From Tepidiforma sp. (GTDB lineage: Bacteria > Chloroflexota > Dehalococcoidia > Tepidiformales > Tepidiformaceae): a stretch of 64,000 nt of DNA. Below the pieces are notes generated by a model that was not told the origin of the DNA, searched no databases, and saw only the letters and a program-made list of their open reading frames with translations. The position numbers were made by a program, and so were the translations under genes. This document shows positions 1 to 64,000 of the stretch, piece by piece. Location: the NCBI GenBank assembly GCA_026003935.1, contig BPIE01000001.1, positions 868,001 to 932,000 of the forward strand, read 5' to 3'. Position 1 is the stretch's first letter. Each line of letters opens with the position of its first letter.

Positions 1-1719
1 GGTGCGGATGGGCTGACGGCCGGGCGGGAGCTCGTCGAGGGTGGAGACTTCGAGGTCGCCGTAGACGGTGAGGGCGAGGGTGCGGGGAATGGGGGTGGCG
101 GTCATGACGAGGAGGTGCGGGTTGGCGCCCTTTTGGCGGAGCTTCGCGCGCTGCATGACGCCGAAGCGGTGCTGCTCATCGACGATGGCGAGCCCGAGGC
201 GGGGCAGCTGGAGGTCATCCTCGAGCAGGGCGTGGGTGCCGATGACGATGTCGGCTCCGCCGTGAGCGGTGTCGCCGCGGACCTGCGCTTTCTGGGCGGG
301 GGTGAGGGAGCCGGTGACGAGGAGGACGCGCAGGGGCCGCCCGAGCCATGGGGGGCTGAAGACGCCGTCGAGGGCGGAGATTTCGCCGCCGAGGAGCCGG
401 GCGAGGGAGCGGTAGTGCTGTTCGGCGAGGATTTCGGTGGGGGCCATGAGGGCGGCCTGCCAGCCGGAGCGGACGGCTGCGAGCATGGCAGCGAAGGCGA
501 CCACGGTTTTGCCGGAGCCGACGTCGCCCTGCAGGAGGCGGAGCATGGGGTTGGGCCCGCGGAGGTCGCGCTCGATTTCGGCCAGGGCGCGCTGCTGGGC
601 GGCCGTGAGGGGGAAGGGGAGCGCGGCGAGGAGGCGGTCGCGGAGGGGCCCGAGGTCGAGGGAAGGGGCGTCGTTGTTGCGCTGCCACTCGGCCCGGCGG
701 ATGAGGACGGCGCACTGGACAGCGAGGAATTCGCCGAGGGCGAGGCGCTGGCGCGCGCGCTCGGCATCTTCCGGACGTGCGGGTGCGTGGTAGGTGCGGA
801 TTGCCTCGGCGATGGGGGGGATGGCTTCGGCTTCGCGGAGCCACGCGGGGATGGGGTCGTCAACGAGGCCCGCAGCTTCGCCGACGGCGCGGGTAACGAC
901 GGCGCGGATGGTCTTCTGGCCGAGGCCTGCGGTGGCGGGGTAGACGGGCTCGAGGCGGGCGAAGGAATCGCCGGCGCGCTCCAGCTTTTCGAACTCGGGG
1001 TTTTCGAGCTGGAGGCGGCCCCGGTAGCGGCGAACCCGGCCGGCGAGGACGACGCGGTCGCCTGCGCGGAGATTGCGGGCGACGTAGGGCATGTTCCACC
1101 AGACGACGGGGAGAGCGGCTGAACCGTCGGAGATGAGCGCGCGGGCGCCGCGGATGCGGCCGCGGACCCGGAACTCGGCGACATCGAGGACTTCGCCGAC
1201 GATGGTCTGGAGGGCCGACGACGGCTCGAGGTCGGCGATGCGGCGGAGGTTGGTGTAGTCGTTGAAGCGGCGGGGGAAGAGGTACACGGCATCGCCAACC
1301 GTGCGGACACCGAGGTTTTCGAACCGGGCGGCGACGGTGCGGGTCACACCGGGGAGGGCGGTCAGCGGGGATACGGGGGTGATGGGCGGCGGGGCCGGGG
1401 GAGCGGCGGCGGCGGGGCGGGCGCGGGGGGCAGAACGGCGGGGGGCTGGCGGCGCGGGGGCGGCTGGGCCGCCGAGGACGTCGAGCACAGCGCTGACCCA
1501 ACGTTCGCGGTCGGGGCCGGGGAGGGAACGGTAGCCGGCGGCGGGGAGCTGCCGGGCGAGGGGTTCGATGGGGGAGCCGCGGAGGAGACCGTCTTCATCG
1601 AGCTGCACGAGGAAGCGGTCGAGGCCGCCGACGACGGCGGTATTGCGGCAGCCGCCCTGCCGTTCGAGCTCGAAGAGACGGCGCAGCCGTGCGGTGTCGA
1701 GGGTGCGGGGAGCGTTCAT
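1..1719 (-). CDS. recG: ATP-dependent DNA helicase RecG (3' end beyond window)
   Basis: This is the N-terminal 573 codons of RecG, the branched-DNA helicase that remodels stalled forks and Holliday junctions. After a low-complexity Pro/Ala linker (about residues 85-115) comes an HhH-like stretch and an OB-fold wedge domain. The helicase core follows, with Walker A GDVGSGKT near residue 397, the DEQHRFG motif II near 514 and TATPIPRTLA shortly after. The C-terminal helicase half lies left of base 1. The start ATG at 1717-1719 overlaps the degV stop (ATGA), so the two genes are probably co-translated. The N-terminal extension before the wedge domain, beginning MNAPRTLDTARL, is longer than in Escherichia coli RecG, as is usual in Gram-positive-type RecG. 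Family assignment is firm. Confidence 0.95.
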   Translation of the reverse strand, partial: MNAPRTLDTARLRRLFELERQGGCRNTAVVGGLDRFLVQLDEDGLLRGSPIEPLARQLPAAGYRSLPGPDRERWVSAVLDVLGGPAAPAPPAPRRSAPRARPAAAAPPAPPPITPVSPLTALPGVTRTVAARFENLGVRTVGDAVYLFPRRFNDYTNLRRIADLEPSSALQTIVGEVLDVAEFRVRGRIRGARALISDGSAALPVVWWNMPYVARNLRAGDRVVLAGRVRRYRGRLQLENPEFEKLERAGDSFARLEPVYPATAGLGQKTIRAVVTRAVGEAAGLVDDPIPAWLREAEAIPPIAEAIRTYHAPARPEDAERARQRLALGEFLAVQCAVLIRRAEWQRNNDAPSLDLGPLRDRLLAALPFPLTAAQQRALAEIERDLRGPNPMLRLLQGDVGSGKTVVAFAAMLAAVRSGWQAALMAPTEILAEQHYRSLARLLGGEISALDGVFSPPWLGRPLRVLLVTGSLTPAQKAQVRGDTAHGGADIVIGTHALLEDDLQLPRLGLAIVDEQHRFGVMQRAKLRQKGANPHLLVMTATPIPRTLALTVYGDLEVSTLDELPPGRQPIRT

Positions 1720-2555
1720 TCGCGTTCGAGGGCGGCGACGCCGAATGCGCCGGGGCCGGTATAGGTGCCGACGACGGGGCCGAGGAAGGCGGTATGGAGG
1801 GTTGTGTGGGGAAGCGCCGGGCGGAGGCGGTCGAGGGCGGCGGCGGCCTCTTCGGGGAGGTCGCCGTGGGCGATGAACATCTCCCTGGCGCGGGGCATAC
1901 CGGCGGCGAGCTCGAGGATACGCTCGTGGGCGCGGGTGCGGGTGCGCACGCGTTCGAACGGAGCGACCTCGCCCTGGTCGACCATGAGGATGGGCTTGAT
2001 GCTGAGGATGGAGCCGAGGAGGGAGCGGGCGCGGCCGATGCGGCCGCCGCGCTGGAGGTATTCGAGGGTATCGACGGCGACGTAGACGGAGACGCGGTCC
2101 ATGGCGCGGCGTGCGGCGGCGACGACATCGGGGAGGGAGCCGCCGGAGGCGGCGGCGCGGGCGGCTTCGAGGACGACGAGGCCGAGACCGACGCTGACGT
2201 TGTAGGAGTCGATGAGGTCGATGTGGAGCTCGTGTTTGAGGGTTTCGCGGGCGACGGAGGCGGAGTTGAGGGTGCCGGAGAGCTTCGAGGAGATGTGGAT
2301 GGAGACGATGTCGGCGCCGTCAGCGCCGGCGGCCCGGTAGGCGCGCTGGAAGCGTTCGACGGAGGGCTGGCTGGTCCGGGGGAGGTCGCGGGTGGCGCGG
2401 AGGCGCTGGTAGAAGGCTGGGGCGGTGATTTGGGTGCCGTCTTCGAGGGCCTCATCGCCGAAGATGACGGTGAGCGGTACGACGGTGATGCCGTGAGCGG
2501 CGACGAGGTCGGGGGGGAGGTCGCAGGTGGAATCGGTGACGACGCGAACGGGCAT
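1716..2555 (-). CDS. degV: DegV family fatty-acid-binding protein
   Basis: A 279-residue DegV (FakB-like) protein. It opens with the typical PVRVVTDSTCDLPPDL strand and loop and contains the SQPS motif (TSQPSVERF), both associated with binding a fatty-acid carboxylate. In Firmicutes, FakB proteins present fatty acids to the kinase FakA; no FakA-type kinase gene is visible here, so the partner is unknown. The stop overlaps the recG start by 4 nt, a degV-recG arrangement that suggests an operon. On the minus strand a TATACT hexamer lies about 24 nt before the ATG, a reasonable -10. The length is normal for the family. Confidence 0.92.
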   Translation of the reverse strand: MPVRVVTDSTCDLPPDLVAAHGITVVPLTVIFGDEALEDGTQITAPAFYQRLRATRDLPRTSQPSVERFQRAYRAAGADGADIVSIHISSKLSGTLNSASVARETLKHELHIDLIDSYNVSVGLGLVVLEAARAAASGGSLPDVVAAARRAMDRVSVYVAVDTLEYLQRGGRIGRARSLLGSILSIKPILMVDQGEVAPFERVRTRTRAHERILELAAGMPRAREMFIAHGDLPEEAAAALDRLRPALPHTTLHTAFLGPVVGTYTGPGAFGVAALERE

Positions 2556-2605
2556 AATTGTTCAGCTGCCTATGCGGGAGAGTATAAGGCTTCCCGATCT
2601 GGCCG

Positions 2606-2611
2606 TAGAAT
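2606..2611 (+). promoter_or_regulatory. putative -10 box of leaderless rpe promoter
   Basis: TAGAAT ends 8 nt before the rpe ATG. With transcription starting 6-8 nt downstream of a -10, the mRNA would begin at or next to the start codon. No Shine-Dalgarno sequence fits in the gap. Confidence 0.45.
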
Positions 2612-2619
2612 AGCGGGCG

Positions 2620-3282
2620 ATGGTTCACGTGAAGCTGGCGCCGTCGATCCTGACGGCGGATTTCGGGAGACTTGCGGACGAGGTGCGGGCCGCGGAGGCG
2701 GCGGGCGCGGACATGCTGCACCTCGATGTGATGGACGGGCGGTTCGTGCCGAACATCACGTTCGGTGCGCTGGTCGTGGAGGCGCTGCGGAAGGTGACGT
2801 CGCTGCCGTTCGACATCCACCTGATGACGGTGGAGCCGGAGCGGCTGATCGATCAGTTTGCGGAGACGGCGGACATCATCAATGTGCACATCGAGGTGTC
2901 GCCGCACATCAACCGGACGCTGGACGCGATCCACCGGCTGGGGAAGCGTGCGGGGGTGTGTCTGAATCCTGGGACGCCGGTGGCGGCGATCGAGGAGTCG
3001 CTGCCGGACGTGGACCAGGTGATGGTGATGACGATCAACCCGGGGTGGGGAGGGCAGCAGATGATTCGGCGGCAGCTTGAGAAAGTGGCGCAGATTCGGC
3101 GGCTGCTGGATGCGGGGGGCCTGGGGGCGGACATCGAGATCGACGGCGGCGTGAAGGCGCACAACGCGGCGGATTGTGTGCGCGCGGGGGCAACGGTGCT
3201 GGTGTGCGGGAGTTCGGTGTACAACGCGGAGCGGAGCGTGGCCGAGAACCTCGCGGAGCTGCGGCGGGCAGCAGCGGGGTAA
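2620..3282 (+). CDS. rpe: ribulose-phosphate 3-epimerase
   Basis: A 220-residue epimerase interconverting ribulose 5-phosphate and xylulose 5-phosphate in the pentose phosphate pathway (cytosol, metal-dependent TIM barrel). Visible signatures are LAPSILTADF at the N terminus, the metal/catalytic block HLDVMDGRFVPNITFG, the second signature VMVMTINPGWGGQ and the phosphate-binding end EIDGGVKAHN. It is divergent from degV-recG. The ATG at 2620 is preceded by a TAGAAT box only 8 nt upstream, so the transcript is probably leaderless. Confidence 0.97.
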   Translation: MVHVKLAPSILTADFGRLADEVRAAEAAGADMLHLDVMDGRFVPNITFGALVVEALRKVTSLPFDIHLMTVEPERLIDQFAETADIINVHIEVSPHINRTLDAIHRLGKRAGVCLNPGTPVAAIEESLPDVDQVMVMTINPGWGGQQMIRRQLEKVAQIRRLLDAGGLGADIEIDGGVKAHNAADCVRAGATVLVCGSSVYNAERSVAENLAELRRAAAG

Positions 3283-3285
3283 CGG

Positions 3286-3498
3286 TCAGCCCGGTTTGAT
3301 CCCGGCCTCGCGGAGGCGGGCGAGGAGCCCAATCGCGGCGTCGAGGTCGGGGTCGAGCTCGGCGTGCTGCCCTTCGTAGAGCAGGTAGTCGAGGTCGGCG
3401 GCGGTATAGCCGAAGCGGTCGAGCACTTCGAGCGCCTGGCGGATGGCTTCCTGGGTATCGGGGACGTGACGTGCGACCCAGTCGTCCGTGGTTTTCAT
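3286..3498 (-). CDS. small hypothetical protein (70 aa)
   Basis: A 70-residue acidic, helical protein beginning MKTTDDWVARHVP, convergent with rpe with only 3 nt between stops. It has no cysteines, signal or membrane segment. The motif ALEVLDRFGYTAADLDYLLYEG resembles nothing I can name. An AGGTTCCC-type purine-poor leader lies upstream on the minus strand. It is kept because codon use matches the neighbours and the frame neatly fills the gap between rpe and the flagellin promoter region. Function unknown. Confidence 0.6.
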   Translation of the reverse strand: MKTTDDWVARHVPDTQEAIRQALEVLDRFGYTAADLDYLLYEGQHAELDPDLDAAIGLLARLREAGIKPG

Positions 3499-3625
3499 GG
3501 GAACCTCCGAAGGGAGTGCTACCTAGTGTGGCACGGGCGCGGGGGAGCTGCTGGGGCCGGACGGCCGGGAACGGGGGCCCATCGGGCGAAACCCTGAATT
3601 TCCGGGCTGCGGGGAGAACTGTCAC

Positions 3626-3652
3626 TCAATGTCCACCGTGTTCACCCGATTG
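3626..3652 (+). promoter_or_regulatory. putative sigma-28 type flagellin promoter
   Basis: TCAA at 3626-3629, 15 nt spacer, then CCCGATTG at 3645-3652. This resembles the FliA consensus TAAA-N15-GCCGATAA and lies about 86 nt before the first flagellin ATG. The presence of flgM downstream supports a FliA-type sigma factor in this organism. Confidence 0.35.
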
Positions 3653-3738
3653 TCACCATAGAAGCCCGGGAGGGCGGCAACCTCGCCGGGGACGACACCA
3701 CCACGGCGGCCGGGGGAGACCGGCAAAGGAGAACGACG

Positions 3739-5284
3739 ATGACCCGCATCATGACGAACGTGAGCGCCATCAACGGCCAGCGGAACCTCGCGAAGACGGG
3801 GCTGAAGATGGGCAAGACGCTGGAGAAGCTGGCGAGCGGCTACCGCATCAACCGCGCCGCGGACGACGCGGCCGGGCTGGCGATCAGCGAAAAGATGCGC
3901 GCGCAGATCCGGGGCAACAAGCAGGCGCTGCGGAACGCACAGGACGGCATCTCGATGCTGCAGACGGCGGAAGGCGCGATGGACGAGGTGCACGCCATCC
4001 TCCAGCGGATGCGGGAGCTCGCGGTGCAGGCAGCGAACGGGACGTACGCGGACAACGGCCCGGAGCGGACGAGCATCGGGGAGGAGATCGTCCAGCTGCG
4101 GAAGGAGATCGACCGGATTGCCTACAGCACGGAGTTCAACGGGCAGAAGGTGCTGACGGGCGCGCTCTCGAGCGTGGCGGCAGGCGTGGCGGGGACGAAC
4201 CTCGTGCAGGGGGAGACAATCGGCTACGCGAACGCGGGCGCCTACGGCGACGCACCTGGTCTCCGGGGATGCGCTGCCCGGCGGCGGCACGCGTACGGTG
4301 ACGTTTACCACCGCGCCGGCGGGCGACTACGTGTTCGTGAACAACGGGGGCGTCCTGGAGATGCGGCTCGGCAGCGCGACGGGAACGCTGGTTGCCACGG
4401 CGGCGGGCTTTGCGTCGGGCTCAACCATCGCGGGCGGTTCTGCGGGCTCGGTGGTGTTCAGCAACGGCTTCACGCTGACCATTACGACGGACCCGAACCC
4501 GTACAGCTGGACGAGCTTCCTGGCGGACATGGCGGTAGGCGGCAACTCGAACCTTTCGATCAATGGCTTGACGCCGACAACGATCACGGCGACGACGGCG
4601 AGGCCGCAGACGTACACGTTCACTTCGCCGGGTGCGGGCCAGCTGACACTGACCGGGGCGGACGGCACGTCGCAGACGCTGACCATCGCGGACATGGCAG
4701 CGAACGAGACGCGGACGCTCGACTTCAACCAGCTGGGCGTGAGCATCACGCTGCAGACGGGACCTGCGGGGCGGACAGCGGCGCAGATCGTGTCCGACCT
4801 GACGGGAACCACGAACAACACCATCGTGATCGAGGGCACGGGCAACGTTTCGACGCTGCAGGTGGGCGCGAACGTCCCCGATACGCTGCAGCTGGAGTTC
4901 GTGAGCATGCTGAGCGAGAACCTCGGGTCGGCGGCGTTCAAGCTGGGCGGGTCGTCGGGGTTGATCACGACGCTGGGCGACCAGGTGGTGAAGACGATCC
5001 AAGATGCGCACAACCTGATGAGCGCGCTGGACGGGGCGATCCAGACGCTGAACAGCCGGCGCGGCACGCTCGGCGCGGCGCAGAACCGGCTCGAGCACAC
5101 GATCAACAGCCTGGGTGTCGCGGTTGAGAACCTGACGGCGAGCGAGAGCCGGATCCGCGACGCGGACATCGCGGAGCTCTCGAGCGATCTGGTGGCATCG
5201 AACATCCTGCAGTCGGCCGGCGTGGCGGTGCTGGCGCAGGCGAACCAGACGCCGCAGGCGGTACTGCAGCTGCTCCAGCGCTAA
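3739..5284 (+). pseudogene. fliC: flagellin 1, frameshifted
   Basis: First of three tandem flagellins. The N-terminal D0/D1 region is typical (MTRIMTNVSAINGQRNL, SGYRINRAADDAAGLAISEK) and the C-terminal D1/D0 region is intact (ENLTASESRIRDADIAELS, ending LQLLQR). The two halves are in different frames: the first frame loses sense near base 4250 (after NAGAYGDA), and the protein resumes one base later as THLVSGDALPGGGTRTV. The total span is one base more than a multiple of three, so a single extra nucleotide lies at about 4246-4258. Repaired length would be about 514 residues, with a larger surface D2/D3 insert than flagellins 2 and 3 (about 397). GCAAAGGAGAAC before the ATG is a good ribosome binding site. 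Either a real inactivating insertion or a sequence error. Confidence 0.85.
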
Positions 5285-5316
5285 TTCGCGGACTGATCGA
5301 GGCCGCTCTCCCGGGA

Positions 5317-5345
5317 CGGGGAGGTCACGCGAGGTGACCTCCCCG
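5317..5345 (+). terminator. hairpin after flagellin 1
   Basis: Perfect 12-bp GC-rich stem (CGGGGAGGTCAC with GTGACCTCCCCG), 5-nt loop, followed by TTTCCC. Located 33 nt after the flagellin 1 stop. Confidence 0.7.
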
Positions 5346-5470
5346 TTTCCCGTTGTGGTGCGTTCGGGAGGGAGGGGCAGCGTTCACCGGGCGGACACCG
5401 GTGACGCCGAATCTCCACCCGTGTTCTCCCTGCAGTTCCCGTTCTGCACCCCGAAGAGTTCGTGACGGGC

Positions 5471-5490
5471 GCGATAACCAAGGCGTCACC
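5471..5490 (+). promoter_or_regulatory. conserved upstream box of flagellin 2
   Basis: GCGATAACCAAGGCGTCACC. A 16/20 match to it lies at 6947-6966, at nearly the same distance (66 versus 62 nt) before the flagellin 3 ATG. The GCGATA part resembles a sigma-28 -10; no clear -35 is visible. Confidence 0.35.
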
Positions 5491-5556
5491 TGCCCAAATC
5501 CAGGCACGGGGCAGGCCCGGGGTTTCCCCGGGGAGCACGAGAAGGGGAGACGCAGG

Positions 5557-6750
5557 ATGTCTTCGATCGTCACGAACGTTGCTGCCCTGAACGGACAGCG
5601 CAACCTCAACATCACGTCCATGAAGATGGGGAAGGTGCTGGAGAAGCTCTCCAGCGGCTACCGCATCAACCGCGCCGCCGATGATGCCGCCGGCCTCGGC
5701 ATCTCCGAGAAGATGCGCGCGCAGATCCGCGGCAACAGCCAGGCCATCCGCAACGCCCAGGACGGCATCTCGATGATCCAGACCGCCGAAGGCGCCATGG
5801 ACGAAATCCACTCCATCCTCCAGCGTATGCGCGAACTCGGCGTCCAGGCCGCCAACGACACCTACGACACCGCCGCCCGCACCTCCATCGGCACCGAGCT
5901 CATCCAGCTCCGCCAGGAGATCGACCGCATCGCCAACGCCACCAACTTCAACGGTCAAAACCTCCTCACCGGCGCACTCACCGGCACCCTCGGCGGCGCC
6001 AGCGCCTCTGACCTCGTCGTCAACGACGCCGTCGGTGCGGCCATCGCCACCGAAATCAACGTCTCCGGCGCCAAGCCCGGCACCTACACCTTCACCTACA
6101 ACGCTACCTCCGACGAACTCACCCTCACCGGCCCCTCCGGCCAGGCCCAGGTGATCTCCGTCTCCGCCATCGCCGCCAACGGCTCCCAGGTCCTCAACTT
6201 CAACCAGCTCGGCATCTCCATCAAGCTCGCCTCCACCGCCGGTGAAACCGCCGACAACATCGGCGCCGCCCTCACCGCCGCCGCCGACGACACCATCGTC
6301 GTCACCGGCTCCGGTGCAGCAGCCCTCCAGGTCGGCGCCAACACCACCGCCTACGACGTCATGAACGTCTCCTTCAACGACGTCCGCGCCACCTCGGCCA
6401 CCGGCCTCAACCTGGTCACGGGCGGCGGCGTCGACTGGAGCAGCGCGGCCACCATCGTCGCCGACAACACCGCCGCGCAGGCCTTCATCGACCAGGTCGA
6501 TGCGGCCATCACGACGCTGAACACCCGCCGCTCCGACCTCGGTGCCGCGCAGAACCGGCTCGAGCACACGGTGAACAGCTTGGGTGTGGCGGTGGAGAAC
6601 CTGACGGCGAGCGAGAGCCGCATCCGCGATGCGGACGTCGCCAAGCTCTCGACGGAGATGGTGAGCAACCAGATCCTGCAGCAGGCGGGTACGGCGGTCC
6701 TGGCGCAGGCGAACCAGTCGAGCCAGGCGGTCCTCAGCCTCCTCCGGTAA
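5557..6750 (+). CDS. fliC: flagellin 2 (intact)
   Basis: A 397-residue flagellin, the filament subunit secreted through the flagellar export apparatus, and the only intact flagellin of the three. N-terminal D0/D1 (MSSIVTNVAALNGQRNL, SGYRINRAADDAAGLGISEK) and C-terminal D1/D0 (NRLEHTVNSLGVAVENL, ending SQAVLSLLR) are canonical. The start is the ATG after AGAAGGGGAGACGCAGG. Codon use is mosaic: codons about 30-330 end mostly in C (GCC, ATC, CTC), unlike the G-ended codons of flagellin 1 and most neighbours. From 5623 onward it is nearly identical to flagellin 3. Confidence 0.95.
   Translation: MSSIVTNVAALNGQRNLNITSMKMGKVLEKLSSGYRINRAADDAAGLGISEKMRAQIRGNSQAIRNAQDGISMIQTAEGAMDEIHSILQRMRELGVQAANDTYDTAARTSIGTELIQLRQEIDRIANATNFNGQNLLTGALTGTLGGASASDLVVNDAVGAAIATEINVSGAKPGTYTFTYNATSDELTLTGPSGQAQVISVSAIAANGSQVLNFNQLGISIKLASTAGETADNIGAALTAAADDTIVVTGSGAAALQVGANTTAYDVMNVSFNDVRATSATGLNLVTGGGVDWSSAATIVADNTAAQAFIDQVDAAITTLNTRRSDLGAAQNRLEHTVNSLGVAVENLTASESRIRDADVAKLSTEMVSNQILQQAGTAVLAQANQSSQAVLSLLR
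5623..6747 (+). repeat. long direct repeat, copy 1 (flagellin 2)
   Basis: Matches 7095-8220 at an offset of 1472 nt with only scattered, mostly third-position differences, plus one inserted base in copy 2 near 7911. The first 66 nt of the two genes are clearly more divergent, which marks the left edge of the repeat. Confidence 0.85.
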
Positions 6751-6790
6751 GGCTAGCCAGCCCGCCATTCGCGGCCGTCGGCTGAATAGA

Positions 6791-6817
6791 GGCCCCTCCC
6801 GGTGAACGGGAGGGGCC
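6791..6817 (+). terminator. hairpin after flagellin 2
   Basis: Perfect 11-bp stem (GGCCCCTCCCG with CGGGAGGGGCC), 5-nt loop, then TTCTTGATT. Starts 41 nt after the flagellin 2 stop. Confidence 0.75.
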
Positions 6818-6946
6818 TTCTTGATTGGCGAAGCGATGCCGCACGTTCACCCGGAATTCACCGTTTCGAACCCCGAGAGCCACCACGGTCACCGGAATGC
6901 CACCGGCCCGCCCCCGAATCGCTCCCGGACGCGGGTTCGCCACCGG

Positions 6947-6966
6947 GCGATACCCAAGCTGACACC
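6947..6966 (+). promoter_or_regulatory. conserved upstream box of flagellin 3
   Basis: GCGATACCCAAGCTGACACC, the counterpart of the box at 5471-5490, with 62 nt between it and the ATG. Confidence 0.35.
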
Positions 6967-7028
6967 ACGGCCACCAAGGTGGCACCGGCAGCGATGCCGG
7001 GGGAAACGACAAGGGGAGAACAGGTTAC

Positions 7029-8226
7029 ATGTCGTCGATCGTTACCAACATTGCAGCGCTCAACGGGGCCCGGAACCTGGGCATCACGAACGTGAAGATG
7101 GGGAAAGTGCTGGAGAAGCTCTCCAGCGGCTACCGCATCAACCGCGCGGCCGATGACGCCGCCGGCCTCGGCATCTCGGAGAAGATGCGCGCGCAGATCC
7201 GCGGCAACAGCCAGGCCATCCGCAACGCCCAGGACGGCATCTCGATGATCCAGACCGCCGAAGGCGCCATGGACGAGATCCACTCCATCCTCCAGCGTAT
7301 GCGCGAACTCGGCGTCCAGGCCGCCAACGACACCTACGACACCGCCGCCCGCACCTCCATCGGCACCGAGCTCATCCAGCTCCGCCAGGAGATCGACCGC
7401 ATCGCCAACGCCACCAACTTCAACGGTCAAAACCTCCTCACCGGCGCACTCACCGGCACCCTCGGCGGCGCCAGCGCCTCTGACCTCGTCGTCAACGACG
7501 CCGTCGGTGCGGCCATCGCCACCGAAATCAACGTCTCCGGCGCCAAGCCCGGCACCTACACCTTCACCTACAACGCTACCTCCGACGAACTCACCCTCAC
7601 CGGCCCCTCCGGCCAGGCCCAGGTGATCTCCGTCTCCGCCATCGCCGCCAACGGCTCCCAGGTCCTCAACTTCAACCAGCTCGGCATCTCCATCAAGCTC
7701 GCCTCCACCGCCGGTGAAACCGCCGACAACATCGGCGCCGCCCTCACCGCAGCCGCCAATGACACCATCGTCGTCACCGGCTCCGGTGCAGCAGCCCTCC
7801 AGGTCGGCGCCAACACCACCGCCTACGACGTCATGAACGTCTCCTTCAACGACGTCCGCGCCACCTCGGCCACCGGCCTCAACCTGGTCACGGCCGGCGG
7901 CGTCGACTGGACGCAGCGCGGCCACCATCGTCGCCGACAACACCGCCGCGCAGGCGTTCATCGACCAGGTCGATGCGGCGATCACGACGCTGAACACCCG
8001 CCGCTCCGACCTCGGTGCCGCGCAGAACCGGCTCGAGCACACGGTGAACCAGCTCGGCGTGGCGGTGGAGAACCTGACGGCGAGCGAGAGCCGCATCCGC
8101 GATGCGGACATCGCCAAGCTCTCGAGCGAGCTCGCGAGCAACACGATCCTGCAGCAGGCGGGTACGGCGGTCCTGGCGCAGGCGAACCAGTCGAGCCAGG
8201 CGGTCCTCAGCCTCCTCCGGGGCTAG
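7029..8226 (+). pseudogene. fliC: flagellin 3, frameshifted
   Basis: Third tandem flagellin. It is in frame from MSSIVTNIAALNGARNL to GGVDW near 7910, then shifts. Alignment with flagellin 2 locates the cause: flagellin 2 has GACTGGAGCAGCGCGG where this gene has GACTGGACGCAGCGCGG, one extra base at 7911-7914. The expected C-terminus continues one frame over (NQLGVAVENLTASESRIRDAD, ending SQAVLSLLRG, stop 8224-8226). Without repair the D0 C-terminal helix is lost and the product could not polymerise. It shares its central and 3' sequence with flagellin 2. SD AAGGGGAGAAC precedes the ATG. Confidence 0.85.
7095..8220 (+). repeat. long direct repeat, copy 2 (flagellin 3)
   Basis: Partner of 5623-6747. 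Differences seen include GCC/GCG, GAT/GAC, TCC/TCG and GACGAC/AATGAC changes and the single inserted base near 7911. Confidence 0.85.
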
Positions 8227-8251
8227 GCGGCGGCTGAGCCTCGACTGACGG

Positions 8252-8280
8252 CGGGCCCCCGGTGACGAACCGGGGGCCCG
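8252..8280 (+). terminator. hairpin after flagellin 3
   Basis: 12-bp stem (CGGGCCCCCGGT with ACCGGGGGCCCG), 5-nt loop, followed by TTGCG. Starts 26 nt after the flagellin 3 stop. Confidence 0.7.
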
Positions 8281-8304
8281 TTGCGTGTCGATGGGGGTCG
8301 AGCC

Positions 8305-8332
8305 TCAAGGTCGGGGAAACGGGGACCGATGA
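8305..8332 (+). promoter_or_regulatory. putative sigma-28 type promoter of flaG-fliD operon
   Basis: TCAA at 8305-8308, 16-nt spacer, ACCGATGA at 8325-8332, about 28 nt before the flaG start. Same pattern as upstream of flagellin 1. Confidence 0.3.
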
Positions 8333-8360
8333 TCAGGTAGTTTCCGGAAGGGACAGGGCC

Positions 8361-8690
8361 ATGCGGGAGCTTAGACTCGCGGGTATCGAACCGGTCCGCA
8401 TCTCGCCAGCATCGGTGGCATGGGGCCCGCCGGGGAAGCAGGAGCGGCGTCAGCCGCGGCCGCGGCGGGAAGATGCGGGGCGGGAGCGGATGGTCCGCAT
8501 GCTGGCCCCGGGCCACGACCCGGCAACGCTGGAACTGGAGTACGTCGTGGACCAAGAGGGGATGATGGTTGCCGTGCAGGTTCGCGACGCTGTGACGGGG
8601 GATGTGGTGGCGCGGGTGCGGGCCGAGGACCTCTGGCGGCTGGCGAGCGAGGAGGCCGCGGGCGGACTCCTGCTGGAACGGCGAGGTTGA
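8361..8690 (+). CDS. flaG: FlaG-like flagellar protein
   Basis: A 109-residue protein. The first half is basic and Pro/Arg-rich; the second half has the FlaG fold pattern ELEYVVDQEGMMVAVQVRDAVTGDVVARV, in which a strand with a conserved VQV-D-TG-V motif precedes a charged helix (AEDLWRLASEEAA). FlaG proteins influence filament length and capping. The position immediately before fliD is the usual one. The start ATG follows GGAAGGGACAGGGCC; the fliD ATG is 3 nt after the stop, so they are co-transcribed. The assignment rests on the C-terminal half and gene order. Confidence 0.7.
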   Translation: MRELRLAGIEPVRISPASVAWGPPGKQERRQPRPRREDAGRERMVRMLAPGHDPATLELEYVVDQEGMMVAVQVRDAVTGDVVARVRAEDLWRLASEEAAGGLLLERRG

Positions 8691-8693
8691 GCG

Positions 8694-11052
8694 ATGAGCG
8701 ACCCGGTTCGGATCGGCGGGTTCTATCGCGACGTTCGACACGGAGGCAGTCATCAAGCAGCTGACGGCCATCCGGATGCGGCAGGTGACGCTGCTGGAGC
8801 AGAAGGGCGCCGACAACCAGGCGAAGAAGAACGCCGTCAATGCGGTACAGACCGCGATGAAGGCGTTCCTCGACAAGGTAAAGGCGCTGGCCGCGCCGCA
8901 GTCCGTGAGCGGGATGACGGCCACGGCGAGCGGGACGGCGGTGAGCGTGGCGGCGCTGCCGGGTGCGCAGGCGGGAAGCTTCACGGTGAGCGTGAATCAG
9001 CTTGCGACGGCCACCCGCCTGCAGGGGACGCCGATCTCGGCGGGGCTCGATGCGACGAAGCCGATGAACCGGTCGAATTTCGGGACGTCGCCGACGAACG
9101 GCACGTTTACGATTGCGACGGCGCTCGGCGGTTCCCGGGTGTTCACGGTGGGGCCGGCGGCGGCACAGACGAGCGTCGCGCTCGAGGATGCGAACATCGA
9201 GATGGCGGTGACAAGCGGGACGTTCACGGTGGGGACGACGGGGGGCGGGACGCAGACCATCACCATCGATGTGACGACGCAATCGCTGGACGACGTGGTG
9301 AACGCCATCAACAGCGCGGGGGTTGGGCTCACGGCGAGCATCGTGACGGACGCGAACGGGCGGGCGAACCGGCTGGAGCTGGTTTCGAGCAATGGTGACG
9401 TGGTGCTGGGAGGCGCTGGCGACTCGTCCAACTTCCTGACGGCGATGCGGCTGCTGAGCTCCGCGCCGGGGACGACGCGGACGGGGGAAGCGTTCACGCA
9501 GCAGATGACGCTGAACGACGTCATCGCGGAGGTCAATGCGAGCGGCATTGGGGTGACGGCGGGCCTGGCGAACGACAGCTACGGGCGGCCGAATATTCTG
9601 ACCGTGAGCTCGACGCAGGGGGATATTTCGTTCGGGAGCGGCTCGGATACGTCGAACTTCCTTGCGGTGACGGGGCTGCTGACCTCGGCGCCGGGGGCGA
9701 CGCGTTCGAGCGCGAACCCGATTGCCCGGTTGAGCACCTCCGCGAAGCTGCAGGACGCGGGGCTGAACGGGGGCCCGCCGAATGCGGGCGACCAGGCTAT
9801 CGTGATCAATGGGGTGAGCATCAGCTACAACGCGGCGACGGATTCGCTGGTGGACGTCATCAACCGCATCAATGCGAGCAGCGCGGGGGTGACGGCGCGG
9901 TACGACTCGCTGAGCGACACGATTCGGCTGCAGAACAAGGCGACCGGGAGCCTGATGCTGACGGTCGAGGATGCGCCGGGGGGGAACCTCGCGGCGAAGC
10001 TGGGGCTCACGACGGGGACGGTGACGGCGGGGCAAAACGCGGAGTACAGCATCGATGGGGGCCCGGCGCAGCAGTCGGCTTCGAACGGGATTTCGTTTGG
10101 GGGCACGACGATCACGCTCAAGGAAGTCACGAGCTCGCCGGTGACCGTTACGGTGGGGCAGGACACGACGACGGCGGCGAATGCCATCAAGGGGTTCGTG
10201 ACCGAGTTCAACAATGTGATGAAGGCGATTGATGATGCGACGCGGGCGGACGGCTCGACGACGAACAACCAGTCTGGGCCGCTGAGCGGGGACTCGTCGC
10301 TGCGGCAGCTGAAGTCGGACCTGCGGAGCATCATCACGAGTGCGGGGACGAACCTGGAAGGGGGGTTCCGGACGCTTTCGCAGATTGGGCTGACGTTTGG
10401 GGCGGTCGGCTCGGCGGTGGGGACGACGAATACGCTGCAATTCGACGAGTCGAAGTTTGCGGAGGCGATGCGGACGAACCAGGCAGGGGTGCAGGAGCTG
10501 CTGAGCCGGCTGAGCCTCTCGGCGACGCTGGAGCCTGGGGGCACGGGTTCGATTACGGGGATTACGGGGACGTACGCGGGGACGGAGCCCGGGCGGTGGG
10601 AGATTACGGATGACGGCGCGGGGAACCTGACGGCGGTGTTCCGGCCGGCGAACGGGGGGCCCACGACGACCGCTACGGGGACTATCACGGCGGGCGGCAC
10701 GAACTCGGGACTCATCCCGGGGCTGACGCTTACAGCGGGGCCGACGCTCCAGGCGGGGACGCAGACGATTACGGTTGGCGCGAGCGCGGAGAGCGTGATC
10801 CAGCGGCTGAAGCGGTTTGCTGAGAACCAGGCAGGGATTGGCGGGACGCTGGACAAGCGGAAGGAGACGTACGACCGGATCGCCTCGGACATCTCGGAGC
10901 GGATTGCCACACTGGAGAAGCGGATCGAGGCCGAAATGGAGCAGCTGCGGCGGAAGTTTGCGGTGATGGAGCAGGCGCAGGCACGAGCCCAGAGCCTGCT
11001 GGGGAACCTGCAGCAGCTAGCGAACCAGATTTCGGGCGGGAGCCAGAAGTAG
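8694..11052 (+). CDS. fliD: flagellar hook-associated protein 2 (filament cap) FliD, frameshifted near start
   Basis: FliD forms the cap that folds flagellin at the filament tip. The expected N terminus MSDPVRIGGFY starts at 8694, but after TAT at 8724-8726 one extra base (C at 8727) is needed to continue as ATFDTEAVIKQLTAIRMRQ, the standard FliD N-terminal helix. From 8728 the frame is open to 11052, giving about 785 residues. The C terminus is the expected coiled coil (KRKETYDRIASDISERIATLEKR). The middle carries repeated beta-rich segments (TFTVGTTGGGTQTITIDV and two NDVI-EVN-type blocks). If the extra base is real, translation would have to start at 8776 or later and lose the N-terminal D0 helix. 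The fliS gene follows 72 nt downstream. Confidence 0.85.
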
Positions 11053-11124
11053 GTGACGCACCCATTTAGTCAGAGCGAAACACGCCGAGAACCTAGTAGA
11101 GACCACGTGGGGGAAATCACGCCG

Positions 11125-11538
11125 ATGACCAGCAATCCGTATGCCGCCTACCGCACGGTGGACACGCTCACCGCGGACCCGGTCACGCTGACGACGATGC
11201 TGTTCGATGGTGCGGTGAAGGCGCTGCGGAAGGCGCGGCTGCACTGGGAGAATGGGAATCGGCGGGGCTTCAACGATGAGACAAACCGCGCGTACCTGAT
11301 CATCGGGGAGCTGCGGGCGACGCTGGACATGAGCCAGGGGGAGCTTTCGGAGAACCTGGCGGCGCTGTACGCGTACTGCCTGCGGCGCATCGTGGAAGGC
11401 TCGGTTGGTGACCTTGCGAAGCTGGAAGAGGTGGAGCACCACATCAGCAAGATCGGGGAGGCGTGGCGAGCGGCGACGGCACAGCTCCGCGCGCAGGCTG
11501 CAGGGGCCGCGGCCCCGGGCACGGAAGCGGCGGCCTGA
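11125..11538 (+). CDS. fliS: flagellar export chaperone FliS
   Basis: A 137-residue FliS, the cytosolic chaperone that binds the flagellin C-terminal D0 segment and prevents premature polymerisation. Family marks are NPYAAYRTVDTLTADPVTL at the N terminus, LFDGAVKALRKA and GELSENLAALYAYCLRRI. A longer frame begins at 11053, but the ATG at 11125 gives the normal FliS start (MTSNPYAAYR). The stop TGA overlaps the ATG of the next gene (TGATG), so the two are translationally coupled. An Ala-rich tail is clade-specific. Confidence 0.93.
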   Translation: MTSNPYAAYRTVDTLTADPVTLTTMLFDGAVKALRKARLHWENGNRRGFNDETNRAYLIIGELRATLDMSQGELSENLAALYAYCLRRIVEGSVGDLAKLEEVEHHISKIGEAWRAATAQLRAQAAGAAAPGTEAAA

Positions 11539-11858
11539 TGCCGGGCACGCGGGGAAGGGCCATCGACGAGGCGCTGGCGCTTGCGCGCGAGCGCCTCGCG
11601 CTGCTTTTGGAGGGTGCGGCAGTGGAGGAGCCCGAGCGCCTCGAAGCGCTGGACGCTGCGCTGCTGCAGGCGTGCGGGCGGGCGATGACGGATGCGGAGC
11701 CGGGGGACCGGCAGGTGCTGGACGAGCTGCTCGCCATTCACGCGGCGGCAGACCGGCTCATCGCGGCCGAGCTGGAAGCGACGGGTGCGCGGCTTCGGCG
11801 GCTCCGGCGGGGACAGTCGACGAGCGCGGCGTATCGTGCGGGCGCGGGCGGCCTGTAA
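11538..11858 (+). CDS. small helical protein in FliT position
   Basis: A 106-residue, all-helical protein (ALALARERLALLLEGAAVEEPERLEAL; DELLAIHAAADRLIAAELEATGARLRRL) starting within the fliS stop. Size, helical nature, polar-basic C terminus (RRGQSTSAAYRAGAGGL) and position directly after fliS match FliT-type chaperones, which bind FliD and regulate export. Sequence similarity to FliT is too weak for me to claim more than a positional analogue. No membrane segment or signal. Confidence 0.5.
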   Translation: MPGTRGRAIDEALALARERLALLLEGAAVEEPERLEALDAALLQACGRAMTDAEPGDRQVLDELLAIHAAADRLIAAELEATGARLRRLRRGQSTSAAYRAGAGGL

Positions 11859-11900
11859 TCGCGGCGTAACCGGCCGGCAAGCGGGCGATGACCGAGTGTG

Positions 11901-11915
11901 AAGATTCGGCGAGTC
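11901..11915 (+). repeat. 15-bp direct repeat copy 1
   Basis: AAGATTCGGCGAGTC; 14 of 15 positions match 11975-11989. The two lie 74 nt apart in the leader of the sortase gene and could be binding sites for a regulator. Confidence 0.4.
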
Positions 11916-11972
11916 CACGTTCCTTTCACCCGGTGGTCATCGAATCGCGCCTGACGCGACACCGGGCGGCGA

Positions 11973-12000
11973 TCAAGATTCGGCCAGTCGGTGCCGACAC
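11973..12000 (+). promoter_or_regulatory. putative sigma-28 type promoter of sortase/flgM
   Basis: TCAA at 11973-11976, 16-nt spacer, GCCGACAC at 11993-12000. It overlaps the second AAGATTCGGC repeat and lies 33 nt before the sortase ATG. Confidence 0.3.
11975..11989 (+). repeat. 15-bp direct repeat copy 2
   Basis: AAGATTCGGCCAGTC, partner of 11901-11915. Confidence 0.4.
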
Positions 12001-12033
12001 TCAGTGCAGCGCACCGCAGCGAGGTTAAGAGGG

Positions 12034-12678
12034 ATGGCCGAGAGGGCTCCGAAGGGGCAGCAGGTTTCGACCGTGGTGGCAGCGGGGATGGTGCTGGCCG
12101 CGGGCGCGATTGCGTGGTTCGGCGGGAGCGGTTCGCGGGTGGCACCGGGGCCAGCGGCGGGGGAGCCTGCGACACTCCCGGGGCGGGCAGCGGCCGAGCA
12201 AACGAACGCGGTCGTTCTGCGGACGGTTTCGAACGGGGGGCTGCCAACCCGGGTGGTGGTGCCCTCGGCGGGGATCGATGCCCCGGTCGCCGAGGTGGGG
12301 GTAGTGGTCGAGGACGGCGTGGCGCGATGGGAAACGGCGTGGCACGCGGCGGGGCATCACTTGGACTCGGCGATGCCGGGGCAGCCGGGGAACATGGTCA
12401 TCAGCGGACACGTGTCGGTGGCCGACCGGCGCAATCTCGCGGTGTTCGCGACACTCGACCGGGTCCGGGCCGGGGACGAGGTTGTGGTGTATGCGGGGGA
12501 ACGAGGCTACCGGTACGTCGTAGAGTCGCTGACGGTTGTCGACCCGGATGCCGTGGAAGTGCTGCGGGGGGATGGAGGGGCGACGGTGACGCTGGTGACG
12601 TGTACGCGCGACCTGAAGCACCGCCTGGTGGTCACCGGGCGGCTGGTCGGCGAGATTTTGCCGGGGGACCCGGCGTGA
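12034..12678 (+). CDS. sortase (class E/D-like transpeptidase)
   Basis: A 214-residue membrane-anchored sortase. One N-terminal transmembrane helix (VSTVVAAGMVLAAGAIAWF) precedes a Pro/Ala linker and the sortase beta-barrel. The catalytic triad is recognisable: His126 in VISGHVSV, Cys190 in LVTCTRD and Arg203 in VTGRLVG. Sortases join sorting-signal proteins to the cell surface or polymerise pilins. No LPXTG-type substrate is encoded nearby. It sits between the FliS/FliT pair and flgM inside the flagellar block, which is unusual. The ATG at 12034 with GAGG 9 nt upstream is preferred over a GTG at 12004. Confidence 0.85.
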   Translation: MAERAPKGQQVSTVVAAGMVLAAGAIAWFGGSGSRVAPGPAAGEPATLPGRAAAEQTNAVVLRTVSNGGLPTRVVVPSAGIDAPVAEVGVVVEDGVARWETAWHAAGHHLDSAMPGQPGNMVISGHVSVADRRNLAVFATLDRVRAGDEVVVYAGERGYRYVVESLTVVDPDAVEVLRGDGGATVTLVTCTRDLKHRLVVTGRLVGEILPGDPA

Positions 12679-12728
12679 GCCGCGGCAGCGATGGGGAGGA
12701 GCGGCCGCATGCTTGAGAGGAGCTGCAC

Positions 12729-13022
12729 ATGACCGGAGTTCGAAGAACGGGCGCCACGCGGGGAGTGAGCTTCGAGCCGACACCGTTGCGGGCGGTGCGC
12801 CCTGCGGTTGCGCCGGAGCCGGCGGACCGCGCGGGGATCACGGAGGATGCCCGGGAGCTGGCCCGTGCGCTGCAGGCGGTGCAGGATGCGCCGGAGGTTC
12901 GCGAGCTTCGGGTCGCGGCGCTGCGGCGGGCGATTGCGGAAGGGCGGTATGCCCCGGACCCTCGAGAGATTGCGCGGAAGCTGATGGAGCGGGGCGGTTT
13001 CGACATGGAGGGGGACCGGTAA
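12729..13022 (+). CDS. flgM: anti-sigma-28 factor FlgM
   Basis: A 97-residue FlgM. The C-terminal sigma-binding motif is clear: RELRVAALRRAIAEGRYAPD followed by PREIARKLMERG. The N-terminal half is disordered in character, as in other FlgM proteins. FlgM holds the flagellar sigma factor FliA inactive until it is exported through the completed hook-basal body, linking late-gene expression to assembly. Its presence supports the sigma-28-like sites proposed upstream of the flagellin, flaG-fliD and sortase genes. The start ATG follows GAGAGGAGCTGCAC, a strong ribosome binding site. It lies 50 nt after the sortase stop. Confidence 0.88.
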   Translation: MTGVRRTGATRGVSFEPTPLRAVRPAVAPEPADRAGITEDARELARALQAVQDAPEVRELRVAALRRAIAEGRYAPDPREIARKLMERGGFDMEGDR

Positions 13023-13211
13023 AGCCCCGGGCTCGATAGAGACTGGTGCAGGGGAGCGGGGGCGTCTGTTGCGGCGAGTTTCAGCGCCGAAGCGGGGGTT
13101 GCCCTGATGCCGCCGCTGCCGGGGCGGGCCGTAGCCTGAAGGTGGCAGGACTGCGGGCCCGGTCGGGCGGACAAGGGTGACGGGGGCTGCCAGGAGGAGC
13201 GCCAAACGACG

Positions 13212-13895
13212 ATGCCGCGGGTATTGATCATCGATGGGACACTCCCGGCTGCCCTGGAAGGCCGGTCTCTCCCGGGCGATGGGCCGGAAACCGTGCTGGC
13301 GAGTTCGGCGGAGGGGCCGCTGTCGCGTGCGGGGCAGGAGGTCTACGACCTGCTGGTGCTGTGCGGGATGCCGGCGGAGGAACAGGCGGCGGTGGCGGCG
13401 GCGCTCCACGAGCACCGTCGATGGCGGCTCGTGCCGGTGCTGTATGTGAGCGACCCGGCAGCGCCGGGGCTGACGATTCCCGCGACGTTTCGGCCGGAGA
13501 TGGACGGGATCGTACGGGGTACGCGGACGGCCCCTGCGGTGGAGCGGCGCATTCGCGAGATGGCTCGCGAGGGCGTGGCGGGTGCGGAGGCCGTGACCGC
13601 CGGGCCGTTCGAGCTGGACCCGGTCCGGCTGCGGCTGTACGCGCCGGGCGGGGAGGTTGTGCTGACTGAGCGAGAGGCGGAGGTGCTTGCCTTCCTGATT
13701 GGGCGGGCGAACCGCACGGTGCCTGCCGGGGACATCATCGAGCGGGGCTGGGGGTTGGAGGTGGATGAGCGTTCGCTGCAGATTTTGCGGCGGCACGTTT
13801 CGAATATCCGGCGGAAGCTGGCGGAGAAGGGGCAGCGGCGGGCGGTGCGGACGGTCCGGGGGACGGGATACCGGTTCGAGGTCCGGGCTGGCTAG
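13212..13895 (+). CDS. OmpR-type winged-helix regulator with degenerate receiver
   Basis: A 227-residue two-domain protein. The C-terminal 95 residues form an OmpR/PhoB winged helix (LTEREAEVLAFLIGRANR, SLQILRRHVSNIRRKL, RTVRGTGYRFEV). The N-terminal domain has the receiver layout but lacks the phosphorylation chemistry. The acidic pair after strand 1 is reduced to IIDGT, and the strand-3 aspartate position reads LLVLCGMP rather than the usual LDxxMP. It is therefore likely phosphorylation-independent. CCAGGAGGAGCGCC precedes the ATG. Its stop shares a CTAG with the convergent lipoprotein gene. Position after flgM suggests, but does not prove, a motility or surface role. Confidence 0.82.
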   Translation: MPRVLIIDGTLPAALEGRSLPGDGPETVLASSAEGPLSRAGQEVYDLLVLCGMPAEEQAAVAAALHEHRRWRLVPVLYVSDPAAPGLTIPATFRPEMDGIVRGTRTAPAVERRIREMAREGVAGAEAVTAGPFELDPVRLRLYAPGGEVVLTEREAEVLAFLIGRANRTVPAGDIIERGWGLEVDERSLQILRRHVSNIRRKLAEKGQRRAVRTVRGTGYRFEVRAG

Positions 13896-15643
13896 GCCCT
13901 GCCGCGGAAGGTGGGGTCGCTGGCATCGATCCAGCAGCTGGCGAAGCGGTCCTGGTAGCCGTCGGTGGTATCGAGCGGGTAGCCCTTGACGTAGGGCCAG
14001 GCGAGGGCGACGACGCGCTCCGAGACGAGGTTTGCGCCCGGGTTGAGGGCGAGGATGCGGCGCTGGATTTCGAATCCGATGTCGCGGCGGGCGGTTTCGT
14101 CGAGCTCGAGGCGCTGCTTCTCGATGAGGGCATCGAGGTCGGGGTCGCGCAAGGGGAAGCTGTTGCGGGTGCCGGCGCTGTGGAAATAGGGGTAGACCCA
14201 GTCGTCGAGGTCGATCCAGCCGGTGTCGGGGCCGGCGGCGAAGGGTGCCTCGGCGGAGAGGAGGAGGGTGACGAGCTGGCCGAGCGGCATCGGTACGACC
14301 TGGATATCGAGGTTGAGGGCGGATTTGAGCTGGGCCTGGATGACGGAGCCGAGCCCGATGGCGGACTCGGTGGCGTCGACGACGAAGAGTGGCAGGGGGT
14401 TGTCGGGGAGGGACTTTTCGGAGCGGAAGGCGTCGAGGGCGGCGCGGGCATCGCGGAGGTCGGCCTCGCGGCCGCCGTCGCCGGGGCGGTAGCCGGGGAC
14501 AACGGTGAGCTCGCTCTCGGGGAGGGTCCAGCGGGTGACGGGCCAGCTTACCCAGGGACTGAGACCGCCGGAGCCATCGAAGAACTTGCGGACCATCTCG
14601 CGGCGGTCGAGGGCCCAGGTGATGGCATTGCGGAAGCGCTGGTCGTTGTAAGGGTGGTTGACGAGGGAGTAGCGGACGCTGAAGAAGAGGGAGTGGCCGA
14701 CGGTGTATTCGACGAGCTGGGGGAGGCTGGACTTGAGGTGGTCGGCGAGGGTGCGGCTGACGAGGGCGACGTCGAGGGCGCGGGTGCGGAGGCCGCTTTC
14801 GACCTCGGCCGTGGTGCGCGGCTGAACGAGGGAGATGCCGTCGAGGTAGGGGCGGCGGTCGCCGCCGAACCATGCGGGGTTGCGACGGACGCTGGCGAAG
14901 CGGAAGTCGTTCCATTCGACCCAAAGGAATGGCCCGCTGCCGACCTGGTGCTGGAGGTCGATGTCGCGGCCATCGGGGGCGAGCTCTGGTGCGACGATGA
15001 AGGAGGCGACGTCGGCGAAGAGGTGGTGTGCGGCGGCGATGGGCGACTTGAGTTTGATGGTGACTGCCTGGGGCGAGGTGACCTCGATGGCATCGACGAC
15101 GGACCACTGGGGGGCGCGGACGAAGGTGGTATCGCCGCTGAGCTGGCGTTCGATGCTGAATTTGACGTCGTCGGCGGTGACCGGCCGGCCGTTGAGGGGC
15201 GGGAGGTCGTGCCAGCGGGCCTGGGGGTTGATGCGGAAGACGAGGGTGGTTGGGTCGGGGCGCTCGGGGAGGGCGGCGGCGAGGTCGGCGGTGATGGTGC
15301 CCTGGGCCTGGTCCTGGTAGGTAAGGAGTCGGCTGAAGACCATGGCCTGGTGGCCAATGAGGGGGCCGGCCTGGGTCTTGTGGGGGTCGAGGAAGGCGTC
15401 GCGCTCGACGAAGCCGGTGTGGCGAAGGGTGTGCCCGTGACGGCTGGAGAGCGCGGTGGGGGATGGGGAGGGGGCTCGTGTGGGGTCGCCTGCGGGGGTT
15501 GGAGTCGGAGCGAAGGGGGTGGGCTGGCTGCGGCCACCGCGGGAGCAGGCGCCGGCGAAGGCGGCGGCGCCGAGGAGGGCGCCGCCGGCGCCGAGGAAGC
15601 GGCGCCGGTTCATCCGGCTTCGCGGCGGGGGTGTTGAGTCCAT
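13892..15643 (-). CDS. ABC transporter substrate-binding lipoprotein, family 5 (peptide/opine type)
   Basis: A 583-residue extracellular solute-binding protein. The N terminus combines a twin-arginine-like signal (MNRRRFLGAGGALLGAA) with a lipobox (FAGAC), so it is probably a Tat-exported lipoprotein. A Pro/Thr-rich linker follows. The fold then shows family-5 marks: VTADDVKFSIERQLSGD, LVNHPYNDQRFRNAITWALDR and a C-terminal lobe with DLDALIEKQR. These proteins deliver peptides, nickel or other solutes to Dpp/Opp-type permeases, but no permease or ATPase gene is adjacent, so it is an orphan here. A TAGTAT box lies 9 nt before the ATG at 15643; an internal ATG at 15613 is the alternative start. 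Confidence 0.88.
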   Translation of the reverse strand: MDSTPPPRSRMNRRRFLGAGGALLGAAAFAGACSRGGRSQPTPFAPTPTPAGDPTRAPSPSPTALSSRHGHTLRHTGFVERDAFLDPHKTQAGPLIGHQAMVFSRLLTYQDQAQGTITADLAAALPERPDPTTLVFRINPQARWHDLPPLNGRPVTADDVKFSIERQLSGDTTFVRAPQWSVVDAIEVTSPQAVTIKLKSPIAAAHHLFADVASFIVAPELAPDGRDIDLQHQVGSGPFLWVEWNDFRFASVRRNPAWFGGDRRPYLDGISLVQPRTTAEVESGLRTRALDVALVSRTLADHLKSSLPQLVEYTVGHSLFFSVRYSLVNHPYNDQRFRNAITWALDRREMVRKFFDGSGGLSPWVSWPVTRWTLPESELTVVPGYRPGDGGREADLRDARAALDAFRSEKSLPDNPLPLFVVDATESAIGLGSVIQAQLKSALNLDIQVVPMPLGQLVTLLLSAEAPFAAGPDTGWIDLDDWVYPYFHSAGTRNSFPLRDPDLDALIEKQRLELDETARRDIGFEIQRRILALNPGANLVSERVVALAWPYVKGYPLDTTDGYQDRFASCWIDASDPTFRGRA

Positions 15644-15652
15644 GCTCAGTCC

Positions 15653-15658
15653 ATACTA
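15653..15658 (-). promoter_or_regulatory. putative -10 of leaderless SBP gene
   Basis: TAGTAT on the minus strand, 9 nt before the ATG at 15643. Confidence 0.4.
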
Positions 15659-15738
15659 TGGCGCAGGACCGCTACGGACCGGCAATTTCCGGTTCAGGAT
15701 GGCGGATGCGGGAATTTTTGAGGTTTGGGAGCCGTGAG

Positions 15739-16038
15739 ATGGTGGAAAAGCTGAGTTCGCAAGCCATCGAGGAGGCGCTGGGGAAGCTGCCGGGGTGGGC
15801 GGCGGAGGGGGAGGCCGCGATTGCGAAGACGTTCCGGCTGGCGGACCACGTCGAGGCGCTCGGGCTGGTGGTTCGGGTGGCGACGGTAGCGGAGGTGCTG
15901 AATCACCACCCCGAGGTGGCCTGGGTCTACAACCGGGTGACGTTCCGGCTGAGCACGCACGATGCGGGCGGGGTGACGGAGCGGGACCTCGAGCTGGCGC
16001 GGCGCATCGAGGCGCTGGCGGGGACTTCGCGGACGTGA
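15739..16038 (+). CDS. 4a-hydroxytetrahydrobiopterin (pterin carbinolamine) dehydratase
   Basis: A 99-residue PCD/DCoH-family enzyme that dehydrates 4a-hydroxytetrahydropterin, recycling the pterin cofactor. The active-site block NHHPEVAWVYNRVTF, with its paired histidines, and the C-terminal DLELARRIEAL helix are typical. The ATG at 15739 gives the standard family length; longer frames upstream lack similarity. No aromatic amino-acid hydroxylase is nearby, so the physiological partner is unknown; stand-alone PCDs also act in molybdopterin-related pathways. A strong hairpin follows directly. Confidence 0.92.
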   Translation: MVEKLSSQAIEEALGKLPGWAAEGEAAIAKTFRLADHVEALGLVVRVATVAEVLNHHPEVAWVYNRVTFRLSTHDAGGVTERDLELARRIEALAGTSRT

Positions 16039-16040
16039 AA

Positions 16041-16064
16041 CGGGCCGCCCGGTTGGGCGGCCCG
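16041..16064. terminator. bidirectional hairpin
   Basis: Perfect 10-bp stem CGGGCCGCCC / GGGCGGCCCG with GGTT loop, starting 3 nt after the PCD stop and between convergent genes. No T-tract on either side. Confidence 0.65.
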
Positions 16065-16092
16065 TGGATCGGTGTGCGCGCGGGGGCCGGGC

Positions 16093-16599
16093 TCAGACGA
16101 CGCCGAGCGCTTTCCGGGCGCGGGTCACGATTTCCTGCTCTTCGGGGGTGAGCTCGGACCAGTCTTTTACGACTTCGTGCTTGAGCGGGAAGATGTGGAT
16201 GGCGTCCCAGCCGCAGACGTCTTCGCAGAGGCGGCAGCCGGTGCACTTCTTTTCGTCGACGGTGGAGACGCCGAAGAAGTCGTCGATGCGGTCGGAGTGC
16301 TGGAGGCTGAGGGCATCGAAGGGGCAGATGTTGATGCAGAGCTCGCAGCCGGAGCCGATGCACTTTTCTTCGATGACGACGGCGCGGGGCCACTGGTCCT
16401 TTTTGTAGGAGCGGCAGACGTTGCCGTAGGTGTCGAGGATGGCTTCCGGGGGGCAGACGACGCCGCAGGCGCCGCAGTCGATGCAGAGGGTGGGGTCGAT
16501 GACGTGGAGCTGGTTGCGCTCGCCGGTGATGGCGTTCGTCGGGCACCGCTTGGTGCAGGCGGTGCAGCCGATACAGGTTTCGACGATGGAGTAGGGCAC
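16093..16599 (-). CDS. polyferredoxin with four [4Fe-4S] motifs
   Basis: A 168-residue iron-sulfur protein with four cysteine clusters: CIGCTACTKRCP (residues 9-20), CIDCGACGVVCPP (about 39-51), CIGSGCELCINICP (about 80-93) and CTGCRLCEDVCG (about 118-129). The first two are standard bacterial ferredoxin motifs; the third has the expanded C-x4-C-x2-C spacing. It would carry low-potential electrons in the cytosol. No dedicated oxidoreductase is adjacent. The start is a GTG with AAGGGGGA upstream on the minus strand. The C-terminal tail (ELTPEEQEIVTRARKALG) is helical and of unknown role. Confidence 0.9.
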   Translation of the reverse strand: MPYSIVETCIGCTACTKRCPTNAITGERNQLHVIDPTLCIDCGACGVVCPPEAILDTYGNVCRSYKKDQWPRAVVIEEKCIGSGCELCINICPFDALSLQHSDRIDDFFGVSTVDEKKCTGCRLCEDVCGWDAIHIFPLKHEVVKDWSELTPEEQEIVTRARKALGVV

Positions 16600-16661
16600 G
16601 AAGCATCCCCCTTGGGGAGGGTGTTAGGGAGAGGATAGCACGGGAGGCGGAGAGGGGCGCG

Positions 16662-17420
16662 TCAGGGGAGGGCGGCGAGGAACTCGAGGACGGCGGCGTT
16701 GAAGGCGGCCGGGTTGTCGATGTTGGCGGCGTGGCCTGCGCCGGGGATGACGACTTTGCGGGCGCCGGGGATCTTGGCGGCCATGTAGTCGGTGGCGCCG
16801 AGGAAGGGTTCGTCGCGTTCGCCGACGAGGACGAGCGTGGGCACAGCGATGGATTCGAGGGATTCGATGACGCGGGAATCGAACTGGGCGAGCATGCCGC
16901 GGGCGGCGAGGGCGAGGCCCCTGGCGGACCTGTGCTGGGCGATGCGGACTTCGGCGCCGGGGCCGAGGGCTTCGAGGCCGCGGGTTTCGAAGGCGCGGGC
17001 GCGGGCCTCGGCGGTGCGGTTCCAGGCTTCGCGGCCAGCGGGGTTTCGGTACCCGGGACCGGTATCGAAGAGCATGAGGGCGCGGGTGCGCCCGGGGTGG
17101 GCGAGATGGAAGGCGAGGGACATGTAGCCGCCGAGGGAGAGGCCGCCGATGACGGCGCGTTCGATGCCGAGGTCATCGAGGATGGCGGCCATGTCGGCGA
17201 CGGTGTGGGCTTCGGAGTAGGCGGCGGGGTCGTCGGGACTGTCGGACTGGCCGTGGCCGCGCATGTCCCAGGTGATGACCTGGAAGCGGCCGGCGAGCGC
17301 TTCGACCTGCCCCTGCCACATGCGGGAGGTTGCGCTGTAGCCGTGGCTGAGGAGTACGGGCGGCCCGCTGCCGGCGGTTTCGTAGGAGATGCGGACGCCG
17401 CTGCGGTCGAGGTAGGGCAT
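16662..17420 (-). CDS. alpha/beta hydrolase
   Basis: A 252-residue alpha/beta-fold hydrolase. The oxyanion strand PPVLLSHGYSATSRMW, the nucleophile elbow GGLSLGGYMS (Ser), the acid in LVGERDEP (Asp) and the histidine in IPGAGHAANIDNP form the expected catalytic triad. It resembles 3-oxoadipate enol-lactonase/carboxylesterase-type members, but substrate cannot be read from sequence. The ATG at 17420, after GGAGCCTCCCC on the minus strand, gives a normal-length protein; a frame extending further upstream is an antisense artefact of the DUF402 gene. Confidence 0.9.
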   Translation of the reverse strand: MPYLDRSGVRISYETAGSGPPVLLSHGYSATSRMWQGQVEALAGRFQVITWDMRGHGQSDSPDDPAAYSEAHTVADMAAILDDLGIERAVIGGLSLGGYMSLAFHLAHPGRTRALMLFDTGPGYRNPAGREAWNRTAEARARAFETRGLEALGPGAEVRIAQHRSARGLALAARGMLAQFDSRVIESLESIAVPTLVLVGERDEPFLGATDYMAAKIPGARKVVIPGAGHAANIDNPAAFNAAVLEFLAALP

Positions 17421-17476
17421 GGGGAGGCTCCTGCGGTAATGGTGGGGCGGGATTCTACGCCCCGGCGTCGGGCGGG

Positions 17477-18001
17477 TCAGAGGGGGCCGCGTGCGGCGAG
17501 CTCCCGGCCGAGGAGGGCCTCGAGCGTGCCATCGAAGGGGAAGCGGCGGCGGCGGATGGCGCGGAGGGCGTGGAGGATGCCGCGCCAGGCTGCGCGCCGA
17601 ACATCGGGCGGGTAGTGCATGGCGGCCGCCCGCTCTTGGAAGACGTCGAGGTCGCGGACGTAGTGGTCGCCGCCGGGAACGACGACGACGTCGAGGTCGA
17701 GGTCGACGAAGTCGATGGTGCGGCCGCGCAGCGCGGCGGGGAGGGCGGCGTCGCACTTCGCTTCGAGGAAGTTCCCGAGCGGGTCGAAGGCGTGGAGGAT
17801 GGTGAGGGGCTGGCGGAGGCCGATGGTGTGGATGCCGAAGCCTGCGGCAGTGACGGGGGCCGGGGGCGACTTGGAGTGGCGTTCGCTGTCGTGCAGGACG
17901 ATGAGCCACTCTTGGCCGCGGGCATCGATGAGATCGCCGGGCCAGCTGTAGCGGACCGTTCCGTCGTACTTCAGCTTGCGGACGGTGACCGGGTTCGGCA
18001 T
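17477..18001 (-). CDS. DUF402 domain protein
   Basis: A 174-residue protein of the DUF402/FomD-like barrel family. The marks are YSWPGDLIDARGQEWLIV at the N terminus, the acidic metal/ligand region FVDLDLDVVVVPGGD and DLDVFQERAAAMHYPPDV. Characterised relatives are nucleotide or nucleoside-monophosphate phosphohydrolases (for example FomD); which nucleotide is used here is unknown. The SelW-like gene upstream stops 2 nt before the ATG, so translation is coupled. Confidence 0.8.
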   Translation of the reverse strand: MPNPVTVRKLKYDGTVRYSWPGDLIDARGQEWLIVLHDSERHSKSPPAPVTAAGFGIHTIGLRQPLTILHAFDPLGNFLEAKCDAALPAALRGRTIDFVDLDLDVVVVPGGDHYVRDLDVFQERAAAMHYPPDVRRAAWRGILHALRAIRRRRFPFDGTLEALLGRELAARGPL

Positions 18002-18003
18002 GG

Positions 18004-18300
18004 TCAGGCCGATGGGGAGCGGGGGTGCCGCTTGAGAGTGGCAGCTTCGGCGGGGTCGAGGCGGGCCGCGATGGCTTCCTTGAGCTCGGCGATTTCGGGA
18101 TAGCGGCCTGCGGCGCGGCGGGAGAAGATGCGCTCGCCATCGACGTCGACGTCGAAATCGCCGCCGCCGGCGGGGATGAGACGGAGTTCGGCCAGGTACT
18201 CCCCGAAGGTGTGGAGGAGTTCGTGCGCGGTCCAGAGGGCGCGGGGGAGAAAGTTGCAGCGGCGGCAGTACGTGATGGAGACGGTGAGGCGGGCAGTCAC
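18004..18300 (-). CDS. SelW/Rdx-type thioredoxin-fold protein
   Basis: A 98-residue Rdx-family protein. The N-terminal redox motif is ITYCRRCNFLPRA (CxxC in place of the selenocysteine version), followed by the typical GGGDFDVDVDGERIFSRRAAGRYPE block. Members have a thioredoxin-like fold and are thought to act as redox adaptors. It is transcribed with the DUF402 gene downstream. The start is an ATG/GTG at 18300, 17 nt from the nitroreductase stop. Confidence 0.85.
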   Translation of the reverse strand: MTARLTVSITYCRRCNFLPRALWTAHELLHTFGEYLAELRLIPAGGGDFDVDVDGERIFSRRAAGRYPEIAELKEAIAARLDPAEAATLKRHPRSPSA

Positions 18301-18316
18301 GGGGGCGTCTCCGGGG

Positions 18317-18967
18317 CTACTGGCGCTTGTTGCCCCACTGCTCCCAGTAGGTGACGTCTTCGACGGGCTTGCGGAAGCCGGCGCCGAACTTGCCGCGCGG
18401 CCAGCCGACGGGGATGAGGGCGGCGGTTTCTACGGTCTCGGGGATGCCGAGGAGCTTGCGGACGTCGTCCTGCCGGAAGCGGTGGAGGGTGGTGAGGGCG
18501 GTGCCGAGGCCGAGGGCGCGGGCTGCGAGCATGAGGTTCTGAATGGCCGGGTAGATGCTGGAGCCGGCGGTGATATCCGGGCGCTGCCCGGGGTCGAGGA
18601 GGACGCAGGCGAGGATGAGGACGGGGACCTCGTGGAGGTGGTCGGCGAGGTACTGAGCGGAGCGCATGACGCGTTCGTTGCTGGCTGCTTCGTCGGGCGG
18701 AAGGCCGGGGCGGTTGCCGTAGCCGGAGGCGACGAGGCGGTCCCAGCCTTCTTTGTACCACTGCTGGAGCTGCTGCTTTTTCGCCGGGTCGGTGATGACG
18801 AGCCAGCGCCAGTTCTGGCGGTTGCCGCCGCTGGGTGCGCGGGTCGCGGCCCAGAGGATCTTCTTGATGTACTCCTCGGGGACGGGGTCGGGCTTGAGGC
18901 GGCGCATGGCGCGCTGGGTGCCGATGACTTCGAAGATGTCGGATTCGACGACGGGGAGGTCGGACAT
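18317..18967 (-). CDS. nitroreductase family FMN protein
   Basis: A 216-residue nitroreductase-fold flavoenzyme. Visible are the N-terminal FEVIGTQRAMRRLKPDPVP block with the FMN-phosphate-binding RAMRR, APSGGNRQNWRW (FMN contact) and the C-terminal ALIPVGWPRGKFG. These homodimers reduce nitro compounds, quinones or enones with NAD(P)H. AGGACC near the ATG and the CCCGGAGGACCGC leader give a clear ribosome binding site. First gene of a probable minus-strand operon with the SelW-like and DUF402 genes. Confidence 0.9.
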   Translation of the reverse strand: MSDLPVVESDIFEVIGTQRAMRRLKPDPVPEEYIKKILWAATRAPSGGNRQNWRWLVITDPAKKQQLQQWYKEGWDRLVASGYGNRPGLPPDEAASNERVMRSAQYLADHLHEVPVLILACVLLDPGQRPDITAGSSIYPAIQNLMLAARALGLGTALTTLHRFRQDDVRKLLGIPETVETAALIPVGWPRGKFGAGFRKPVEDVTYWEQWGNKRQ

Positions 18968-19032
18968 GCGGTCCTCCGGGAGGTAGGTTGCAGAAGGAAT
19001 CGTACAGGCTCAGCGGGGAGGCGCGAGGCGGC

Positions 19033-19038
19033 TATAAT
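19033..19038 (+). promoter_or_regulatory. TATAAT -10 box of leaderless CoA-transferase gene
   Basis: Perfect TATAAT ending 9 nt before the ATG at 19048; no SD in the gap and no convincing -35. Confidence 0.55.
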
Positions 19039-19047
19039 CCGCCCGCG

Positions 19048-20283
19048 ATGACGGAGCTGCCGCTGGCGGGTATCCGGGTGTGCGACCTGACGTGGGTGAT
19101 TGCGGGCCCGACGGCGACACGGATTCTTGCGGATTTCGGCGCGGAGGTCATCCGCGTGGAGCACGGGCAGGCGGCGGACCCGATTCGGTTTGGGCGGCCG
19201 ATAGCGGGGGAGAAGCCGACGCTGAACAACTCGGGGTTTTTCAACTACTTCAATCGGAACAAGAAGAGCGTGCTCCTGAACGTGCGGCACCCGCTGGGGA
19301 TGGAGGTGCTGCACCGGTTGATCCGGGTGAGCGACGTGGTGATCGAGAACTTTTCGAGCGGGGTGCTGGAGTCGTGGGGGCTGGATTATGCGGCGCAGCG
19401 GGCGATCAACCCGGGGGTGATTTACTGCTCGATTTCCGGGTTTGGGCACACGGGGCGGGACCGGCACTTCACGACGTGGGGGCCGACGGCGCAGGCGCTG
19501 AGCGGGCTGACGCTGATGTCGGGGCTGCCGGGGAAGCCTCCCGCGGGGTGGGGGTATTCGTACCTCGACCATACGGCCGGGTACTATGCGGCGATTGCGG
19601 TGATGATGGCCCTGCACCACCGGAACGTGACGGGTGAGGGGCAGGCGATCGACATTGCGCAGGTTGAGACGGGGATGGTGCTGACGGGGCCGGCGGTGCT
19701 GGACTACGAGGTGAATGGCAGGAGCTGGCTGCGCGAGGAGATGCCGCCGGGCAACCGGGCGTGGGAGCCGCGCACGGCTCCGCACAATACGTACCGCTGC
19801 GCGGGGGAAGACCGGTGGGTGGCGATCGCGGTGCGGAACGACGCGGAGTGGGAGGCGATGCGGCGGGCGATGGGGGAGCCGGGCTGGGCGGCGGAGGCGA
19901 AGTTCGCGACCAACGCGGGGCGGCTGGAGCACGAGGACGAGCTGGACGCGGGCATCGAGGCGTGGACGCGGGAGCGGGACGCGTACGACGTGATGGCCGT
20001 GCTGCAGGCGGCGGGGGTGCCGGCGGGGGTGTGCCAGACGGCCGGCGACCGGGTTGAGCGCGACCCGCAGCTCCGGGCGCGCGGCTGGTGGACGACGATG
20101 CCGCACGCGGAGCTTGGCGAGTCGGGGTTCGATGGGGTCGCGCCGCGGCTGCATCGGACGCCGGGCACGAACCGGACGCCTTCGCCGCTGATGGGTGAGC
20201 ACACGTACGAGGTGATGACGGGCACGCTGGGGATGACGCCGGAGGAGTACGCGGAGCTGGAGGGGCTGGGGGTGTTCATGTGA
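19048..20283 (+). CDS. CaiB/BaiF family (class III) CoA-transferase
   Basis: A 411-residue class III CoA-transferase. The N terminus LAGIRVCDLTWVIAGPTATRILADFGAEVIRVE is the family signature. Later come NFSSGVLESWGLDY, YCSISGFGHTGRD, the catalytic-aspartate region YLDHTAGYYAAIAV and HHRNVTGEGQAIDIAQVE. Such enzymes move CoA between carboxylic acids through an aspartyl intermediate. The next gene is a second, distinct member whose GTG overlaps this stop (ATGTGA), so the two may form a heteromeric enzyme or act in one degradation pathway. Substrate unknown. Confidence 0.93.
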   Translation: MTELPLAGIRVCDLTWVIAGPTATRILADFGAEVIRVEHGQAADPIRFGRPIAGEKPTLNNSGFFNYFNRNKKSVLLNVRHPLGMEVLHRLIRVSDVVIENFSSGVLESWGLDYAAQRAINPGVIYCSISGFGHTGRDRHFTTWGPTAQALSGLTLMSGLPGKPPAGWGYSYLDHTAGYYAAIAVMMALHHRNVTGEGQAIDIAQVETGMVLTGPAVLDYEVNGRSWLREEMPPGNRAWEPRTAPHNTYRCAGEDRWVAIAVRNDAEWEAMRRAMGEPGWAAEAKFATNAGRLEHEDELDAGIEAWTRERDAYDVMAVLQAAGVPAGVCQTAGDRVERDPQLRARGWWTTMPHAELGESGFDGVAPRLHRTPGTNRTPSPLMGEHTYEVMTGTLGMTPEEYAELEGLGVFM

Positions 20284-21500
20284 GCGGGCCGCTGGCCGGG
20301 CTGCGGGTGCTGGAGCGGTGCGGGCTGATGGGGCAATACGCGGGCAAACTGCTCGCCGATATGGGCGCTGACGTGGTGAAGGTGGAACCGCCCGAGGGGA
20401 GCGAGGCGCGGCAGGTCGGGCCGTTCGTCGACGACGTGCCGGGGCCGAATCGGTCGCTCAACTTTTGGTACTTCAATACGAACAAGCGGTCGGTGGTGCT
20501 GGATTTCACCGAGGAGGGCGACCGGGCGACGTGGCTGGCGCTGGCGCGGGCGGCGGACATCGTGGTCGACGACGGGCGGCCCGGTGAGCTGGAGAAGCTG
20601 GGGCTCGGGTACGGGGCAGCCGGCGAAGGCAACCCGGGGCTCATCTGGTGCGCGGTGACGGGGTTCGGGCAGGACGGCCCGTGGGCGCAGTACGCGACGG
20701 CGGACCTCGTTTCGCTTGCGCTGGGGGGCCCGATGATGATGAACGGGTACGACCCCGAGGATGCGCCGGGGGCGCCGCCGATTCGCGGGCACGGGGACCA
20801 GGCGTATCTGACGGGGTGTCACTATGCGGTGCAGGGCGTGCTGGCGGCGCTGCTGTGGCGGGACCGTACCGGGGAGGGGCAGTTCATCGACTGCTCGGTG
20901 CACGAAGCGGTGAGCAGCACGACGGAGGTGGCGCTGCCGTACTGGTTCACGAAGCGGGTGGATGTGGTCCGGCAAACGGGGCGACACGCTGCGGCGTCGC
21001 GGACCGAGCGGTGGCTCTACCGTGCTGGCGACGGGCGCTGGGCGCTGATTTTTGGGGTTGGGCGGGACAACGCGAGCTGGAAGCGAATCAAGGAGTGGTT
21101 CCAATCGGAGGGGTTTGGGCTGCAGTTCGACGAGGAGCGGTTCGACGACCCGCTGAATCGGCAGGCGGGGCGGGGGAGCGCGGAGGCGGCCGAGATTTCG
21201 GCCGAGCTGGAACGGTTCATCGCGGCGCACCCGGCGGAGGCGGTGTACCGGGGCGGGCAGGAGCGGCGGCAGGCGTGGGGGGTGGTGCGGAGCCCGGAGG
21301 AGAACCTCGCGGACCCGCACTGGAGCGACCGGGGGTTTTGGGCGGCGGCGGAGGGGGAGGGCCGGGAGGGGCGGCCCGTGCGGATGCCGGGCGCGCCGTA
21401 CCGGTTCAGTGCGACGCCGTGGGAGCTGCGGCGGCCGGCTCCGAAGCTGGGGGAGCACACCGCGGAGGTGCTGGCGGAATGGCTGGGGCGCGAAACATGA
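20280..21500 (+). CDS. CaiB/BaiF family (class III) CoA-transferase, second
   Basis: A 406-residue paralogue of the preceding gene, translationally coupled to it (GTGA overlap). Family marks are LRVLERCGLMGQYAGKLLADMGADVVKVEPP, WCAVTGFGQDGPWAQYATADL, the aspartate in GHGDQAYLTGCHYAVQG and RDRTGEGQFIDCSVHEA. Sequence identity to the first copy looks moderate, arguing for an old pairing rather than a recent duplication. The pair resembles two-subunit CoA-transferases such as those acting on dicarboxylic or aromatic acids, but no catabolic partner is adjacent. Confidence 0.92.
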   Translation: MSGPLAGLRVLERCGLMGQYAGKLLADMGADVVKVEPPEGSEARQVGPFVDDVPGPNRSLNFWYFNTNKRSVVLDFTEEGDRATWLALARAADIVVDDGRPGELEKLGLGYGAAGEGNPGLIWCAVTGFGQDGPWAQYATADLVSLALGGPMMMNGYDPEDAPGAPPIRGHGDQAYLTGCHYAVQGVLAALLWRDRTGEGQFIDCSVHEAVSSTTEVALPYWFTKRVDVVRQTGRHAAASRTERWLYRAGDGRWALIFGVGRDNASWKRIKEWFQSEGFGLQFDEERFDDPLNRQAGRGSAEAAEISAELERFIAAHPAEAVYRGGQERRQAWGVVRSPEENLADPHWSDRGFWAAAEGEGREGRPVRMPGAPYRFSATPWELRRPAPKLGEHTAEVLAEWLGRET

Positions 21501-21834
21501 CCGATACGCGTCGATAACGCGGGGTTCATGGGAGGCGGGCATGCTTGGGTCATCGGGATGTTCCCGAGGCAGGCGCCTCCCCTGTCCCCTCCGGGCGCAC
21601 TGCTGGACGAGGGCCCGGCGTTCGGTGCCGCCGGGCCCTCACGCACTTCCAGGCGGGCGGATTGCGCCACACGAGCGGTGCGCGGGGCGGTTTGGTGAAA
21701 ATTTCGCGCGTGCTGCTGACGGGAGCGGCGCGCGGGGGTACGTTGGGCAGCGCGGAAACGTGCCGTTCATGCGGCCGACACAGGCCTGTGACGCGCATGC
21801 TGCACGATAGCGCTATTGCCCGGGGGTGATACCG
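21501..21834 (+). other. 334-nt intergenic region with structured segment
   Basis: I see no convincing coding frame. It contains an imperfectly nested structure: 8-bp stem GGGAGGCG/CGCCTCCC (21530-21537 with 21574-21581) enclosing a 6-bp TCGGGA/TCCCGA hairpin, then a strong 12-bp hairpin at 21609-21640. The last 130 nt hold no structure I can name; they form the leader of the small gene at 21835. Confidence 0.4.
21609..21640 (+). terminator. strong GC hairpin after CoA-transferases
   Basis: Perfect 12-bp stem GAGGGCCCGGCG / CGCCGGGCCCTC, 8-nt loop. No T-run follows, so it could be a terminator or part of a structured RNA. Confidence 0.5.
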
Positions 21835-22053
21835 ATGGCCGAGGCTTCCATGCTGAGCAGGGCTTCCGTGTATGAACTGCTGCGGGCGCGTCACGTCCCG
21901 CTGCGGGAGGTGACGGCGCTGGGCATCGGGCTGGAGGACCTTGGCGCTCCGCTCGGGGCTGCGGCCCGGCACGCGGGGGTCAGCCGGTCGCGGCTCGAAG
22001 CGGCGTGCAGGGCCGCGTCGCAGCCGGCGCAAGAGTCCGAGACGGCGGGCTGA
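21835..22053 (+). CDS. small hypothetical protein (72 aa)
   Basis: A short helical protein (SVYELLRARHVPLREVTALG, GVSRSRLEAACRAASQPA) with a helix-turn-helix flavour near its end (AAARHAGVSRSRLEAACRA). No membrane segment. The ATG at 21835 has GGGGGTG 5-9 nt upstream; an in-frame GTG at 21826 is the alternative. It is convergent with the LysM lipoprotein. Function unknown; a small DNA-binding role is only a guess. Confidence 0.5.
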   Translation: MAEASMLSRASVYELLRARHVPLREVTALGIGLEDLGAPLGAAARHAGVSRSRLEAACRAASQPAQESETAG

Positions 22054-22062
22054 GTCTCCGCG

Positions 22063-22725
22063 CTAGGGGATGCGCACTTCCTGCCCAATCTGCAGGAGGC
22101 AGTCGCTGGTGAGGCCATTGGCCGCGATGAGGTCGGCGACGGTGACGCCGTAGCTGGCGGCGATGTCGGCGCAGGTGTCGCCTGCTCTGACGACGTAGAC
22201 CTTTCCTGACCCGCCGGATGAGCCGCTGCTGGAGCGGGGAACGGTCGGGGTGGGACGGACGGTTGGGTTGGAGGTGAGGCCGCCCGCGGTCCCGGTGACC
22301 GGGGTCGGGGTGGGCGCGGGGATCGTCAGCGTGTCTCCGACGCGGAGGTTGTCGCAGGCGGTGGGGTTGGCTTTGACGAGGGCATCGAGGCTGACGCCTT
22401 CTGCGGCGGCGATGCCGGAGCAGGTATCGCCAGATTTGACGGTGTAGGTTCTGCGGGGGGCGGGGGTCGAGGCACCACCGACGGGGGTGAGCGCGGCGGG
22501 GCTGCCGCCTTCGAGGACGACCTGGTTGCCCTGGATGCGGTAGAGCACCGGGTTTTGCATGGGGGTCGCGGTGGGGACGCGGGCAGGGTCGGTGATGCGT
22601 TCGCCGGCGGCAGATTCGGGCTCATTCCCGCCCCCGCAGGCGGCTGCGGCTACGGCGGCGATGCCAGCGACGGCCGCAAGAAGGGCAAAAAGGGGGGCTC
22701 GGACGCGCGCGTGCATTGGGGTCAT
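22063..22725 (-). CDS. lipoprotein with two LysM domains
   Basis: A 220-residue secreted lipoprotein. The signal peptide ends in a lipobox (VAAAACGGG, Cys about residue 30). Two LysM domains follow, separated by a Thr/Pro linker: RTYTVKSGDTCSGIAAAEGV (about 92-137) and KVYVVRAGDTCADIAASYGV (about 175-220). Both carry cysteines that would form the disulfide seen in eukaryote-like LysM modules (GDTCxxIA...C). LysM binds peptidoglycan or related glycans, which implies a glycan wall layer. It is 20 nt from the peptidase gene, on the same strand. Confidence 0.88.
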   Translation of the reverse strand: MTPMHARVRAPLFALLAAVAGIAAVAAAACGGGNEPESAAGERITDPARVPTATPMQNPVLYRIQGNQVVLEGGSPAALTPVGGASTPAPRRTYTVKSGDTCSGIAAAEGVSLDALVKANPTACDNLRVGDTLTIPAPTPTPVTGTAGGLTSNPTVRPTPTVPRSSSGSSGGSGKVYVVRAGDTCADIAASYGVTVADLIAANGLTSDCLLQIGQEVRIP

Positions 22726-22745
22726 GCTCAGGCTCCTGCTGCGGC

Positions 22746-24083
22746 TCAGTCAACCCGTGCCAGGAGGTCGGCGATGGTGAGGTAGGCGAGGTCGCCGACG
22801 GCATCGAGGACCTGGCGGTCGATGGCGCCGACGACGTCCTGCGGGGAGTGGATGGTGGAGAAATCGCCGGAGGTGAAGAAGACAATTTCGACGCCGGCAT
22901 CAGCGAAGCTCATGTGGTCGCTGCCCGTATTGGGTGGGAGGGTCGATGCGGCGGCGTCGATGCCGGCGCCGGCTGCCAGTTCGAGCGCGCGAGCGGCTGC
23001 GGGGGTGTCGCCGATGACCTCGACACGGCGGCCGATGCCGGTGACGTCGAGGTTGACCATGTAGCGGGGGAGCTGGCCCGCGGCGCGGAGGCGCTCGACG
23101 AGGGCCTTGCTGCCGTGGAGGCCGGATTCTTCGGCACCGAAGAGCGCGAAGCAGAGGCCGGGGCGGGGGCCTTCGAGGGCGAAGGCTCGTGCGAGCTCGA
23201 GGACGTTGGCGGTGCCGCTGGCGTTATCGTTGGCGCCGGGGGCACCGGGGACGGTGTCGAAGTGGCCGCCGACGATGATGCGGCAGGCGGCGGCGCCGGG
23301 CGGACGGGCGATGACGTTGTAGGCGGGGGTGGGGCTGCCGGCGGCGGGGGCTTCGATGGCAAGCGTGTCGCCGCGGCGGGCCGCTTCGATGATGGGCTGA
23401 CCGTCTTCGCGGGCGACGGAGACGACGGGGAAGGCGGCTTCGAGCGTGAGGTTGCCGGAGAAGGGCCCGGGCTGGTTGTTGACGATGACCAGGCCGACGG
23501 CACCGGCCGCTGCGACGTTCTGGTACTTGACGGCGAAGGTGAGGCTGCCGCGGTCGGCGACGGCGATGCGGCCGGCCAGGTCGCGGCCAGCAATGCCGGC
23601 ATCATCGGCGAGACCGACGTAGACGGCGGGGGCCTCCACCGTACCGCCGGGGCTGCCGGCGAGGGTGAGCGCTTCGATGGGGGTCGTGCGGAGCCGCACT
23701 TCGCCCACGCGGAAGGGGTCGTTATCGAAGGTGAAAGGCATGCGCTCGACCTCGTAGCCGAAGCCGGCGAGGGTGCGTTCGAGGTACTCGACGGCGCGCA
23801 GCTCGGCGGGGGAGCCAGCGACGCGGGGGGCGGCGGCGAGGGTCTCGATGTGGGCGAAGGCGAGGTCGGCGTCGTGGCCCTCGGGGCCCGCGGCGCGGCC
23901 GGTGGGGGCGGTGACGGCGGCGGCAGGGCGGGTGGGCGTCGGCGAGGGCGATGGTGCGGCGGTCGGTGATTCCCCAACGCCGGTTGGGGAGGCCGGTGCA
24001 GGGGAGCCGGGGGCGCCGTCGCTGCAGGCGGCGATGGCGAAAGCGAGGACTGCCGGGAGGAGGAAGAGCCGGGCAGGGCGCAT
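22746..24083 (-). CDS. M28 family zinc aminopeptidase, lipoprotein
   Basis: A 445-residue extracellular peptidase. A lipobox signal (VLAFAIAACSDG) and Pro/Ala-Thr linker precede a PA-insert (LVIVNNQPGPFSGNL) and the M28 catalytic domain. Metal ligands are visible in VGGHFDTVPG (His), GANDNASGTANV (Asp), FGAEESGLHGSK (catalytic Glu and ligand Glu), NLDVTGIG (Asp) and GSDHMSFADAG (His). It probably trims peptides outside the cell and works with peptide importers. A TACCCT box sits 6 nt before the ATG, so the mRNA is probably leaderless. The LysM gene follows in the same direction. Confidence 0.92.
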   Translation of the reverse strand: MRPARLFLLPAVLAFAIAACSDGAPGSPAPASPTGVGESPTAAPSPSPTPTRPAAAVTAPTGRAAGPEGHDADLAFAHIETLAAAPRVAGSPAELRAVEYLERTLAGFGYEVERMPFTFDNDPFRVGEVRLRTTPIEALTLAGSPGGTVEAPAVYVGLADDAGIAGRDLAGRIAVADRGSLTFAVKYQNVAAAGAVGLVIVNNQPGPFSGNLTLEAAFPVVSVAREDGQPIIEAARRGDTLAIEAPAAGSPTPAYNVIARPPGAAACRIIVGGHFDTVPGAPGANDNASGTANVLELARAFALEGPRPGLCFALFGAEESGLHGSKALVERLRAAGQLPRYMVNLDVTGIGRRVEVIGDTPAAARALELAAGAGIDAAASTLPPNTGSDHMSFADAGVEIVFFTSGDFSTIHSPQDVVGAIDRQVLDAVGDLAYLTIADLLARVD

Positions 24084-24089
24084 GGGCCG

Positions 24090-24095
24090 AGGGTA
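24090..24095 (-). promoter_or_regulatory. putative -10 of leaderless M28 peptidase gene
   Basis: TACCCT on the minus strand, 6 nt before the ATG. The same hexamer at 6-7 nt precedes the genes starting at 28378 and 39108. Confidence 0.5.
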
Positions 24096-24124
24096 CGGCG
24101 GAGGCGCGTTAAGGGCGCGGAAGG

Positions 24125-24538
24125 TCAGCGGCGGCGGAAGGGGTTACGGAAGCGGCTGCCGCGGTCCTGGGGACCGTACTCGATGTAGCGGTCGCGCCAG
24201 TAGACGCGGCGGGGGCCGGGGCTGCCGTAGCCGCCGATGGGGCGCTTGCGGAAGGAGAGCAGGAAGGCGGCGATAAAGATGACCACGCCGGAGAAGGAGA
24301 GCCAAATGAGGGGGCTCCAGAACATCGCGAGGAAGAGGCCGGCGATCATGACCCCGGCGCCAGCGAGGAGGAGGGTCGCGGGGTTGACCTCAGGGAAGGC
24401 GATGCGAGGGAGCGTCCGGCGGGGGCGGCGCTGCCTGCGCCGCTGTTCGAGCGAGATGGGCTCGCGGCCGCCCTCGGGGAGCTCGTTGTCGAGCTTCGCG
24501 AGGAGCTCTTCGATTTCGCGCTCGATGCGGTCGGCCAT
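24125..24538 (-). CDS. small two-helix membrane protein
   Basis: A 137-residue protein with an acidic/basic cytosolic N terminus (ADRIEREIEELLAKLDNELP then RRRQRRPRRTL). Two adjacent transmembrane helices follow (ATLLLAGAGVMIAGLFLAMF and IWLSFSGVVIFIAAFLLSF), then a Arg/Gly-rich tail. No family recognised. The ATG at 24538 is chosen because a TACCGT box lies 9 nt upstream and no SD precedes the alternative ATG at 24559. Function unknown. Confidence 0.65.
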   Translation of the reverse strand: MADRIEREIEELLAKLDNELPEGGREPISLEQRRRQRRPRRTLPRIAFPEVNPATLLLAGAGVMIAGLFLAMFWSPLIWLSFSGVVIFIAAFLLSFRKRPIGGYGSPGPRRVYWRDRYIEYGPQDRGSRFRNPFRRR

Positions 24539-24547
24539 GGCATTTCC

Positions 24548-24553
24548 ACGGTA
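24548..24553 (-). promoter_or_regulatory. putative -10 before membrane protein gene
   Basis: TACCGT on the minus strand, 9 nt before the ATG at 24538. Confidence 0.35.
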
Positions 24554-24586
24554 GGACATTCGGGAGTGCGCGTCGATGGGGGAGGG

Positions 24587-25207
24587 TTAGGCCCCGGTGT
24601 GCGGCGCGGCGAGGATGGCCCGGGCGAGGGGGAGAACGCGTTCGACCCAGCGGGCGTACATGGCGGCGGAGGGGTGGAGGCCGTCGGAGGCGAGGAGCGA
24701 CGGGTCGGCGGCGGCGGTGCGGGAGACCTGGGTGACGTCGACCCAGGCGGCGCCAGCGGCCTCGGCAGCGGCCCGGTTGACGGCGTTGAAGGCGTCAATG
24801 GCGGCACTGACGGCGGCGCGGTCGCGGCCCGCGGCGAAGGGAGTGACGCCCCAATCGGGGATGGAGAGGACGAGGAGGCGGGAGGGGTCGCCTGCGGCGA
24901 ACGCGCGGGCGCGGTGGAGGAGGCCATCGAGGCGGGCGCGGTAGGCGCCGTTGCAGGGGAGGCCGCGGTACTGGTCGTTGACGCCGATGAGCAGGGAGAC
25001 GAGGTGAAAGGTCCCGGCGGGCGGGGCGGCATCGATGGCGGCGGCGAGCTCGGCAGTCGTCCAGCCGGTGCGGGCGATGATGACGGGTTCGTCGATGGCG
25101 ATACCGTCTGCCCGGAGGCGGGCGACGAGCTGGACGGGCCAGCGGTCCGCGGGGTCGACGGCTTCGCCGATGGTGTAGGAGTCGCCAAGGGCGAGGACCC
25201 GGTGCAT
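24587..25207 (-). CDS. SGNH/GDSL-type esterase
   Basis: A 206-residue SGNH hydrolase. Block I is LALGDSYTIGEAV with the catalytic serine (GDSYT), block III is LIGVNDQYRG (GxND), and block V is SDGLHPSAAMYARW with the Asp/His pair. Members hydrolyse esters or thioesters of lipids or carbohydrates. No signal peptide is present, so it is cytosolic. The ATG at 25207 follows a TACACT box by 8 nt, suggesting a leaderless transcript. Confidence 0.9.
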   Translation of the reverse strand: MHRVLALGDSYTIGEAVDPADRWPVQLVARLRADGIAIDEPVIIARTGWTTAELAAAIDAAPPAGTFHLVSLLIGVNDQYRGLPCNGAYRARLDGLLHRARAFAAGDPSRLLVLSIPDWGVTPFAAGRDRAAVSAAIDAFNAVNRAAAEAAGAAWVDVTQVSRTAAADPSLLASDGLHPSAAMYARWVERVLPLARAILAAPHTGA

Positions 25208-25215
25208 CGGGATGC

Positions 25216-25221
25216 AGTGTA
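25216..25221 (-). promoter_or_regulatory. putative -10 of leaderless SGNH hydrolase gene
   Basis: TACACT on the minus strand, 8 nt before the ATG. Confidence 0.45.
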
Positions 25222-25294
25222 GGCGGCGGCGACAGGAGGCGTCGCGGGGCATGGCCACCATGCGCCGGGCAACATCAGAAGGAGGTGTGTCGAG

Positions 25295-25525
25295 ATGGTT
25301 TCTTCGCATGGTGGAGGGTCGAAGCTCCCGGCGATTGGCGGCCTCGTCATCGCCATCGCCATCAACGTGGTCCTTGTCCTCGGCGTGACCTGGCTTGCTG
25401 ACGTGATGTACGCAGCGGGGTTCTGGCCGGTGGGGGCCGTGCTCCGCGTGGTGGTCCTCCTGCTGATCGCCTCGGCCGCGGTGATGGTCCTCGGCGCGAT
25501 TGGGGCGATCTTTGGCGGGCGGTAG
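25295..25525 (+). CDS. small two-helix membrane protein (76 aa)
   Basis: A 76-residue hydrophobic protein: short polar N terminus (MVSSHGGGSKLP), helix 1 (IGGLVIAIAINVVLVLGVTWL), a short loop and helix 2 (VVVLLLIASAAVMVLGAIGAI). The ribosome binding site AGAAGGAGGTG before the ATG is among the strongest in the window, which supports real and active translation. It is convergent with uvrC and has no recognisable family. Confidence 0.72.
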   Translation: MVSSHGGGSKLPAIGGLVIAIAINVVLVLGVTWLADVMYAAGFWPVGAVLRVVVLLLIASAAVMVLGAIGAIFGGR

Positions 25526-25551
25526 GGAGACGGCCGGGGCGCCGTCCAGGG

Positions 25552-27420
25552 TCAGAGCTCGGCCTTCACCCGCTCGGCTAGGGCGCGGGTGAAGCCGACG
25601 GTGGCGGCGATTTCGTCGACGTCGGCTTCGCGGATGGCGCGGACGCTCCCGAACTTCTTGAGGAGGGCTTTTTTCCGCTTGGGGCCGATGCCGGGGATGG
25701 TATCGAGGGCGCTCTGGACGGAGGATTTGCCGCGGACCTGGCGGTGGTAGGTGATGGCGAAGCGGTGTGCTTCGTCGCGGATGCGCTGGACGAGGAAGAG
25801 GGCTTCTGAGCCGCGGGGCAGGACGATGGGCTGGTCGTCGTCGGGCGTGAAGATCTCTTCGTGGCGCTTGGCGAGGCCGACGGCGGGGATGTGGTGGACG
25901 CCGAGCTCGTGCATGACTTCGCGGGCGGCGGAGAGCTGGCCTTTGCCGCCATCGACGATGACGAGGTCGGGCAGGTCCCATGCGTCGGGGGGCGGGGCGG
26001 CATCGCCTTGGGCGGAGTCGAGGGCGGCGGCGGGCGGGACGTGGCGGCGGAAGCGGCGGCGGAGGACCTCCTGCATGGTGGCGAAGTCGTTGGCGCCCTG
26101 GACGGTCTTGACGCGGAAGCGGCGGTACTGGTTGGGGGCCGGTTTGCCGTTGATGAAGACGACCATGCTGGAGACGGGGCTGGTGCCCTGGATGTTGGAG
26201 TTGTCGTAGCACTCGATGCGGCGGGGGATGTCGGGAAGAGAGAGCTCTTCACGGAGCTGTTCGAGCGCCTGCTCGGTTTTGCTGGCATCGGCGAGCCAGC
26301 GGACGCGGGCGAGGGCGAGGGCTTCGCGGGCGTTTTCGGCGGCGAGTTCGATGAGGCGGCGCTTTTCGCCGCGGGCGGGGACACGGACTTCCACGCGGGC
26401 GCCGCGCTTTTCGGAGAGGAGGGATTCGATGGTGTCGCGGTCTTCGGGGGGGAGGGGAACCGCGACGAGGCGGGGGGTGTACTGGGCGCCTTCGTAGTAC
26501 TGGAGGAGGAAGTTGGCCAGGACGGCGGCATCGGGCTCGTCGCGGACGCCGGCGAGCATGAAGCTGTCGCGGCCGATCATCTGGGTGCCGCGGATGAAGA
26601 AGACCTGGACGCAGGCGTCATCGCCATCGCGGGCGAGGCCGAAGATGTCGGCATCTTCGTCGCGGGTGGTGGCGACGTGCTGGCGTTCGACGGTTCGCTC
26701 GATGGCCTTGAGCTGGTCGCGGAGCTGGGCCGCGCGTTCGAATTCGAGGCGCTCAGCGGCATCTTCCATCTGTTTGCGGAGGCGGCGGATGACGTCGTCG
26801 GCGCGGCCTTCGAGGAAGAGGATGACCTGCTGGATGACTTCGTCGTACTCCTCTTTGGTGCAATAGGCGGTGCAGGGCGCGATGCAGCGCTTGATGTAAT
26901 AGTCGAGGCAAGGACGCGGGTCGCGGCCGGTGATCTCTTTGGTGCAGGAGCGCCAGGGGAAGAGCTTTTTGGTGAGGTCGAGGGTGGCGCGGACGGAGCC
27001 GGCGCTGGCGTAGGGGCCGAAGTAGCGTGCGCCGTCGTTTTCGATGCGGCGGGTGATGGCGACGCGCGGCCAGGGGTTCTGGAGGTCGATTTTGAGGTAG
27101 GGGTACCGCTTGTCGTCTTTGAGGCGGATGTTGAAGAAGGGCTGGTGGCGCTTGATGAGTGCGGCTTCGAGGAGGAGGGCTTCGCCGGGGTTGGAGACGA
27201 CGATGTATTCGAAGTCGTCGATTTGCTCGCGGAGGGCGCGGGTCTTGGGTTCGAGGCCGTGGGGGGAGCCGAAGTAGGAACGGACGCGGTCGCGGAGTTT
27301 CGCTGCTTTGCCGACGTAGATCACTTCGCCGGCGGCGTTGCGCATGATGTAGACGCCGGGTCGTGCGGGCAGGGCCGCGAGCTGCTTGCGCAGCTTTTCG
27401 GAGATGGTGGAGGAGGCCAC
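25552..27420 (-). CDS. uvrC: excinuclease ABC subunit C
   Basis: A 622-residue UvrC, the dual-incision nuclease of nucleotide excision repair. The N-terminal GIY-YIG domain (ARPGVYIMRNAAGEVIYVGK) makes the 3' cut. A cysteine-containing middle follows, then the UVR UvrB-binding motif (MEDAAERLEFERAAQLRDQL). The RNase-H-like domain that makes the 5' cut (YDNSNIQGTSPVSSMVVF) and C-terminal tandem HhH (LDTIPGIGPKRKKALL) complete it. Length is normal. The start is GTG, with TACACT 6 nt upstream, so the message is probably leaderless. No uvrA or uvrB in view. Confidence 0.97.
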   Translation of the reverse strand: MASSTISEKLRKQLAALPARPGVYIMRNAAGEVIYVGKAAKLRDRVRSYFGSPHGLEPKTRALREQIDDFEYIVVSNPGEALLLEAALIKRHQPFFNIRLKDDKRYPYLKIDLQNPWPRVAITRRIENDGARYFGPYASAGSVRATLDLTKKLFPWRSCTKEITGRDPRPCLDYYIKRCIAPCTAYCTKEEYDEVIQQVILFLEGRADDVIRRLRKQMEDAAERLEFERAAQLRDQLKAIERTVERQHVATTRDEDADIFGLARDGDDACVQVFFIRGTQMIGRDSFMLAGVRDEPDAAVLANFLLQYYEGAQYTPRLVAVPLPPEDRDTIESLLSEKRGARVEVRVPARGEKRRLIELAAENAREALALARVRWLADASKTEQALEQLREELSLPDIPRRIECYDNSNIQGTSPVSSMVVFINGKPAPNQYRRFRVKTVQGANDFATMQEVLRRRFRRHVPPAAALDSAQGDAAPPPDAWDLPDLVIVDGGKGQLSAAREVMHELGVHHIPAVGLAKRHEEIFTPDDDQPIVLPRGSEALFLVQRIRDEAHRFAITYHRQVRGKSSVQSALDTIPGIGPKRKKALLKKFGSVRAIREADVDEIAATVGFTRALAERVKAEL

Positions 27421-27426
27421 GCTTCC

Positions 27427-27432
27427 AGTGTA
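27427..27432 (-). promoter_or_regulatory. putative -10 of leaderless uvrC
   Basis: TACACT on the minus strand, 6 nt before the GTG at 27420. Confidence 0.5.
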
Positions 27433-27448
27433 GCGAGGCAGGGCGGGC

Positions 27449-28378
27449 TTAGAGGATGCCGAGGAGCTGGAGGGCAGCGCGGGCGGCGAGGCGGTGAAGC
27501 TCGACGCGGCGTTCGAGGGGCTGGTCGAGCTGGCCCATTTCGACGAGGACCGGGGTGAGACCGGGGACGTGTCCGCCCGCTGAGAGGGAGCTGCGGCCGC
27601 GGTTGGGCTGGCCCTGGGGGACGGGCGTGGCCGGGCGGCCGAAGCGCGTGCCGTCGCGGACGATCATTTGTTCGCGGGGCGAGAGGCGGGGGTTCAACAG
27701 GTCGGCGAGCTGCTGACCGAAGGAAGGCTGGAGGGGCCCGGGGCCGACGGTGATGGTCTGGCCGAGGGCGCCGGTGCCGGCCCCGGGGAGTTCGGCGTAG
27801 AAGGCCCAGGATTCGTGGAGGTCGAGGAGGAGGGTGACCGCGAACTCACGGGCGGCTTCGAGGATGGCGTGGGCCATGCGCTCCATGGCGAGGGGACTCG
27901 CGGGGTCGCCGGGGTAGAGCCGGTTGAGGTCGCCGATGTCGTCGAAGGTGCGGACGAAGGCGGCCATGGCGGTGACGTTGGCGCGGGGCAGGACGAGCAG
28001 GGAGCCGGCGGCCGGCTCCCACGCGGCGACCTCGTCGGCGGCGAGCCAGGCGCCGGGTTCGTTGCCGTGGACGCCGCCGAGGACGAAGGCGGCGGGGCCG
28101 GGAAGGCCGGAGTGACGGATGGTGAGGGGAGTCTCGTGGGGTGTCCCGGTGAGGAGGAGGCGGGTTTCGGCGCTGCGGGGCCGCGGCGCCGGGGTGGGTG
28201 TGGGGTACGGGGTCACCGGCTGGGGGTCGGCTGCGGCGGGAGGGGAGGCGGCCGCGGGCCGGGCGGCGGCAGGGGAGGCGGGGGCCGGGGGTGTGCGTTG
28301 GGGTTCGGCGCGGCAGGCGGCAGCCGCGGCGAAGGCGGGGAAGGCGGCGAGCAGGCGCCTGCGGCTGAGCTGGCGCAT
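27449..28378 (-). CDS. AstE/AspA-like (M14-type) zinc hydrolase, secreted
   Basis: A 309-residue protein. The N-terminal signal combines RRRLLAAFPAFAAAAAC (Tat-like with a lipobox) with a long Pro/Ala linker. The catalytic domain has the succinylglutamate desuccinylase/aspartoacylase zinc motif VLGGVHGNEPGAW (H..E), the third ligand region LLLDLHESW and VEMGQLDQPL near the end with a possible catalytic Glu. It may act on peptides or N-acyl amino acids outside the membrane. A TACCCT box 7 nt before the ATG suggests a leaderless mRNA. Substrate uncertain. Confidence 0.78.
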   Translation of the reverse strand: MRQLSRRRLLAAFPAFAAAAACRAEPQRTPPAPASPAAARPAAASPPAAADPQPVTPYPTPTPAPRPRSAETRLLLTGTPHETPLTIRHSGLPGPAAFVLGGVHGNEPGAWLAADEVAAWEPAAGSLLVLPRANVTAMAAFVRTFDDIGDLNRLYPGDPASPLAMERMAHAILEAAREFAVTLLLDLHESWAFYAELPGAGTGALGQTITVGPGPLQPSFGQQLADLLNPRLSPREQMIVRDGTRFGRPATPVPQGQPNRGRSSLSAGGHVPGLTPVLVEMGQLDQPLERRVELHRLAARAALQLLGIL

Positions 28379-28385
28379 GGCTGGA

Positions 28386-28391
28386 AGGGTA
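28386..28391 (-). promoter_or_regulatory. putative -10 of leaderless AstE/AspA-like gene
   Basis: TACCCT on the minus strand, 7 nt before the ATG; context TACCCTTCCAGCCATG is almost identical to that before ribD. Confidence 0.5.
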
Positions 28392-28425
28392 TGGAGGGGG
28401 CGGGTGAGGTGCGGTAAAGCGCCGC

Positions 28426-29076
28426 TCAGGGGCGGGCGGCGGCGGCGAGAGCTTCGGCTACCTCTGCGTCGGAGGTGTGGGGGAAGGTGCGGTACCAGAG
28501 CCCGACGGCGTAGAAGGGTTCGGGGGTGCGGAGGGCGAGGCATTCGATGCTTGGCTCGCGGGCGGCCAGCTCGGCGCAGGCATCGGCCGGGGCGACCGGG
28601 ACGGCGACAATGATGCGGGCAGCGCCGAGCTCGCGGACGGCGCGGACCGCGGCTCGCATGGAGGCGCCGGTGGCGAGGCCGTCGTCGACGAGGATGGCGG
28701 TGCGCCCGCGAAGGTCGAGCGGGGGACGTCCGGCGCGGTAGGCGGTTTCGCGCCGTTCGAGCTCGGTCTGTTCGGCGGCGGTGACGCGGTCGATGTCGGC
28801 GGGCTGCAGGCGGAGCTCGGTGATGAGGTCTTCGTTGAGGACGCGGACGCCGCGGGCGATGGCCCCGAAGGCGAGCTCGGGCTGTCCCGGGACGCCGAGC
28901 TTCCGGACGACCAGGACGTCGAGGGGGAGGCTGAGGGCACGGGCGACTTCGGCGGCGACGATGACACCGCCCCGGGCGAGGCCGAGGACGATGGCGTCCC
29001 GGGGGATACCGAGCCGGCGAAGGGCCTCGCCGAGGAGGCGGCCGGCTTCGCGGCGGTCAGTAAATCGACCGGACAC
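28426..29076 (-). CDS. phosphoribosyltransferase family protein
   Basis: A 216-residue type I PRTase-fold protein. The PRPP loop is TAILVDDGLATGASMRAAVR; the N terminus reads FTDRREAGRLLGEALRRLG, and the flexible-loop area contains VVRKLGVPGQPELAFGAIA. This subgroup is often fused to or partnered with dienelactone-hydrolase-like proteins and its physiological substrate is unsettled. It starts at a GTG with CACACTGGAGAC upstream, similar to the uvrC promoter context. Confidence 0.87.
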   Translation of the reverse strand: MSGRFTDRREAGRLLGEALRRLGIPRDAIVLGLARGGVIVAAEVARALSLPLDVLVVRKLGVPGQPELAFGAIARGVRVLNEDLITELRLQPADIDRVTAAEQTELERRETAYRAGRPPLDLRGRTAILVDDGLATGASMRAAVRAVRELGAARIIVAVPVAPADACAELAAREPSIECLALRTPEPFYAVGLWYRTFPHTSDAEVAEALAAAARP

Positions 29077-29142
29077 GTCTCCAGTGTGCTGCGGGCTGGT
29101 TGATGGCGACAGGGCCGGGCGGGCCGGGCCGGGGTAGGCCGG

Positions 29143-29358
29143 TCAGCCGGAGAGGACGCCGTTGGCGGCGAGCTTTTCGCGGAGGGCTTCGAGGCTGGGG
29201 ATGGGTTTGCCGTCGAGGGAGTCGATGGCGTCGATGACGTCATCGGAGAAGTCGCCGGTGAAGGCGATTTCGAGGAGGTCGGAGCGGTCGGGCTGGAGTC
29301 CCTGTTCGAAGAGGGGGCCGGCGAGGCGGACGATGTCGTTCCAGGATGCTGCGGGCAT
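29143..29358 (-). CDS. small hypothetical protein (71 aa)
   Basis: A 71-residue acidic protein (MPAASWNDIVRLAGPLFEQG start, SLEALREKLAANGVLSG end) with two predicted helical segments and no membrane region. CCACGGAGGTCACACC before the ATG is a good ribosome binding site. It lies 62 nt downstream of nuoB on the same strand, so it may be co-transcribed with it. No family recognised. Confidence 0.6.
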   Translation of the reverse strand: MPAASWNDIVRLAGPLFEQGLQPDRSDLLEIAFTGDFSDDVIDAIDSLDGKPIPSLEALREKLAANGVLSG

Positions 29359-29420
29359 GGTGTGACCTCCGTGGGATTGACCGCGTGGGAGGCCACCCGG
29401 TCGGGGCTGGGGTGAAGTGG

Positions 29421-30086
29421 CTATCGGCCGCCGAAGACGTCGCCCTGGAATGGGCGGTCGTAGTCGATGTAGGGGGGCCAGAGGGATTCGAGTTCTTTGC
29501 GGATGGGGTCGCCCTCGGGCAGGTAGCGCTGGAACTGGGGCTCGACGTCGCGCCGCACCCAACCCTTGCCGATGGTGTCCTTTTTGATTTTGTCCTGGAG
29601 GAGCATGAGGCCGGTGAGGAGCGATTCGGGCCGGGGCGGACAGCCGGGGACGTAGACGTCGACGGGCAGGAGGGTATTGACGCCGGGTGTGACGCTGTAG
29701 GCGTAGGCGAAGGGGCCGCCCATGATGGCGCAGCCGCCCATGGCGAGGGCCCACTTGGGTTCGGGCATCTGGAGCCAGATGCGGCGGACGGCGGGCGCCA
29801 TTTTCCAGGTGACGGTGCCGGGGACGATGAGCAGGTCGGCCTGGCGCGGGGATGCGCGGAAGATTTCGGCGCCGAAGCGGGCGATGTCGTACCGCGGGGC
29901 TGCGGTGGCGATCATCTCCATGGCGCAGCAGGCGAGGCCGAACATGCACGGCCAGAGCGAGGAGCTGCGTGCCCAGTTGAGCACCTGGTCGACGCTGGTG
30001 ACGAGGATGTTTTGCTGGACTTCCTGTTCGACGTCGCTCTCGGTGCGCAGGGGCAGGGGCTGGTAGACCTTGTTGGGCTGTGCCAT
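29421..30086 (-). CDS. nuoB: NADH-quinone oxidoreductase subunit B
   Basis: A 221-residue NuoB, the complex I subunit carrying the N2 [4Fe-4S] cluster next to the quinone site. The ligands are the tandem cysteines in [10 protein letters not shown], one in [11 protein letters not shown] and one in [10 protein letters not shown]. The C-terminal tail (about 40 residues, ending FQGDVFGGR) is longer than in Escherichia coli and typical of Gram-positive/Chloroflexi forms. No other nuo gene is in view, which is unusual because nuoB normally sits in nuoA-N. TAGACT, with an upstream TG, ends 9 nt before the ATG. Confidence 0.95.
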
Positions 30087-30095
30087 CGCTCGTGC

Positions 30096-30101
30096 AGTCT
30101 A
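30096..30101 (-). promoter_or_regulatory. putative extended -10 of nuoB
   Basis: TGATAGACT on the minus strand (TAGACT hexamer at these bases), 9 nt before the nuoB ATG. Confidence 0.45.
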
Positions 30102-30147
30102 TCACAAGGGGGTGCGGCGGGGTGTGCGCCCGCCGCTCCGGAAGCCG

Positions 30148-30348
30148 TTAGCGGCGGACGTAGCCCTGACCGTCGTTGATCGGTTCGTCGATGAAGATGT
30201 CTCCGTTGCGGATTTTGATGTTGTACCCGCAATCGGGGTTGGTGCAGACCCATGCTTTGAAGTGGATGGGTGCGCCCTGGCTCCCGAAGTCGGAGAAGGG
30301 GACGAGGTCCCCATAGTCACATTTGCGGCATTTCGGAAATTGATACAT
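30148..30348 (-). CDS. small zinc-ribbon protein (66 aa)
   Basis: A 66-residue protein with two cysteine pairs, CRKC (residues 7-10) and CTNPDC (about 35-40), spaced as a rubredoxin-like zinc ribbon. The remainder is basic/aromatic with no membrane segment. GGGAGGTACGGG before the ATG is a clear ribosome binding site, and CATAGT about 30 nt upstream is a plausible -10. Function unknown; these small ribbons often modify larger enzymes or bind nucleic acid. Confidence 0.7.
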   Translation of the reverse strand: MYQFPKCRKCDYGDLVPFSDFGSQGAPIHFKAWVCTNPDCGYNIKIRNGDIFIDEPINDGQGYVRR

Positions 30349-30425
30349 CCCGTACCTCCCCCGAGTCGGGGATACTATGGCACGCCTGCTGGAATGGGCA
30401 AGTACCCGGGGGCGCGCGGGTGGGG

Positions 30426-31208
30426 TCAGGGGCGGGTGACGCGGCGCAGGAACTGGCGTGCGCGTTCGGTGCCGGGGTTGGCGAAGAAGGTGTCGGGGGG
30501 CGCTTCTTCCTGGATGATGCCTTCGTCGATGAAGATGATGCGGCTGGCGGCTTCGGCGGCGAAGGCCATTTCGTGGGTGACGGCGACCATGGTCATGCCG
30601 GCGGCGGCGAGGTCGCGCATGACGGCGAGGACTTCGCCGACGAGCTCTGGGTCGAGGGCGCTGGTGGCTTCGTCGAAGAGCATCAGGCGGGGCTGCATGG
30701 CGAGGGCGCGGGCGATGGCGACGCGCTGCTGCTGGCCGCCGGAGAGCTGGGCGGGGTAGGCGTCGAGCCTGGCCCCGAGGCCGACGCGTTCGAGGACGGC
30801 GACGGCGCGCTGGCGGGCCTCTTCGCGGGGAAGGCCGAGGACGTGGACGGGGGCTTCCATGACGTTGCCGAGGGCGGTGAGGTGGGGGAACAGGTTGAAG
30901 CGCTGGAAGACCATGCCGATGCGGGAGCGGATGCGGGCGATTTCGCGTTCGGGGGCTTCGACGAGGCGGCCGTTGCGCTCGCGGTAGCCGACGGGCTGGC
31001 CTTCGAAGAGGATGCGGCCGGCGTCGATGCGCTCGAGGTGGTTGATGCAGCGGAGGAGGGTGGACTTACCGGAGCCGGAGGGGCCGAGGATGGCGACGAC
31101 TTCGCGCTCATGGACGTCGAGGGAGATGCCGCGGAGGACTTCGTGGCGGCCGAACCGCTTGTGGACGTTTTCGAGGCGGAGGAGCGGGGCGGGTGGCTCG
31201 GGGAGCAT
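30426..31208 (-). CDS. polar amino-acid ABC transporter ATPase
   Basis: A 260-residue ABC ATPase of the GlnQ/HisP type. Walker A is ILGPSGSGKST, the Q-loop region is IGMVFQRFNLFPHLT, the ABC signature is LSGGQQQRVAIARAL and Walker B is LMLFDEATSALDPELV with the H-loop MVAVTHEMAFA. It powers import of a polar amino acid or similar solute. Third gene of a minus-strand operon (binding protein, permease, ATPase), 4 nt after the permease stop. Confidence 0.95.
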   Translation of the reverse strand: MLPEPPAPLLRLENVHKRFGRHEVLRGISLDVHEREVVAILGPSGSGKSTLLRCINHLERIDAGRILFEGQPVGYRERNGRLVEAPEREIARIRSRIGMVFQRFNLFPHLTALGNVMEAPVHVLGLPREEARQRAVAVLERVGLGARLDAYPAQLSGGQQQRVAIARALAMQPRLMLFDEATSALDPELVGEVLAVMRDLAAAGMTMVAVTHEMAFAAEAASRIIFIDEGIIQEEAPPDTFFANPGTERARQFLRRVTRP

Positions 31209-31212
31209 GGGG

Positions 31213-31953
31213 TCAGTCTCGCGCGCCGAAGGCGAGCCAGCGGCGGCGGGCGGATGGGCCGTAGCTGGCTGCGCCGTAGCGGTATTCGAGCCAGGACTGG
31301 AAGAGGGAGCCGAGGGTGGTGAGGATGAGGTACCAGCCGCTGGCGATGATGAGCCATTCGAAGTAGCGGAGGGTGGAGGAGTACTGGAGCTTGGCGACGA
31401 GGAAGAGCTCGCTGACGGAGATGAGGGAGACGAGGGAGGAGTTTTTGAGCATGGCGATGAATTCGTTGCCGGTTGGGGGGATGATGACGCGGAGGGCCTG
31501 GGGGAGGATGATGCGGCGCATGGCGAGGCGGTAGGTCATGCCGAGGGAGCGGGCGGCTTCGAGCTGGCCCGGGTCGACGGACTGGATGCCCGCGCGGACG
31601 ATCTCGGTCATGTAGGCGCCTTCGTTGATGGCGAGCGCGAGGATGCCGGTCTGGACGGGGGAGAGCTGGCCATCCCATGGGGCCCAGGAGGGCCAGGCCT
31701 GGGGGAGAGCGAAGTACCAGAAGACGACTTGGACGAGGAGCGGGGTGCCGCGAAAGAACCAGATGTAGGCGAGGGCGAGGGCGCGGATGGGCGGGGCGTG
31801 GGCGACGCGGGCGAGGGCGAAGAGGGTGCCGAGTGCGATCCCGAGGGCCATGCCGATGACCGACAGCTGGAGGGTCATCCAGACGCCGCGGAGGACGATT
31901 TCGGAGAAGAAGTTCTCGGCGATGTACGTCCAGCTGACGGCGAGGACGGGCAC
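31213..31953 (-). CDS. polar amino-acid ABC transporter permease
   Basis: A 246-residue permease of the HisMQ/GlnP family with about five transmembrane helices. The EAA-type coupling loop EAARSLGMTYRLAMRRIILPQALRV binds the ATPase. It probably forms a homodimer because only one permease gene is present. An N-terminal amphipathic stretch (AVSWTYIAENFFSEIVLRG) precedes helix 1. It lies 37 nt after the binding-protein gene. Confidence 0.93.
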   Translation of the reverse strand: MPVLAVSWTYIAENFFSEIVLRGVWMTLQLSVIGMALGIALGTLFALARVAHAPPIRALALAYIWFFRGTPLLVQVVFWYFALPQAWPSWAPWDGQLSPVQTGILALAINEGAYMTEIVRAGIQSVDPGQLEAARSLGMTYRLAMRRIILPQALRVIIPPTGNEFIAMLKNSSLVSLISVSELFLVAKLQYSSTLRYFEWLIIASGWYLILTTLGSLFQSWLEYRYGAASYGPSARRRWLAFGARD

Positions 31954-31990
31954 AGGGGGCTCCTGGGGGTGGGCGGGGGCGGCCCGGGGG

Positions 31991-32875
31991 CTACTTCAAG
32001 GCGCCGGCTTCGAGGCCCCAGTACCCGAGAATGGCGCTGTATTGGCCCTTTTGCTTCATGGCGGCGAGGGCTGCCTGGAGGGCATCGCGCACTTCGGTGT
32101 CGTCTTTGCGGACGGCGATGCCGTAGGGACCGGTGTTGTACTGTTCGCCGACGACCTCGGTGCCTTTGACCTGGCGGGCGCCGTAAGCGGCGACGGGGTA
32201 GTCCATGAGGGCGGCGTCGGCGCGGCCGGAGGCGACGGCCTGGATGGTGTCGGTGTTCTGCTCGAAGGTCGTGACCTTGATCTTGTCCGAGCACTTTGCG
32301 TTTTGTTCTTCGGCCTCGTCGATTTGCACCGTTCCGACCTGGATGGCGACGGTCTTGCCGCAGAGGTCGGCGATGGACTTGATGCCGCCGGGGTTGCCTT
32401 CTTTCACGAGGATGCCGGAACCGGCGACGAGGTATTCGACGAAGTCGACCTGCTGCTTCCGCTCGTCGGTTACGCTCATGGAGGACATGATGACGTCGGC
32501 CTTTTTGCTCGTGAGCGCGGGGATGATGGCATCGAAGGAGGTGTTCTGGACGTCGAGGCTGACGCCCCAGGCTTCGGCGATGCAGCGGGCCAGGTCGATA
32601 TCGGCGCCGATGGCTTCGTTGGAGCCGGCGCGGACGAATTCCATGGGTGCGTAGCTGAGGTCGCTGGCGACGACGAATTTGCCGGCGGATTTGATGCGGG
32701 CCGGGGCGGAGACGCCGAGGTCTTTGCAGGAGACGTCGGCGCGGACAAGCTCGCCGCTGCTGCCGCCGGAGCCGTCGTCGTCATCGTCGCCGCCGCATGC
32801 GGCGAGGACGAGCGCGGTGGCAGCGAGGGTCGCGAGGATTGCGGTGAGGGCGGTTCGGCGGAGCACGGGTGTCAC
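31991..32875 (-). CDS. amino-acid ABC transporter substrate-binding lipoprotein (family 3)
   Basis: A 294-residue solute-binding protein. Signal and lipobox are LAATALVLAACGG, followed by an acidic Asp run and Gly/Ser linker. The fold is family 3: KFVVASDLSYAPMEFVRAGS, GADIDLARCIAEAWGV, TSKKADVIMSSMSVTDERKQ and VDFVEYLVAGSGILVKEG. Such proteins bind polar amino acids such as Gln, Arg or cystine. The start is a GTG; a CATAGT box lies about 30 nt upstream. First gene of the operon. Confidence 0.93.
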   Translation of the reverse strand: MTPVLRRTALTAILATLAATALVLAACGGDDDDDGSGGSSGELVRADVSCKDLGVSAPARIKSAGKFVVASDLSYAPMEFVRAGSNEAIGADIDLARCIAEAWGVSLDVQNTSFDAIIPALTSKKADVIMSSMSVTDERKQQVDFVEYLVAGSGILVKEGNPGGIKSIADLCGKTVAIQVGTVQIDEAEEQNAKCSDKIKVTTFEQNTDTIQAVASGRADAALMDYPVAAYGARQVKGTEVVGEQYNTGPYGIAVRKDDTEVRDALQAALAAMKQKGQYSAILGYWGLEAGALK

Positions 32876-33000
32876 TCCTGTCGGAATTCTGGGGAACTAT
32901 GGCATGGATGCCAGCCGAGGGGAAGGCAGCCGGGTTGGAGGTTGGGCGGGGGTGGTTGGTACCATGCGGGCTTTGGGAACCGGGTACAGGGAGTGTGTTG

Positions 33001-33906
33001 ATGCCAGCGACGGCGATTACGGTACGGGTGCCTGCGACGAGCGCGAACCTCGGTGCGGGGTTCGATTGCCTGGGGCTGGCGCTCGACATGTTCGCTTCGG
33101 TGACGGTGACGTTCTGTGAGGCGGAGCAGCCGCCGACGGAGGACGTTGGGGAGAAGATGGTGCTCTCGGCGGTGCGGCATGCGTACCAGCGGCTGGGGAA
33201 ACCGATGCCTGGGGTACGGGCGCGGTACCAGGTGGCGATTCCGCTGGGGCGGGGGCTGGGGGCGAGCGCGGTGGCGCGGGTGGCGGGCCTGCTGGCCGTG
33301 AATGAGTTCGAGCGCGGGGCGTTCGATGAGCAGGCGCTCCTGGACATGGCGAGCGAGCTCGAGGGGCACGGGGACAACGCGTGCCCGGCGCTGTTCGGGG
33401 GGCTGCAGGTCTGCGTGCGGGGGGCGGACGGCCACTATGTGCGGGCGGCTTCGCGGTTCCCGGCGAATGCGCAGATTGCGCTGCTCATCCCGGAGCACTC
33501 GATGCCGACGAAGGAGGCACGGAAAGCGCTGCCGGAGAGCTATTCGAAGGCGGATACGGTGCACAACATCGGGCGGGCGGCGCTGTTCGTCGCGGCGATG
33601 GCGTCGGGCAGGCTGGAGGTGCTGGCCGAGGCGACGGACGACCGGGTGCACCAGCGGCAGCGGGCGGCGCTGTTTCCGCCGCTGTTCGACATTTTTGCGG
33701 CGGCGCGGCAGGCGGGCGCGTACGCGGCGTGGCTAAGCGGCGCGGGGAGCTCGGTGGCGGCGGTCTGCCCGGAGGAGCCGGCGCGCGCGGTCGCACAGGC
33801 GATGCTGGCGGCGTCGAAGGGGGCGGGGTACGACGGGCGCGCGCTGGTGACGCGGATCGCGAAGGAGGGGGCGACGGTTTCGCGGGTGGAGCTCGTGGAG
33901 GAGTGA
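33001..33906 (+). CDS. thrB: homoserine kinase
   Basis: A 301-residue GHMP kinase that phosphorylates homoserine in threonine biosynthesis. N-terminal VRVPATSANLGAGFDCLGLALD, the ATP-binding IPLGRGLGASAVARVAGLLA and the C-terminal AAWLSGAGSSVAAVCP are the three GHMP motifs. ThrA and thrC are not nearby. The ATG at 33001 with GGGAG upstream gives a normal length. The stop overlaps the ATG of the acetyltransferase gene (TGATG). Confidence 0.94.
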   Translation: MPATAITVRVPATSANLGAGFDCLGLALDMFASVTVTFCEAEQPPTEDVGEKMVLSAVRHAYQRLGKPMPGVRARYQVAIPLGRGLGASAVARVAGLLAVNEFERGAFDEQALLDMASELEGHGDNACPALFGGLQVCVRGADGHYVRAASRFPANAQIALLIPEHSMPTKEARKALPESYSKADTVHNIGRAALFVAAMASGRLEVLAEATDDRVHQRQRAALFPPLFDIFAAARQAGAYAAWLSGAGSSVAAVCPEEPARAVAQAMLAASKGAGYDGRALVTRIAKEGATVSRVELVEE

Positions 33907-34397
33907 TGCGGATTCGCGCGGCCGGGCCGGCGGACCTCGATGTGATCGTCGAGCTCATCCGGGCGCTGGCTGAGTACGAGCGCGAGCCGGATGCGGTGCG
34001 GCTCGACCGCGATGTGCTGGCGGAGCACCTGTTCGGGCCGCGGCCGTATGCGGAGGTGCTGCTGGCCGAGGATGGGGAGGGGGTGCAGGGGTTCGCACTG
34101 TTCTTCCATAACTTCAGCACGTGGGAGGGGCGGCCCGGCATCTACCTCGAGGACCTCTTCGTGCGGCCGGGCGCGCGGGGGCGCGGCTACGGGCGGGCGC
34201 TGCTCGCCCGACTGGCGGCGCTGGCGGTGGAGCGGGGGTGTGCGCGGCTGGAGTGGTCGGTGCTCGATTGGAATGAGCCGGCGATTGGCTTCTACCGGGC
34301 GCTGGGGGCGCGGGCGATGGCGGAGTGGACGACGTATCGGCTGGACGGGCCGGCGCTGCGGCGGCTGGCGGATGAGGGAACGCCCGGGGACGAGTAG
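33906..34397 (+). CDS. GNAT family N-acetyltransferase
   Basis: A 163-residue GNAT-fold acetyltransferase. The N-terminal MRIRAAGPADLDVIVELIRALAEYE, the acetyl-CoA motif LFVRPGARGRGYGRALLARLA and the motif-B tail WNEPAIGFYRALGARAM are clear. It resembles the diamine/spermidine acetyltransferase-like subgroup (EYERxPD...HNFSTWEGRPGIYLEDL). The gene is translationally coupled to thrB, but no functional link is obvious. Confidence 0.92.
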   Translation: MRIRAAGPADLDVIVELIRALAEYEREPDAVRLDRDVLAEHLFGPRPYAEVLLAEDGEGVQGFALFFHNFSTWEGRPGIYLEDLFVRPGARGRGYGRALLARLAALAVERGCARLEWSVLDWNEPAIGFYRALGARAMAEWTTYRLDGPALRRLADEGTPGDE

Positions 34398-34454
34398 GGG
34401 GAACGACGGAGTGACGGGAGCGGGAAACGTTGGTTTGGTGGCGTGACACGGTGG

Positions 34455-34460
34455 TATAGT
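34455..34460 (+). promoter_or_regulatory. putative -10 box upstream of PP2C-like gene
   Basis: TATAGT about 96 nt before the TTG start. The intervening leader can fold GGTGCC/GGCAC and adjacent GC pairs. Confidence 0.3.
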
Positions 34461-34555
34461 GGCCGCTGGTGCCGGCGGGGTCCTGGCAGCGATGTTGCCG
34501 GGGGCACTGTGACGCCTCCCCGTGACCAACTCTGTGAGCTGGAGGACGGTCGCCC

Positions 34556-37000
34556 TTGACCGAGCCACTCCAGGTTGGCCAGTTCGCGATCGTGGATCAC
34601 GAACCGGTCGACCGGGGGCCGAACGCCGGGGTATTCATCGGCCGGGGCCCCGCTGACGACCGCGTGGAGCTGTACATCGTTGCCGAGGGCACGACGCCCG
34701 CGGGCGAGGCGTTTGCCGGGCACGTGGTCTCGGCGATGGGGCAGGCGCTGCCCGGGCTGGACATGAGCCTGACGGGCATGCTGCGGAGGCTGTTCGCGGA
34801 AGCGGAGCGGGTGGTGCTCGATTGGAACCGGAAGAGCATCGCGCAGCACCGGGTGGCGCTGGGTATCAGCTGCCTCGTGCGGCGCGGGGGGCAGGTGGTG
34901 CTGGGACAGGCGGGGCCGGCAGCGGCGGTGGCAGTGCACGGGGGCGACGCGGCGGTGCTTCGCCCGGAGCCGCCGTTCGACCAGCCGGTGGGGAACGGTA
35001 AGGGCGCGGGGCCGCTGCTGCGCAGGCTCCCGTTCGCGGCGGGCGACCGGGTGCTGCTGCTTTCGACGCCGGCGCTCGGTGAGGTGGATGAGGAGCTGCT
35101 GCGGGGGATTGCGGGGCTCCCCCTGGAGCAGGTGCTGCCCGACCTGTATCGGCGGGTCCAGCATCTCCGGCACCAGACGGTGGTCCTGGCGGCGCTCCCG
35201 GCGCGGGCGGCGGAGGGACCCGGGGAACAGGAGGGCACGAGCGAGGGTGCGGCGGGGGAACCGGTCATCGGGGCGGACGACGCGGGGGGGCCGGTGAGGG
35301 AGGCGCGACAGTATCAGCCGAGCCTGTTCGTGGCTGATGATCACGAAGCGGATGTCGTGCACGCGCGGCAGGAGCTGGAGCGGGTGACGCCGCGGGTACT
35401 GCCGGTGCCCATCGCCCCGGCGCGGGGGGAAGCGGAGGCGCGGGAGGCGCCGCTGGCGGCGGCGGTTGGGGAGGGGCGGGCGCGGCTCGCGCGGGTGGTG
35501 GAGGAGAGCCGAGCGCGTGCGGACCGGGCGAGGGCGGCGCTGGGGAGCGCGGCGGCCATGGCGCCGCACGGCACCCCGGGGGCTGCGCCGGTTTCAGCGA
35601 CGGCGGGCGGCCTGCCGCCACGGAGGAATCCGCGGGCGGAGAGCTTCACGCGGAGCCTTGCCCCGGCCGAGGGCCCGAAGCCGGGACCGGCACGCGAGGC
35701 GGCCGACCTTCCGCTGGTGGATGAGCTTGCGGCGGCGCGCCGGGCGCGGCCGAGCGGTTCGTTGCCCGCGCCGGCTGCGGTCGAGCGGGAGGCAGGGCTG
35801 GCCGCGGGGAGCGGTTCGCTCGTGCGGGTGCGGTCGTCGATGGGGAGGCGGTGGCGGGGGTCGGGAGCGCTGGACCGGCCGCGGCTGGGGAGTTACGCGC
35901 TGCCGCCGACGTGGGCGGTGATCATGGCGGGGCTGGCGGTGCTGCTCGTGCTGGTCGGGATTGTGACGGTGCCGTCGATGCTGCAGGGGGACCCGGGCGC
36001 AGAGTACGGCAATTTGCTGAATGGTGCGGCCCAGAAGCTGGCGGTGGCGCGGGTGGTAGAGGACCCGGCGCAGCGGCGGCAGGCGCTGGTGGAGGCGCAG
36101 GCGCTGCTGCTGAAGGCGCGGGAGGTGCAGCCCGGGGACACGCAGGCGGAGGTGCTGTTCAACGAGGTTGCGGGAGCGCTGAACGAGATGGACCGGGTGG
36201 TGGAGCCGGCGGCCGTGGAGGTGGTGGCAGCGCTGGACCGGTTCGGGGAGCGGCCGGTGGCGCCGTCGCGGATGGCGGCAGGGGCGGAGCACGTATATCT
36301 GCTGGATGCTGCGACGCCGCAGGTGATCGAAGTGACGCTTGCCGATGGCTCAGCGCGAGCGGTGTATGCGGAGGATTCGCAGGCGCAGCGGGGGCGGCCG
36401 GTGGCGATCGCGGTGCTGGATGCGAATGACCGGGGTGTGCCGGCGCTGCTGATTGTGGACCACGAGAATCGGCTGTGGGCGTGGGAGAACGGGCAGCTGG
36501 GTGTGCTGGCGTTCAATGCGCCGGAGGGGCTGAGCGTGACCGATATTGCGGTGCGGGGGCGGGACCTGTATGTGCTGGATGCGGGGCACCGGGTGGTGTA
36601 CCGGTATGCGCAGGAGCGCGAGGGCTTCCCGAACCCGCCGGTGAAGGTGCTGGAGACGGCCGACCTTGCGAACGCGCGGCGGCTGTTCGTGGATACGGAG
36701 GTCCTGACGGCGGATGCGGACGGGACGCTGCATCGGTTCATCGGGGGCGGCGTGGCGCTGACATTGGCGCAGGCGGGCATCGACCGGAAGCTGGTGGCGC
36801 CGGAGACGCCGCAGGCGCTCTCGGATGCGGAGGTGGCGGTGCTGGACCCGGCGAACAGCCGGGTGGTGGTGCTGCTGCGCGACGGGGCGTTCGAGCGGCA
36901 GTACCGCCACCCGGACTTCGAGGGGGCGCGGGCGTTTGCGGTGCGGGGGTCGGAGGCGTACATCCTGAGCGGCGGGGCCCTGCGGCGCATCACCTGGTAG
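34556..37000 (+). CDS. membrane-anchored degenerate PP2C-like protein with beta-propeller domain
   Basis: An 814-residue protein in four parts. Residues 1-230 resemble a PPM/PP2C phosphatase fold (DHEPVDRGPNAGVFIGRG, GHVVSAM, GDRVLLLSTPALGEVDEELL). The metal-binding DGMGG motif is replaced by AEGTTPAG, and other aspartates are missing. Residues 230-450 are a low-complexity, charged linker. A single transmembrane helix lies near 454-475 (WAVIMAGLAVLLVLVGIV). The outside part has a helical segment (LVEAQALLLKAREVQPGD) and a propeller-like repeat region (VTDIAVRGRDLYVLDAGHRV). Start TTG, with GGAGGA 9 nt upstream. Probably a signalling or envelope-scaffold pseudo-phosphatase; function inferred only. 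Confidence 0.6.
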   Translation: MTEPLQVGQFAIVDHEPVDRGPNAGVFIGRGPADDRVELYIVAEGTTPAGEAFAGHVVSAMGQALPGLDMSLTGMLRRLFAEAERVVLDWNRKSIAQHRVALGISCLVRRGGQVVLGQAGPAAAVAVHGGDAAVLRPEPPFDQPVGNGKGAGPLLRRLPFAAGDRVLLLSTPALGEVDEELLRGIAGLPLEQVLPDLYRRVQHLRHQTVVLAALPARAAEGPGEQEGTSEGAAGEPVIGADDAGGPVREARQYQPSLFVADDHEADVVHARQELERVTPRVLPVPIAPARGEAEAREAPLAAAVGEGRARLARVVEESRARADRARAALGSAAAMAPHGTPGAAPVSATAGGLPPRRNPRAESFTRSLAPAEGPKPGPAREAADLPLVDELAAARRARPSGSLPAPAAVEREAGLAAGSGSLVRVRSSMGRRWRGSGALDRPRLGSYALPPTWAVIMAGLAVLLVLVGIVTVPSMLQGDPGAEYGNLLNGAAQKLAVARVVEDPAQRRQALVEAQALLLKAREVQPGDTQAEVLFNEVAGALNEMDRVVEPAAVEVVAALDRFGERPVAPSRMAAGAEHVYLLDAATPQVIEVTLADGSARAVYAEDSQAQRGRPVAIAVLDANDRGVPALLIVDHENRLWAWENGQLGVLAFNAPEGLSVTDIAVRGRDLYVLDAGHRVVYRYAQEREGFPNPPVKVLETADLANARRLFVDTEVLTADADGTLHRFIGGGVALTLAQAGIDRKLVAPETPQALSDAEVAVLDPANSRVVVLLRDGAFERQYRHPDFEGARAFAVRGSEAYILSGGALRRITW

Positions 37001-37084
37001 CCAGGCAGGGGACACCCGGGGAAGGGAGAAGGGGGCGCGCGGACTCGTGACGGCCCAATTCGCGCGTGGCATACTGATTCTGCA

Positions 37085-37525
37085 GTGCAGGAGACCGGTT
37101 TCGCCGGAATGGGAGATTTGCAAGCTTCGGACGGGCGCCCGGCGCAGCCGGTGACGCGCGGGCTTCGGCGGTGGGTGTTCGTGGGGCTGGGGAGCCTGCT
37201 GGTGGGGATCGGGGTGCTGGGGATTTTCCTGCCGCTGCTGCCTTCGACGGTTTTCTTCCTTGGCGCGGCGGGGCTGTACGGGAAGAGCTCGCCGGGAGCC
37301 CATCGGTGGCTGACGACGAATCGGTGGTTCGGGCGCCACCTGCGCACCTACAAGGAGGAGCGGGGGGCCACGCTCGGCGCGAAGGCGTGGTCGATCGGGA
37401 CGCTGTGGGTGGGCATCGGCTTCAGCGAGTACTTCATCGACCTCGCCTGGGTGCAGCTGCTGCTCGTGGCCATTGGGGTTGCGGTGACGATTCACCTCGT
37501 GACGCTGCGAACGGTCCGGCGCTAG
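37085..37525 (+). CDS. DUF454 (YbaN-like) membrane protein
   Basis: A 146-residue protein of the DUF454 family. Two hydrophobic pairs are present: WVFVGLGSLLVGIGVLGIF and the C-terminal WVQLLLVAIGVAVTIHLV. Between them lies the family motif LPLLPSTVFFLGAAGLYGKSSPGAHRWL. Role unknown. Start is a GTG 9 nt after CATACT; an ATG at 37109 is the alternative. The stop shares CTAG with the convergent EVE-domain gene. Confidence 0.85.
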   Translation: MQETGFAGMGDLQASDGRPAQPVTRGLRRWVFVGLGSLLVGIGVLGIFLPLLPSTVFFLGAAGLYGKSSPGAHRWLTTNRWFGRHLRTYKEERGATLGAKAWSIGTLWVGIGFSEYFIDLAWVQLLLVAIGVAVTIHLVTLRTVRR

Positions 37526-37986
37526 GGCGCGGGCGCGGGTTCGCGGGCGGCGCGCTGGAAATCGGCGAGGAGGAGGTCCATGTCTTCCTGCGGGATTTCG
37601 TGGAGGTTGCCCTGGTAGGCGAGGGTCCAGTTTGCGCGGGGCCAGCGCTGCGTCCAGGTGAACCGGTCGTGGTAGGGCTCGGCATCGAGCCAGCGCTCTT
37701 CGGGGAGGACGACGAGGGGTTCGATGGGGGCGCGGTAGGGGTAGAGTTCGTCGGGCTTTTTCGCGCTTTGCCAGATGCGGGTGTGTTCTTCGACGACGGG
37801 CCCGGTGACGCGGCAGATGGCGGCGAACTGTTTCTTGCCGGAGACGTAGAAGGCGAGCAGGTCGCCGGGCTCGATGGCGGCGGCCATCTTGCGGCGGGTG
37901 CTCTTGAAGCCGTGGCGGGTGAAGCCGAGGGCGCGGGTTGTCGCGAAAATCTCGGGTGAGCCGACGACGATCCAGTTGCGCGGCAT
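37522..37986 (-). CDS. EVE domain (PUA-like) protein
   Basis: A 154-residue EVE-domain protein: RNWIVVGSPEIFATTRALGF, IEPGDLLAFYVSGKKQFAAICRVTG and the C-terminal ANWTLAYQGNLHEIPQEDMDLL. EVE domains share the YTH/PUA fold and bind modified bases in RNA or DNA; some sit in anti-phage systems. Here it follows ribD with no gap (TGA directly followed by ATG), so it is translationally coupled to a riboflavin gene rather than to a defence locus. Confidence 0.85.
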   Translation of the reverse strand: MPRNWIVVGSPEIFATTRALGFTRHGFKSTRRKMAAAIEPGDLLAFYVSGKKQFAAICRVTGPVVEEHTRIWQSAKKPDELYPYRAPIEPLVVLPEERWLDAEPYHDRFTWTQRWPRANWTLAYQGNLHEIPQEDMDLLLADFQRAAREPAPAP

Positions 37987-39108
37987 TCAGGCCTCCGGCG
38001 CGGAAATGGGCAGCGGCGGCTGCCAGCTGCCAGTGTACCCGCGGATGAGGACATCGGGCGGGAGGGGTGTGATTTCGACGGGGTCGAGGTGGACGGGAGG
38101 GAGCCCGGAGCCGGGCGGGAGGAGCGGGATGCCGGCTGGCCCGAGGATGCGCGGCGTGACGTAGGCGTGGATTTCGTCGACGAGGTTGTCGGCGAGGAAG
38201 GAGGCGTGGACGGTGGGGCCGCCTTCGACGATGAGGGACTGGATGTTGCGCTGGCCGAGTGCGCGGAGGAGCTGGTGGAGCTCGAGCCGGCCGGCTGTGT
38301 GTTCGAGCTCGAGGATGGTTGCGCCGCGGGCGCGCAGGGCTTCGCGCCATGCGGGCGCTGAGCCCTGTGCGGTGGCGACGATGACGGGTGCGCCGGGGTG
38401 GAAGACGCGTGCTTCGGGGTCGATGCGTCCGCGCGCGTCGAGGACGATGCGGGCGGGCTGGCGTTGGGCGGGCGTTCCGCCCGGGCGGGCGGTGAGCGCG
38501 GGGTCGTCGGCGAGGATGGTTCCGCTGCCGACGAGGATGGCATCGACCCAGTCGCGGTCGCGGTGGGCGCGGGCGACGGCGGCTTCGCCGGTGAGCCAGG
38601 TGATGCCTGCGGCCGGTGCACCGACGGCGCCATCGAGGCTGACGGCGAACTTTGCGATGACGTAGGGGATGCCGAGCTGGCGCCACTTGAGGTAGGGGCG
38701 GAGGAGGTCGGCAACGGCCTCGGCGCCGTCGCCGATTTCGACGTCGACGCCGGCTGCGCGGAGGCGCTGGATGCCGGGGCCGCCAACGTGCGGGTCGAGG
38801 AGGGCGACGACGACGCGTCGGACGCCGGCGGCGATGATGGCTTCGGAGCAGGGGGGCGTGCGCTTGCCGGGGAAGGGGACGCAGGGTTCGAGGGTGCAGT
38901 ACAGCGTTGCGCCGCGGGCATCGGGGCCGGCTGCGGCGAGCGCTGCGGCTTCGGCGTGTGGGCCGCCGTAGGGGGCCGTGGCGCCGCGGGCGATGACCCG
39001 GCCGTCGCGGACGACCACGGCTCCGACCCATGGGTTTGGCGAGGTACGGCCGCGGACGGCGGCGGCGAGCTGGATGGCCTCGTGCATGAAGGGGGAGGGC
39101 TGGCCCAT
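37987..39108 (-). CDS. ribD: bifunctional riboflavin biosynthesis protein RibD
   Basis: A 373-residue RibD with an N-terminal deaminase and a C-terminal reductase of pyrimidine intermediates in riboflavin synthesis. Zinc ligands are in GGPHAEAAAL (His, catalytic Glu) and in LEPCVPFPGKRTPPC. The latter has a C-x10-C spacing where C-x8-C is usual. The reductase half begins IPYVIAKFAVSLDGAVG and has TWLTGEAAVARAHRDRDWVDAILVGSGT. No ribB/A, ribE or ribH nearby. TACCCT lies 6 nt before the ATG, so it is probably leaderless. Confidence 0.93.
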   Translation of the reverse strand: MGQPSPFMHEAIQLAAAVRGRTSPNPWVGAVVVRDGRVIARGATAPYGGPHAEAAALAAAGPDARGATLYCTLEPCVPFPGKRTPPCSEAIIAAGVRRVVVALLDPHVGGPGIQRLRAAGVDVEIGDGAEAVADLLRPYLKWRQLGIPYVIAKFAVSLDGAVGAPAAGITWLTGEAAVARAHRDRDWVDAILVGSGTILADDPALTARPGGTPAQRQPARIVLDARGRIDPEARVFHPGAPVIVATAQGSAPAWREALRARGATILELEHTAGRLELHQLLRALGQRNIQSLIVEGGPTVHASFLADNLVDEIHAYVTPRILGPAGIPLLPPGSGLPPVHLDPVEITPLPPDVLIRGYTGSWQPPLPISAPEA

Positions 39109-39114
39109 GGCTGG

Positions 39115-39120
39115 AGGGTA
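39115..39120 (-). promoter_or_regulatory. putative -10 of leaderless ribD
   Basis: TACCCT on the minus strand, 6 nt before the ATG. Confidence 0.5.
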
Positions 39121-39143
39121 CTGGAGGGCGCGGGAATGTGCGT

Positions 39144-39168
39144 GCGGGGCGCCTGACGGGCGCCCCGC
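39144..39168. terminator. hairpin between hydrolase and ribD
   Basis: 10-bp stem GCGGGGCGCC / GGCGCCCCGC with TGACG loop, in the gap downstream of the minus-strand hydrolase gene (which ends at 39206). Confidence 0.6.
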
Positions 39169-39205
39169 GCGAGCCTGGCGGCAGCCATGCCCTGCCGCCG
39201 AAGCG

Positions 39206-39988
39206 TTAATTGGGCCGGAGGAACCAGCTCCCGGCGATGGTTGCGAAGCGGCTCGGCTGCTCGAGGTTGATGAGATGGCCGGCATCGAGGACGGTCTTTG
39301 CTTCGCTGCCGCGGATGTGAGACTTCCAGATAGGGATGTAGGCGGGGGGAACGATACGGTCGCCGGCGGCGCCGACGAGGATGGTGGGGGCGGTGATGCG
39401 AGGCAGCCGCTTGATGACGCCGGTATCGGGAATTGGCCAGAGGAACTTCGCGGCGGCTTTGAGGTCCTTCATTTCCTGGACGTAGTTTTCGAGGGGGTCG
39501 GCGGTGCCGTCGCGGAGGATGAGGTTTTCCCGCCGGGCAGGGTCGGCGAAGAGCACTTCGGTGGCGCGGAGGGGGTTCTGGGCGAAGGGGTCTTCGCCTT
39601 TGATGTCGTCGTCCCAGATGCCGATGGGAGTGAAGAGGGCGAGTCGGCGGACGCGGTCGGGGCGGATTGCGGCGAGCTCGGCGGCGATCCAGGCGCCGAT
39701 GGAGTGACCGACGATGTGGACGGTGTCGAGGCCGAGGCCGTCGAGGAAGTCGGTGTAGTGGAGGACGAGGTCGAGGCCGGATTCGACTTCCTCGAGGCCC
39801 TGGGAGGGGCCCCAGCCGGGGTGATAGGGTGCGAAGACTTCGAAGCGGGTTGCGAGCTCGGCGATTGCGGGCTCCCATCCCTGGAGGCCGGCGAGGTGGT
39901 GGAGGTAGAGGACGGGTTCGCCGGCGCCGCCGCGGAAGAAGTGGACCGGTGCGCTGCCCGGGCGGAGGGTGATGGTGAGCTGTTCCAT
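39206..39988 (-). CDS. alpha/beta hydrolase
   Basis: A 260-residue alpha/beta hydrolase. LYLHHLAGLQGWEPAI is the oxyanion strand (HH rather than HG), the nucleophile elbow is VGHSIGAWIA, the acid is in LVGAAGDRIVPP and the histidine in LDAGHLINLEQP. It is downstream of the luciferase-like oxidoreductase on the same strand, and the combination suggests a joint catabolic step (oxidation, then hydrolysis), as in meta-cleavage or Baeyer-Villiger routes. Substrate not determinable. Confidence 0.9.
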   Translation of the reverse strand: MEQLTITLRPGSAPVHFFRGGAGEPVLYLHHLAGLQGWEPAIAELATRFEVFAPYHPGWGPSQGLEEVESGLDLVLHYTDFLDGLGLDTVHIVGHSIGAWIAAELAAIRPDRVRRLALFTPIGIWDDDIKGEDPFAQNPLRATEVLFADPARRENLILRDGTADPLENYVQEMKDLKAAAKFLWPIPDTGVIKRLPRITAPTILVGAAGDRIVPPAYIPIWKSHIRGSEAKTVLDAGHLINLEQPSRFATIAGSWFLRPN

Positions 39989-40012
39989 GGAGCGGCTCCT
40001 GCTCTGGGGTGT

Positions 40013-41257
40013 TCAGGCGTTGACGTGCTGGCGGATGGGGCGCGGCTCGGCCATGAGGTGCGCGGGGAGGGGCTTCGGCGACCAGTGGTCCTCGTAGCCC
40101 TGCCAGAGGTGGCGGAGCCGGGGGATGACCTTTTCGGCGAAGAGACGGGTGCTTTTTTCGCACTTTTCGCGGGGCATGTCGCCGATGTGGAGGAGGCAGA
40201 AGACGTGACCGACGCGGAGAGAGGTGATGAGGTGCTCCATCTGTTCGGTGACCTGGTCGGGGTTGCCGGCGACGAGGAAGCCTTCGTCGACGCACTGGCG
40301 GTAGGACTTGCCGACGGCGCCGCCCGAGGAGACGCCGGCGACCTGTGCCTTGAGGCCGGCGCGAATGGTGGCTTCGGTGCGGTAGCCGGGGGCATCGGCA
40401 AAGCCGGGGTAGATGTGGAGGCAGCGCTCGAAGAAGTATTTGGCGTGCTGGAAGTAGCTTTCTTCGGCTTCGGCGTCGGTTTCTGCGACGATGATTTGCT
40501 GGGCGAAGGATGCCTGGTACGGGTTGAAGGGGAGGCCGAGGGCTTCGACGCGCTCGTGGAAGCCGTTCATGAGCTGGGCGGCTCGTTTGAAGCCGGAGAA
40601 GCTGAGGTAGGAGTAGTTGTAACCGCGCTCGGCGCAGAAGTCCCAGGTTTCGATGGAGCCGCCGCCGGGGATCCAGATGGGGGGATGGGGTTTCTGGATG
40701 GGGCGGGGCCAGATGTTGACGTAGCGGAGTTTGTTGAAGCGGCCGTTCCAGGCGAAGACGTTGGGGTCCGTCCATGCGCGGATGATGAGGTCGTGATTCT
40801 CCTGGTAGCGCTCGCGGAGGGTGGCGGGGTTGGCGCCGAAGGCGTAGTTGGTGTCCATGGAGGTGCCGACGGGGAATCCGGCGATGAGCCGCCCGCCGGA
40901 GATGACATCGAGCATGGCCATCTCCTCGGCGACGCGGGTTGGCGGGTTGTAGAGGGCGATGGACATGCCGAGGAGGACGATGGAGACGTCGCGGGTGCGG
41001 CGCGCGAGGGTGGCGGCCATGAGGGCGGGGGATGGCATGAGGCCGTAGGCGTTGGCGTGGTGTTCGTTGACGCCGATGCCGTCGAAGCCGAGCTCTGCGG
41101 CGAATTCGAGGAGGTCGAGGTAGTCGTGGTAGATGCGGTGGCCTTTGACGGGGTCGTAGAGGCGGGAGTCGACGTCGACCCAGACGCTGCGGTGTTTCTG
41201 CCGGAAGTCGTCCGGCAGGTAGGGGTAGGGCATGAGGTTGAACCAGTGGAACTTCAT
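40013..41257 (-). CDS. luciferase-like (LLM class) flavin-dependent oxidoreductase
   Basis: A 414-residue luciferase-like TIM-barrel monooxygenase or dehydrogenase (FMN or F420). N-terminal FHWFNLMPYPYLPDDF, DGIGVNEHHANAYGLMPSPALMAATLARRT and VAEEMAMLDVISGGRLIAGFPVGT are family motifs; the C-terminal half includes FLVAGNPDQVTEQMEHLI. It is longer than average LLM proteins because of an added C-terminal tail. The ATG at 41257 with GGGAGG upstream is preferred. It is followed by an alpha/beta hydrolase and preceded on the same strand by two Cys-bearing regulators, which may control it. Confidence 0.92.
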   Translation of the reverse strand: MKFHWFNLMPYPYLPDDFRQKHRSVWVDVDSRLYDPVKGHRIYHDYLDLLEFAAELGFDGIGVNEHHANAYGLMPSPALMAATLARRTRDVSIVLLGMSIALYNPPTRVAEEMAMLDVISGGRLIAGFPVGTSMDTNYAFGANPATLRERYQENHDLIIRAWTDPNVFAWNGRFNKLRYVNIWPRPIQKPHPPIWIPGGGSIETWDFCAERGYNYSYLSFSGFKRAAQLMNGFHERVEALGLPFNPYQASFAQQIIVAETDAEAEESYFQHAKYFFERCLHIYPGFADAPGYRTEATIRAGLKAQVAGVSSGGAVGKSYRQCVDEGFLVAGNPDQVTEQMEHLITSLRVGHVFCLLHIGDMPREKCEKSTRLFAEKVIPRLRHLWQGYEDHWSPKPLPAHLMAEPRPIRQHVNA

Positions 41258-41353
41258 GCCGCGCGCCTCCCGTGGCGAGTTGTTTTGCGGGAGGCTAAGT
41301 TCTGCGGGTGGTGATGGTGACGTCCGAACGGGCCTCACGCGCGGGCCGTTGGG

Positions 41354-42040
41354 CTATTCCTCGGGGGAGGCTTCGTAGGTGCAGAGGGGGTCGCCGGCGA
41401 GGCGATGTTCGGTGCGGGTAATGGTCATTCCGGGGAGGACGGCGCGGAGGACAGCGCATTCGGCGTCGCAGACTTCGGGGACGTCGACGGCGAGGCGGAG
41501 GAGGGGGCAGTGGCGAAGGACGATGCGCGCGGTGCCGCCTTCGGCGATTTCGAGCCTGGGGAAGTAGCCGTACCGTTCGAGGAGCTCGAGGACGCTGGCG
41601 AGGCGGCCGTGGTGGGGATTGGCGGCGAGGTGGAGCTCGGCGAGCTCGACCTGGCCATCGACGACGCGGGAGAGTACGCGCTGGAGGAGCTCGGGGGATT
41701 CGCTGCGGATGGCGGTGATGAGTGCGACGGCGATGTCGGCGTACTGCTGGGGGAAGAGGCTTTCGCCGCGCGGGGTGAGGCGGAAGACGTGGCGGGGGCG
41801 GCCGGGGCCTTCGCGGACTTTGGTGAAGGTGACGAGGCCCTGGGTTTCGAGGGAGAGGAGGTGCTGGCGGACGGCACCGGGGGAGAGGTAGGTCTCGCGG
41901 GCGAGCTGGTCGGTTGTGGCTTCGCCGAGTGCCTTGATGGCCATGATGAGCGCCTGCCGGGTGGGGGTCAGGTACTCGAGGCTGCCGCCGTGTGGCGTGT
42001 CGCTCCCCAACACGGGGGCAACGATACCGTCACGATGCAC
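41354..42040 (-). CDS. SufR-like winged-helix regulator with C-terminal cysteines (1)
   Basis: A 228-residue regulator. The N-terminal winged helix (ATTDQLARETYLSPGAVRQHL, VREGPGRPRHVFRLTPRGESLFP) matches the SufR/DeoR-like group. The C-terminal sensor domain has cysteines at LRHCPLL, PEVCDAEC and DPLCTYE; the first two main ones are 13 apart and the last is 29 further, the pattern expected for a ligand-binding iron-sulfur cluster. Such proteins sense Fe-S status or redox. The paralogue directly upstream (42074-42721) has the same spacing. Start GTG is provisional because no SD is clear. Confidence 0.82.
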   Translation of the reverse strand: MHRDGIVAPVLGSDTPHGGSLEYLTPTRQALIMAIKALGEATTDQLARETYLSPGAVRQHLLSLETQGLVTFTKVREGPGRPRHVFRLTPRGESLFPQQYADIAVALITAIRSESPELLQRVLSRVVDGQVELAELHLAANPHHGRLASVLELLERYGYFPRLEIAEGGTARIVLRHCPLLRLAVDVPEVCDAECAVLRAVLPGMTITRTEHRLAGDPLCTYEASPEE

Positions 42041-42073
42041 ATAGCGCGAATGCGTAGAGGTTTTCGAATTGAA

Positions 42074-42721
42074 TTAGCGGAAACTTTGGAGGAGAAAGGT
42101 GCAGGCGGGGGAGCCCTGGGCGCGGGAGCAGGCGCGTTCGATGCGGCCGCCGGGGAGGGCGACCTGGAAGATGCGCTCTTCGATGGCGCAGACTTCGGGG
42201 TGCTCGCGGGCGACCTCGATGAAGGGGCAGTGGCGGAGGGTGAGGCGCCACTTGGAGCCGGGAATGGTCTCGAGGAGGGGGTAGTAGCCGAGCTGTTCGA
42301 GTGCGCGGGTGAGCTGTTCGACGCGGCCCGCCGGGGTTGGGGCGTCGAAGGTTTCGGCAGCCTGGCGGAGGCGGGCTCCGACGAGGGAGCGGAAGAGGGG
42401 GCGGCGGATGGCGGGGTCGCGCTCGGCGGCTTCGAGGAGCCAGTTGGCGATGCGGGCGTACCCCTGCGGGAAGAGGGATTCGGCGCGAGGGGTGAGGGCG
42501 TAGCGGTTGCGGGGACGGCCGGGGCCTTCGGGTTTGCGGCTGATGGCGACGAGCCCGAGGCGGGCGAGCCCGGCGAGGTGGGCGCGGACGGCGGGGACGG
42601 AGAGGAAGGCGACCTGCGAGAGGGACTCGGCATCGGTTTCGCCGAGCTGTTTGAGGCCGAGGAGGAGGAGCCGGCGTGCCGGGGGCAGGAGTTCGAGCTG
42701 GGGGGTGAGTGTTTCGGTCAT
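42074..42721 (-). CDS. SufR-like winged-helix regulator with C-terminal cysteines (2)
   Basis: A 215-residue paralogue of the neighbouring regulator. The HTH (TDAESLSQVAFLSVPAVRAHL), the GPGRPRNRYALTPRAESLFPQGY wing and the C-terminal LRHCPFI, PEVCAIE and SPACTFL cysteines line up, with the same 13- and 29-residue spacings. It is 33 nt upstream of the first copy, so the two are co-transcribed, perhaps forming a heterodimer. A TACCCT box lies 16 nt before the ATG. Confidence 0.82.
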   Translation of the reverse strand: MTETLTPQLELLPPARRLLLLGLKQLGETDAESLSQVAFLSVPAVRAHLAGLARLGLVAISRKPEGPGRPRNRYALTPRAESLFPQGYARIANWLLEAAERDPAIRRPLFRSLVGARLRQAAETFDAPTPAGRVEQLTRALEQLGYYPLLETIPGSKWRLTLRHCPFIEVAREHPEVCAIEERIFQVALPGGRIERACSRAQGSPACTFLLQSFR

Positions 42722-42862
42722 GGAAGGAATCGATTGGAGGGTACGGAGAAACCATGGGGATGGGTGAGGGCCATTCGGCCCTGTGGAGGTGGGCCGGCCG
42801 GCGGTGGGGATGGGGGAAGCGTGAGCACCGCAAACCGCCGGCCGGCGCGCGGAGCGGGCGGG

Positions 42863-44518
42863 TCAGGCCGCTGCGGCCGAGACCGCCGGGCGGAGCGCGA
42901 AGGTTTCCCCGCGGGAGTTATGGGCGAGGGTTCCAAAGCGGAGGATGAACGCGGCGAGGTCCGCGGTGGTGCTGGCGAGGGACTGGGTTTCGCGCGCGAT
43001 TTCAGAAACTTGCGCTGCGATTTCTTCGACGCTGGCGGAGACCTGCTGGCTGGCGGCCGCGGATTGCTGTGCTACGGCCGAGGCATCGGTGACGGCGTTG
43101 CGGACGCGGTCGGCGGCCGAGGTCATCTCTGCGGCGCGTTCGGCGGACTCTCGTGCGAGGTTTGCCACCCGTTCGAGGATGTTGACGAGGGTTCCGACGC
43201 TATCTTCAACGCTGCCGGCGGCTTCTTCGATGTGGGCGATTTCCTGGCGAACGGCAGTTGCACCCTGGAGGATGCGGGCGAGGGCTGCACCAGCGCGTTC
43301 TGCGCGACCCGCGCCTTCTTCGACGTTTGCGATGGACGTTTCCATGGCTTTGACGGCGCGCTGCGTGCCGCCCTGGACGCGAGCGATCAGGTCCGCAATC
43401 TCCTTGGTGGCCACGGCCGTGCGCTCGGCGAGGGAGCGCACATTTTCGGCAACGACGGCAAAGCCCCTGCCCTGTTCGCCGGCCCGGGCGGCCTCGATGG
43501 CGGCGTTGAGGGCGAGGAGGTTGGTCTGGGAGGCGATGTCGTCGATGACCTGGACGATGGCCCCGATCTGGGCGCCCTGCTGACCAAGGTCCTGCACTTC
43601 GTCGGCCGTGCGGCGGACCGTGTCGCGAATCGCCCCCATGGCCTCGACGGTCTGCTGCACGGCTTCGGCGCCGTCTCGCGCCTCGGCGATGGCAGCGTCC
43701 CCGCGTTCGCTGGCGATGGCGGCGGCGTCCCGAGCGCGCTGCAGGGCATGGCGAACGGCATCGGTGGCTTTCAGGGCCTCGTCGAGCGCGGCAGACTGCT
43801 CGCTGGCTCCGCGTGCGACCGACGCGCTTGCTGCGCCCAGCGCGTCGATCTCCCCGTTCAGGGCCGCCATGGTGGACGTCTGACTGGCTGCGCCGCGGGC
43901 GACCTCGGAGACGGCCCCGGCGATTTCGCGGGCGGCGAGGTCGACCTGACCGATGTTCTGTCCAAGGTTCTGGAGAGGCTGCCCAAGCGTGTCGTAGATG
44001 TCGACGAGCTTTTCAAGCACGCCTTCGCTGATGAAGGTCTCGACGGCGAGGGAGGCGTCGAGGATGAAGGCCTTCATGAGTGCTGCGATGGTCTCGGCGA
44101 GGTCTTCGCCTTTGAGCTTGCGGGCGAGGAGGGGGAAGAGGAGCTCGCCGTAGGTGCCGTAGTTGCCGACGTTCCAGCGGGGCTCGATCTGGAGGCGGGC
44201 GTGGGCAGCCCCAACGCGGAGACGATGCTCGAAGTACTCGTCGTCGAAGCGGGCGTCGAGAAGGCGAAGCAGGTAGTCGAGCTGGGCCGCCTCGAGGCGG
44301 GACCGGTTGGAACCCGCCTTACTGACGATGCGCTGCCACTCGGGGAAGGCGGACGCGTGGTCGTAGAAGCGGCGGACGATGTCCTCGGCATGGGGACGGA
44401 GCACCGCGGCTGCGCGGCGAATGGCAGCTGCCTCGCGCTCGGAGATGCCGACCCAGCGGAGGCGGAGGGCCTGGTCGGCACGGTCGATGTGGAGACGTTC
44501 GGTGTATCGGCTGGACAT
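42863..44518 (-). CDS. soluble globin-coupled chemotaxis transducer (HemAT-like)
   Basis: A 551-residue methyl-accepting protein without transmembrane segments. Residues 1-170 are a protoglobin sensor domain ([33 protein letters not shown]) with the heme proximal histidine in [15 protein letters not shown]. The remainder is a long coiled coil with the conserved MCP hairpin tip ([38 protein letters not shown]). It would sense oxygen or a related gas and signal to CheA, linking it to the flagella encoded at the left. No che genes are in view. The start ATG follows AGGGGTGACCGC. Confidence 0.9.
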
Positions 44519-44742
44519 GCGGTCACCCCTGGGGCTGGCGTGCCGAAACAGTGGATCGTTCGGCCTTGACCAATCCAGCACGAGGTCAGGGCACTTAACA
44601 TCGGGCAGTACCCCTATTGGATGGTTGTTGCAATAACTCTGTGGACTATTGAAAAAACGCGCGTTCTGCTGGTTGAACATTGAAAAAATGCAAGAACCTG
44701 GACACCGGGGAAAACCCTGATGGTCACCGGGCTGCAATGAGC

Positions 44743-44748
44743 TAGGAT
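44743..44748 (+). promoter_or_regulatory. putative -10 of leaderless histidine kinase gene
   Basis: TAGGAT, 5 nt before the GTG at 44754. Confidence 0.4.
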
Positions 44749-44753
44749 GCGGC

Positions 44754-45920
44754 GTGCGAATGGATGGTGATGCCATGCCGCACTACGTGCACGTTTCCGA
44801 TGGTGCGCACAGCTGGCAGGAATCTGCAGTTGCGGGTTCGCCTGACGGCGTGTTGCTGGTCGATGAGGCGGGCCGCATCGTGCACATGAATGCTGCGGCG
44901 GAGCGCATCTTTCGAGTCCGTGCCGGGGAGATGGAGGGGCGAAGCGTGCAGGAGTTCGTCCCGTCCCGCTTCCGCGATTGGCATGCCGGCCAGATGCTGG
45001 AGTTCGTCGAGACCGCGATAAGCCCGCGCGAGATGGCTGACCGAGACCCGGTTCCGGCGGTGCGTGCCGACGGCAACGAGTTCATGGCCGAGATTGCGCT
45101 GATCCCCGTATCCAGCGACGGAGGCCGAGGCACGGTATGCATCGTGCGGGACGTGACGAGACGGCTCGAGCTGGAGGCAGCCCTTCGGCAGGCAGAGAAG
45201 CTCGAGAGCCTGAGGATGCTCTCCGCCGGGCTGGCGCACGATTTCAACAACATCCTCTCGGTCATCGTCGGGAACGCAGATTTTGCGCGTCAGTTCGCCG
45301 AGGAGGGGTCGCCGCTGCGGCTGGCGCTGCACGATATCCGGGAGGCGGCGCTCCAGGCGGCAGGGATGGTACAGCAGATGATGCGGTTCGCCGGGGCGGA
45401 TACTACGGCCCGGGAGCTGCTCGACCTCGGCACCGTGGTCAGTGAGACGCTTCAGCTGCTGCGCGGCGCGCTGGGGTCCGCGGTCGCCGTCCGGCTGGAC
45501 CTGCCGCGGGAGGCGGTCATCGTCGCCGCAGACCCTGTCGGCATGCGGCAGGTGGTGATGAACCTTCTCATGAACGCCTCCGAGGCGATGGCGGAGGGGG
45601 GCGGGACGCTGACGGTCCGGTTGAGGCGGGAGCGGGTGACGGAGGCGTACCTGGCGGCGTGCCGGCGCGGCACCTGCCACGGCTGTTCGAGGGCGGAGCC
45701 TGGCGATTACGCGGTGGTCGAGGTGGCGGATACCGGGAAGGGGATGGATGCCCAGACGAGGGAGCGGATCTTCGACCCGTTTTTCAGCACGAAGTTCACG
45801 GGGCGGGGGCTGGGGCTGGCGGCGGTGTTGGGGGTCGTGGAGGCGCACCGCGGGGCGATCCACGTGGAGAGCGAGCCGGGCCGAGGCACGACCTTTCGCG
45901 TGCTGCTGCCGGGGCGGTGA
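44754..45920 (+). CDS. PAS-domain histidine kinase, soluble
   Basis: A 388-residue cytosolic sensor kinase. PAS domain (residues about 25-140; [31 protein letters not shown]). The H-box [14 protein letters not shown] carries phospho-acceptor His162. N-box [14 protein letters not shown]1 VADTGKGMD and the F/G2 region [17 protein letters not shown] follow. Between N and G1 is an unusual cysteine insert (C303, C308, C311: [11 protein letters not shown]). No response regulator is adjacent. It is divergent from the globin chemoreceptor, so the pair may respond to related signals. Confidence 0.9.
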
Positions 45921-45967
45921 CGGCCCGCCGGCACGGAGGGGCCGTTGCATGCGAACGCCTGTTCTGC

Positions 45968-45973
45968 TAGGGT
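45968..45973 (+). promoter_or_regulatory. putative -10 of leaderless sbcD-like gene
   Basis: TAGGGT, 6 nt before the GTG at 45980. Confidence 0.45.
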
Positions 45974-45979
45974 GCGCGG

Positions 45980-47101
45980 GTGGTGCGGTTCGTGCACAGC
46001 TCGGACTGGCAGCTGGGGATGACCCGGCACTTCCTTGGACCGGAGGCGCAGGCGCAGTTCGGTGCGGCGCGCATCGAGGCGATCGAGCGCATCGGGCAGG
46101 TGGCGCGGGACGAGGGGGCGGCTTTCGTGGTGGTGGCGGGGGATGTGTTCGAGACGAACCTGGTCCCGGGGGAGGTGGTGCGGCGTGCGCTGGACGCGAT
46201 GAGTGAGGCGGGGGTGCCGTTCTATCTCCTGCCGGGGAACCATGATGCGCTCTCGCCGGGTTCGGTGTACGAGTCAGAGCGATTCGTTCGCCGGAAGCCA
46301 CCAAACGTGCACCTGCTGGGGCCCGAGCCGCTGGAGGCAGCTCCCGGGACGTGGGTGGCGGGGGTGCCGTGGCGTTCGAAGCAGGCCCCGGGTGCGGACG
46401 CGGTGGAGGCGGCGGCACGGGCGCTGGCGGCACGGGCCGGCGAACGGGTACTGGTGCTGCACGGCCAGGTGGAGCGGGCGCCGGATGCTGCGGTGACGCT
46501 CGAGCGGGCACTGGTCGAACGGCTGATTGATGCCTGCGGGCTGGGGTACGTGGCGCTGGGCGACCGTCATTCGGCGACGGATGTCGGGCTCGGCGGGCGG
46601 GCCTGGTATTCGGGGTCGCCGGAGGCGACAGATTACGACGAGGTGAACCCGGGAAAGGCGCTCGTGGTGGACCTCGAAGGGGGGCGGTGCGGGGTGCGGG
46701 AGGTGCAGGTTGGGCGGTGGCGGTTCGTGGAGCGGGCGATTGAGGTGCACGACGAGGAGGGGCTGCGGGCTGCGGTCGCGGAGCTGGAGCGGCTCCCGGA
46801 GCGGCGGCGAACGATTTTGCGGCTGCGGGTGAGCGGGACTGGCGGGCCGGAGCTGCTCGCGGCGGTGGAGGCCGCGGTTGACGAACTGGGGCAGTCGTTT
46901 GCGGCGGTGGATGGATGGGAGCGCTACCGGTCGTTCGTCGTCCGCGCGGCGGGGGAGGGATGGGAATCGCTGGGGCTGACAGGATTCGCTGCTGAGGCGG
47001 CGAGGGAGCTGGACGGGCTGGCCACGGCGGACGGGCCGGAGGCGATGACAGCGGGGGATGCGCTGACGCTGCTCTTTCGGCTGGTGCGGGGGTCGGCGTG
47101 A
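45980..47101 (+). CDS. sbcD: SbcD/Mre11-like metallophosphoesterase (variant)
   Basis: A 373-residue DNA-repair exonuclease subunit of the calcineurin-like family. Motif I reads HSSDWQLGM (Gln where the usual metal-ligand His of DWHLG stands), motif II VVVAGDVFE, motif III LPGNHDAL and motif IV LVLHGQVE. Motif V reads LGDRHSATD where GHxH is usual. The overall architecture and coupling to an SMC-like ATPase (GTGA overlap with the next gene) support an SbcCD-type complex acting on DNA ends, but the altered ligands make this a distinct subgroup. GTG start. Confidence 0.85.
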   Translation: MVRFVHSSDWQLGMTRHFLGPEAQAQFGAARIEAIERIGQVARDEGAAFVVVAGDVFETNLVPGEVVRRALDAMSEAGVPFYLLPGNHDALSPGSVYESERFVRRKPPNVHLLGPEPLEAAPGTWVAGVPWRSKQAPGADAVEAAARALAARAGERVLVLHGQVERAPDAAVTLERALVERLIDACGLGYVALGDRHSATDVGLGGRAWYSGSPEATDYDEVNPGKALVVDLEGGRCGVREVQVGRWRFVERAIEVHDEEGLRAAVAELERLPERRRTILRLRVSGTGGPELLAAVEAAVDELGQSFAAVDGWERYRSFVVRAAGEGWESLGLTGFAAEAARELDGLATADGPEAMTAGDALTLLFRLVRGSA

Positions 47102-49759
47102 GGTATCAGCGGCTGTTGGTACGGAACTTCCGAGGGGTTCGGGAGGCGGAGGTCACGTTCCCCGACGGGCGGCTGCTGGTCATCGAGGGGCCGAACGAAG
47201 CGGGGAAGAGCAGCCTCGTCGAGGCGATATGGCTGTTGTTCGACTACCCGGCGGAGTCGAACGCGGAGGAGGTGCGGTCGGTGCGGCCGGCGGGGCTGGA
47301 CGCGGACCCGGAGGTGGAGCTGGAGTTTTCGCTGGGGGCGGTGCGGTGCCGGTACCGGAAGGTGTTTGGGCGGCGGGGGGTCACGGAGCTCGAGACGGTG
47401 GGCGAAGTGACGCGGCGGTTGACCGGGCGGGAAGCGCACGATGCTGCGAAGCAACTGCTGCGGGAGCGGGTAGACGAGGCGCTGCTGCGGGCGCTGCGGG
47501 TGCTGCAGGGGCAGAGCCTGCTGCCGCCGTCGGGGCTGGACGGCAGCCCGGGCCTGCAGCGGGCACTCGATGCGGGGGCGGCCGACACGGTTGGCGAGGG
47601 CATCTTCGAACGGGTGCGGGAGGCGTGCAGGCAGTACTGGACGGACAAGCGGTGGGCGGCGACGGGGGATTTGCGACAGGCGATGCTGGACCGCGACCAG
47701 GCGCGGGAGCTGGTGGAAAAGCTGGAACAGCGGGTGGCGAGGCTGGCCGCGCTGGAACAGCGGGTGGCGGAGCTGGAGCCGGAGCGCGACGGCCTGCGGG
47801 AGGAGGAAGCGCAGCTGAAGGCGCGGCTTGCGGAGCTGGCAGAGCAGCGGGCTGCCTTCGAGGAGGCACGGCGGGAGGCAGAGCTGGCCGAGCAGGCCGC
47901 GGAGACGGCCGGGGAGCGCCGCCGGCGGCTGGAGAGCGAGGTGCAGCAGCGGGAGGCGGCGCGCCGCGAGGCGGCGGCGCTCGAGCGGGAGGTGCGGGAG
48001 CTGGCAGGCGGAGCTGGCAGCGCGGCAGGCGGCAGCAACCGAGGCCCGGCAGCGGGCTGAGGCGGCCGCGCAGACGGCGAAACGGCGCGTGCTGCGCTGG
48101 CGGGGATCGAAGAGGCGGCGAAGCTCGCGGGGGATGACTACGCCTATCTGCAGGAGGAGCTGCAGCTCGCCCAGATGGAGGACCGGCTCCGGGCGCTGGA
48201 CGAGGCGCTGGAGCGGCGGGAGGCCGCCCGCGCGTTCCTCGCGGCGTGCCGGGTCGACGGGCAGAAGCTCGAGGAGATCGAGCAGGCCGCAGATGCCGTG
48301 CGGCAGACCGAGGCCCAGATGCAGGCTGCGACGGCACAGGTGGAGGTGACGGGGCCCGACGGGGCAGCGGTGGTGGTCGACGGGGCGGAGCAGAGGCTTG
48401 GAGGGGAGCCGCTGCGGCTCGATGCGGCGGAGGAGCGGCGGATCGAGCTCCCGGGGGGCTTCGCGGTGGTCGTCCGGCCCTCGCGGAGCCAGGCCCTGCT
48501 GGAGGGGCGGCTGGCGGAGCGGCGGAGGCGACTCGAAGAGCTGCTCGGGGAGGCCGGCGCGGCGAGCGTGGAGGCGGCGCGGGAGCTCGAACAGCGGCGG
48601 CGGGATGCGGAACGGGACATCGCCGAGGCCGACCGCGCAGCGAAGCAGGCGCTGCGCGACCTGCCGGACCGGGAGGACCTTGCGGGGCGCATTGCGCGGA
48701 CGCGGGAGCGGGTGGAGGGCTACCGGTCCGCGCATGCGGGGCGCCGGCTGCCGGCAACGCTCGAAGAAGCGCGGCGATTGAAGGCAGCCAGCGACGACGA
48801 GCGGGGCAGGGCCCAGCAGCAGGCGGAGGCTGCGGCGGCCGCGGCAGCGGGAGGCGGGGGAGGCGGCCGCGGCGGCGGAGCGGGAGCTGGCCGCCCTGGG
48901 GGCGCGGCTCGACGGGGCGAGGAAACAGCTCGACGGAGTGCGTCAGCAGCTAGCGACTGCGGAGCAGGCGCGGCCGCAGGCGGCGCTGGATGCCGACGTT
49001 GCGGCGGCGCGCGGGGAAGCGGAGCTGGCCGAGCAGCGGGCAGCGGCGGCCCGGCAGCGGGCGGAGGAGCTGGCCGGGGCCGCGCTGGAGGCGGAGGAGG
49101 CCGGCCGTAGGTTCGAGGCGGTGCAGCAGCGGCTGCGCAAGCTCGAAGAGGAGATGACGGAGGCTCGCGGGGCGCTCCGCCATGAAGGCGAGGGGAGCCT
49201 GCAGGCCGAGCTGGACGAGGCCCGGAGCCGTCTCGACCACGCGGAGGGGAAGCTGCTCCAGGTGCAGCGGCGCGCGGCAGCGGCGAAGCTGCTCTTCGAG
49301 ACGCTGGAGCGGCACCGGAACGCTGCGCGAAGAATCTACGGGCCGCGGCTGGAGGAGCGGATTGCGGTGCTCGGCCGCCGCGTCTTCGGGGAGGAGTTCG
49401 CGATTCACCTCGATGACCGGCTGGCGCCCGCTGAGCGCACGCTGAACGGGCAGCGGCTGCCATTCGAACAGCTGAGCATCGGCGCGAAGGAGCAGGTGAG
49501 TGTGCTGTACCGTGCTGCATGCGCGGCTGCAGCGGCTGCCGACGGCGTGCCGCTGGTGCTGGACGATGCGCTGGGATGGAGCGACGAGTCGCGGCTGGAA
49601 GGGCTGGCGGGGATGCTGGCGGAGCTCGCGCGGGAGGTCCAGGTGGTGGTGCTCACCTGTCAGCCGGGGCGGTTTGGGGCCGTGCAGGATGCGGTGCGGG
49701 TGCGGATGGAGCATGGCGTGGCCGGTCCCGAAGCGGGGGCTGCAGGCGAGGGTTCGTAG
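47098..49759 (+). pseudogene. sbcC: SbcC/Rad50-like ATPase, multiply frameshifted
   Basis: Rad50-type partner of the SbcD-like gene. The N terminus RYQRLLVRNFRGVREAEV with Walker A IEGPNEAGKSSLVEA is intact, then a coiled coil (EQRVAELEPERDGLREEEAQ). The frame breaks at about 48004 (+1), probably returns near 48080 (-1), and breaks again at about 48848 (+1). The C-terminal half, from KQLDGVRQQLATAEQ, contains the signature and Walker B/D-loop (FEQLSIGAKEQVSVLYRAA, VPLVLDDALGW). All breaks lie in the coiled-coil arms. Repaired length is about 886 residues, shorter than Escherichia coli SbcC. Either decayed or affected by sequence errors. Confidence 0.8.
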
Positions 49760-49833
49760 CGGCGTTTGCGTGTGCCACTGAGACTCAGTATCGTGATGGG
49801 CGTAGCTGATACTTGCTCTCACGGGAGGCGGGG

Positions 49834-50781
49834 ATGGCGACCGGATGGCGGAACCTTCTCGTTGCGGCAGCAGCGTTCGCGGCTGTCGTCGGCATTGCCG
49901 GGTGCGGCGGCGACGGCGCGGATGGGGAGGGCGTGCGGGTGGTGGCGACGACGACGCAGATCGGGGCGCTGGTGCGGGAGGTCGCGGGGGACCGCGTGCG
50001 GCTCGACGTGCTGCTGGATGCGGGGGCGGACGCGCACGATTACGAGCCCTCGCCGCAGGATTCGCGGAGGCTGCGGGAGGCGGACCTGGTGCTGAAGAAC
50101 GGTATCGGGCTGGACGACTGGCTCGATGACCTGATTGCGGGCTCGGGGACCAGGGCGACCGTTGTGGTCGTGACCGAGGGCGTCGACGTCATCGCCGGTG
50201 ACGACCATGGGCACGAGGACGAAGCGGCCGGGGATGACCATGCGCACGAGGAGGGCGACCCCCACGTGTGGCACGACCCGGCGAACGTGCAGGTGATGGT
50301 GACGAACATCGCCGAGGCGCTGGCGGGGGCGGACCCCGCGAATGCCGCGAGCTACCGGGCGGCTGCGGAGGCCTACCGGGCGAAGCTGGACGATGTTGAC
50401 CGGCAGATCCGGGAGCTGTTTGCGCCGGTCCCGGAGGGGAACCGGAAGGTGGTGACGGAGCACGTGTCGCTGCAGTATTTCGCGCGGCGGTACGGGATAG
50501 CGGTGGTGGGGGCGATCGTGCCGACGACGTCGAAGGATGCGCAGCCCTCGGCGCAGGACCTTGCGCGGCTGACGGACGTGATACGGGAGGAGGGCGTCCG
50601 GGCCATCCTCGCGGAGGCGGAGGTGGACCCGAAGGTTGCGGAGCAGCTCGCGCGGGATACCGGGGTGCGGGTGGTGACGGGGCTGTATGCTGATTCGCTG
50701 GGGCCGGCCGGCAGCGGTGCCGACACGGTCGACGGCATGCTGCTGCACAATGCGCGGCTGATTGCGGAGGCACTGCGATAG
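49834..50781 (+). CDS. zinc/manganese ABC transporter substrate-binding lipoprotein
   Basis: A 315-residue cluster A-I metal-binding protein (ZnuA/TroA/AdcA type). Lipobox VVGIAGCGG, then VVATTTQIGALVREVAGDRV. Metal-site histidines are in DAHDYEPSPQDSRRL and EHVSLQYFARRYGI, and a His/Asp/Glu-rich loop (DDHGHEDEAAGDDHAHE) like that of zinc-binding members precedes PHVWHDPANVQVMV. The His-rich loop favours zinc. ATG at 49834 after CACGGGAGGCGGGG. First gene of a three-gene operon with ATPase and permease. Confidence 0.93.
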   Translation: MATGWRNLLVAAAAFAAVVGIAGCGGDGADGEGVRVVATTTQIGALVREVAGDRVRLDVLLDAGADAHDYEPSPQDSRRLREADLVLKNGIGLDDWLDDLIAGSGTRATVVVVTEGVDVIAGDDHGHEDEAAGDDHAHEEGDPHVWHDPANVQVMVTNIAEALAGADPANAASYRAAAEAYRAKLDDVDRQIRELFAPVPEGNRKVVTEHVSLQYFARRYGIAVVGAIVPTTSKDAQPSAQDLARLTDVIREEGVRAILAEAEVDPKVAEQLARDTGVRVVTGLYADSLGPAGSGADTVDGMLLHNARLIAEALR

Positions 50782-50834
50782 CGAGCGAATCGGCGGATGC
50801 GACGGGGAACGGGGGCACGCTCGCGCTGCGGGAC

Positions 50835-51560
50835 GTGGCGGTGCGGTATGGCCACAACCTCGCGCTGTGCGAGGTGACGGCGGAGGTGCCGGCAGGCTCC
50901 GTGGTGGGACTGATTGGGCCGAACGGTAGCGGCAAATCGACGCTGCTGAAGGCGGTGGCAGGTTCGGTACCGCTGGCAGGGGGGAGCGTGACGTTTGGGG
51001 GGAAGCCGCTGCGGGAGCTGGGGGGCAGGGTGGCCTACGTGCCGCAGCGGGAGGAGGTGAACTGGGGGTTCCCGGTCACGGCGCTGGACGTGGTGATGAT
51101 GGGGCGGTACCGGGCGCTCGGATGGCTGCGGTGGCCGGGCCGGGCGGAGCGGCGGGCGGCGGAGGCGGCGCTCGCGACGCTGGGGCTCGAAGGGATGGCA
51201 GGCCGCCACATCAGCCAATTTTCGGGGGGACAGCAGCAGCGCATCTTCCTCGCGCGGGCGATGGTGCAGGAGCCGGTGCTGGTTCTGCTGGATGAACCGT
51301 TCACCGGGGTCGACGTGCAGAACCGGCGGGTGTTCCACGAGCAGGTCCGGCGGTTTGCGCGGGCGGGGGTGACGGTGCTGGTGGCGACCCACGACCTCGA
51401 CGAGGTGCGGTCGACGACGACGCACGTGCTGCTGCTGAATCGGCGGATGGTGGCGTTTGGACGGACGGCGACGACGTTCACGCCGGCGAATCTGCGTGCA
51501 GCGTTCGGAGGGCAGGTGGCGGTATTCGAGCAGGTGCCGGTGTTCGAGGAGGCGCCATGA
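50835..51560 (+). CDS. zinc/manganese ABC transporter ATPase
   Basis: A metal-type ABC ATPase (ZnuC/TroB). Walker A IGPNGSGKST, Q-loop YVPQREEVNWGFPVT, signature ISQFSGGQQQRIFLARA, Walker B VLLDEPFTGVD and H-loop VATHDLDE. The GTG at 50835 starts seven residues inside the usual N terminus: the in-frame codons upstream encode LALRDVAV, as expected in such ATPases. Between the binding-protein stop and this GTG the frame has no ATG, GTG or TTG; an ATA at 50778 overlapping the preceding TAG is the alternative. Confidence 0.9.
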   Translation: MAVRYGHNLALCEVTAEVPAGSVVGLIGPNGSGKSTLLKAVAGSVPLAGGSVTFGGKPLRELGGRVAYVPQREEVNWGFPVTALDVVMMGRYRALGWLRWPGRAERRAAEAALATLGLEGMAGRHISQFSGGQQQRIFLARAMVQEPVLVLLDEPFTGVDVQNRRVFHEQVRRFARAGVTVLVATHDLDEVRSTTTHVLLLNRRMVAFGRTATTFTPANLRAAFGGQVAVFEQVPVFEEAP

Positions 51561-52462
51561 GCTGGTTCACGGAGCCGCTGCAGTACGGGTTCATGCAGCG
51601 GGCGATGCTGGAGGTGGTGATCATCGGCGCGCTGTGCGGGCTGGTGGGGTGCTTCGTGGTGGTGCGGGGTCTCGCGTTCATCGGGGATGCGCTGGCGCAC
51701 GCGGTATTTCCCGGGGTCGTGCTGAGCTACATCGCGGGGCAGAGCATCCTCGTGGGGGCCTTCGGGTTTGGGACGCTGACGGCGCTCGGCATCGGGCTGC
51801 TGTCGCGGAGCCGGCGGGTGAGCGAGGACACGGCGATTGGGGTGATTTTCGCGGCGTTTTTCGCGCTGGGGGTGGTGATCCTGAGCAGGCAGGGCGGATT
51901 CCGGAGGGACCTCGGGTCGTTGCTCTTCGGGAACATTCTCGGGATTTCGACGCAGGACGTGGTGGTGACGGCGGTGATCGCGGGGGTGGTGGGGCTCATC
52001 GTAGCGGCCCTGCTGAAGGAGTTCACGCTGGCGGCGTTCGACCCCGTGATGGCGCGGACACTGGGGTACCCGGTGTTCGGGCTCGACCTGCTGCTGTTGC
52101 TGCTGGTGTCGGCGACGATCGTGGTGAGCCTGCAAACGGTGGGGAACATCCTGGTGCTGGCGCTGATCGTGACGCCGGCGGCGGCGGCGCGGCTCCTGAC
52201 CGACCGGCTGCTGCGGATGATCGGGCTGAGCATGGGCATCGCGGCGGCTGCGGGGGTGAGCGGGCTGTACGTCTCGTACCACGCTGGGACGGCGGCGGGG
52301 GCGACGGTGGTGTTGTGCGCGACGGTGCTGTTCCTCGCGGCACTGGTGTTTGCGCCGAACCACGGGCTGCTGGCGGGGGTGATGCATCGGCGGCACGGGC
52401 GGCACCATGCGCATCATTACCACCCGGCGGGGGAGGAGCACGGCGGGGGGCAGGCGCGGTAG
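51557..52462 (+). CDS. zinc/manganese ABC transporter permease
   Basis: A 301-residue permease with about eight transmembrane helices (ZnuB/TroC family): MLEVVIIGALCGLVGCFVVV, FIGDALAHAVFPGVVL, RRVSEDTAIGVIFAAFFALGVV and LQTVGNILVLALIVTPAAAA. The C-terminal cytosolic tail is His-rich (HRRHGRHHAHHYHPAGEEH), probably binding metal. It overlaps the ATPase stop by 4 nt (ATGA). Confidence 0.94.
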   Translation: MSWFTEPLQYGFMQRAMLEVVIIGALCGLVGCFVVVRGLAFIGDALAHAVFPGVVLSYIAGQSILVGAFGFGTLTALGIGLLSRSRRVSEDTAIGVIFAAFFALGVVILSRQGGFRRDLGSLLFGNILGISTQDVVVTAVIAGVVGLIVAALLKEFTLAAFDPVMARTLGYPVFGLDLLLLLLVSATIVVSLQTVGNILVLALIVTPAAAARLLTDRLLRMIGLSMGIAAAAGVSGLYVSYHAGTAAGATVVLCATVLFLAALVFAPNHGLLAGVMHRRHGRHHAHHYHPAGEEHGGGQAR

Positions 52463-52519
52463 CGGACGGCCGGAGGGCGCGGTAGAGTTCGTGCGCGATT
52501 TCCTGCAGGAGAGCCCCTC

Positions 52520-53761
52520 ATGTCCGTTGCAGACCATCCACATGCTGGCGACCGGCAGCTGACCGACGCCGAGATCATGGAGCTCCGCGAGCGCGTGAAG
52601 GCGTTCATGGCGGAGCACATCTATCCGAACGAGCCGTTCTTCCACGCGAACCACCCCCGGCAGTCGGCTGCGGGCCGGGAGAAGATGAAGGAGCTGCAGT
52701 CGATCACGAAGTCGCTGGGGATGTGGGCGCCGCACCTGCCCTCGGCGGCGGGCGGGATGGGCATCGGCTTCATGCCGTACGTGTACATGAACGAGATTCT
52801 CGGGCGGAGCCCGATTGCGCCGCTGGCGTTCGGCTCGCAGGCGCCGGACTCGGGCAACGCGGAGATCCTGTGGCAGTTCGGGACGCCGGAACAGCAGGAG
52901 AAGTTCATGAAGCCGCTGGTGGCCGGCGAGATCTGGTCGTGCTATTCGATGACGGAGCCGGAGGTTTCGGGCGCGGACCCGACGGGGCTGCGGACGACGG
53001 CGGTGCGGGACGGGGACGAGTGGGTGATCAACGGCCACAAGTGGTTCACGAGCCAGGCCGAGGGCGCGACGTTTGCGATCGTGATGTGTGCGACGGAGCT
53101 GGACCAGCCGCCGCACCGGCGGTTCACGCAGATTATCGTGCCGACGGATACGCCGGGCTTCGAGATTGTGCGGCCGGTGCCGGTGATGGGCGAAGTGGAG
53201 GGTTCGCACTGCGAAATCCGGTACACGAACGTGCGGGTACCGCTGACGAACGCGCTTGGGGAGCCGGGGAGCGGCTTCCGGATTGCGCAGAAGCGGCTTG
53301 GGCCGGGGCGGATTCACCACTGCATGCGCTGGCTGGGGCAGATGCAGCGGGCGTTCGAGCTGATGTGCGAGTACTCGCTGAAGCGCGAGGTGTTCGGCTC
53401 GACGCTCTCGGAGAAGCAGACGGTGCAGAACTGGATCGCGGATAGCTACGTGGAGATCCAGGCTGCGCGGGCGCTGACGCTCTCGGCGGCGAAGAAGATC
53501 GACCAGGGCGATGAGGCGCGGGTGGAGATCTCGGCGATCAAGTTCTTCGGCGCGCAAATCCTGCACAACGTAATCGACCGGGCGATCCAGGTTCATGGCG
53601 CACTCGGGGTTTCGGGGGATACGCCGCTGGAGTCGATGTACCGGAATGCGCGCGCTGCGCGGATTTACGACGGGCCGGATGAGACGCACCGGATGGTGGT
53701 TTCGCGACGGATTCTGCAGAGCTTCAAGGCGGGGAACGGCTGGGACTTCGGGCTCCAGTAA
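52520..53761 (+). CDS. acyl-CoA dehydrogenase (ACAD10/11-like)
   Basis: A 413-residue FAD-dependent acyl-CoA dehydrogenase. Recognisable blocks are MTEPEVSGADPTGLRTTAV, WVINGHKWFTSQAE, VQVHGALGV-type IQVHGALGVSGDTPLESMYR and the active end ARIYDGPDETHRMVVSRRIL. The YDGPDE-H ending and spacing are those of the ACAD10/ACAD11 branch rather than of ordinary short- or medium-chain enzymes (usually YEGTSE). The next gene is an APH-like kinase, the domain fused to ACAD11 in animals. CAGGAGAGCCCCTC precedes the ATG. Confidence 0.94.
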   Translation: MSVADHPHAGDRQLTDAEIMELRERVKAFMAEHIYPNEPFFHANHPRQSAAGREKMKELQSITKSLGMWAPHLPSAAGGMGIGFMPYVYMNEILGRSPIAPLAFGSQAPDSGNAEILWQFGTPEQQEKFMKPLVAGEIWSCYSMTEPEVSGADPTGLRTTAVRDGDEWVINGHKWFTSQAEGATFAIVMCATELDQPPHRRFTQIIVPTDTPGFEIVRPVPVMGEVEGSHCEIRYTNVRVPLTNALGEPGSGFRIAQKRLGPGRIHHCMRWLGQMQRAFELMCEYSLKREVFGSTLSEKQTVQNWIADSYVEIQAARALTLSAAKKIDQGDEARVEISAIKFFGAQILHNVIDRAIQVHGALGVSGDTPLESMYRNARAARIYDGPDETHRMVVSRRILQSFKAGNGWDFGLQ

Positions 53762-53785
53762 CCCGCGCAGGAGACGCACGACGAG

Positions 53786-53809
53786 CGCCGGGGCCCGAGG
53801 GTCCCGGCG
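53786..53809 (+). terminator. hairpin after acyl-CoA dehydrogenase
   Basis: 7-bp outer stem CGCCGGG/CCCGGCG with further CCC/GGG pairs inside, followed by TTTCG. Ends 89 nt before the kinase ATG. Confidence 0.5.
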
Positions 53810-53897
53810 TTTCGTTGCAGCGGCGGGCCGAAATGGCGAGACTTCGGGGGAGCCGGAGGCCGGCGGCCCCGGCACGACTCCGCGGTGGGGGCGAACG

Positions 53898-54890
53898 ATG
53901 GAACTGGAGGAACTTCGCGAGCGGCTCGTGCCGTTCGTGCGCGCAAAGCTGGAGGACCCGGACGCGCAGGTTGCGGACCTTCGCAAGGGGACGGGACACG
54001 CGGGGTTTTCGTATTTCTTCGACGCGGTGACGGGTGAAGGGGAACGGCGGGCGTATTTTCTTCGGCTGCCGCCGCCCGGGGTGAAGCTGGAGGGGACGGC
54101 AGACCTGATGCGGCAGGTGACGGCGGTCCGGGCGCTGGAGGGGACGGGGGTGCCGCATGCGCCGATGGTGTGGGCGGGGACGGAGCCGGAGTGGTTCGGC
54201 TCGCCGTACTTCGTGCAGCCGCGGCTGCCGGGCGACACGCTGAAGGACACGTACCCGGAGCGGTTCACGGATGCGCAGCTGCGGGATATGGCGCGGCAGG
54301 CGATGCGGGCGCTGGCGGGCATTCACCGGGTGCCGCGGGAGCGGCTGGGGTACCTTGGCGAGTTCTGGGGTTACGAGTTCGATGTGACGCGGTGGGACCG
54401 CTTTTACGAGCGCGCGGCGGAGCAGGAGCTGCTGGCGCTGCAACCGCGGGTGAAACAGCTGCTGCTGGAGAAGGTCCCGCACGATGCGCCGATTGGGCTG
54501 TACCACGGCGATTTCCAGTGGTCGAACCTGCTGTACTCGGAGGCGGGCGAACTGCTGGCGGTCATCGACTGGGAGCTGTGCGGGGTAGGGCCGACACTGA
54601 ACGACCTCGGCTGGGTATGCGCGTTCAGCGACCCCGCGGCGTGGGCGCACGACCGGGGGAGCCGGATGCCGCACGCGGACGAGCTGGAGGCGTGGTACTG
54701 GGAGGCGCTGGGCGGGAAGCCGGGGGACATCCGGTGGTTCAAGGCGCTGGCGGTATACAAGTTCGCGATCATCAGCGGCTTCAACCTGATGCTGCATCGG
54801 CGAGGGAAGCGGCATGACCCGCACTGGGAGGAGATCAAGCCATCGATGCAGGCGAACATGGAGTACGCGCTGCGGATGCTGGGAGGCTGA
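53898..54890 (+). CDS. APH family phosphotransferase (ACAD11 kinase-like)
   Basis: A 330-residue aminoglycoside-phosphotransferase/choline-kinase-fold protein. The N-terminal nucleotide-binding lobe (KGTGHAGFSYFFDAV, PHAPMVWAGTEPEWFGSPYFV) is followed by the catalytic loop IGLYHGDFQWSNLLY (HGDxxxxN) and the metal-binding AVIDWELCGVGPTLNDLGW. It sits next to the ACAD10/11-like dehydrogenase. In animals, ACAD10/11 join these domains and process 4-hydroxyacyl-CoA through a phosphorylated intermediate, so a shared role is likely here. Confidence 0.9.
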   Translation: MELEELRERLVPFVRAKLEDPDAQVADLRKGTGHAGFSYFFDAVTGEGERRAYFLRLPPPGVKLEGTADLMRQVTAVRALEGTGVPHAPMVWAGTEPEWFGSPYFVQPRLPGDTLKDTYPERFTDAQLRDMARQAMRALAGIHRVPRERLGYLGEFWGYEFDVTRWDRFYERAAEQELLALQPRVKQLLLEKVPHDAPIGLYHGDFQWSNLLYSEAGELLAVIDWELCGVGPTLNDLGWVCAFSDPAAWAHDRGSRMPHADELEAWYWEALGGKPGDIRWFKALAVYKFAIISGFNLMLHRRGKRHDPHWEEIKPSMQANMEYALRMLGG

Positions 54891-54918
54891 GGCGACGGGA
54901 GCTGTCGCGGAGGGCCGG

Positions 54919-54924
54919 TACGCT
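54919..54924 (+). promoter_or_regulatory. putative -10 upstream of addB leader ORF
   Basis: TACGCT, 6 nt before the ATG of an 8-codon ORF. Confidence 0.35.
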
Positions 54925-54930
54925 GGCGGC

Positions 54931-54957
54931 ATGACGGAACCGGGAGCGTCGCCGTGA
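54931..54957 (+). CDS. possible 8-residue leader peptide before addB
   Basis: ATG at 54931 encodes MTEPGASP followed by TGA at 54955-54957. The stop overlaps the addB GTG (GTGA at 54954-54957). With a -10 hexamer only 6 nt upstream, this would be a leaderless mini-ORF whose translation couples ribosomes to addB, which has no SD of its own. Confidence 0.35.
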   Translation: MTEPGASP

Positions 54958-57900
54958 CGGGCGTGCTGGTGCGGTGTGTGCCGTACGGCGAGGCGCGCGG
55001 GGCGCTGGCGGAGGTCATCGACCGTGCGCGGCAGGGCGACCCGCTCCGGGCCGTGACCGTGGTCGTGCCTTCGAACCTCGTTGGGCTGGATGTGCGGCGG
55101 TGGCTGGCGCGGCAGCGTGCGCTGGCGAACGTTCGGTTCCTCGTGCTGGAGCGGCTGGCGGAGCTGGCAGCGGCACCGCTTCTGCAGGCGCAGGGGAAGC
55201 GGCCGCGGACGCGGTGGCAATGGCTCGAGCACCTGCGGGAGGAGGCGGCGAAGCGGGGCGGGGCGCTGGGGACGCTGGCGGGACACCCGGCGACGCTGCG
55301 GCGGCTGGCCGCGCTCGCGGCGGACCTGCGCGGGGTGCCGGCGGAGGTTCGGCGGCGCATCGCGGACGCGGGGGGGCTGGCGGGTGAGGCGCTGGCGATC
55401 ATCGCGGCGGCGGAGGAGCGGGCGGCGGGGCTCTACGACGACCACGAGCTTGTCGAGGCGGCGGCAGCAGCGTTCGCGGCGGGAGCGCGGAGCGCTGCGG
55501 AAGCCGGTTACGTGGTGCTATATCTGCCGGAGCGGGTGCCGGAGGCAGCTGCGCGCCTGCTCCGGGCAGCCGCTGGGGCCGGTGGGGCGTGCGCGGTCAT
55601 TGGGCTGACGGGCGACGCCGACGCGGACGCACGGGCGGCGGAGTGGTGCCGGCTGCTCGGGAGGGAGGCGCATGCCGGGGGCGGGACGGTGCGGCTGCCG
55701 GGCCGGCTGGCCATCCTGCCCGACCCCGAGGAGGAGGTGCGGTTCGCCATCCGAGAGGTGTGGCGCCGGGCGGCGGAAGGTATGCCGCTGCACCGGATGG
55801 CGGTCCTGTATGGGAATGCGGAGCAGTATGCGGCGCTGGTGCACGAGCGGCTGGAAGCGAGCGAGACGCCGCACAACGGGCGGGGGCTGCGGCGGCTGGC
55901 AGATTCGCTGGCCGGCAGGGCCGTGCTGGGCGCGCTGCGGGCAGCGCGGCTGGGCTGGCGGCGCGATGCGGTCATCGACTGGGTGACCTCGGCGCCGCTC
56001 AGCGGGGGCGGGGGTGTGGTCCGCGGGCACGCGTGGGATGTGCTCTCGCGGGAGGCGGGCGTCGTGCGGGGGCTGGAGCAGTGGAAGCGTGCGCCGGACG
56101 TCATCGAGGCGGCGCTCAGGGAGCAGGCCGCGGAGGGGCGGGTCGATGACGACGACGTCCAGCGCCGCACCGCAGAGGCCCGCCGGATGGCGGAGTTCGT
56201 TGCGGACGCCGCGAGGCGTTTCGAACCGGGGCAGCGGCTGACGGCGGCGGGCTGGGGGAAGCAGGCGCTCGACGCGCTCGAGGCGTGGCTCCCAATGGGG
56301 GCGCTGGGCCACGCGGGGGGCGGTATCGACGCAGATGCGGAGCTTGCGGCGCGGGGGGAGGTGGTGCGCGCGCTCGACGGGCTCGCATCGCTCGATGCCG
56401 CGCATGACCTCGGCCTGGAGGCGTTCGAGACGCTCTTGCGGGAAGTGCTGGATGTGCCGGCTGCGCGGCACGGGAAGCTCGGTGAGGGGGTGTTCACGGG
56501 GACGATTGAGGAGGCGGCGGGGATGACGTTCGACTTCGCGGTGATGGTTGGGTTCGCGGAGCGGGTGTTTCCGCCGCAGCCTTCGAACGACCCGCTGCTG
56601 CCGGAGCGGGTGCGGCAGGAGCTTGGGGGAGCGGTGCCCTCGGCGGAGGAACGGGTGATCGCGGCGCGCCGGGCCTACCTGGCGGTCGTGGCGGGGAGCG
56701 GGGAATGCATCGCGACGGCGCCGCGCGTCTCGCTCCGGGACCAGCGGCCGGCGCAGCCTTCGAAGTGGTTCCTCGAGGCGGCGGCACGGCTGCATGGGGG
56801 GCCAGTCTACGCGCGGGACATCGAGCGGTGGGTCACCGAAGGTACGGAGCGGCCGGGGTGGCTCGTGACCGAGGATTCGTTCGCGGCCTGGGTGGAACGC
56901 GGGGACGTCTTCGGCGACCGAACGGAGCGGGACCTCGCGGAGGTCGTGCGGTCGCGTGTGCCGCCGTGGGAGCACCCGCTGATGCGGGACCTCGGCGCAG
57001 CGGACGGTATCGGCGCGAGGGCGGCGCGGTCGCGGGTGTCTCGGAAGCCGGAGCCGGCGGAGATTGGTCCCTGGACGGGGGAAGCGAAGCCCGCGGGGGC
57101 GCAGCTGCCGGAGCTCTCGGCGAGCGCGCTCGAGACGCTGACGAGCTGCCCGTTCCGCTACTTCCTTGGCTACGAGCTGCGGCTCCGGGAGGCGGAGAAG
57201 CCGGAGGAGCTCGACACGATCGACCCGGCGGCGCGGGGGTCGCTGGTGCACGAGGTGCTGGAGCAGTTCGTGAAGGAGGTGAAGCAGCGGCGCGGGGCGG
57301 ACGCGATCGAGGGGCGCTGGAGCGAGGAGGAGCGCCAGCTGCTGTTCGAGCTGGCAGACCGGGCGTTCGAGGCATACGAGCGTGCGGGGCGCACCGGGCG
57401 GGCGGGTTCGTGGGGGGCGACGAGGGAGCGGCTGCGGCAGGATTTCGCGCGCTTCCTCGACGCGGACGAGCAGTGGCGGCTCGAGCGGGGTGCGGCCATC
57501 CGGGACGCCGAGCTGGCGTTTGGGTCGGCGGCGGGCCGGGAGGCCACGGCGCAGCTGGCCGGCGGGCGGCGGGTCGCGTTCCTCGGGAAGGCGGACCGGG
57601 TCGACCTCCTGCCGGACGGAGGTCTTGTGGTCATCGACTACAAGACGGGGAAGAAAGACCGATTCATCCCGGGGGAGCCCGGCGGGATTCGCAAGAAGGA
57701 GGGCGGGTGGCTGCTGCAGCTCCCGATTTATGCGCTGGCGGCCCGGGGGGACACCAGTGCGCGGGTGACGGCAGCCTACTGGTTCATCTCGGAGGAAGGC
57801 GGCTTTGAGCGGGTCGAGGTGACGCTGGACGAGGCGCAGGAGCAGCGGTTCCGGGAGGTGGTAACGGCGGCACTGGAGCTGCGCGAACAGGGGCTCTTCC

Positions 57901-58097
57901 CTGCGGTGCCCGGTAAGCCGGACCGGGAGAGCTGGAAGCACTGCTCCTTCTGCCCGTACGACCGGGTCTGCCCGGGAGCCGACCGGGACCGGCTGTGGGA
58001 GCGATGGTCCGGGGACACGCGGCTGGCGGGGTTCATCCGGGTGGCGGCGGCCGAACAATCTGAAGCCGCCGGGGAGGAGCATGATGACCACCAGTGA
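54954..58097 (+). CDS. addB: AddB-like ATP-dependent nuclease subunit B
   Basis: A 1047-residue AddB/RecC-like subunit that pairs with AddA to resect double-strand breaks. The N-terminal part has a degenerate helicase fold (VTVVVPSNLVGLDVRRWL). The C-terminal nuclease is PD-(D/E)XK: LVHEVLEQF (His near residue 763), KADRVDLL and VVIDYKTGKK near 891. Cysteines for the AddB iron-sulfur staple are in TSCPFRYFLGY (about 729) and CSFCPYDRVCP (about 997). The last 17 nt overlap addA. Length is slightly below that of Bacillus AddB. Confidence 0.9.
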   Translation: MTGVLVRCVPYGEARGALAEVIDRARQGDPLRAVTVVVPSNLVGLDVRRWLARQRALANVRFLVLERLAELAAAPLLQAQGKRPRTRWQWLEHLREEAAKRGGALGTLAGHPATLRRLAALAADLRGVPAEVRRRIADAGGLAGEALAIIAAAEERAAGLYDDHELVEAAAAAFAAGARSAAEAGYVVLYLPERVPEAAARLLRAAAGAGGACAVIGLTGDADADARAAEWCRLLGREAHAGGGTVRLPGRLAILPDPEEEVRFAIREVWRRAAEGMPLHRMAVLYGNAEQYAALVHERLEASETPHNGRGLRRLADSLAGRAVLGALRAARLGWRRDAVIDWVTSAPLSGGGGVVRGHAWDVLSREAGVVRGLEQWKRAPDVIEAALREQAAEGRVDDDDVQRRTAEARRMAEFVADAARRFEPGQRLTAAGWGKQALDALEAWLPMGALGHAGGGIDADAELAARGEVVRALDGLASLDAAHDLGLEAFETLLREVLDVPAARHGKLGEGVFTGTIEEAAGMTFDFAVMVGFAERVFPPQPSNDPLLPERVRQELGGAVPSAEERVIAARRAYLAVVAGSGECIATAPRVSLRDQRPAQPSKWFLEAAARLHGGPVYARDIERWVTEGTERPGWLVTEDSFAAWVERGDVFGDRTERDLAEVVRSRVPPWEHPLMRDLGAADGIGARAARSRVSRKPEPAEIGPWTGEAKPAGAQLPELSASALETLTSCPFRYFLGYELRLREAEKPEELDTIDPAARGSLVHEVLEQFVKEVKQRRGADAIEGRWSEEERQLLFELADRAFEAYERAGRTGRAGSWGATRERLRQDFARFLDADEQWRLERGAAIRDAELAFGSAAGREATAQLAGGRRVAFLGKADRVDLLPDGGLVVIDYKTGKKDRFIPGEPGGIRKKEGGWLLQLPIYALAARGDTSARVTAAYWFISEEGGFERVEVTLDEAQEQRFREVVTAALELREQGLFPAVPGKPDRESWKHCSFCPYDRVCPGADRDRLWERWSGDTRLAGFIRVAAAEQSEAAGEEHDDHQ

Positions 58098-61000
58098 TGC
58101 CGGGGACCGGGAGCTGGCGGTCCGGGAAACGCGGCAGACGCTGTTCGTCGAGGCGGGCGCCGGGGCGGGAAAGACGACGGCGCTGGTGAACCGGATCGTG
58201 CACCTCGTCGGGCAAGGGGTGCCGGTGCACGGGATTGCTGCGATTACGTTCACGGAGAAGGCGGCAGCAGAGCTGACGGATCGAGTTCGGCAGCGGCTCG
58301 AGGAGGCGGCGGAAGGGCGCGGGGAGTTCGGCGATTGGGACGACGTGGCGCGCGAGCGGTGCCGGGCGGCGGCAGCTTCGCTCGACGGGGCGTCGTTCGA
58401 GACGATCCACGCCTTCGCGCGGAAGGTGCTGGCGGAGTACCCGGTGCAGGCGGGGCTGCCCCCGGAGTTCGACGTGCTGGACGAAACGGAGGCAGAGATT
58501 GAGCTCCGGGAGGCGGTGCGGCAGTTCCTCGATGAGCTCGAATCGAACTCCGAGACGCAGCGGCCCGTGGCGGCGGCCTATGCGCTGGGCCTCCGGCCGC
58601 TGCATCTGCGTTTGCTGGCGCGGGCTTTCGCGGGGAACTGGCACCGGCTGCGGGGGCAGACGTTCGAGCCGCCGGCGGCGGAGCCGGACTGGCGGCCGGT
58701 GCTGGGAGACCTCCTGGATGGGGTTGACCCGGGGCAGCTGACGACGCTTGCGGCCCGGGAACACGTCCAGAAACTCCGGGAGTTCGCGGAGCGGCTCGAC
58801 GCGGCGCACGAGAGGCTGGAGCAGGCGCCCGCATCCGAGCGCGATCGGTGGCTGCTCGAGCTGCTCACGCTGGCAGCGCGAGCGCCGGCGATCAGGCTGA
58901 ATGTGGGGAAGCAGGGGGCGTTGAGGCCGGTCAAAGAGGGCCAGGCGGCGTGGATGCACGAAATCCGCACCTGGGCGCTGGCGTGTCTGCTGCCGAAGGT
59001 GCAGGAGTTTGCGCTTATGTTTGCGGAGCGGCGGCTCCGGGCGGGACGGGTGACATTCGACGACCTGCTGGTGCTGGTAGTCGATCTGCTGAGGGGGGAC
59101 GGGGAGGTTCGCGAGGCGCTGCACGGGCGGTTTCGGCAGCTGCTCATCGACGAGTTCCAGGACACGGACCCGCTCCAGGTTGAGCTGGCGGCGCTGATCG
59201 CGGGCAACCCGGGGGAAGTCCGGGAGTGGCGGGAGGCCAACGTCGCGCCGGGGCGGCTGTTCTTCGTCGGGGACCCGAAGCAGTCGATTTACCGGTTTCG
59301 GCGGGCGGACATCGAGGTTTACCTCGCAGCGAAGGGGGCGTTCGAGTGCGAAGGCCGCGCACCTGACGACGAACTTCCGGTCGACGCGGCGGGTCATCGC
59401 GTGGGTGAATGCCGTGTGCGGGCAGCTGTTTACGGCGAACGCGGGCGGGGGAGCACCGCAGCAGGCCCCGTGGGTGCCGCTGGAGGCGGGGCCGAATGCG
59501 GAGGACGGGGTGCCGGTGCGGGTGTTCGGGGGGGCGCAGGCGCGGGCGGCAGGCGAGATCCGGGAAGCCGAGGCCGACGCGGTGGCGCTGGGGGTGCTTC
59601 AGGCGCGGGCGGAGAACTGGGCCGGCGCGGAGGAGGGGACGCGGTTTGCGGACGTGGCCATCCTGCTGCCGCGGCGGACGGGGCTGGCTGCCATCGAGCG
59701 GGCGCTTGCGGACCGTGACATCCCGTACCGGGTGGAGAGCCGGTCGCTGCTGTATGCGTCGGAGGAGGCGCGGGAGCTGGCGAACGTGCTGACGGCGGTC
59801 GACGACCCGACGGACCGCATCGCGCTGGTGGCAGCGCTGCGGTCGCCGCTGTTCGCCTGCACCGACGCGGAGCTGCACGAGCACGTTCTCGCGGGCGGAC
59901 GGTGGACGTACGAGGAGGAGGCGCCCGGGGAGAGCCCGGAACGAGTGCGGCGGGCGCTGCAGCGGCTGCGGAGGTGGCATGAGGAGCGGTGGATGCTCAC
60001 ACCGGCGGGGCTGATCGAGCGGATTGCGGCGGAAGGGAATCTGCTGCTGACGACACTCGGGGACCGCCGGCCGCGGGAGGCATGGCGGCGGTATCGGCTG
60101 CTGGCCGAGACCGCGCGGACGCTGACGGTGCGGGGGTCGGTGGCGACGCTGCGACAGTTCATCGCGTGGCTGGAACAGCAGCGTGCGGAGGGGGTTCGGG
60201 TGAACGAGGCGATCGCGCCGGAGCCGGACGACGATGCGGTGCGCATCCTGACGATACATGCCGCCAAGGGGCTGGAATTCCCGGTAGTATTCGCGGTTGG
60301 GCTGGGTGGAGACGGCGACCGGGGGGATGGTGTGCGGGTTTTGTGGCCCCGGGAGGGCAGGGCAGACCTGCCTGAGGTGCGGTGCGGCTCCGGGGAGAAG
60401 GCATTCGAAACGCGGAGCTATGCGGAGAGGGAGAAGCAGGAGGGGGAGCAGGCGGAGGCGGAGCAGGTTCGGTTGTTTTATGTCGCGGCGACTCGGGCGA
60501 AGCGGGCGCTCGCGGTTTCGCTGTTCCGGAAGGCGAAGAAGCAGGGCAGCGACGACAGCATCGCCGGCCGCGTCGAAGCTGCGCTCAGCGCAGCGCCCGA
60601 GGATGCTTGGGAGCGGTGGGAGCCCTCGGGGGCCGGTGGTGACGCGGAAGGGGCACGCCAATCCGCGACGGGCGAGGGCGGCGCGGCGCATGTCCCTTCG
60701 CGCACGCAGTGGGAAGCGGAGCGTCAGCGGGTCATCGAACGGTATGCGAAGGACGCGGTGGTGGCAGGGACTGCGGTGGCGCGGGGCGCGGGACCGGCGG
60801 AGGAGATCATTGAAACGGAGGAGGAGCCGGCCACCCCGGGGGAGCCATGGCGGAAGGGCCGGGCCGGGACATCGCTGGGGCGCGCGGTCCATGCGGTGCT
60901 GCAGAGCATCGACCTTGCGACGGGGGAGGGAGTCGAGGCTGCGGCGCAGGCGCAGGCCGAGGCGGAGGGCATCGCGGACCGCGCGGGGGAGGTGGAGCGG

Positions 61001-61402
61001 CTGGCGCGGGCCGCGCTCGAGTCGGCGGCCGTGCGCGATGCCGCGGGCAGGAGGTACTGGCGGGAGGTTTACGTGGGCGCCGACATCGGGGGTGTGCTGG
61101 TCGAGGGGTTCATCGACCTGCTGTACGAGGTGGACGGCGGGCTGGTGATTGTCGACTACAAGACGGACTCGCTCCGGAGCGCGGCGGAGGTCGAAGCAGC
61201 GATGGCGCACTACCGGCTGCAGGGTGCGGCCTATGCGCTCGCGGCTGCGAAGGCGACCGGGAAGCCGGTCGAGCGGGTGGTGTTCGTGTTCACTGAGCCT
61301 CGGATGGAGCGCGAGGTGACGGACCTCGAAGCGGCGATGGCGGAGGCACGGGAGCGGGCGAAGGTGCTCGCGGGCGCTGGCGGCGGTTCAGCCGGCGGCT
61401 GA
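58081..61402 (+). pseudogene. addA: AddA-like helicase-nuclease, frameshifted
   Basis: UvrD/Rep-family helicase with a C-terminal nuclease, partner of AddB. Walker A VEAGAGAGKTTALV (residue about 26), ITFTEKAAAELTDRV, motif II LLIDEFQDTDP and FVGDPKQSIYRFR are in the first frame. After KGAFECEG (about 59350) the protein continues one frame over as AAHLTTNFRSTRRV, so one extra base lies at about 59345-59358. The second frame runs on with ILTIHAAKGLEFPVVFAV, FYVAATRAKRALAV and nuclease residues GRAVHAVLQ and IVDYKTDS. Repaired length about 1106 residues. Confidence 0.85.
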
Positions 61403-61759
61403 TTCGGTGCCGCGGAGGAGCCAGGAGAGGGCGGGCTCGCGCGATTGGAAGAATTCGACGGGCGCCGGGTGCGGGAGGTCGCCCCGGTAGGCGAGGACCT
61501 GTCGGAAGGTGCCGAAGACGAGCGGAGAGGGGGCGACGACAGCGGTGCGGAAGGAACCGAGCGCCTGGACGGAGCGGACGAAAGAGGCGAGCCAGAGGAC
61601 ATCGGCTTCGATTCGTTCGACGTCGGTGGCATCGAGGAGGAGGCGGCCGCATTCGACGGCCCGGCGGTACGAGGATTCCCCGGGGAAGTCGACCCCGCGG
61701 ACCACGCCGCGGAGGCGGAGTTCGATGTAGCGGTCGTGCTCGAGCATCTGATAGGGCAC
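61388..61759 (-). CDS. STAS/SpoIIAA-like small protein
   Basis: A 123-residue protein whose alternating strands and helices (YIELRLRGVVRGVDF, RLLLDATDVERIEADVLWLA, FRTAVVAPSPLVFGTFRQV) resemble a STAS/SpoIIAA-like fold. It lacks the serine phosphorylation site typical of anti-sigma factor antagonists, so a signalling role is unproven. The stop region overlaps the end of addA by 15 nt on the opposite strand. It lies 18 nt downstream of the FAD-oxidase gene. Confidence 0.65.
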   Translation of the reverse strand: MPYQMLEHDRYIELRLRGVVRGVDFPGESSYRRAVECGRLLLDATDVERIEADVLWLASFVRSVQALGSFRTAVVAPSPLVFGTFRQVLAYRGDLPHPAPVEFFQSREPALSWLLRGTESAAG

Positions 61760-61777
61760 GGCGTGTTCCCCGGGGGC

Positions 61778-63172
61778 TTATGGTAAGCGAGGGACGGGTG
61801 GCGCGAAACTGTCGGGGTCGAAGATGACGCCGGGATTGAGGAGCCAGGCAGGGTCGAGCGCCCGCTTGATTGCCTGCATGGCATGGATATCGGCGAGAGA
61901 GCGGGTGAGGTTGAGCCAGCGCTTCTTGGCGATGCCGATGCCGTGTTCGGCGCTGATGGAGCCGCCGAGGGAGGCGACGAGGCGGAGGACGACATCGTCG
62001 GCGGTCTCGTCGTCGGGGGCGATGCCGAGGAGGTTAACGTGGAGATTGCCGTCGCCGGCATGGCCGAAGAGGACGGGCCGCGCGGAGGGGCAGGCGCGGG
62101 CGAGGGCGGTGCGGACCGATGCTTCGAATTCGGCGAGCCGGCCGGCGGGGAGGGTGACATCGAGCTTGTGGGGGATGCCCTCGGCGGAGATGGCCTCGGT
62201 GTGGCGTTCGCGGTAGGCCCAGAGGCGGTCGCGGCCGGCGCGGTCGGTGGCGATGAGCGTTGCGGCCGGGTCGGCGAGCGGTTCGAGCGCGGCAGCGAGG
62301 GCGGGGGCGGGGTCGGAGGGCCCGGCGCATTCGATGAGGAGGTAGCAGGGGTAGCGGCCGGGGAAGGGCGGCGAGATGCGGGCATGCCGGAGTACGAGTT
62401 CGAGCCCCTCGGGGAAGAAGACCTCGGCGGCTTCGAGGCCGGGGGCTGCTGCGCGGACGGTGCGGACGACTTCGAGGGCCGCGTCGAGGGAGGGAAGCCC
62501 GAGGAGGGCGACGGCGCGCGCCGGGCGGGCGGGGATGAGCCGGAGGCGGACGCGCGTGATGACGGCGAGCGTGCCTTCGCTGCCGGCGATGAGGCCGGGG
62601 AGGTCGTAGCCGGAGTTGTCCTTGAGCAGGCCGGGGAGCCGGGAGATGACGGAGCCGTCGGCGAGGACGGCTTCGAGGCCGATGACCTGGTGGCGCATGG
62701 GGCCGTAGCGGATGACGCGAACGCCGCCGGCGTTGGTTGCGACCATGCCGCCGATGGTGGCGCTGGCGCGGGAGGCGAGGTCGACGCCGACGTCCCATCC
62801 GGCGGGGCGGACGTGATGCTGGAGCTGTTCGAGGGTGACGCCTGCGCCGACGGTGACTTCGCCGGCGACGGTGTCGAACGCTTCGATGGCGTCGAGGCGC
62901 CTGAGGGAGAGCACGGCTTCGCCGGAGCGGGGAACGCTGCCGCCGACGAGGCCGGTGTTGCCGCCCTGCGGGACGATGGGCTGCCCGGCGCTGCTGCAGG
63001 CCGCGAGGACGGCGGCGACCTCGGCGGCGGAGCCGGGCCGGACGACGAAGGGCGCCTTTCCGGTGAAGCGGCGGGTCCAGTCGGTTTCGAAGGAGGCGCG
63101 GGTGTCGGGGTCTTCGAGCAGATGCGCGGGGCCGACGATGCGGGTGAGGCGGGCACGGAGGTCCGGGGTCAC
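61778..63172 (-). CDS. FAD-binding oxidase, glycolate/D-lactate dehydrogenase type
   Basis: A 464-residue flavoprotein of the vanillyl-alcohol oxidase/GlcD family. The PCMH FAD domain (IVPQGGNTGLVGGSVP, VTVGAGVTLEQLQHHV, RASATIGGMVATNAGGVRV, GYDLPGLIAGSEGTLAVI) is followed by the GlcD C-terminal domain (LFGHAGDGNLHVNLLG, AEHGIGIAKKRWL). It oxidises 2-hydroxy acids such as D-lactate, glycolate or D-2-hydroxyglutarate. No glcE/glcF partner is adjacent, so it is probably the single-subunit type. Start ATG at 63172. Confidence 0.93.
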   Translation of the reverse strand: MTPDLRARLTRIVGPAHLLEDPDTRASFETDWTRRFTGKAPFVVRPGSAAEVAAVLAACSSAGQPIVPQGGNTGLVGGSVPRSGEAVLSLRRLDAIEAFDTVAGEVTVGAGVTLEQLQHHVRPAGWDVGVDLASRASATIGGMVATNAGGVRVIRYGPMRHQVIGLEAVLADGSVISRLPGLLKDNSGYDLPGLIAGSEGTLAVITRVRLRLIPARPARAVALLGLPSLDAALEVVRTVRAAAPGLEAAEVFFPEGLELVLRHARISPPFPGRYPCYLLIECAGPSDPAPALAAALEPLADPAATLIATDRAGRDRLWAYRERHTEAISAEGIPHKLDVTLPAGRLAEFEASVRTALARACPSARPVLFGHAGDGNLHVNLLGIAPDDETADDVVLRLVASLGGSISAEHGIGIAKKRWLNLTRSLADIHAMQAIKRALDPAWLLNPGVIFDPDSFAPPVPRLP

Positions 63173-63200
63173 GCGGGGAGTCTACCGCGGCAGGCGACCG

Positions 63201-63458
63201 TCAGTGAGAGTGGGGGCGGGTGCCGGGTCCGTGGCTGTGGCCGTGGTGGGACCAGCGGCTGCCGCCGCCGCGGGGAGCGGGATTGCCGAGGGACTCGCGG
63301 GCGGCGCCGCGGGTGAACGTCATCATGGGCGGGGTGAAGACGCGCGTTGCGGGGACGCTGCACATCGGGCAATCGGCCGGGATGTCGGAGTCCTTGATGC
63401 TGCGGGAGACTTCGAAGTCGAGGCCGCAGCGTTCGCAGTGGTAGTCGTAGAGGGGCAT
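63201..63458 (-). CDS. FmdB-type zinc-ribbon protein
   Basis: An 85-residue protein with the FmdB/CxxC_CxxC_SSSS pattern: MPLYDYHCERCGLDFEVSRS, then CPMC about 22 residues on. The C terminus is His/Gly-rich (SRWSHHGHSHGPGTRPHSH) and may bind additional metal. GGAGG lies before the ATG and TAAACT further upstream is a plausible -10 on the minus strand. A regulatory role is proposed for the family but not established. Confidence 0.85.
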   Translation of the reverse strand: MPLYDYHCERCGLDFEVSRSIKDSDIPADCPMCSVPATRVFTPPMMTFTRGAARESLGNPAPRGGGSRWSHHGHSHGPGTRPHSH

Positions 63459-63498
63459 CGGGGCCTCCGTTGTCTTGATGCAGTTTACCGCATCTGCA

Positions 63499-64000
63499 GT
63501 GGGATGCAGAATCTGGTCATGGAGCAAGAGACGTTCGCGGAAGTTGCTGAGACTGGCGGGCGACGGGCCGGGGGCGCCGACGCTGGCCGTGCTGGTGCAT
63601 GCGGGGTTCCCGGAGGAGCTGCTCGTCGACGTCGAGGAGCTGTGCCGGTCGTTCTCGGGGTTCGTCGGGGCGCCGGTGGTGCTCGCAAGCGCGCCGGGCG
63701 TGCCGCTGGAAGCGACGCTCGACCGGCTGACCGGCGACGGCGGCGTGTGGGAGGTGCGGTTCGTCGCTCCGCCGACGTCGAAGGCGGCGAGCATGAGCTC
63801 GGCGCCGTTCGTGTACCGGGAGGACGGACGGCCGGACTGGGGCGCGATGTGGCAGGGCTTCTGCGAGCTGGCGCTGTACGGGGGGCCGCCGCACCGCGGC
63901 GAGGCCGATGCGCTGCACGCGGTGGAACACCCGGTGGAGGTCCCGGCAGACCCGGAGTTCGACGCGATTGCGGAGATTCGGCGGGGGATTTACGAGACGA
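63499..64000 (+). CDS. unknown protein, truncated by window end
   Basis: The frame from about 63550 to the window end is convincingly coding: LAGDGPGAPTLAVLVHAGFP, ELLVDVEELCRSFSG and FVGAPVVLASAPGVPL, with a helical tail (EFDAIAEIRRGIYET). I cannot assign a family. The start is unclear: a GTG at 63499 opens this frame, but ATG 63519 in the neighbouring frame gives a more gene-like start (MEQETFAEVAE) and would join LAGDG by skipping one base near 63552. A TTG at 63544 is a third choice. Confidence 0.55.
   Translation, partial: MGCRIWSWSKRRSRKLLRLAGDGPGAPTLAVLVHAGFPEELLVDVEELCRSFSGFVGAPVVLASAPGVPLEATLDRLTGDGGVWEVRFVAPPTSKAASMSSAPFVYREDGRPDWGAMWQGFCELALYGGPPHRGEADALHAVEHPVEVPADPEFDAIAEIRRGIYET

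Follow-up and report, generated by a model that had tools for sequence, protein, structure and literature searches.

The 64,000 nt window encodes, on the minus strand at 37987..39108, a bifunctional deaminase/reductase of 373 aa that is identified as RibD by TIGR00326, Pfam and a structural match. The protein scores 285.2 bits against the TIGR00326 equivalog (cut-off 156.35) and has the RibD domain arrangement, i.e., an N-terminal zinc deaminase domain (PF00383, residues 5-102) fused to a RibD_C reductase domain (PF01872, residues 148-354, E 1.6e−49; 38047..38667, minus strand). The zinc site consists of an HxE motif and two Cys. H51-A52-E53 (38950..38958, minus strand) supplies the zinc ligand His and the catalytic Glu, roles described for the A. 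baumannii RibD (PMC3668577, section 3.3), and C76 and C87 are the other ligands. The HAE triplet and both Cys are invariant across 32 aligned rows from the order that includes Tepidiforma (hereafter the order). A gene for an EVE-domain protein (PF01878; 37522-37986, minus strand) lies directly downstream, its start immediately adjoining the ribD stop.

The closest named relatives of the window RibD are also from Tepidiforma (81-83% identity), among them the complete chromosome of T. flava (L093). Tepidiforma is placed in the class Dehalococcoidia (PMC10284905, accessible part). No second RibD over the TIGR00326 cut-off was found in the window's genome, which is incomplete (72.6%), and each of the 32 order genomes with any match over the cut-off has exactly one. 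The ribE, ribBA and ribH genes are found together in the same genome, approximately 100 kb from ribD (G000 C1, near 803.8-806.1 kb). Since there is a single RibD over the cut-off, its catalytic residues are intact, and other riboflavin genes are present, the ordinary reaction is favored. The protein is most likely the cell's ordinary RibD, catalyzing the usual two riboflavin steps.

The zinc loop of this RibD is longer than usual. The initial annotation reported C-x10-C spacing in place of C-x8-C (hereafter x10 and x8), and the translation bears this out. It reads ...LYCTLEPCVPFPGKRTPPCSEAII... with HAE upstream, the reading frame is intact, and ten residues separate C76 (38881-38883) from C87 (38848-38850), giving the loop C76-VPFPGKRTPP-C87 (38848..38883, minus strand). 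The peptide quoted there, LEPCVPFPGKRTPPC, is present as well; its true span is 38848-38892, a few bases off the 38850-38900 originally given. An alignment to RibG of B. subtilis (2b3z) requires two additional residues in the window RibD. The protein shares with bacterial RibD/RibG (TIGR00326; B. subtilis 2b3z/4g3m) the domain order, the HAE and two Cys ligands, an Arg/Lys-Thr pair before the second Cys, and the reductase domain. It differs in the stretch P78-F79-P80-G81-K82 (38863..38877, minus strand), which carries the net gain of two residues, lacks the PCxH histidine and adds an invariant Lys82, as counted over 33 order loops and 131 x8 loops. The pair R83-T84 (38857..38862, minus strand) is retained; by alignment to 2b3z it corresponds to the phosphate-binding residues Arg84-Thr85 of A. 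baumannii (PMC3668577), and Arg83 to Lys79 of B. subtilis.

The position of the loop beside the substrate, also proposed in the initial annotation, agrees with published structures. The loop His, Arg and Thr of A. baumannii RibD are located at the substrate phosphate (PMC3668577, section 3.3), as is Lys79 of B. subtilis RibG (PMC8256712, accessible part), and a change of Lys79 to Ala in the B. subtilis protein abolishes activity (PMC3668577, section 3.3). The exact motif PCXHXG(R/K)TPPC, canonical according to PMC3668577, is not found in the window RibD, which reads PCVPFPGKRTPPC, two residues longer and with no His. We take the motif as a description and not as a strict definition of RibD, because the His is also absent from 25/131 x8 loops (phylum loci plus ten named others); it is present two residues after the first ligand in the other 106. 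Arg occupies the phosphate place in 112/131. For the Chloroflexota RibDs read here the motif is too strict.

The loop was readable in 33/38 genomes of the order (16/18 genera) and is C-x10-C in every one of them. Of the remaining five, G007 and G029 have a fragment lacking the loop, G013 and G018 have a reductase-like paralogue alone, and G037 has no match. Searches at the order and family level returned the identical 38 genomes. Three named records (L092-L094) have the same deaminase segments as L025-L027, are probably from the same genomes, and were not added to the counts. Outside of the order, none of the 127 phylum loci that were read is x10: 114 are C-x8-C, eight are H-x8-C, two are x9, one is x12 and two are x14. 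This sample consists of the best 30 matches of a phylum search (301 genomes, 179 over the cut-off), 60 picked from its list, and 37 class members outside the order (class search: 245 genomes, 226 with a match); unpicked listed matches, matches below those listed and genomes without a match fall outside it. The 37 class loci were those outside the order that best match the window's protein, a choice that should favor x10, and even there x10 is absent. The initial annotation had suggested comparison with other Chloroflexota RibDs and would have discounted the finding had the same spacing been common in the phylum; within this sample it is restricted to the order.

Beyond the phylum, the comparison covers three sets. 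Of eight named loci (L098-L105, not all of certain phylum), seven are x8 and one is x9 (L101). Four plasmid-borne RibDs, picked among 20 matches listed, are all x8, as are the solved RibDs of B. subtilis, E. coli, K. oxytoca and A. baumannii; T. maritima 2hxv and 9no2 were not in the comparison. The named-locus set was partly found via the peptide YCTLEPCV and is hence biased to that peptide. Of its 65 loci, 14 (L092-L105) were counted as RibD and 51 (L106-L156) were left out, most of which have a short spacing, x2, as in a different type of deaminase. Three PDB entries titled 3-dehydroquinate dehydratase I from Klebsiella oxytoca (8dq9, 8dqb, 8dqc) have a RibD sequence and fold, and their titles look mislabeled.

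Other departures from the x8 loop occur in the phylum and among the named loci. Loops of unusual length were seen in L220, L227 and L101 (x9), L186 (x12), and L187 and L188 (x14). The Dehalococcoidia RibDs L186, L187 and L188 resemble those of the order in having a lengthened loop with both Cys kept, and L186 also reads EGKR before HPPC, like the order loop. They differ in length and lie outside the order's branch on the tree described below. The first zinc Cys is replaced by His in the eight H-x8-C loci (LEPH...C), L160-L163 of family f19 and L232, L234, L246 and L253 of family f29. This replacement maps as two changes on the tree, which includes seven of the eight (L253 is absent). A zinc site made up of His, His and Cys would depart further from the usual than the x10 spacing does. 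The x9, x12 and x14 loops together with the Cys to His ligand changes indicate that the loop tolerates change in the phylum.

Within the order the loop is tightly conserved, with the consensus C-x-P-F-x-G-K-R-T-x-x-C. Across the 33 RibDs, F, K and T are each found in 33, G and R in 32, and P in 31; the other four inner positions are freer. Since six inner positions are conserved despite a mean pairwise identity of 61% (lowest 45%; 32 RibDs, excluding the partial L176), the loop is maintained in the order. Conservation of an active-site loop is by itself nothing unusual, because 52/142 deaminase columns are conserved at ≥94%, i.e., at least to the level of these loop positions.

A maximum-likelihood tree of 105 RibDs was built by a quick method with the loop columns removed. 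The x10 loop maps as one change on this tree, with all 32 order rows grouped in a single branch (SH-aLRT 96). Deeper placement is unsure since 44/101 inner branches are open. The simplest reading is a single gain of x10 in the ancestor of the order. The lengthenings in L186 and in L187/L188 look independent of it, although the deeper branches are weak. Judging from the sequences compared, the two-residue extension is an order-wide lineage trait and not confined to the window protein, since it is found in every readable order loop and in none of the 127 loci outside, and maps as a single change. We found no publication on a RibD insertion or conserved signature indel, or on RibD deaminase zinc binding in Chloroflexi; the subscription literature was mostly beyond the scope of the search, and absence is unproven. 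Within the same limits, a match for Tepidiformia and riboflavin concerned another genus.

An AlphaFold2 model of the window RibD (14 rows, mean pLDDT 87.7) most closely matches the B. subtilis RibG structure 4g3m (E 4.1e−37, 36% identity). A model of the x8 relative L095 served as the control. The zinc loop sits between the same strand and helix in both models, spanning 13 residues in the window protein versus 11 in the control. Model confidence in the loop is moderate, with block means of 83 (residues 71-80) and 79 (residues 81-90), compared to 76 and 96 in the control, where part of the zinc loop is weakly predicted too. The models also differ at a second active-site loop, beta4-alphaD, where strand and helix are separated by seven residues in the window protein versus nine in the control.

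The beta4-alphaD loop, D105-PHVGGPG (38773..38796, minus strand), is two residues shorter than DPNPxVxGxG, a further difference between Tepidiforma and bacterial RibD/RibG. In RibG of B. subtilis, Asp101 and Asn103 contact the ribose, and both ligand-flanking loops move upon binding (PMC8256712, accessible part). Asp105, the match to Asp101, is invariant in the 32 order rows. At the position of the ribose-contacting Asn, the order has other residues, most often Asp, Glu or His. The short loop is found in 8/33 order RibDs (6/6 of the window's genus and 2/4 of genus g3). Loss of the Asn is thus wider than the shortening, as it extends across the order.

We consider the x10 loop a real inherited variant of a known enzyme, probably without new function. 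Nothing in the data indicates the altered specificity or stability that the initial annotation considered possible. The explanation that we find quite likely as a whole is that this is an ordinary RibD whose loop gained two residues, most simply in a single event in the order's ancestor, and whose phosphate clamp was re-packed with Lys82. As the comparison shows, the longer loop has stayed nearly fixed since. The zinc site would be unchanged, and by homology His51, Cys76 and Cys87 would bind zinc while Glu53 activates water. The substrate phosphate would still be gripped by the Arg-Thr pair that precedes Cys87, and Lys82 would probably replace the lost histidine of PCxHxG(R/K)TPPC as a second phosphate ligand. 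Pro78-Phe79 may pack the longer loop. The facing beta4-alphaD loop would later have lost two residues in Tepidiforma, perhaps to fit the longer zinc loop. Compensation by Lys is not required for loss of the His, since the His is missing in 25/131 x8 loops as noted above, and compensation between the two loops is not general, since just 8/33 order RibDs have the short beta4-alphaD loop. The sequences argue for a lineage-wide variant of a known enzyme loop that is probably functional and most likely supports the ordinary reaction.

Much of this history is shared by a neutral reading, in which the length change was fixed by drift with new local packing. It overlaps the re-packed clamp and differs in that Lys82 has no special role and substrate, kinetics and stability are unaffected. 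We regard it as possible, if clearly the less probable of the two. A neutral change would also fit the other loop lengths found in normal-looking RibDs of the class and phylum (the x9, x12 and x14 loci above). Arg or Lys plus Thr is kept before the second Cys in the order. Conservation speaks against it, as six of the ten inner loop positions are at least 93% conserved over 33 RibDs from 16 genera at the mean identity given above, which suggests constraint. This argument is tempered by the many deaminase columns that are equally conserved, and constraint is not the same as changed function. A six-base assembly or sequencing error has a negligible probability. We found no point in its support, and it is rejected because relatives share the loop length, which recurs in every order locus that could be read and in three named records, one of them the complete T. 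flava chromosome. The extension could alternatively be an adaptation of thermophiles to heat, as T. flava and T. thermophila have an optimum of 55-60°C (PMC10284905, accessible part). The longer loop also contains prolines, but the trait spans 16 genera of the order. Azospirillum thermophilum, a hot-spring organism outside the order, has an x8 plasmid RibD, albeit as a single organism. An adaptation of this kind seems unlikely.

The order may have rebuilt both its ribose/phosphate loops, first by the gain of two residues in the zinc loop together with a His-to-Lys exchange of phosphate ligands and later, in Tepidiforma and part of a neighboring genus, by the loss of two residues in the beta4-alphaD loop. 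The deaminase might then prefer a different substrate, perhaps the reduced intermediate that is used in fungi and archaea; we rate this as improbable. The specific proposal that the deaminase acts on the reduced (ribityl) intermediate, with reduction before deamination as for fungal Rib2, is just as doubtful. Both of the loops that close on the ligand in B. subtilis RibG (PMC8256712, accessible part) are altered in Tepidiforma. Rib2 of A. oryzae, which uses the ribityl substrate, shares the HxE and two Cys zinc ligands and also has spacing longer than x8 (Cys102 to Cys112, x9), according to the accessible part of PMC8256712. As described there, Rib2 acts after reduction, has no reductase domain in the same step order, and carries its basic loop residue, Arg105, three residues after Cys102. 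The window protein has Phe79 three after C76, and its Arg83 retains the position typical of RibD, four residues ahead of the second Cys. The RibD score well over the cut-off and the invariant Asp105 also argue against a Rib2-like shift.

The two-residue insertion in a conserved enzyme offers a clean molecular marker for the order around Tepidiforma. It is also a natural experiment on the extent of change that the RibD zinc loop can undergo without loss of the enzyme.

The neighborhood of ribD is partly conserved as well. Neither RibD nor riboflavin turned up when the main text of a paper on EVE genomic context (PMC7641849) was searched by word. By tblastn, the EVE gene was not found beside ribD in five order loci (L005, L006, L014, L021, L022), nor in any of the 41 loci from outside the order, whose flanks extend about 1.5 or 3 kb and in some cases are truncated at a contig end. 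It is beside ribD in 27/32 order loci, or 24/29 without three named near-duplicates, such that a gene of vitamin synthesis and one for a presumed reader of modified bases are conserved neighbors.
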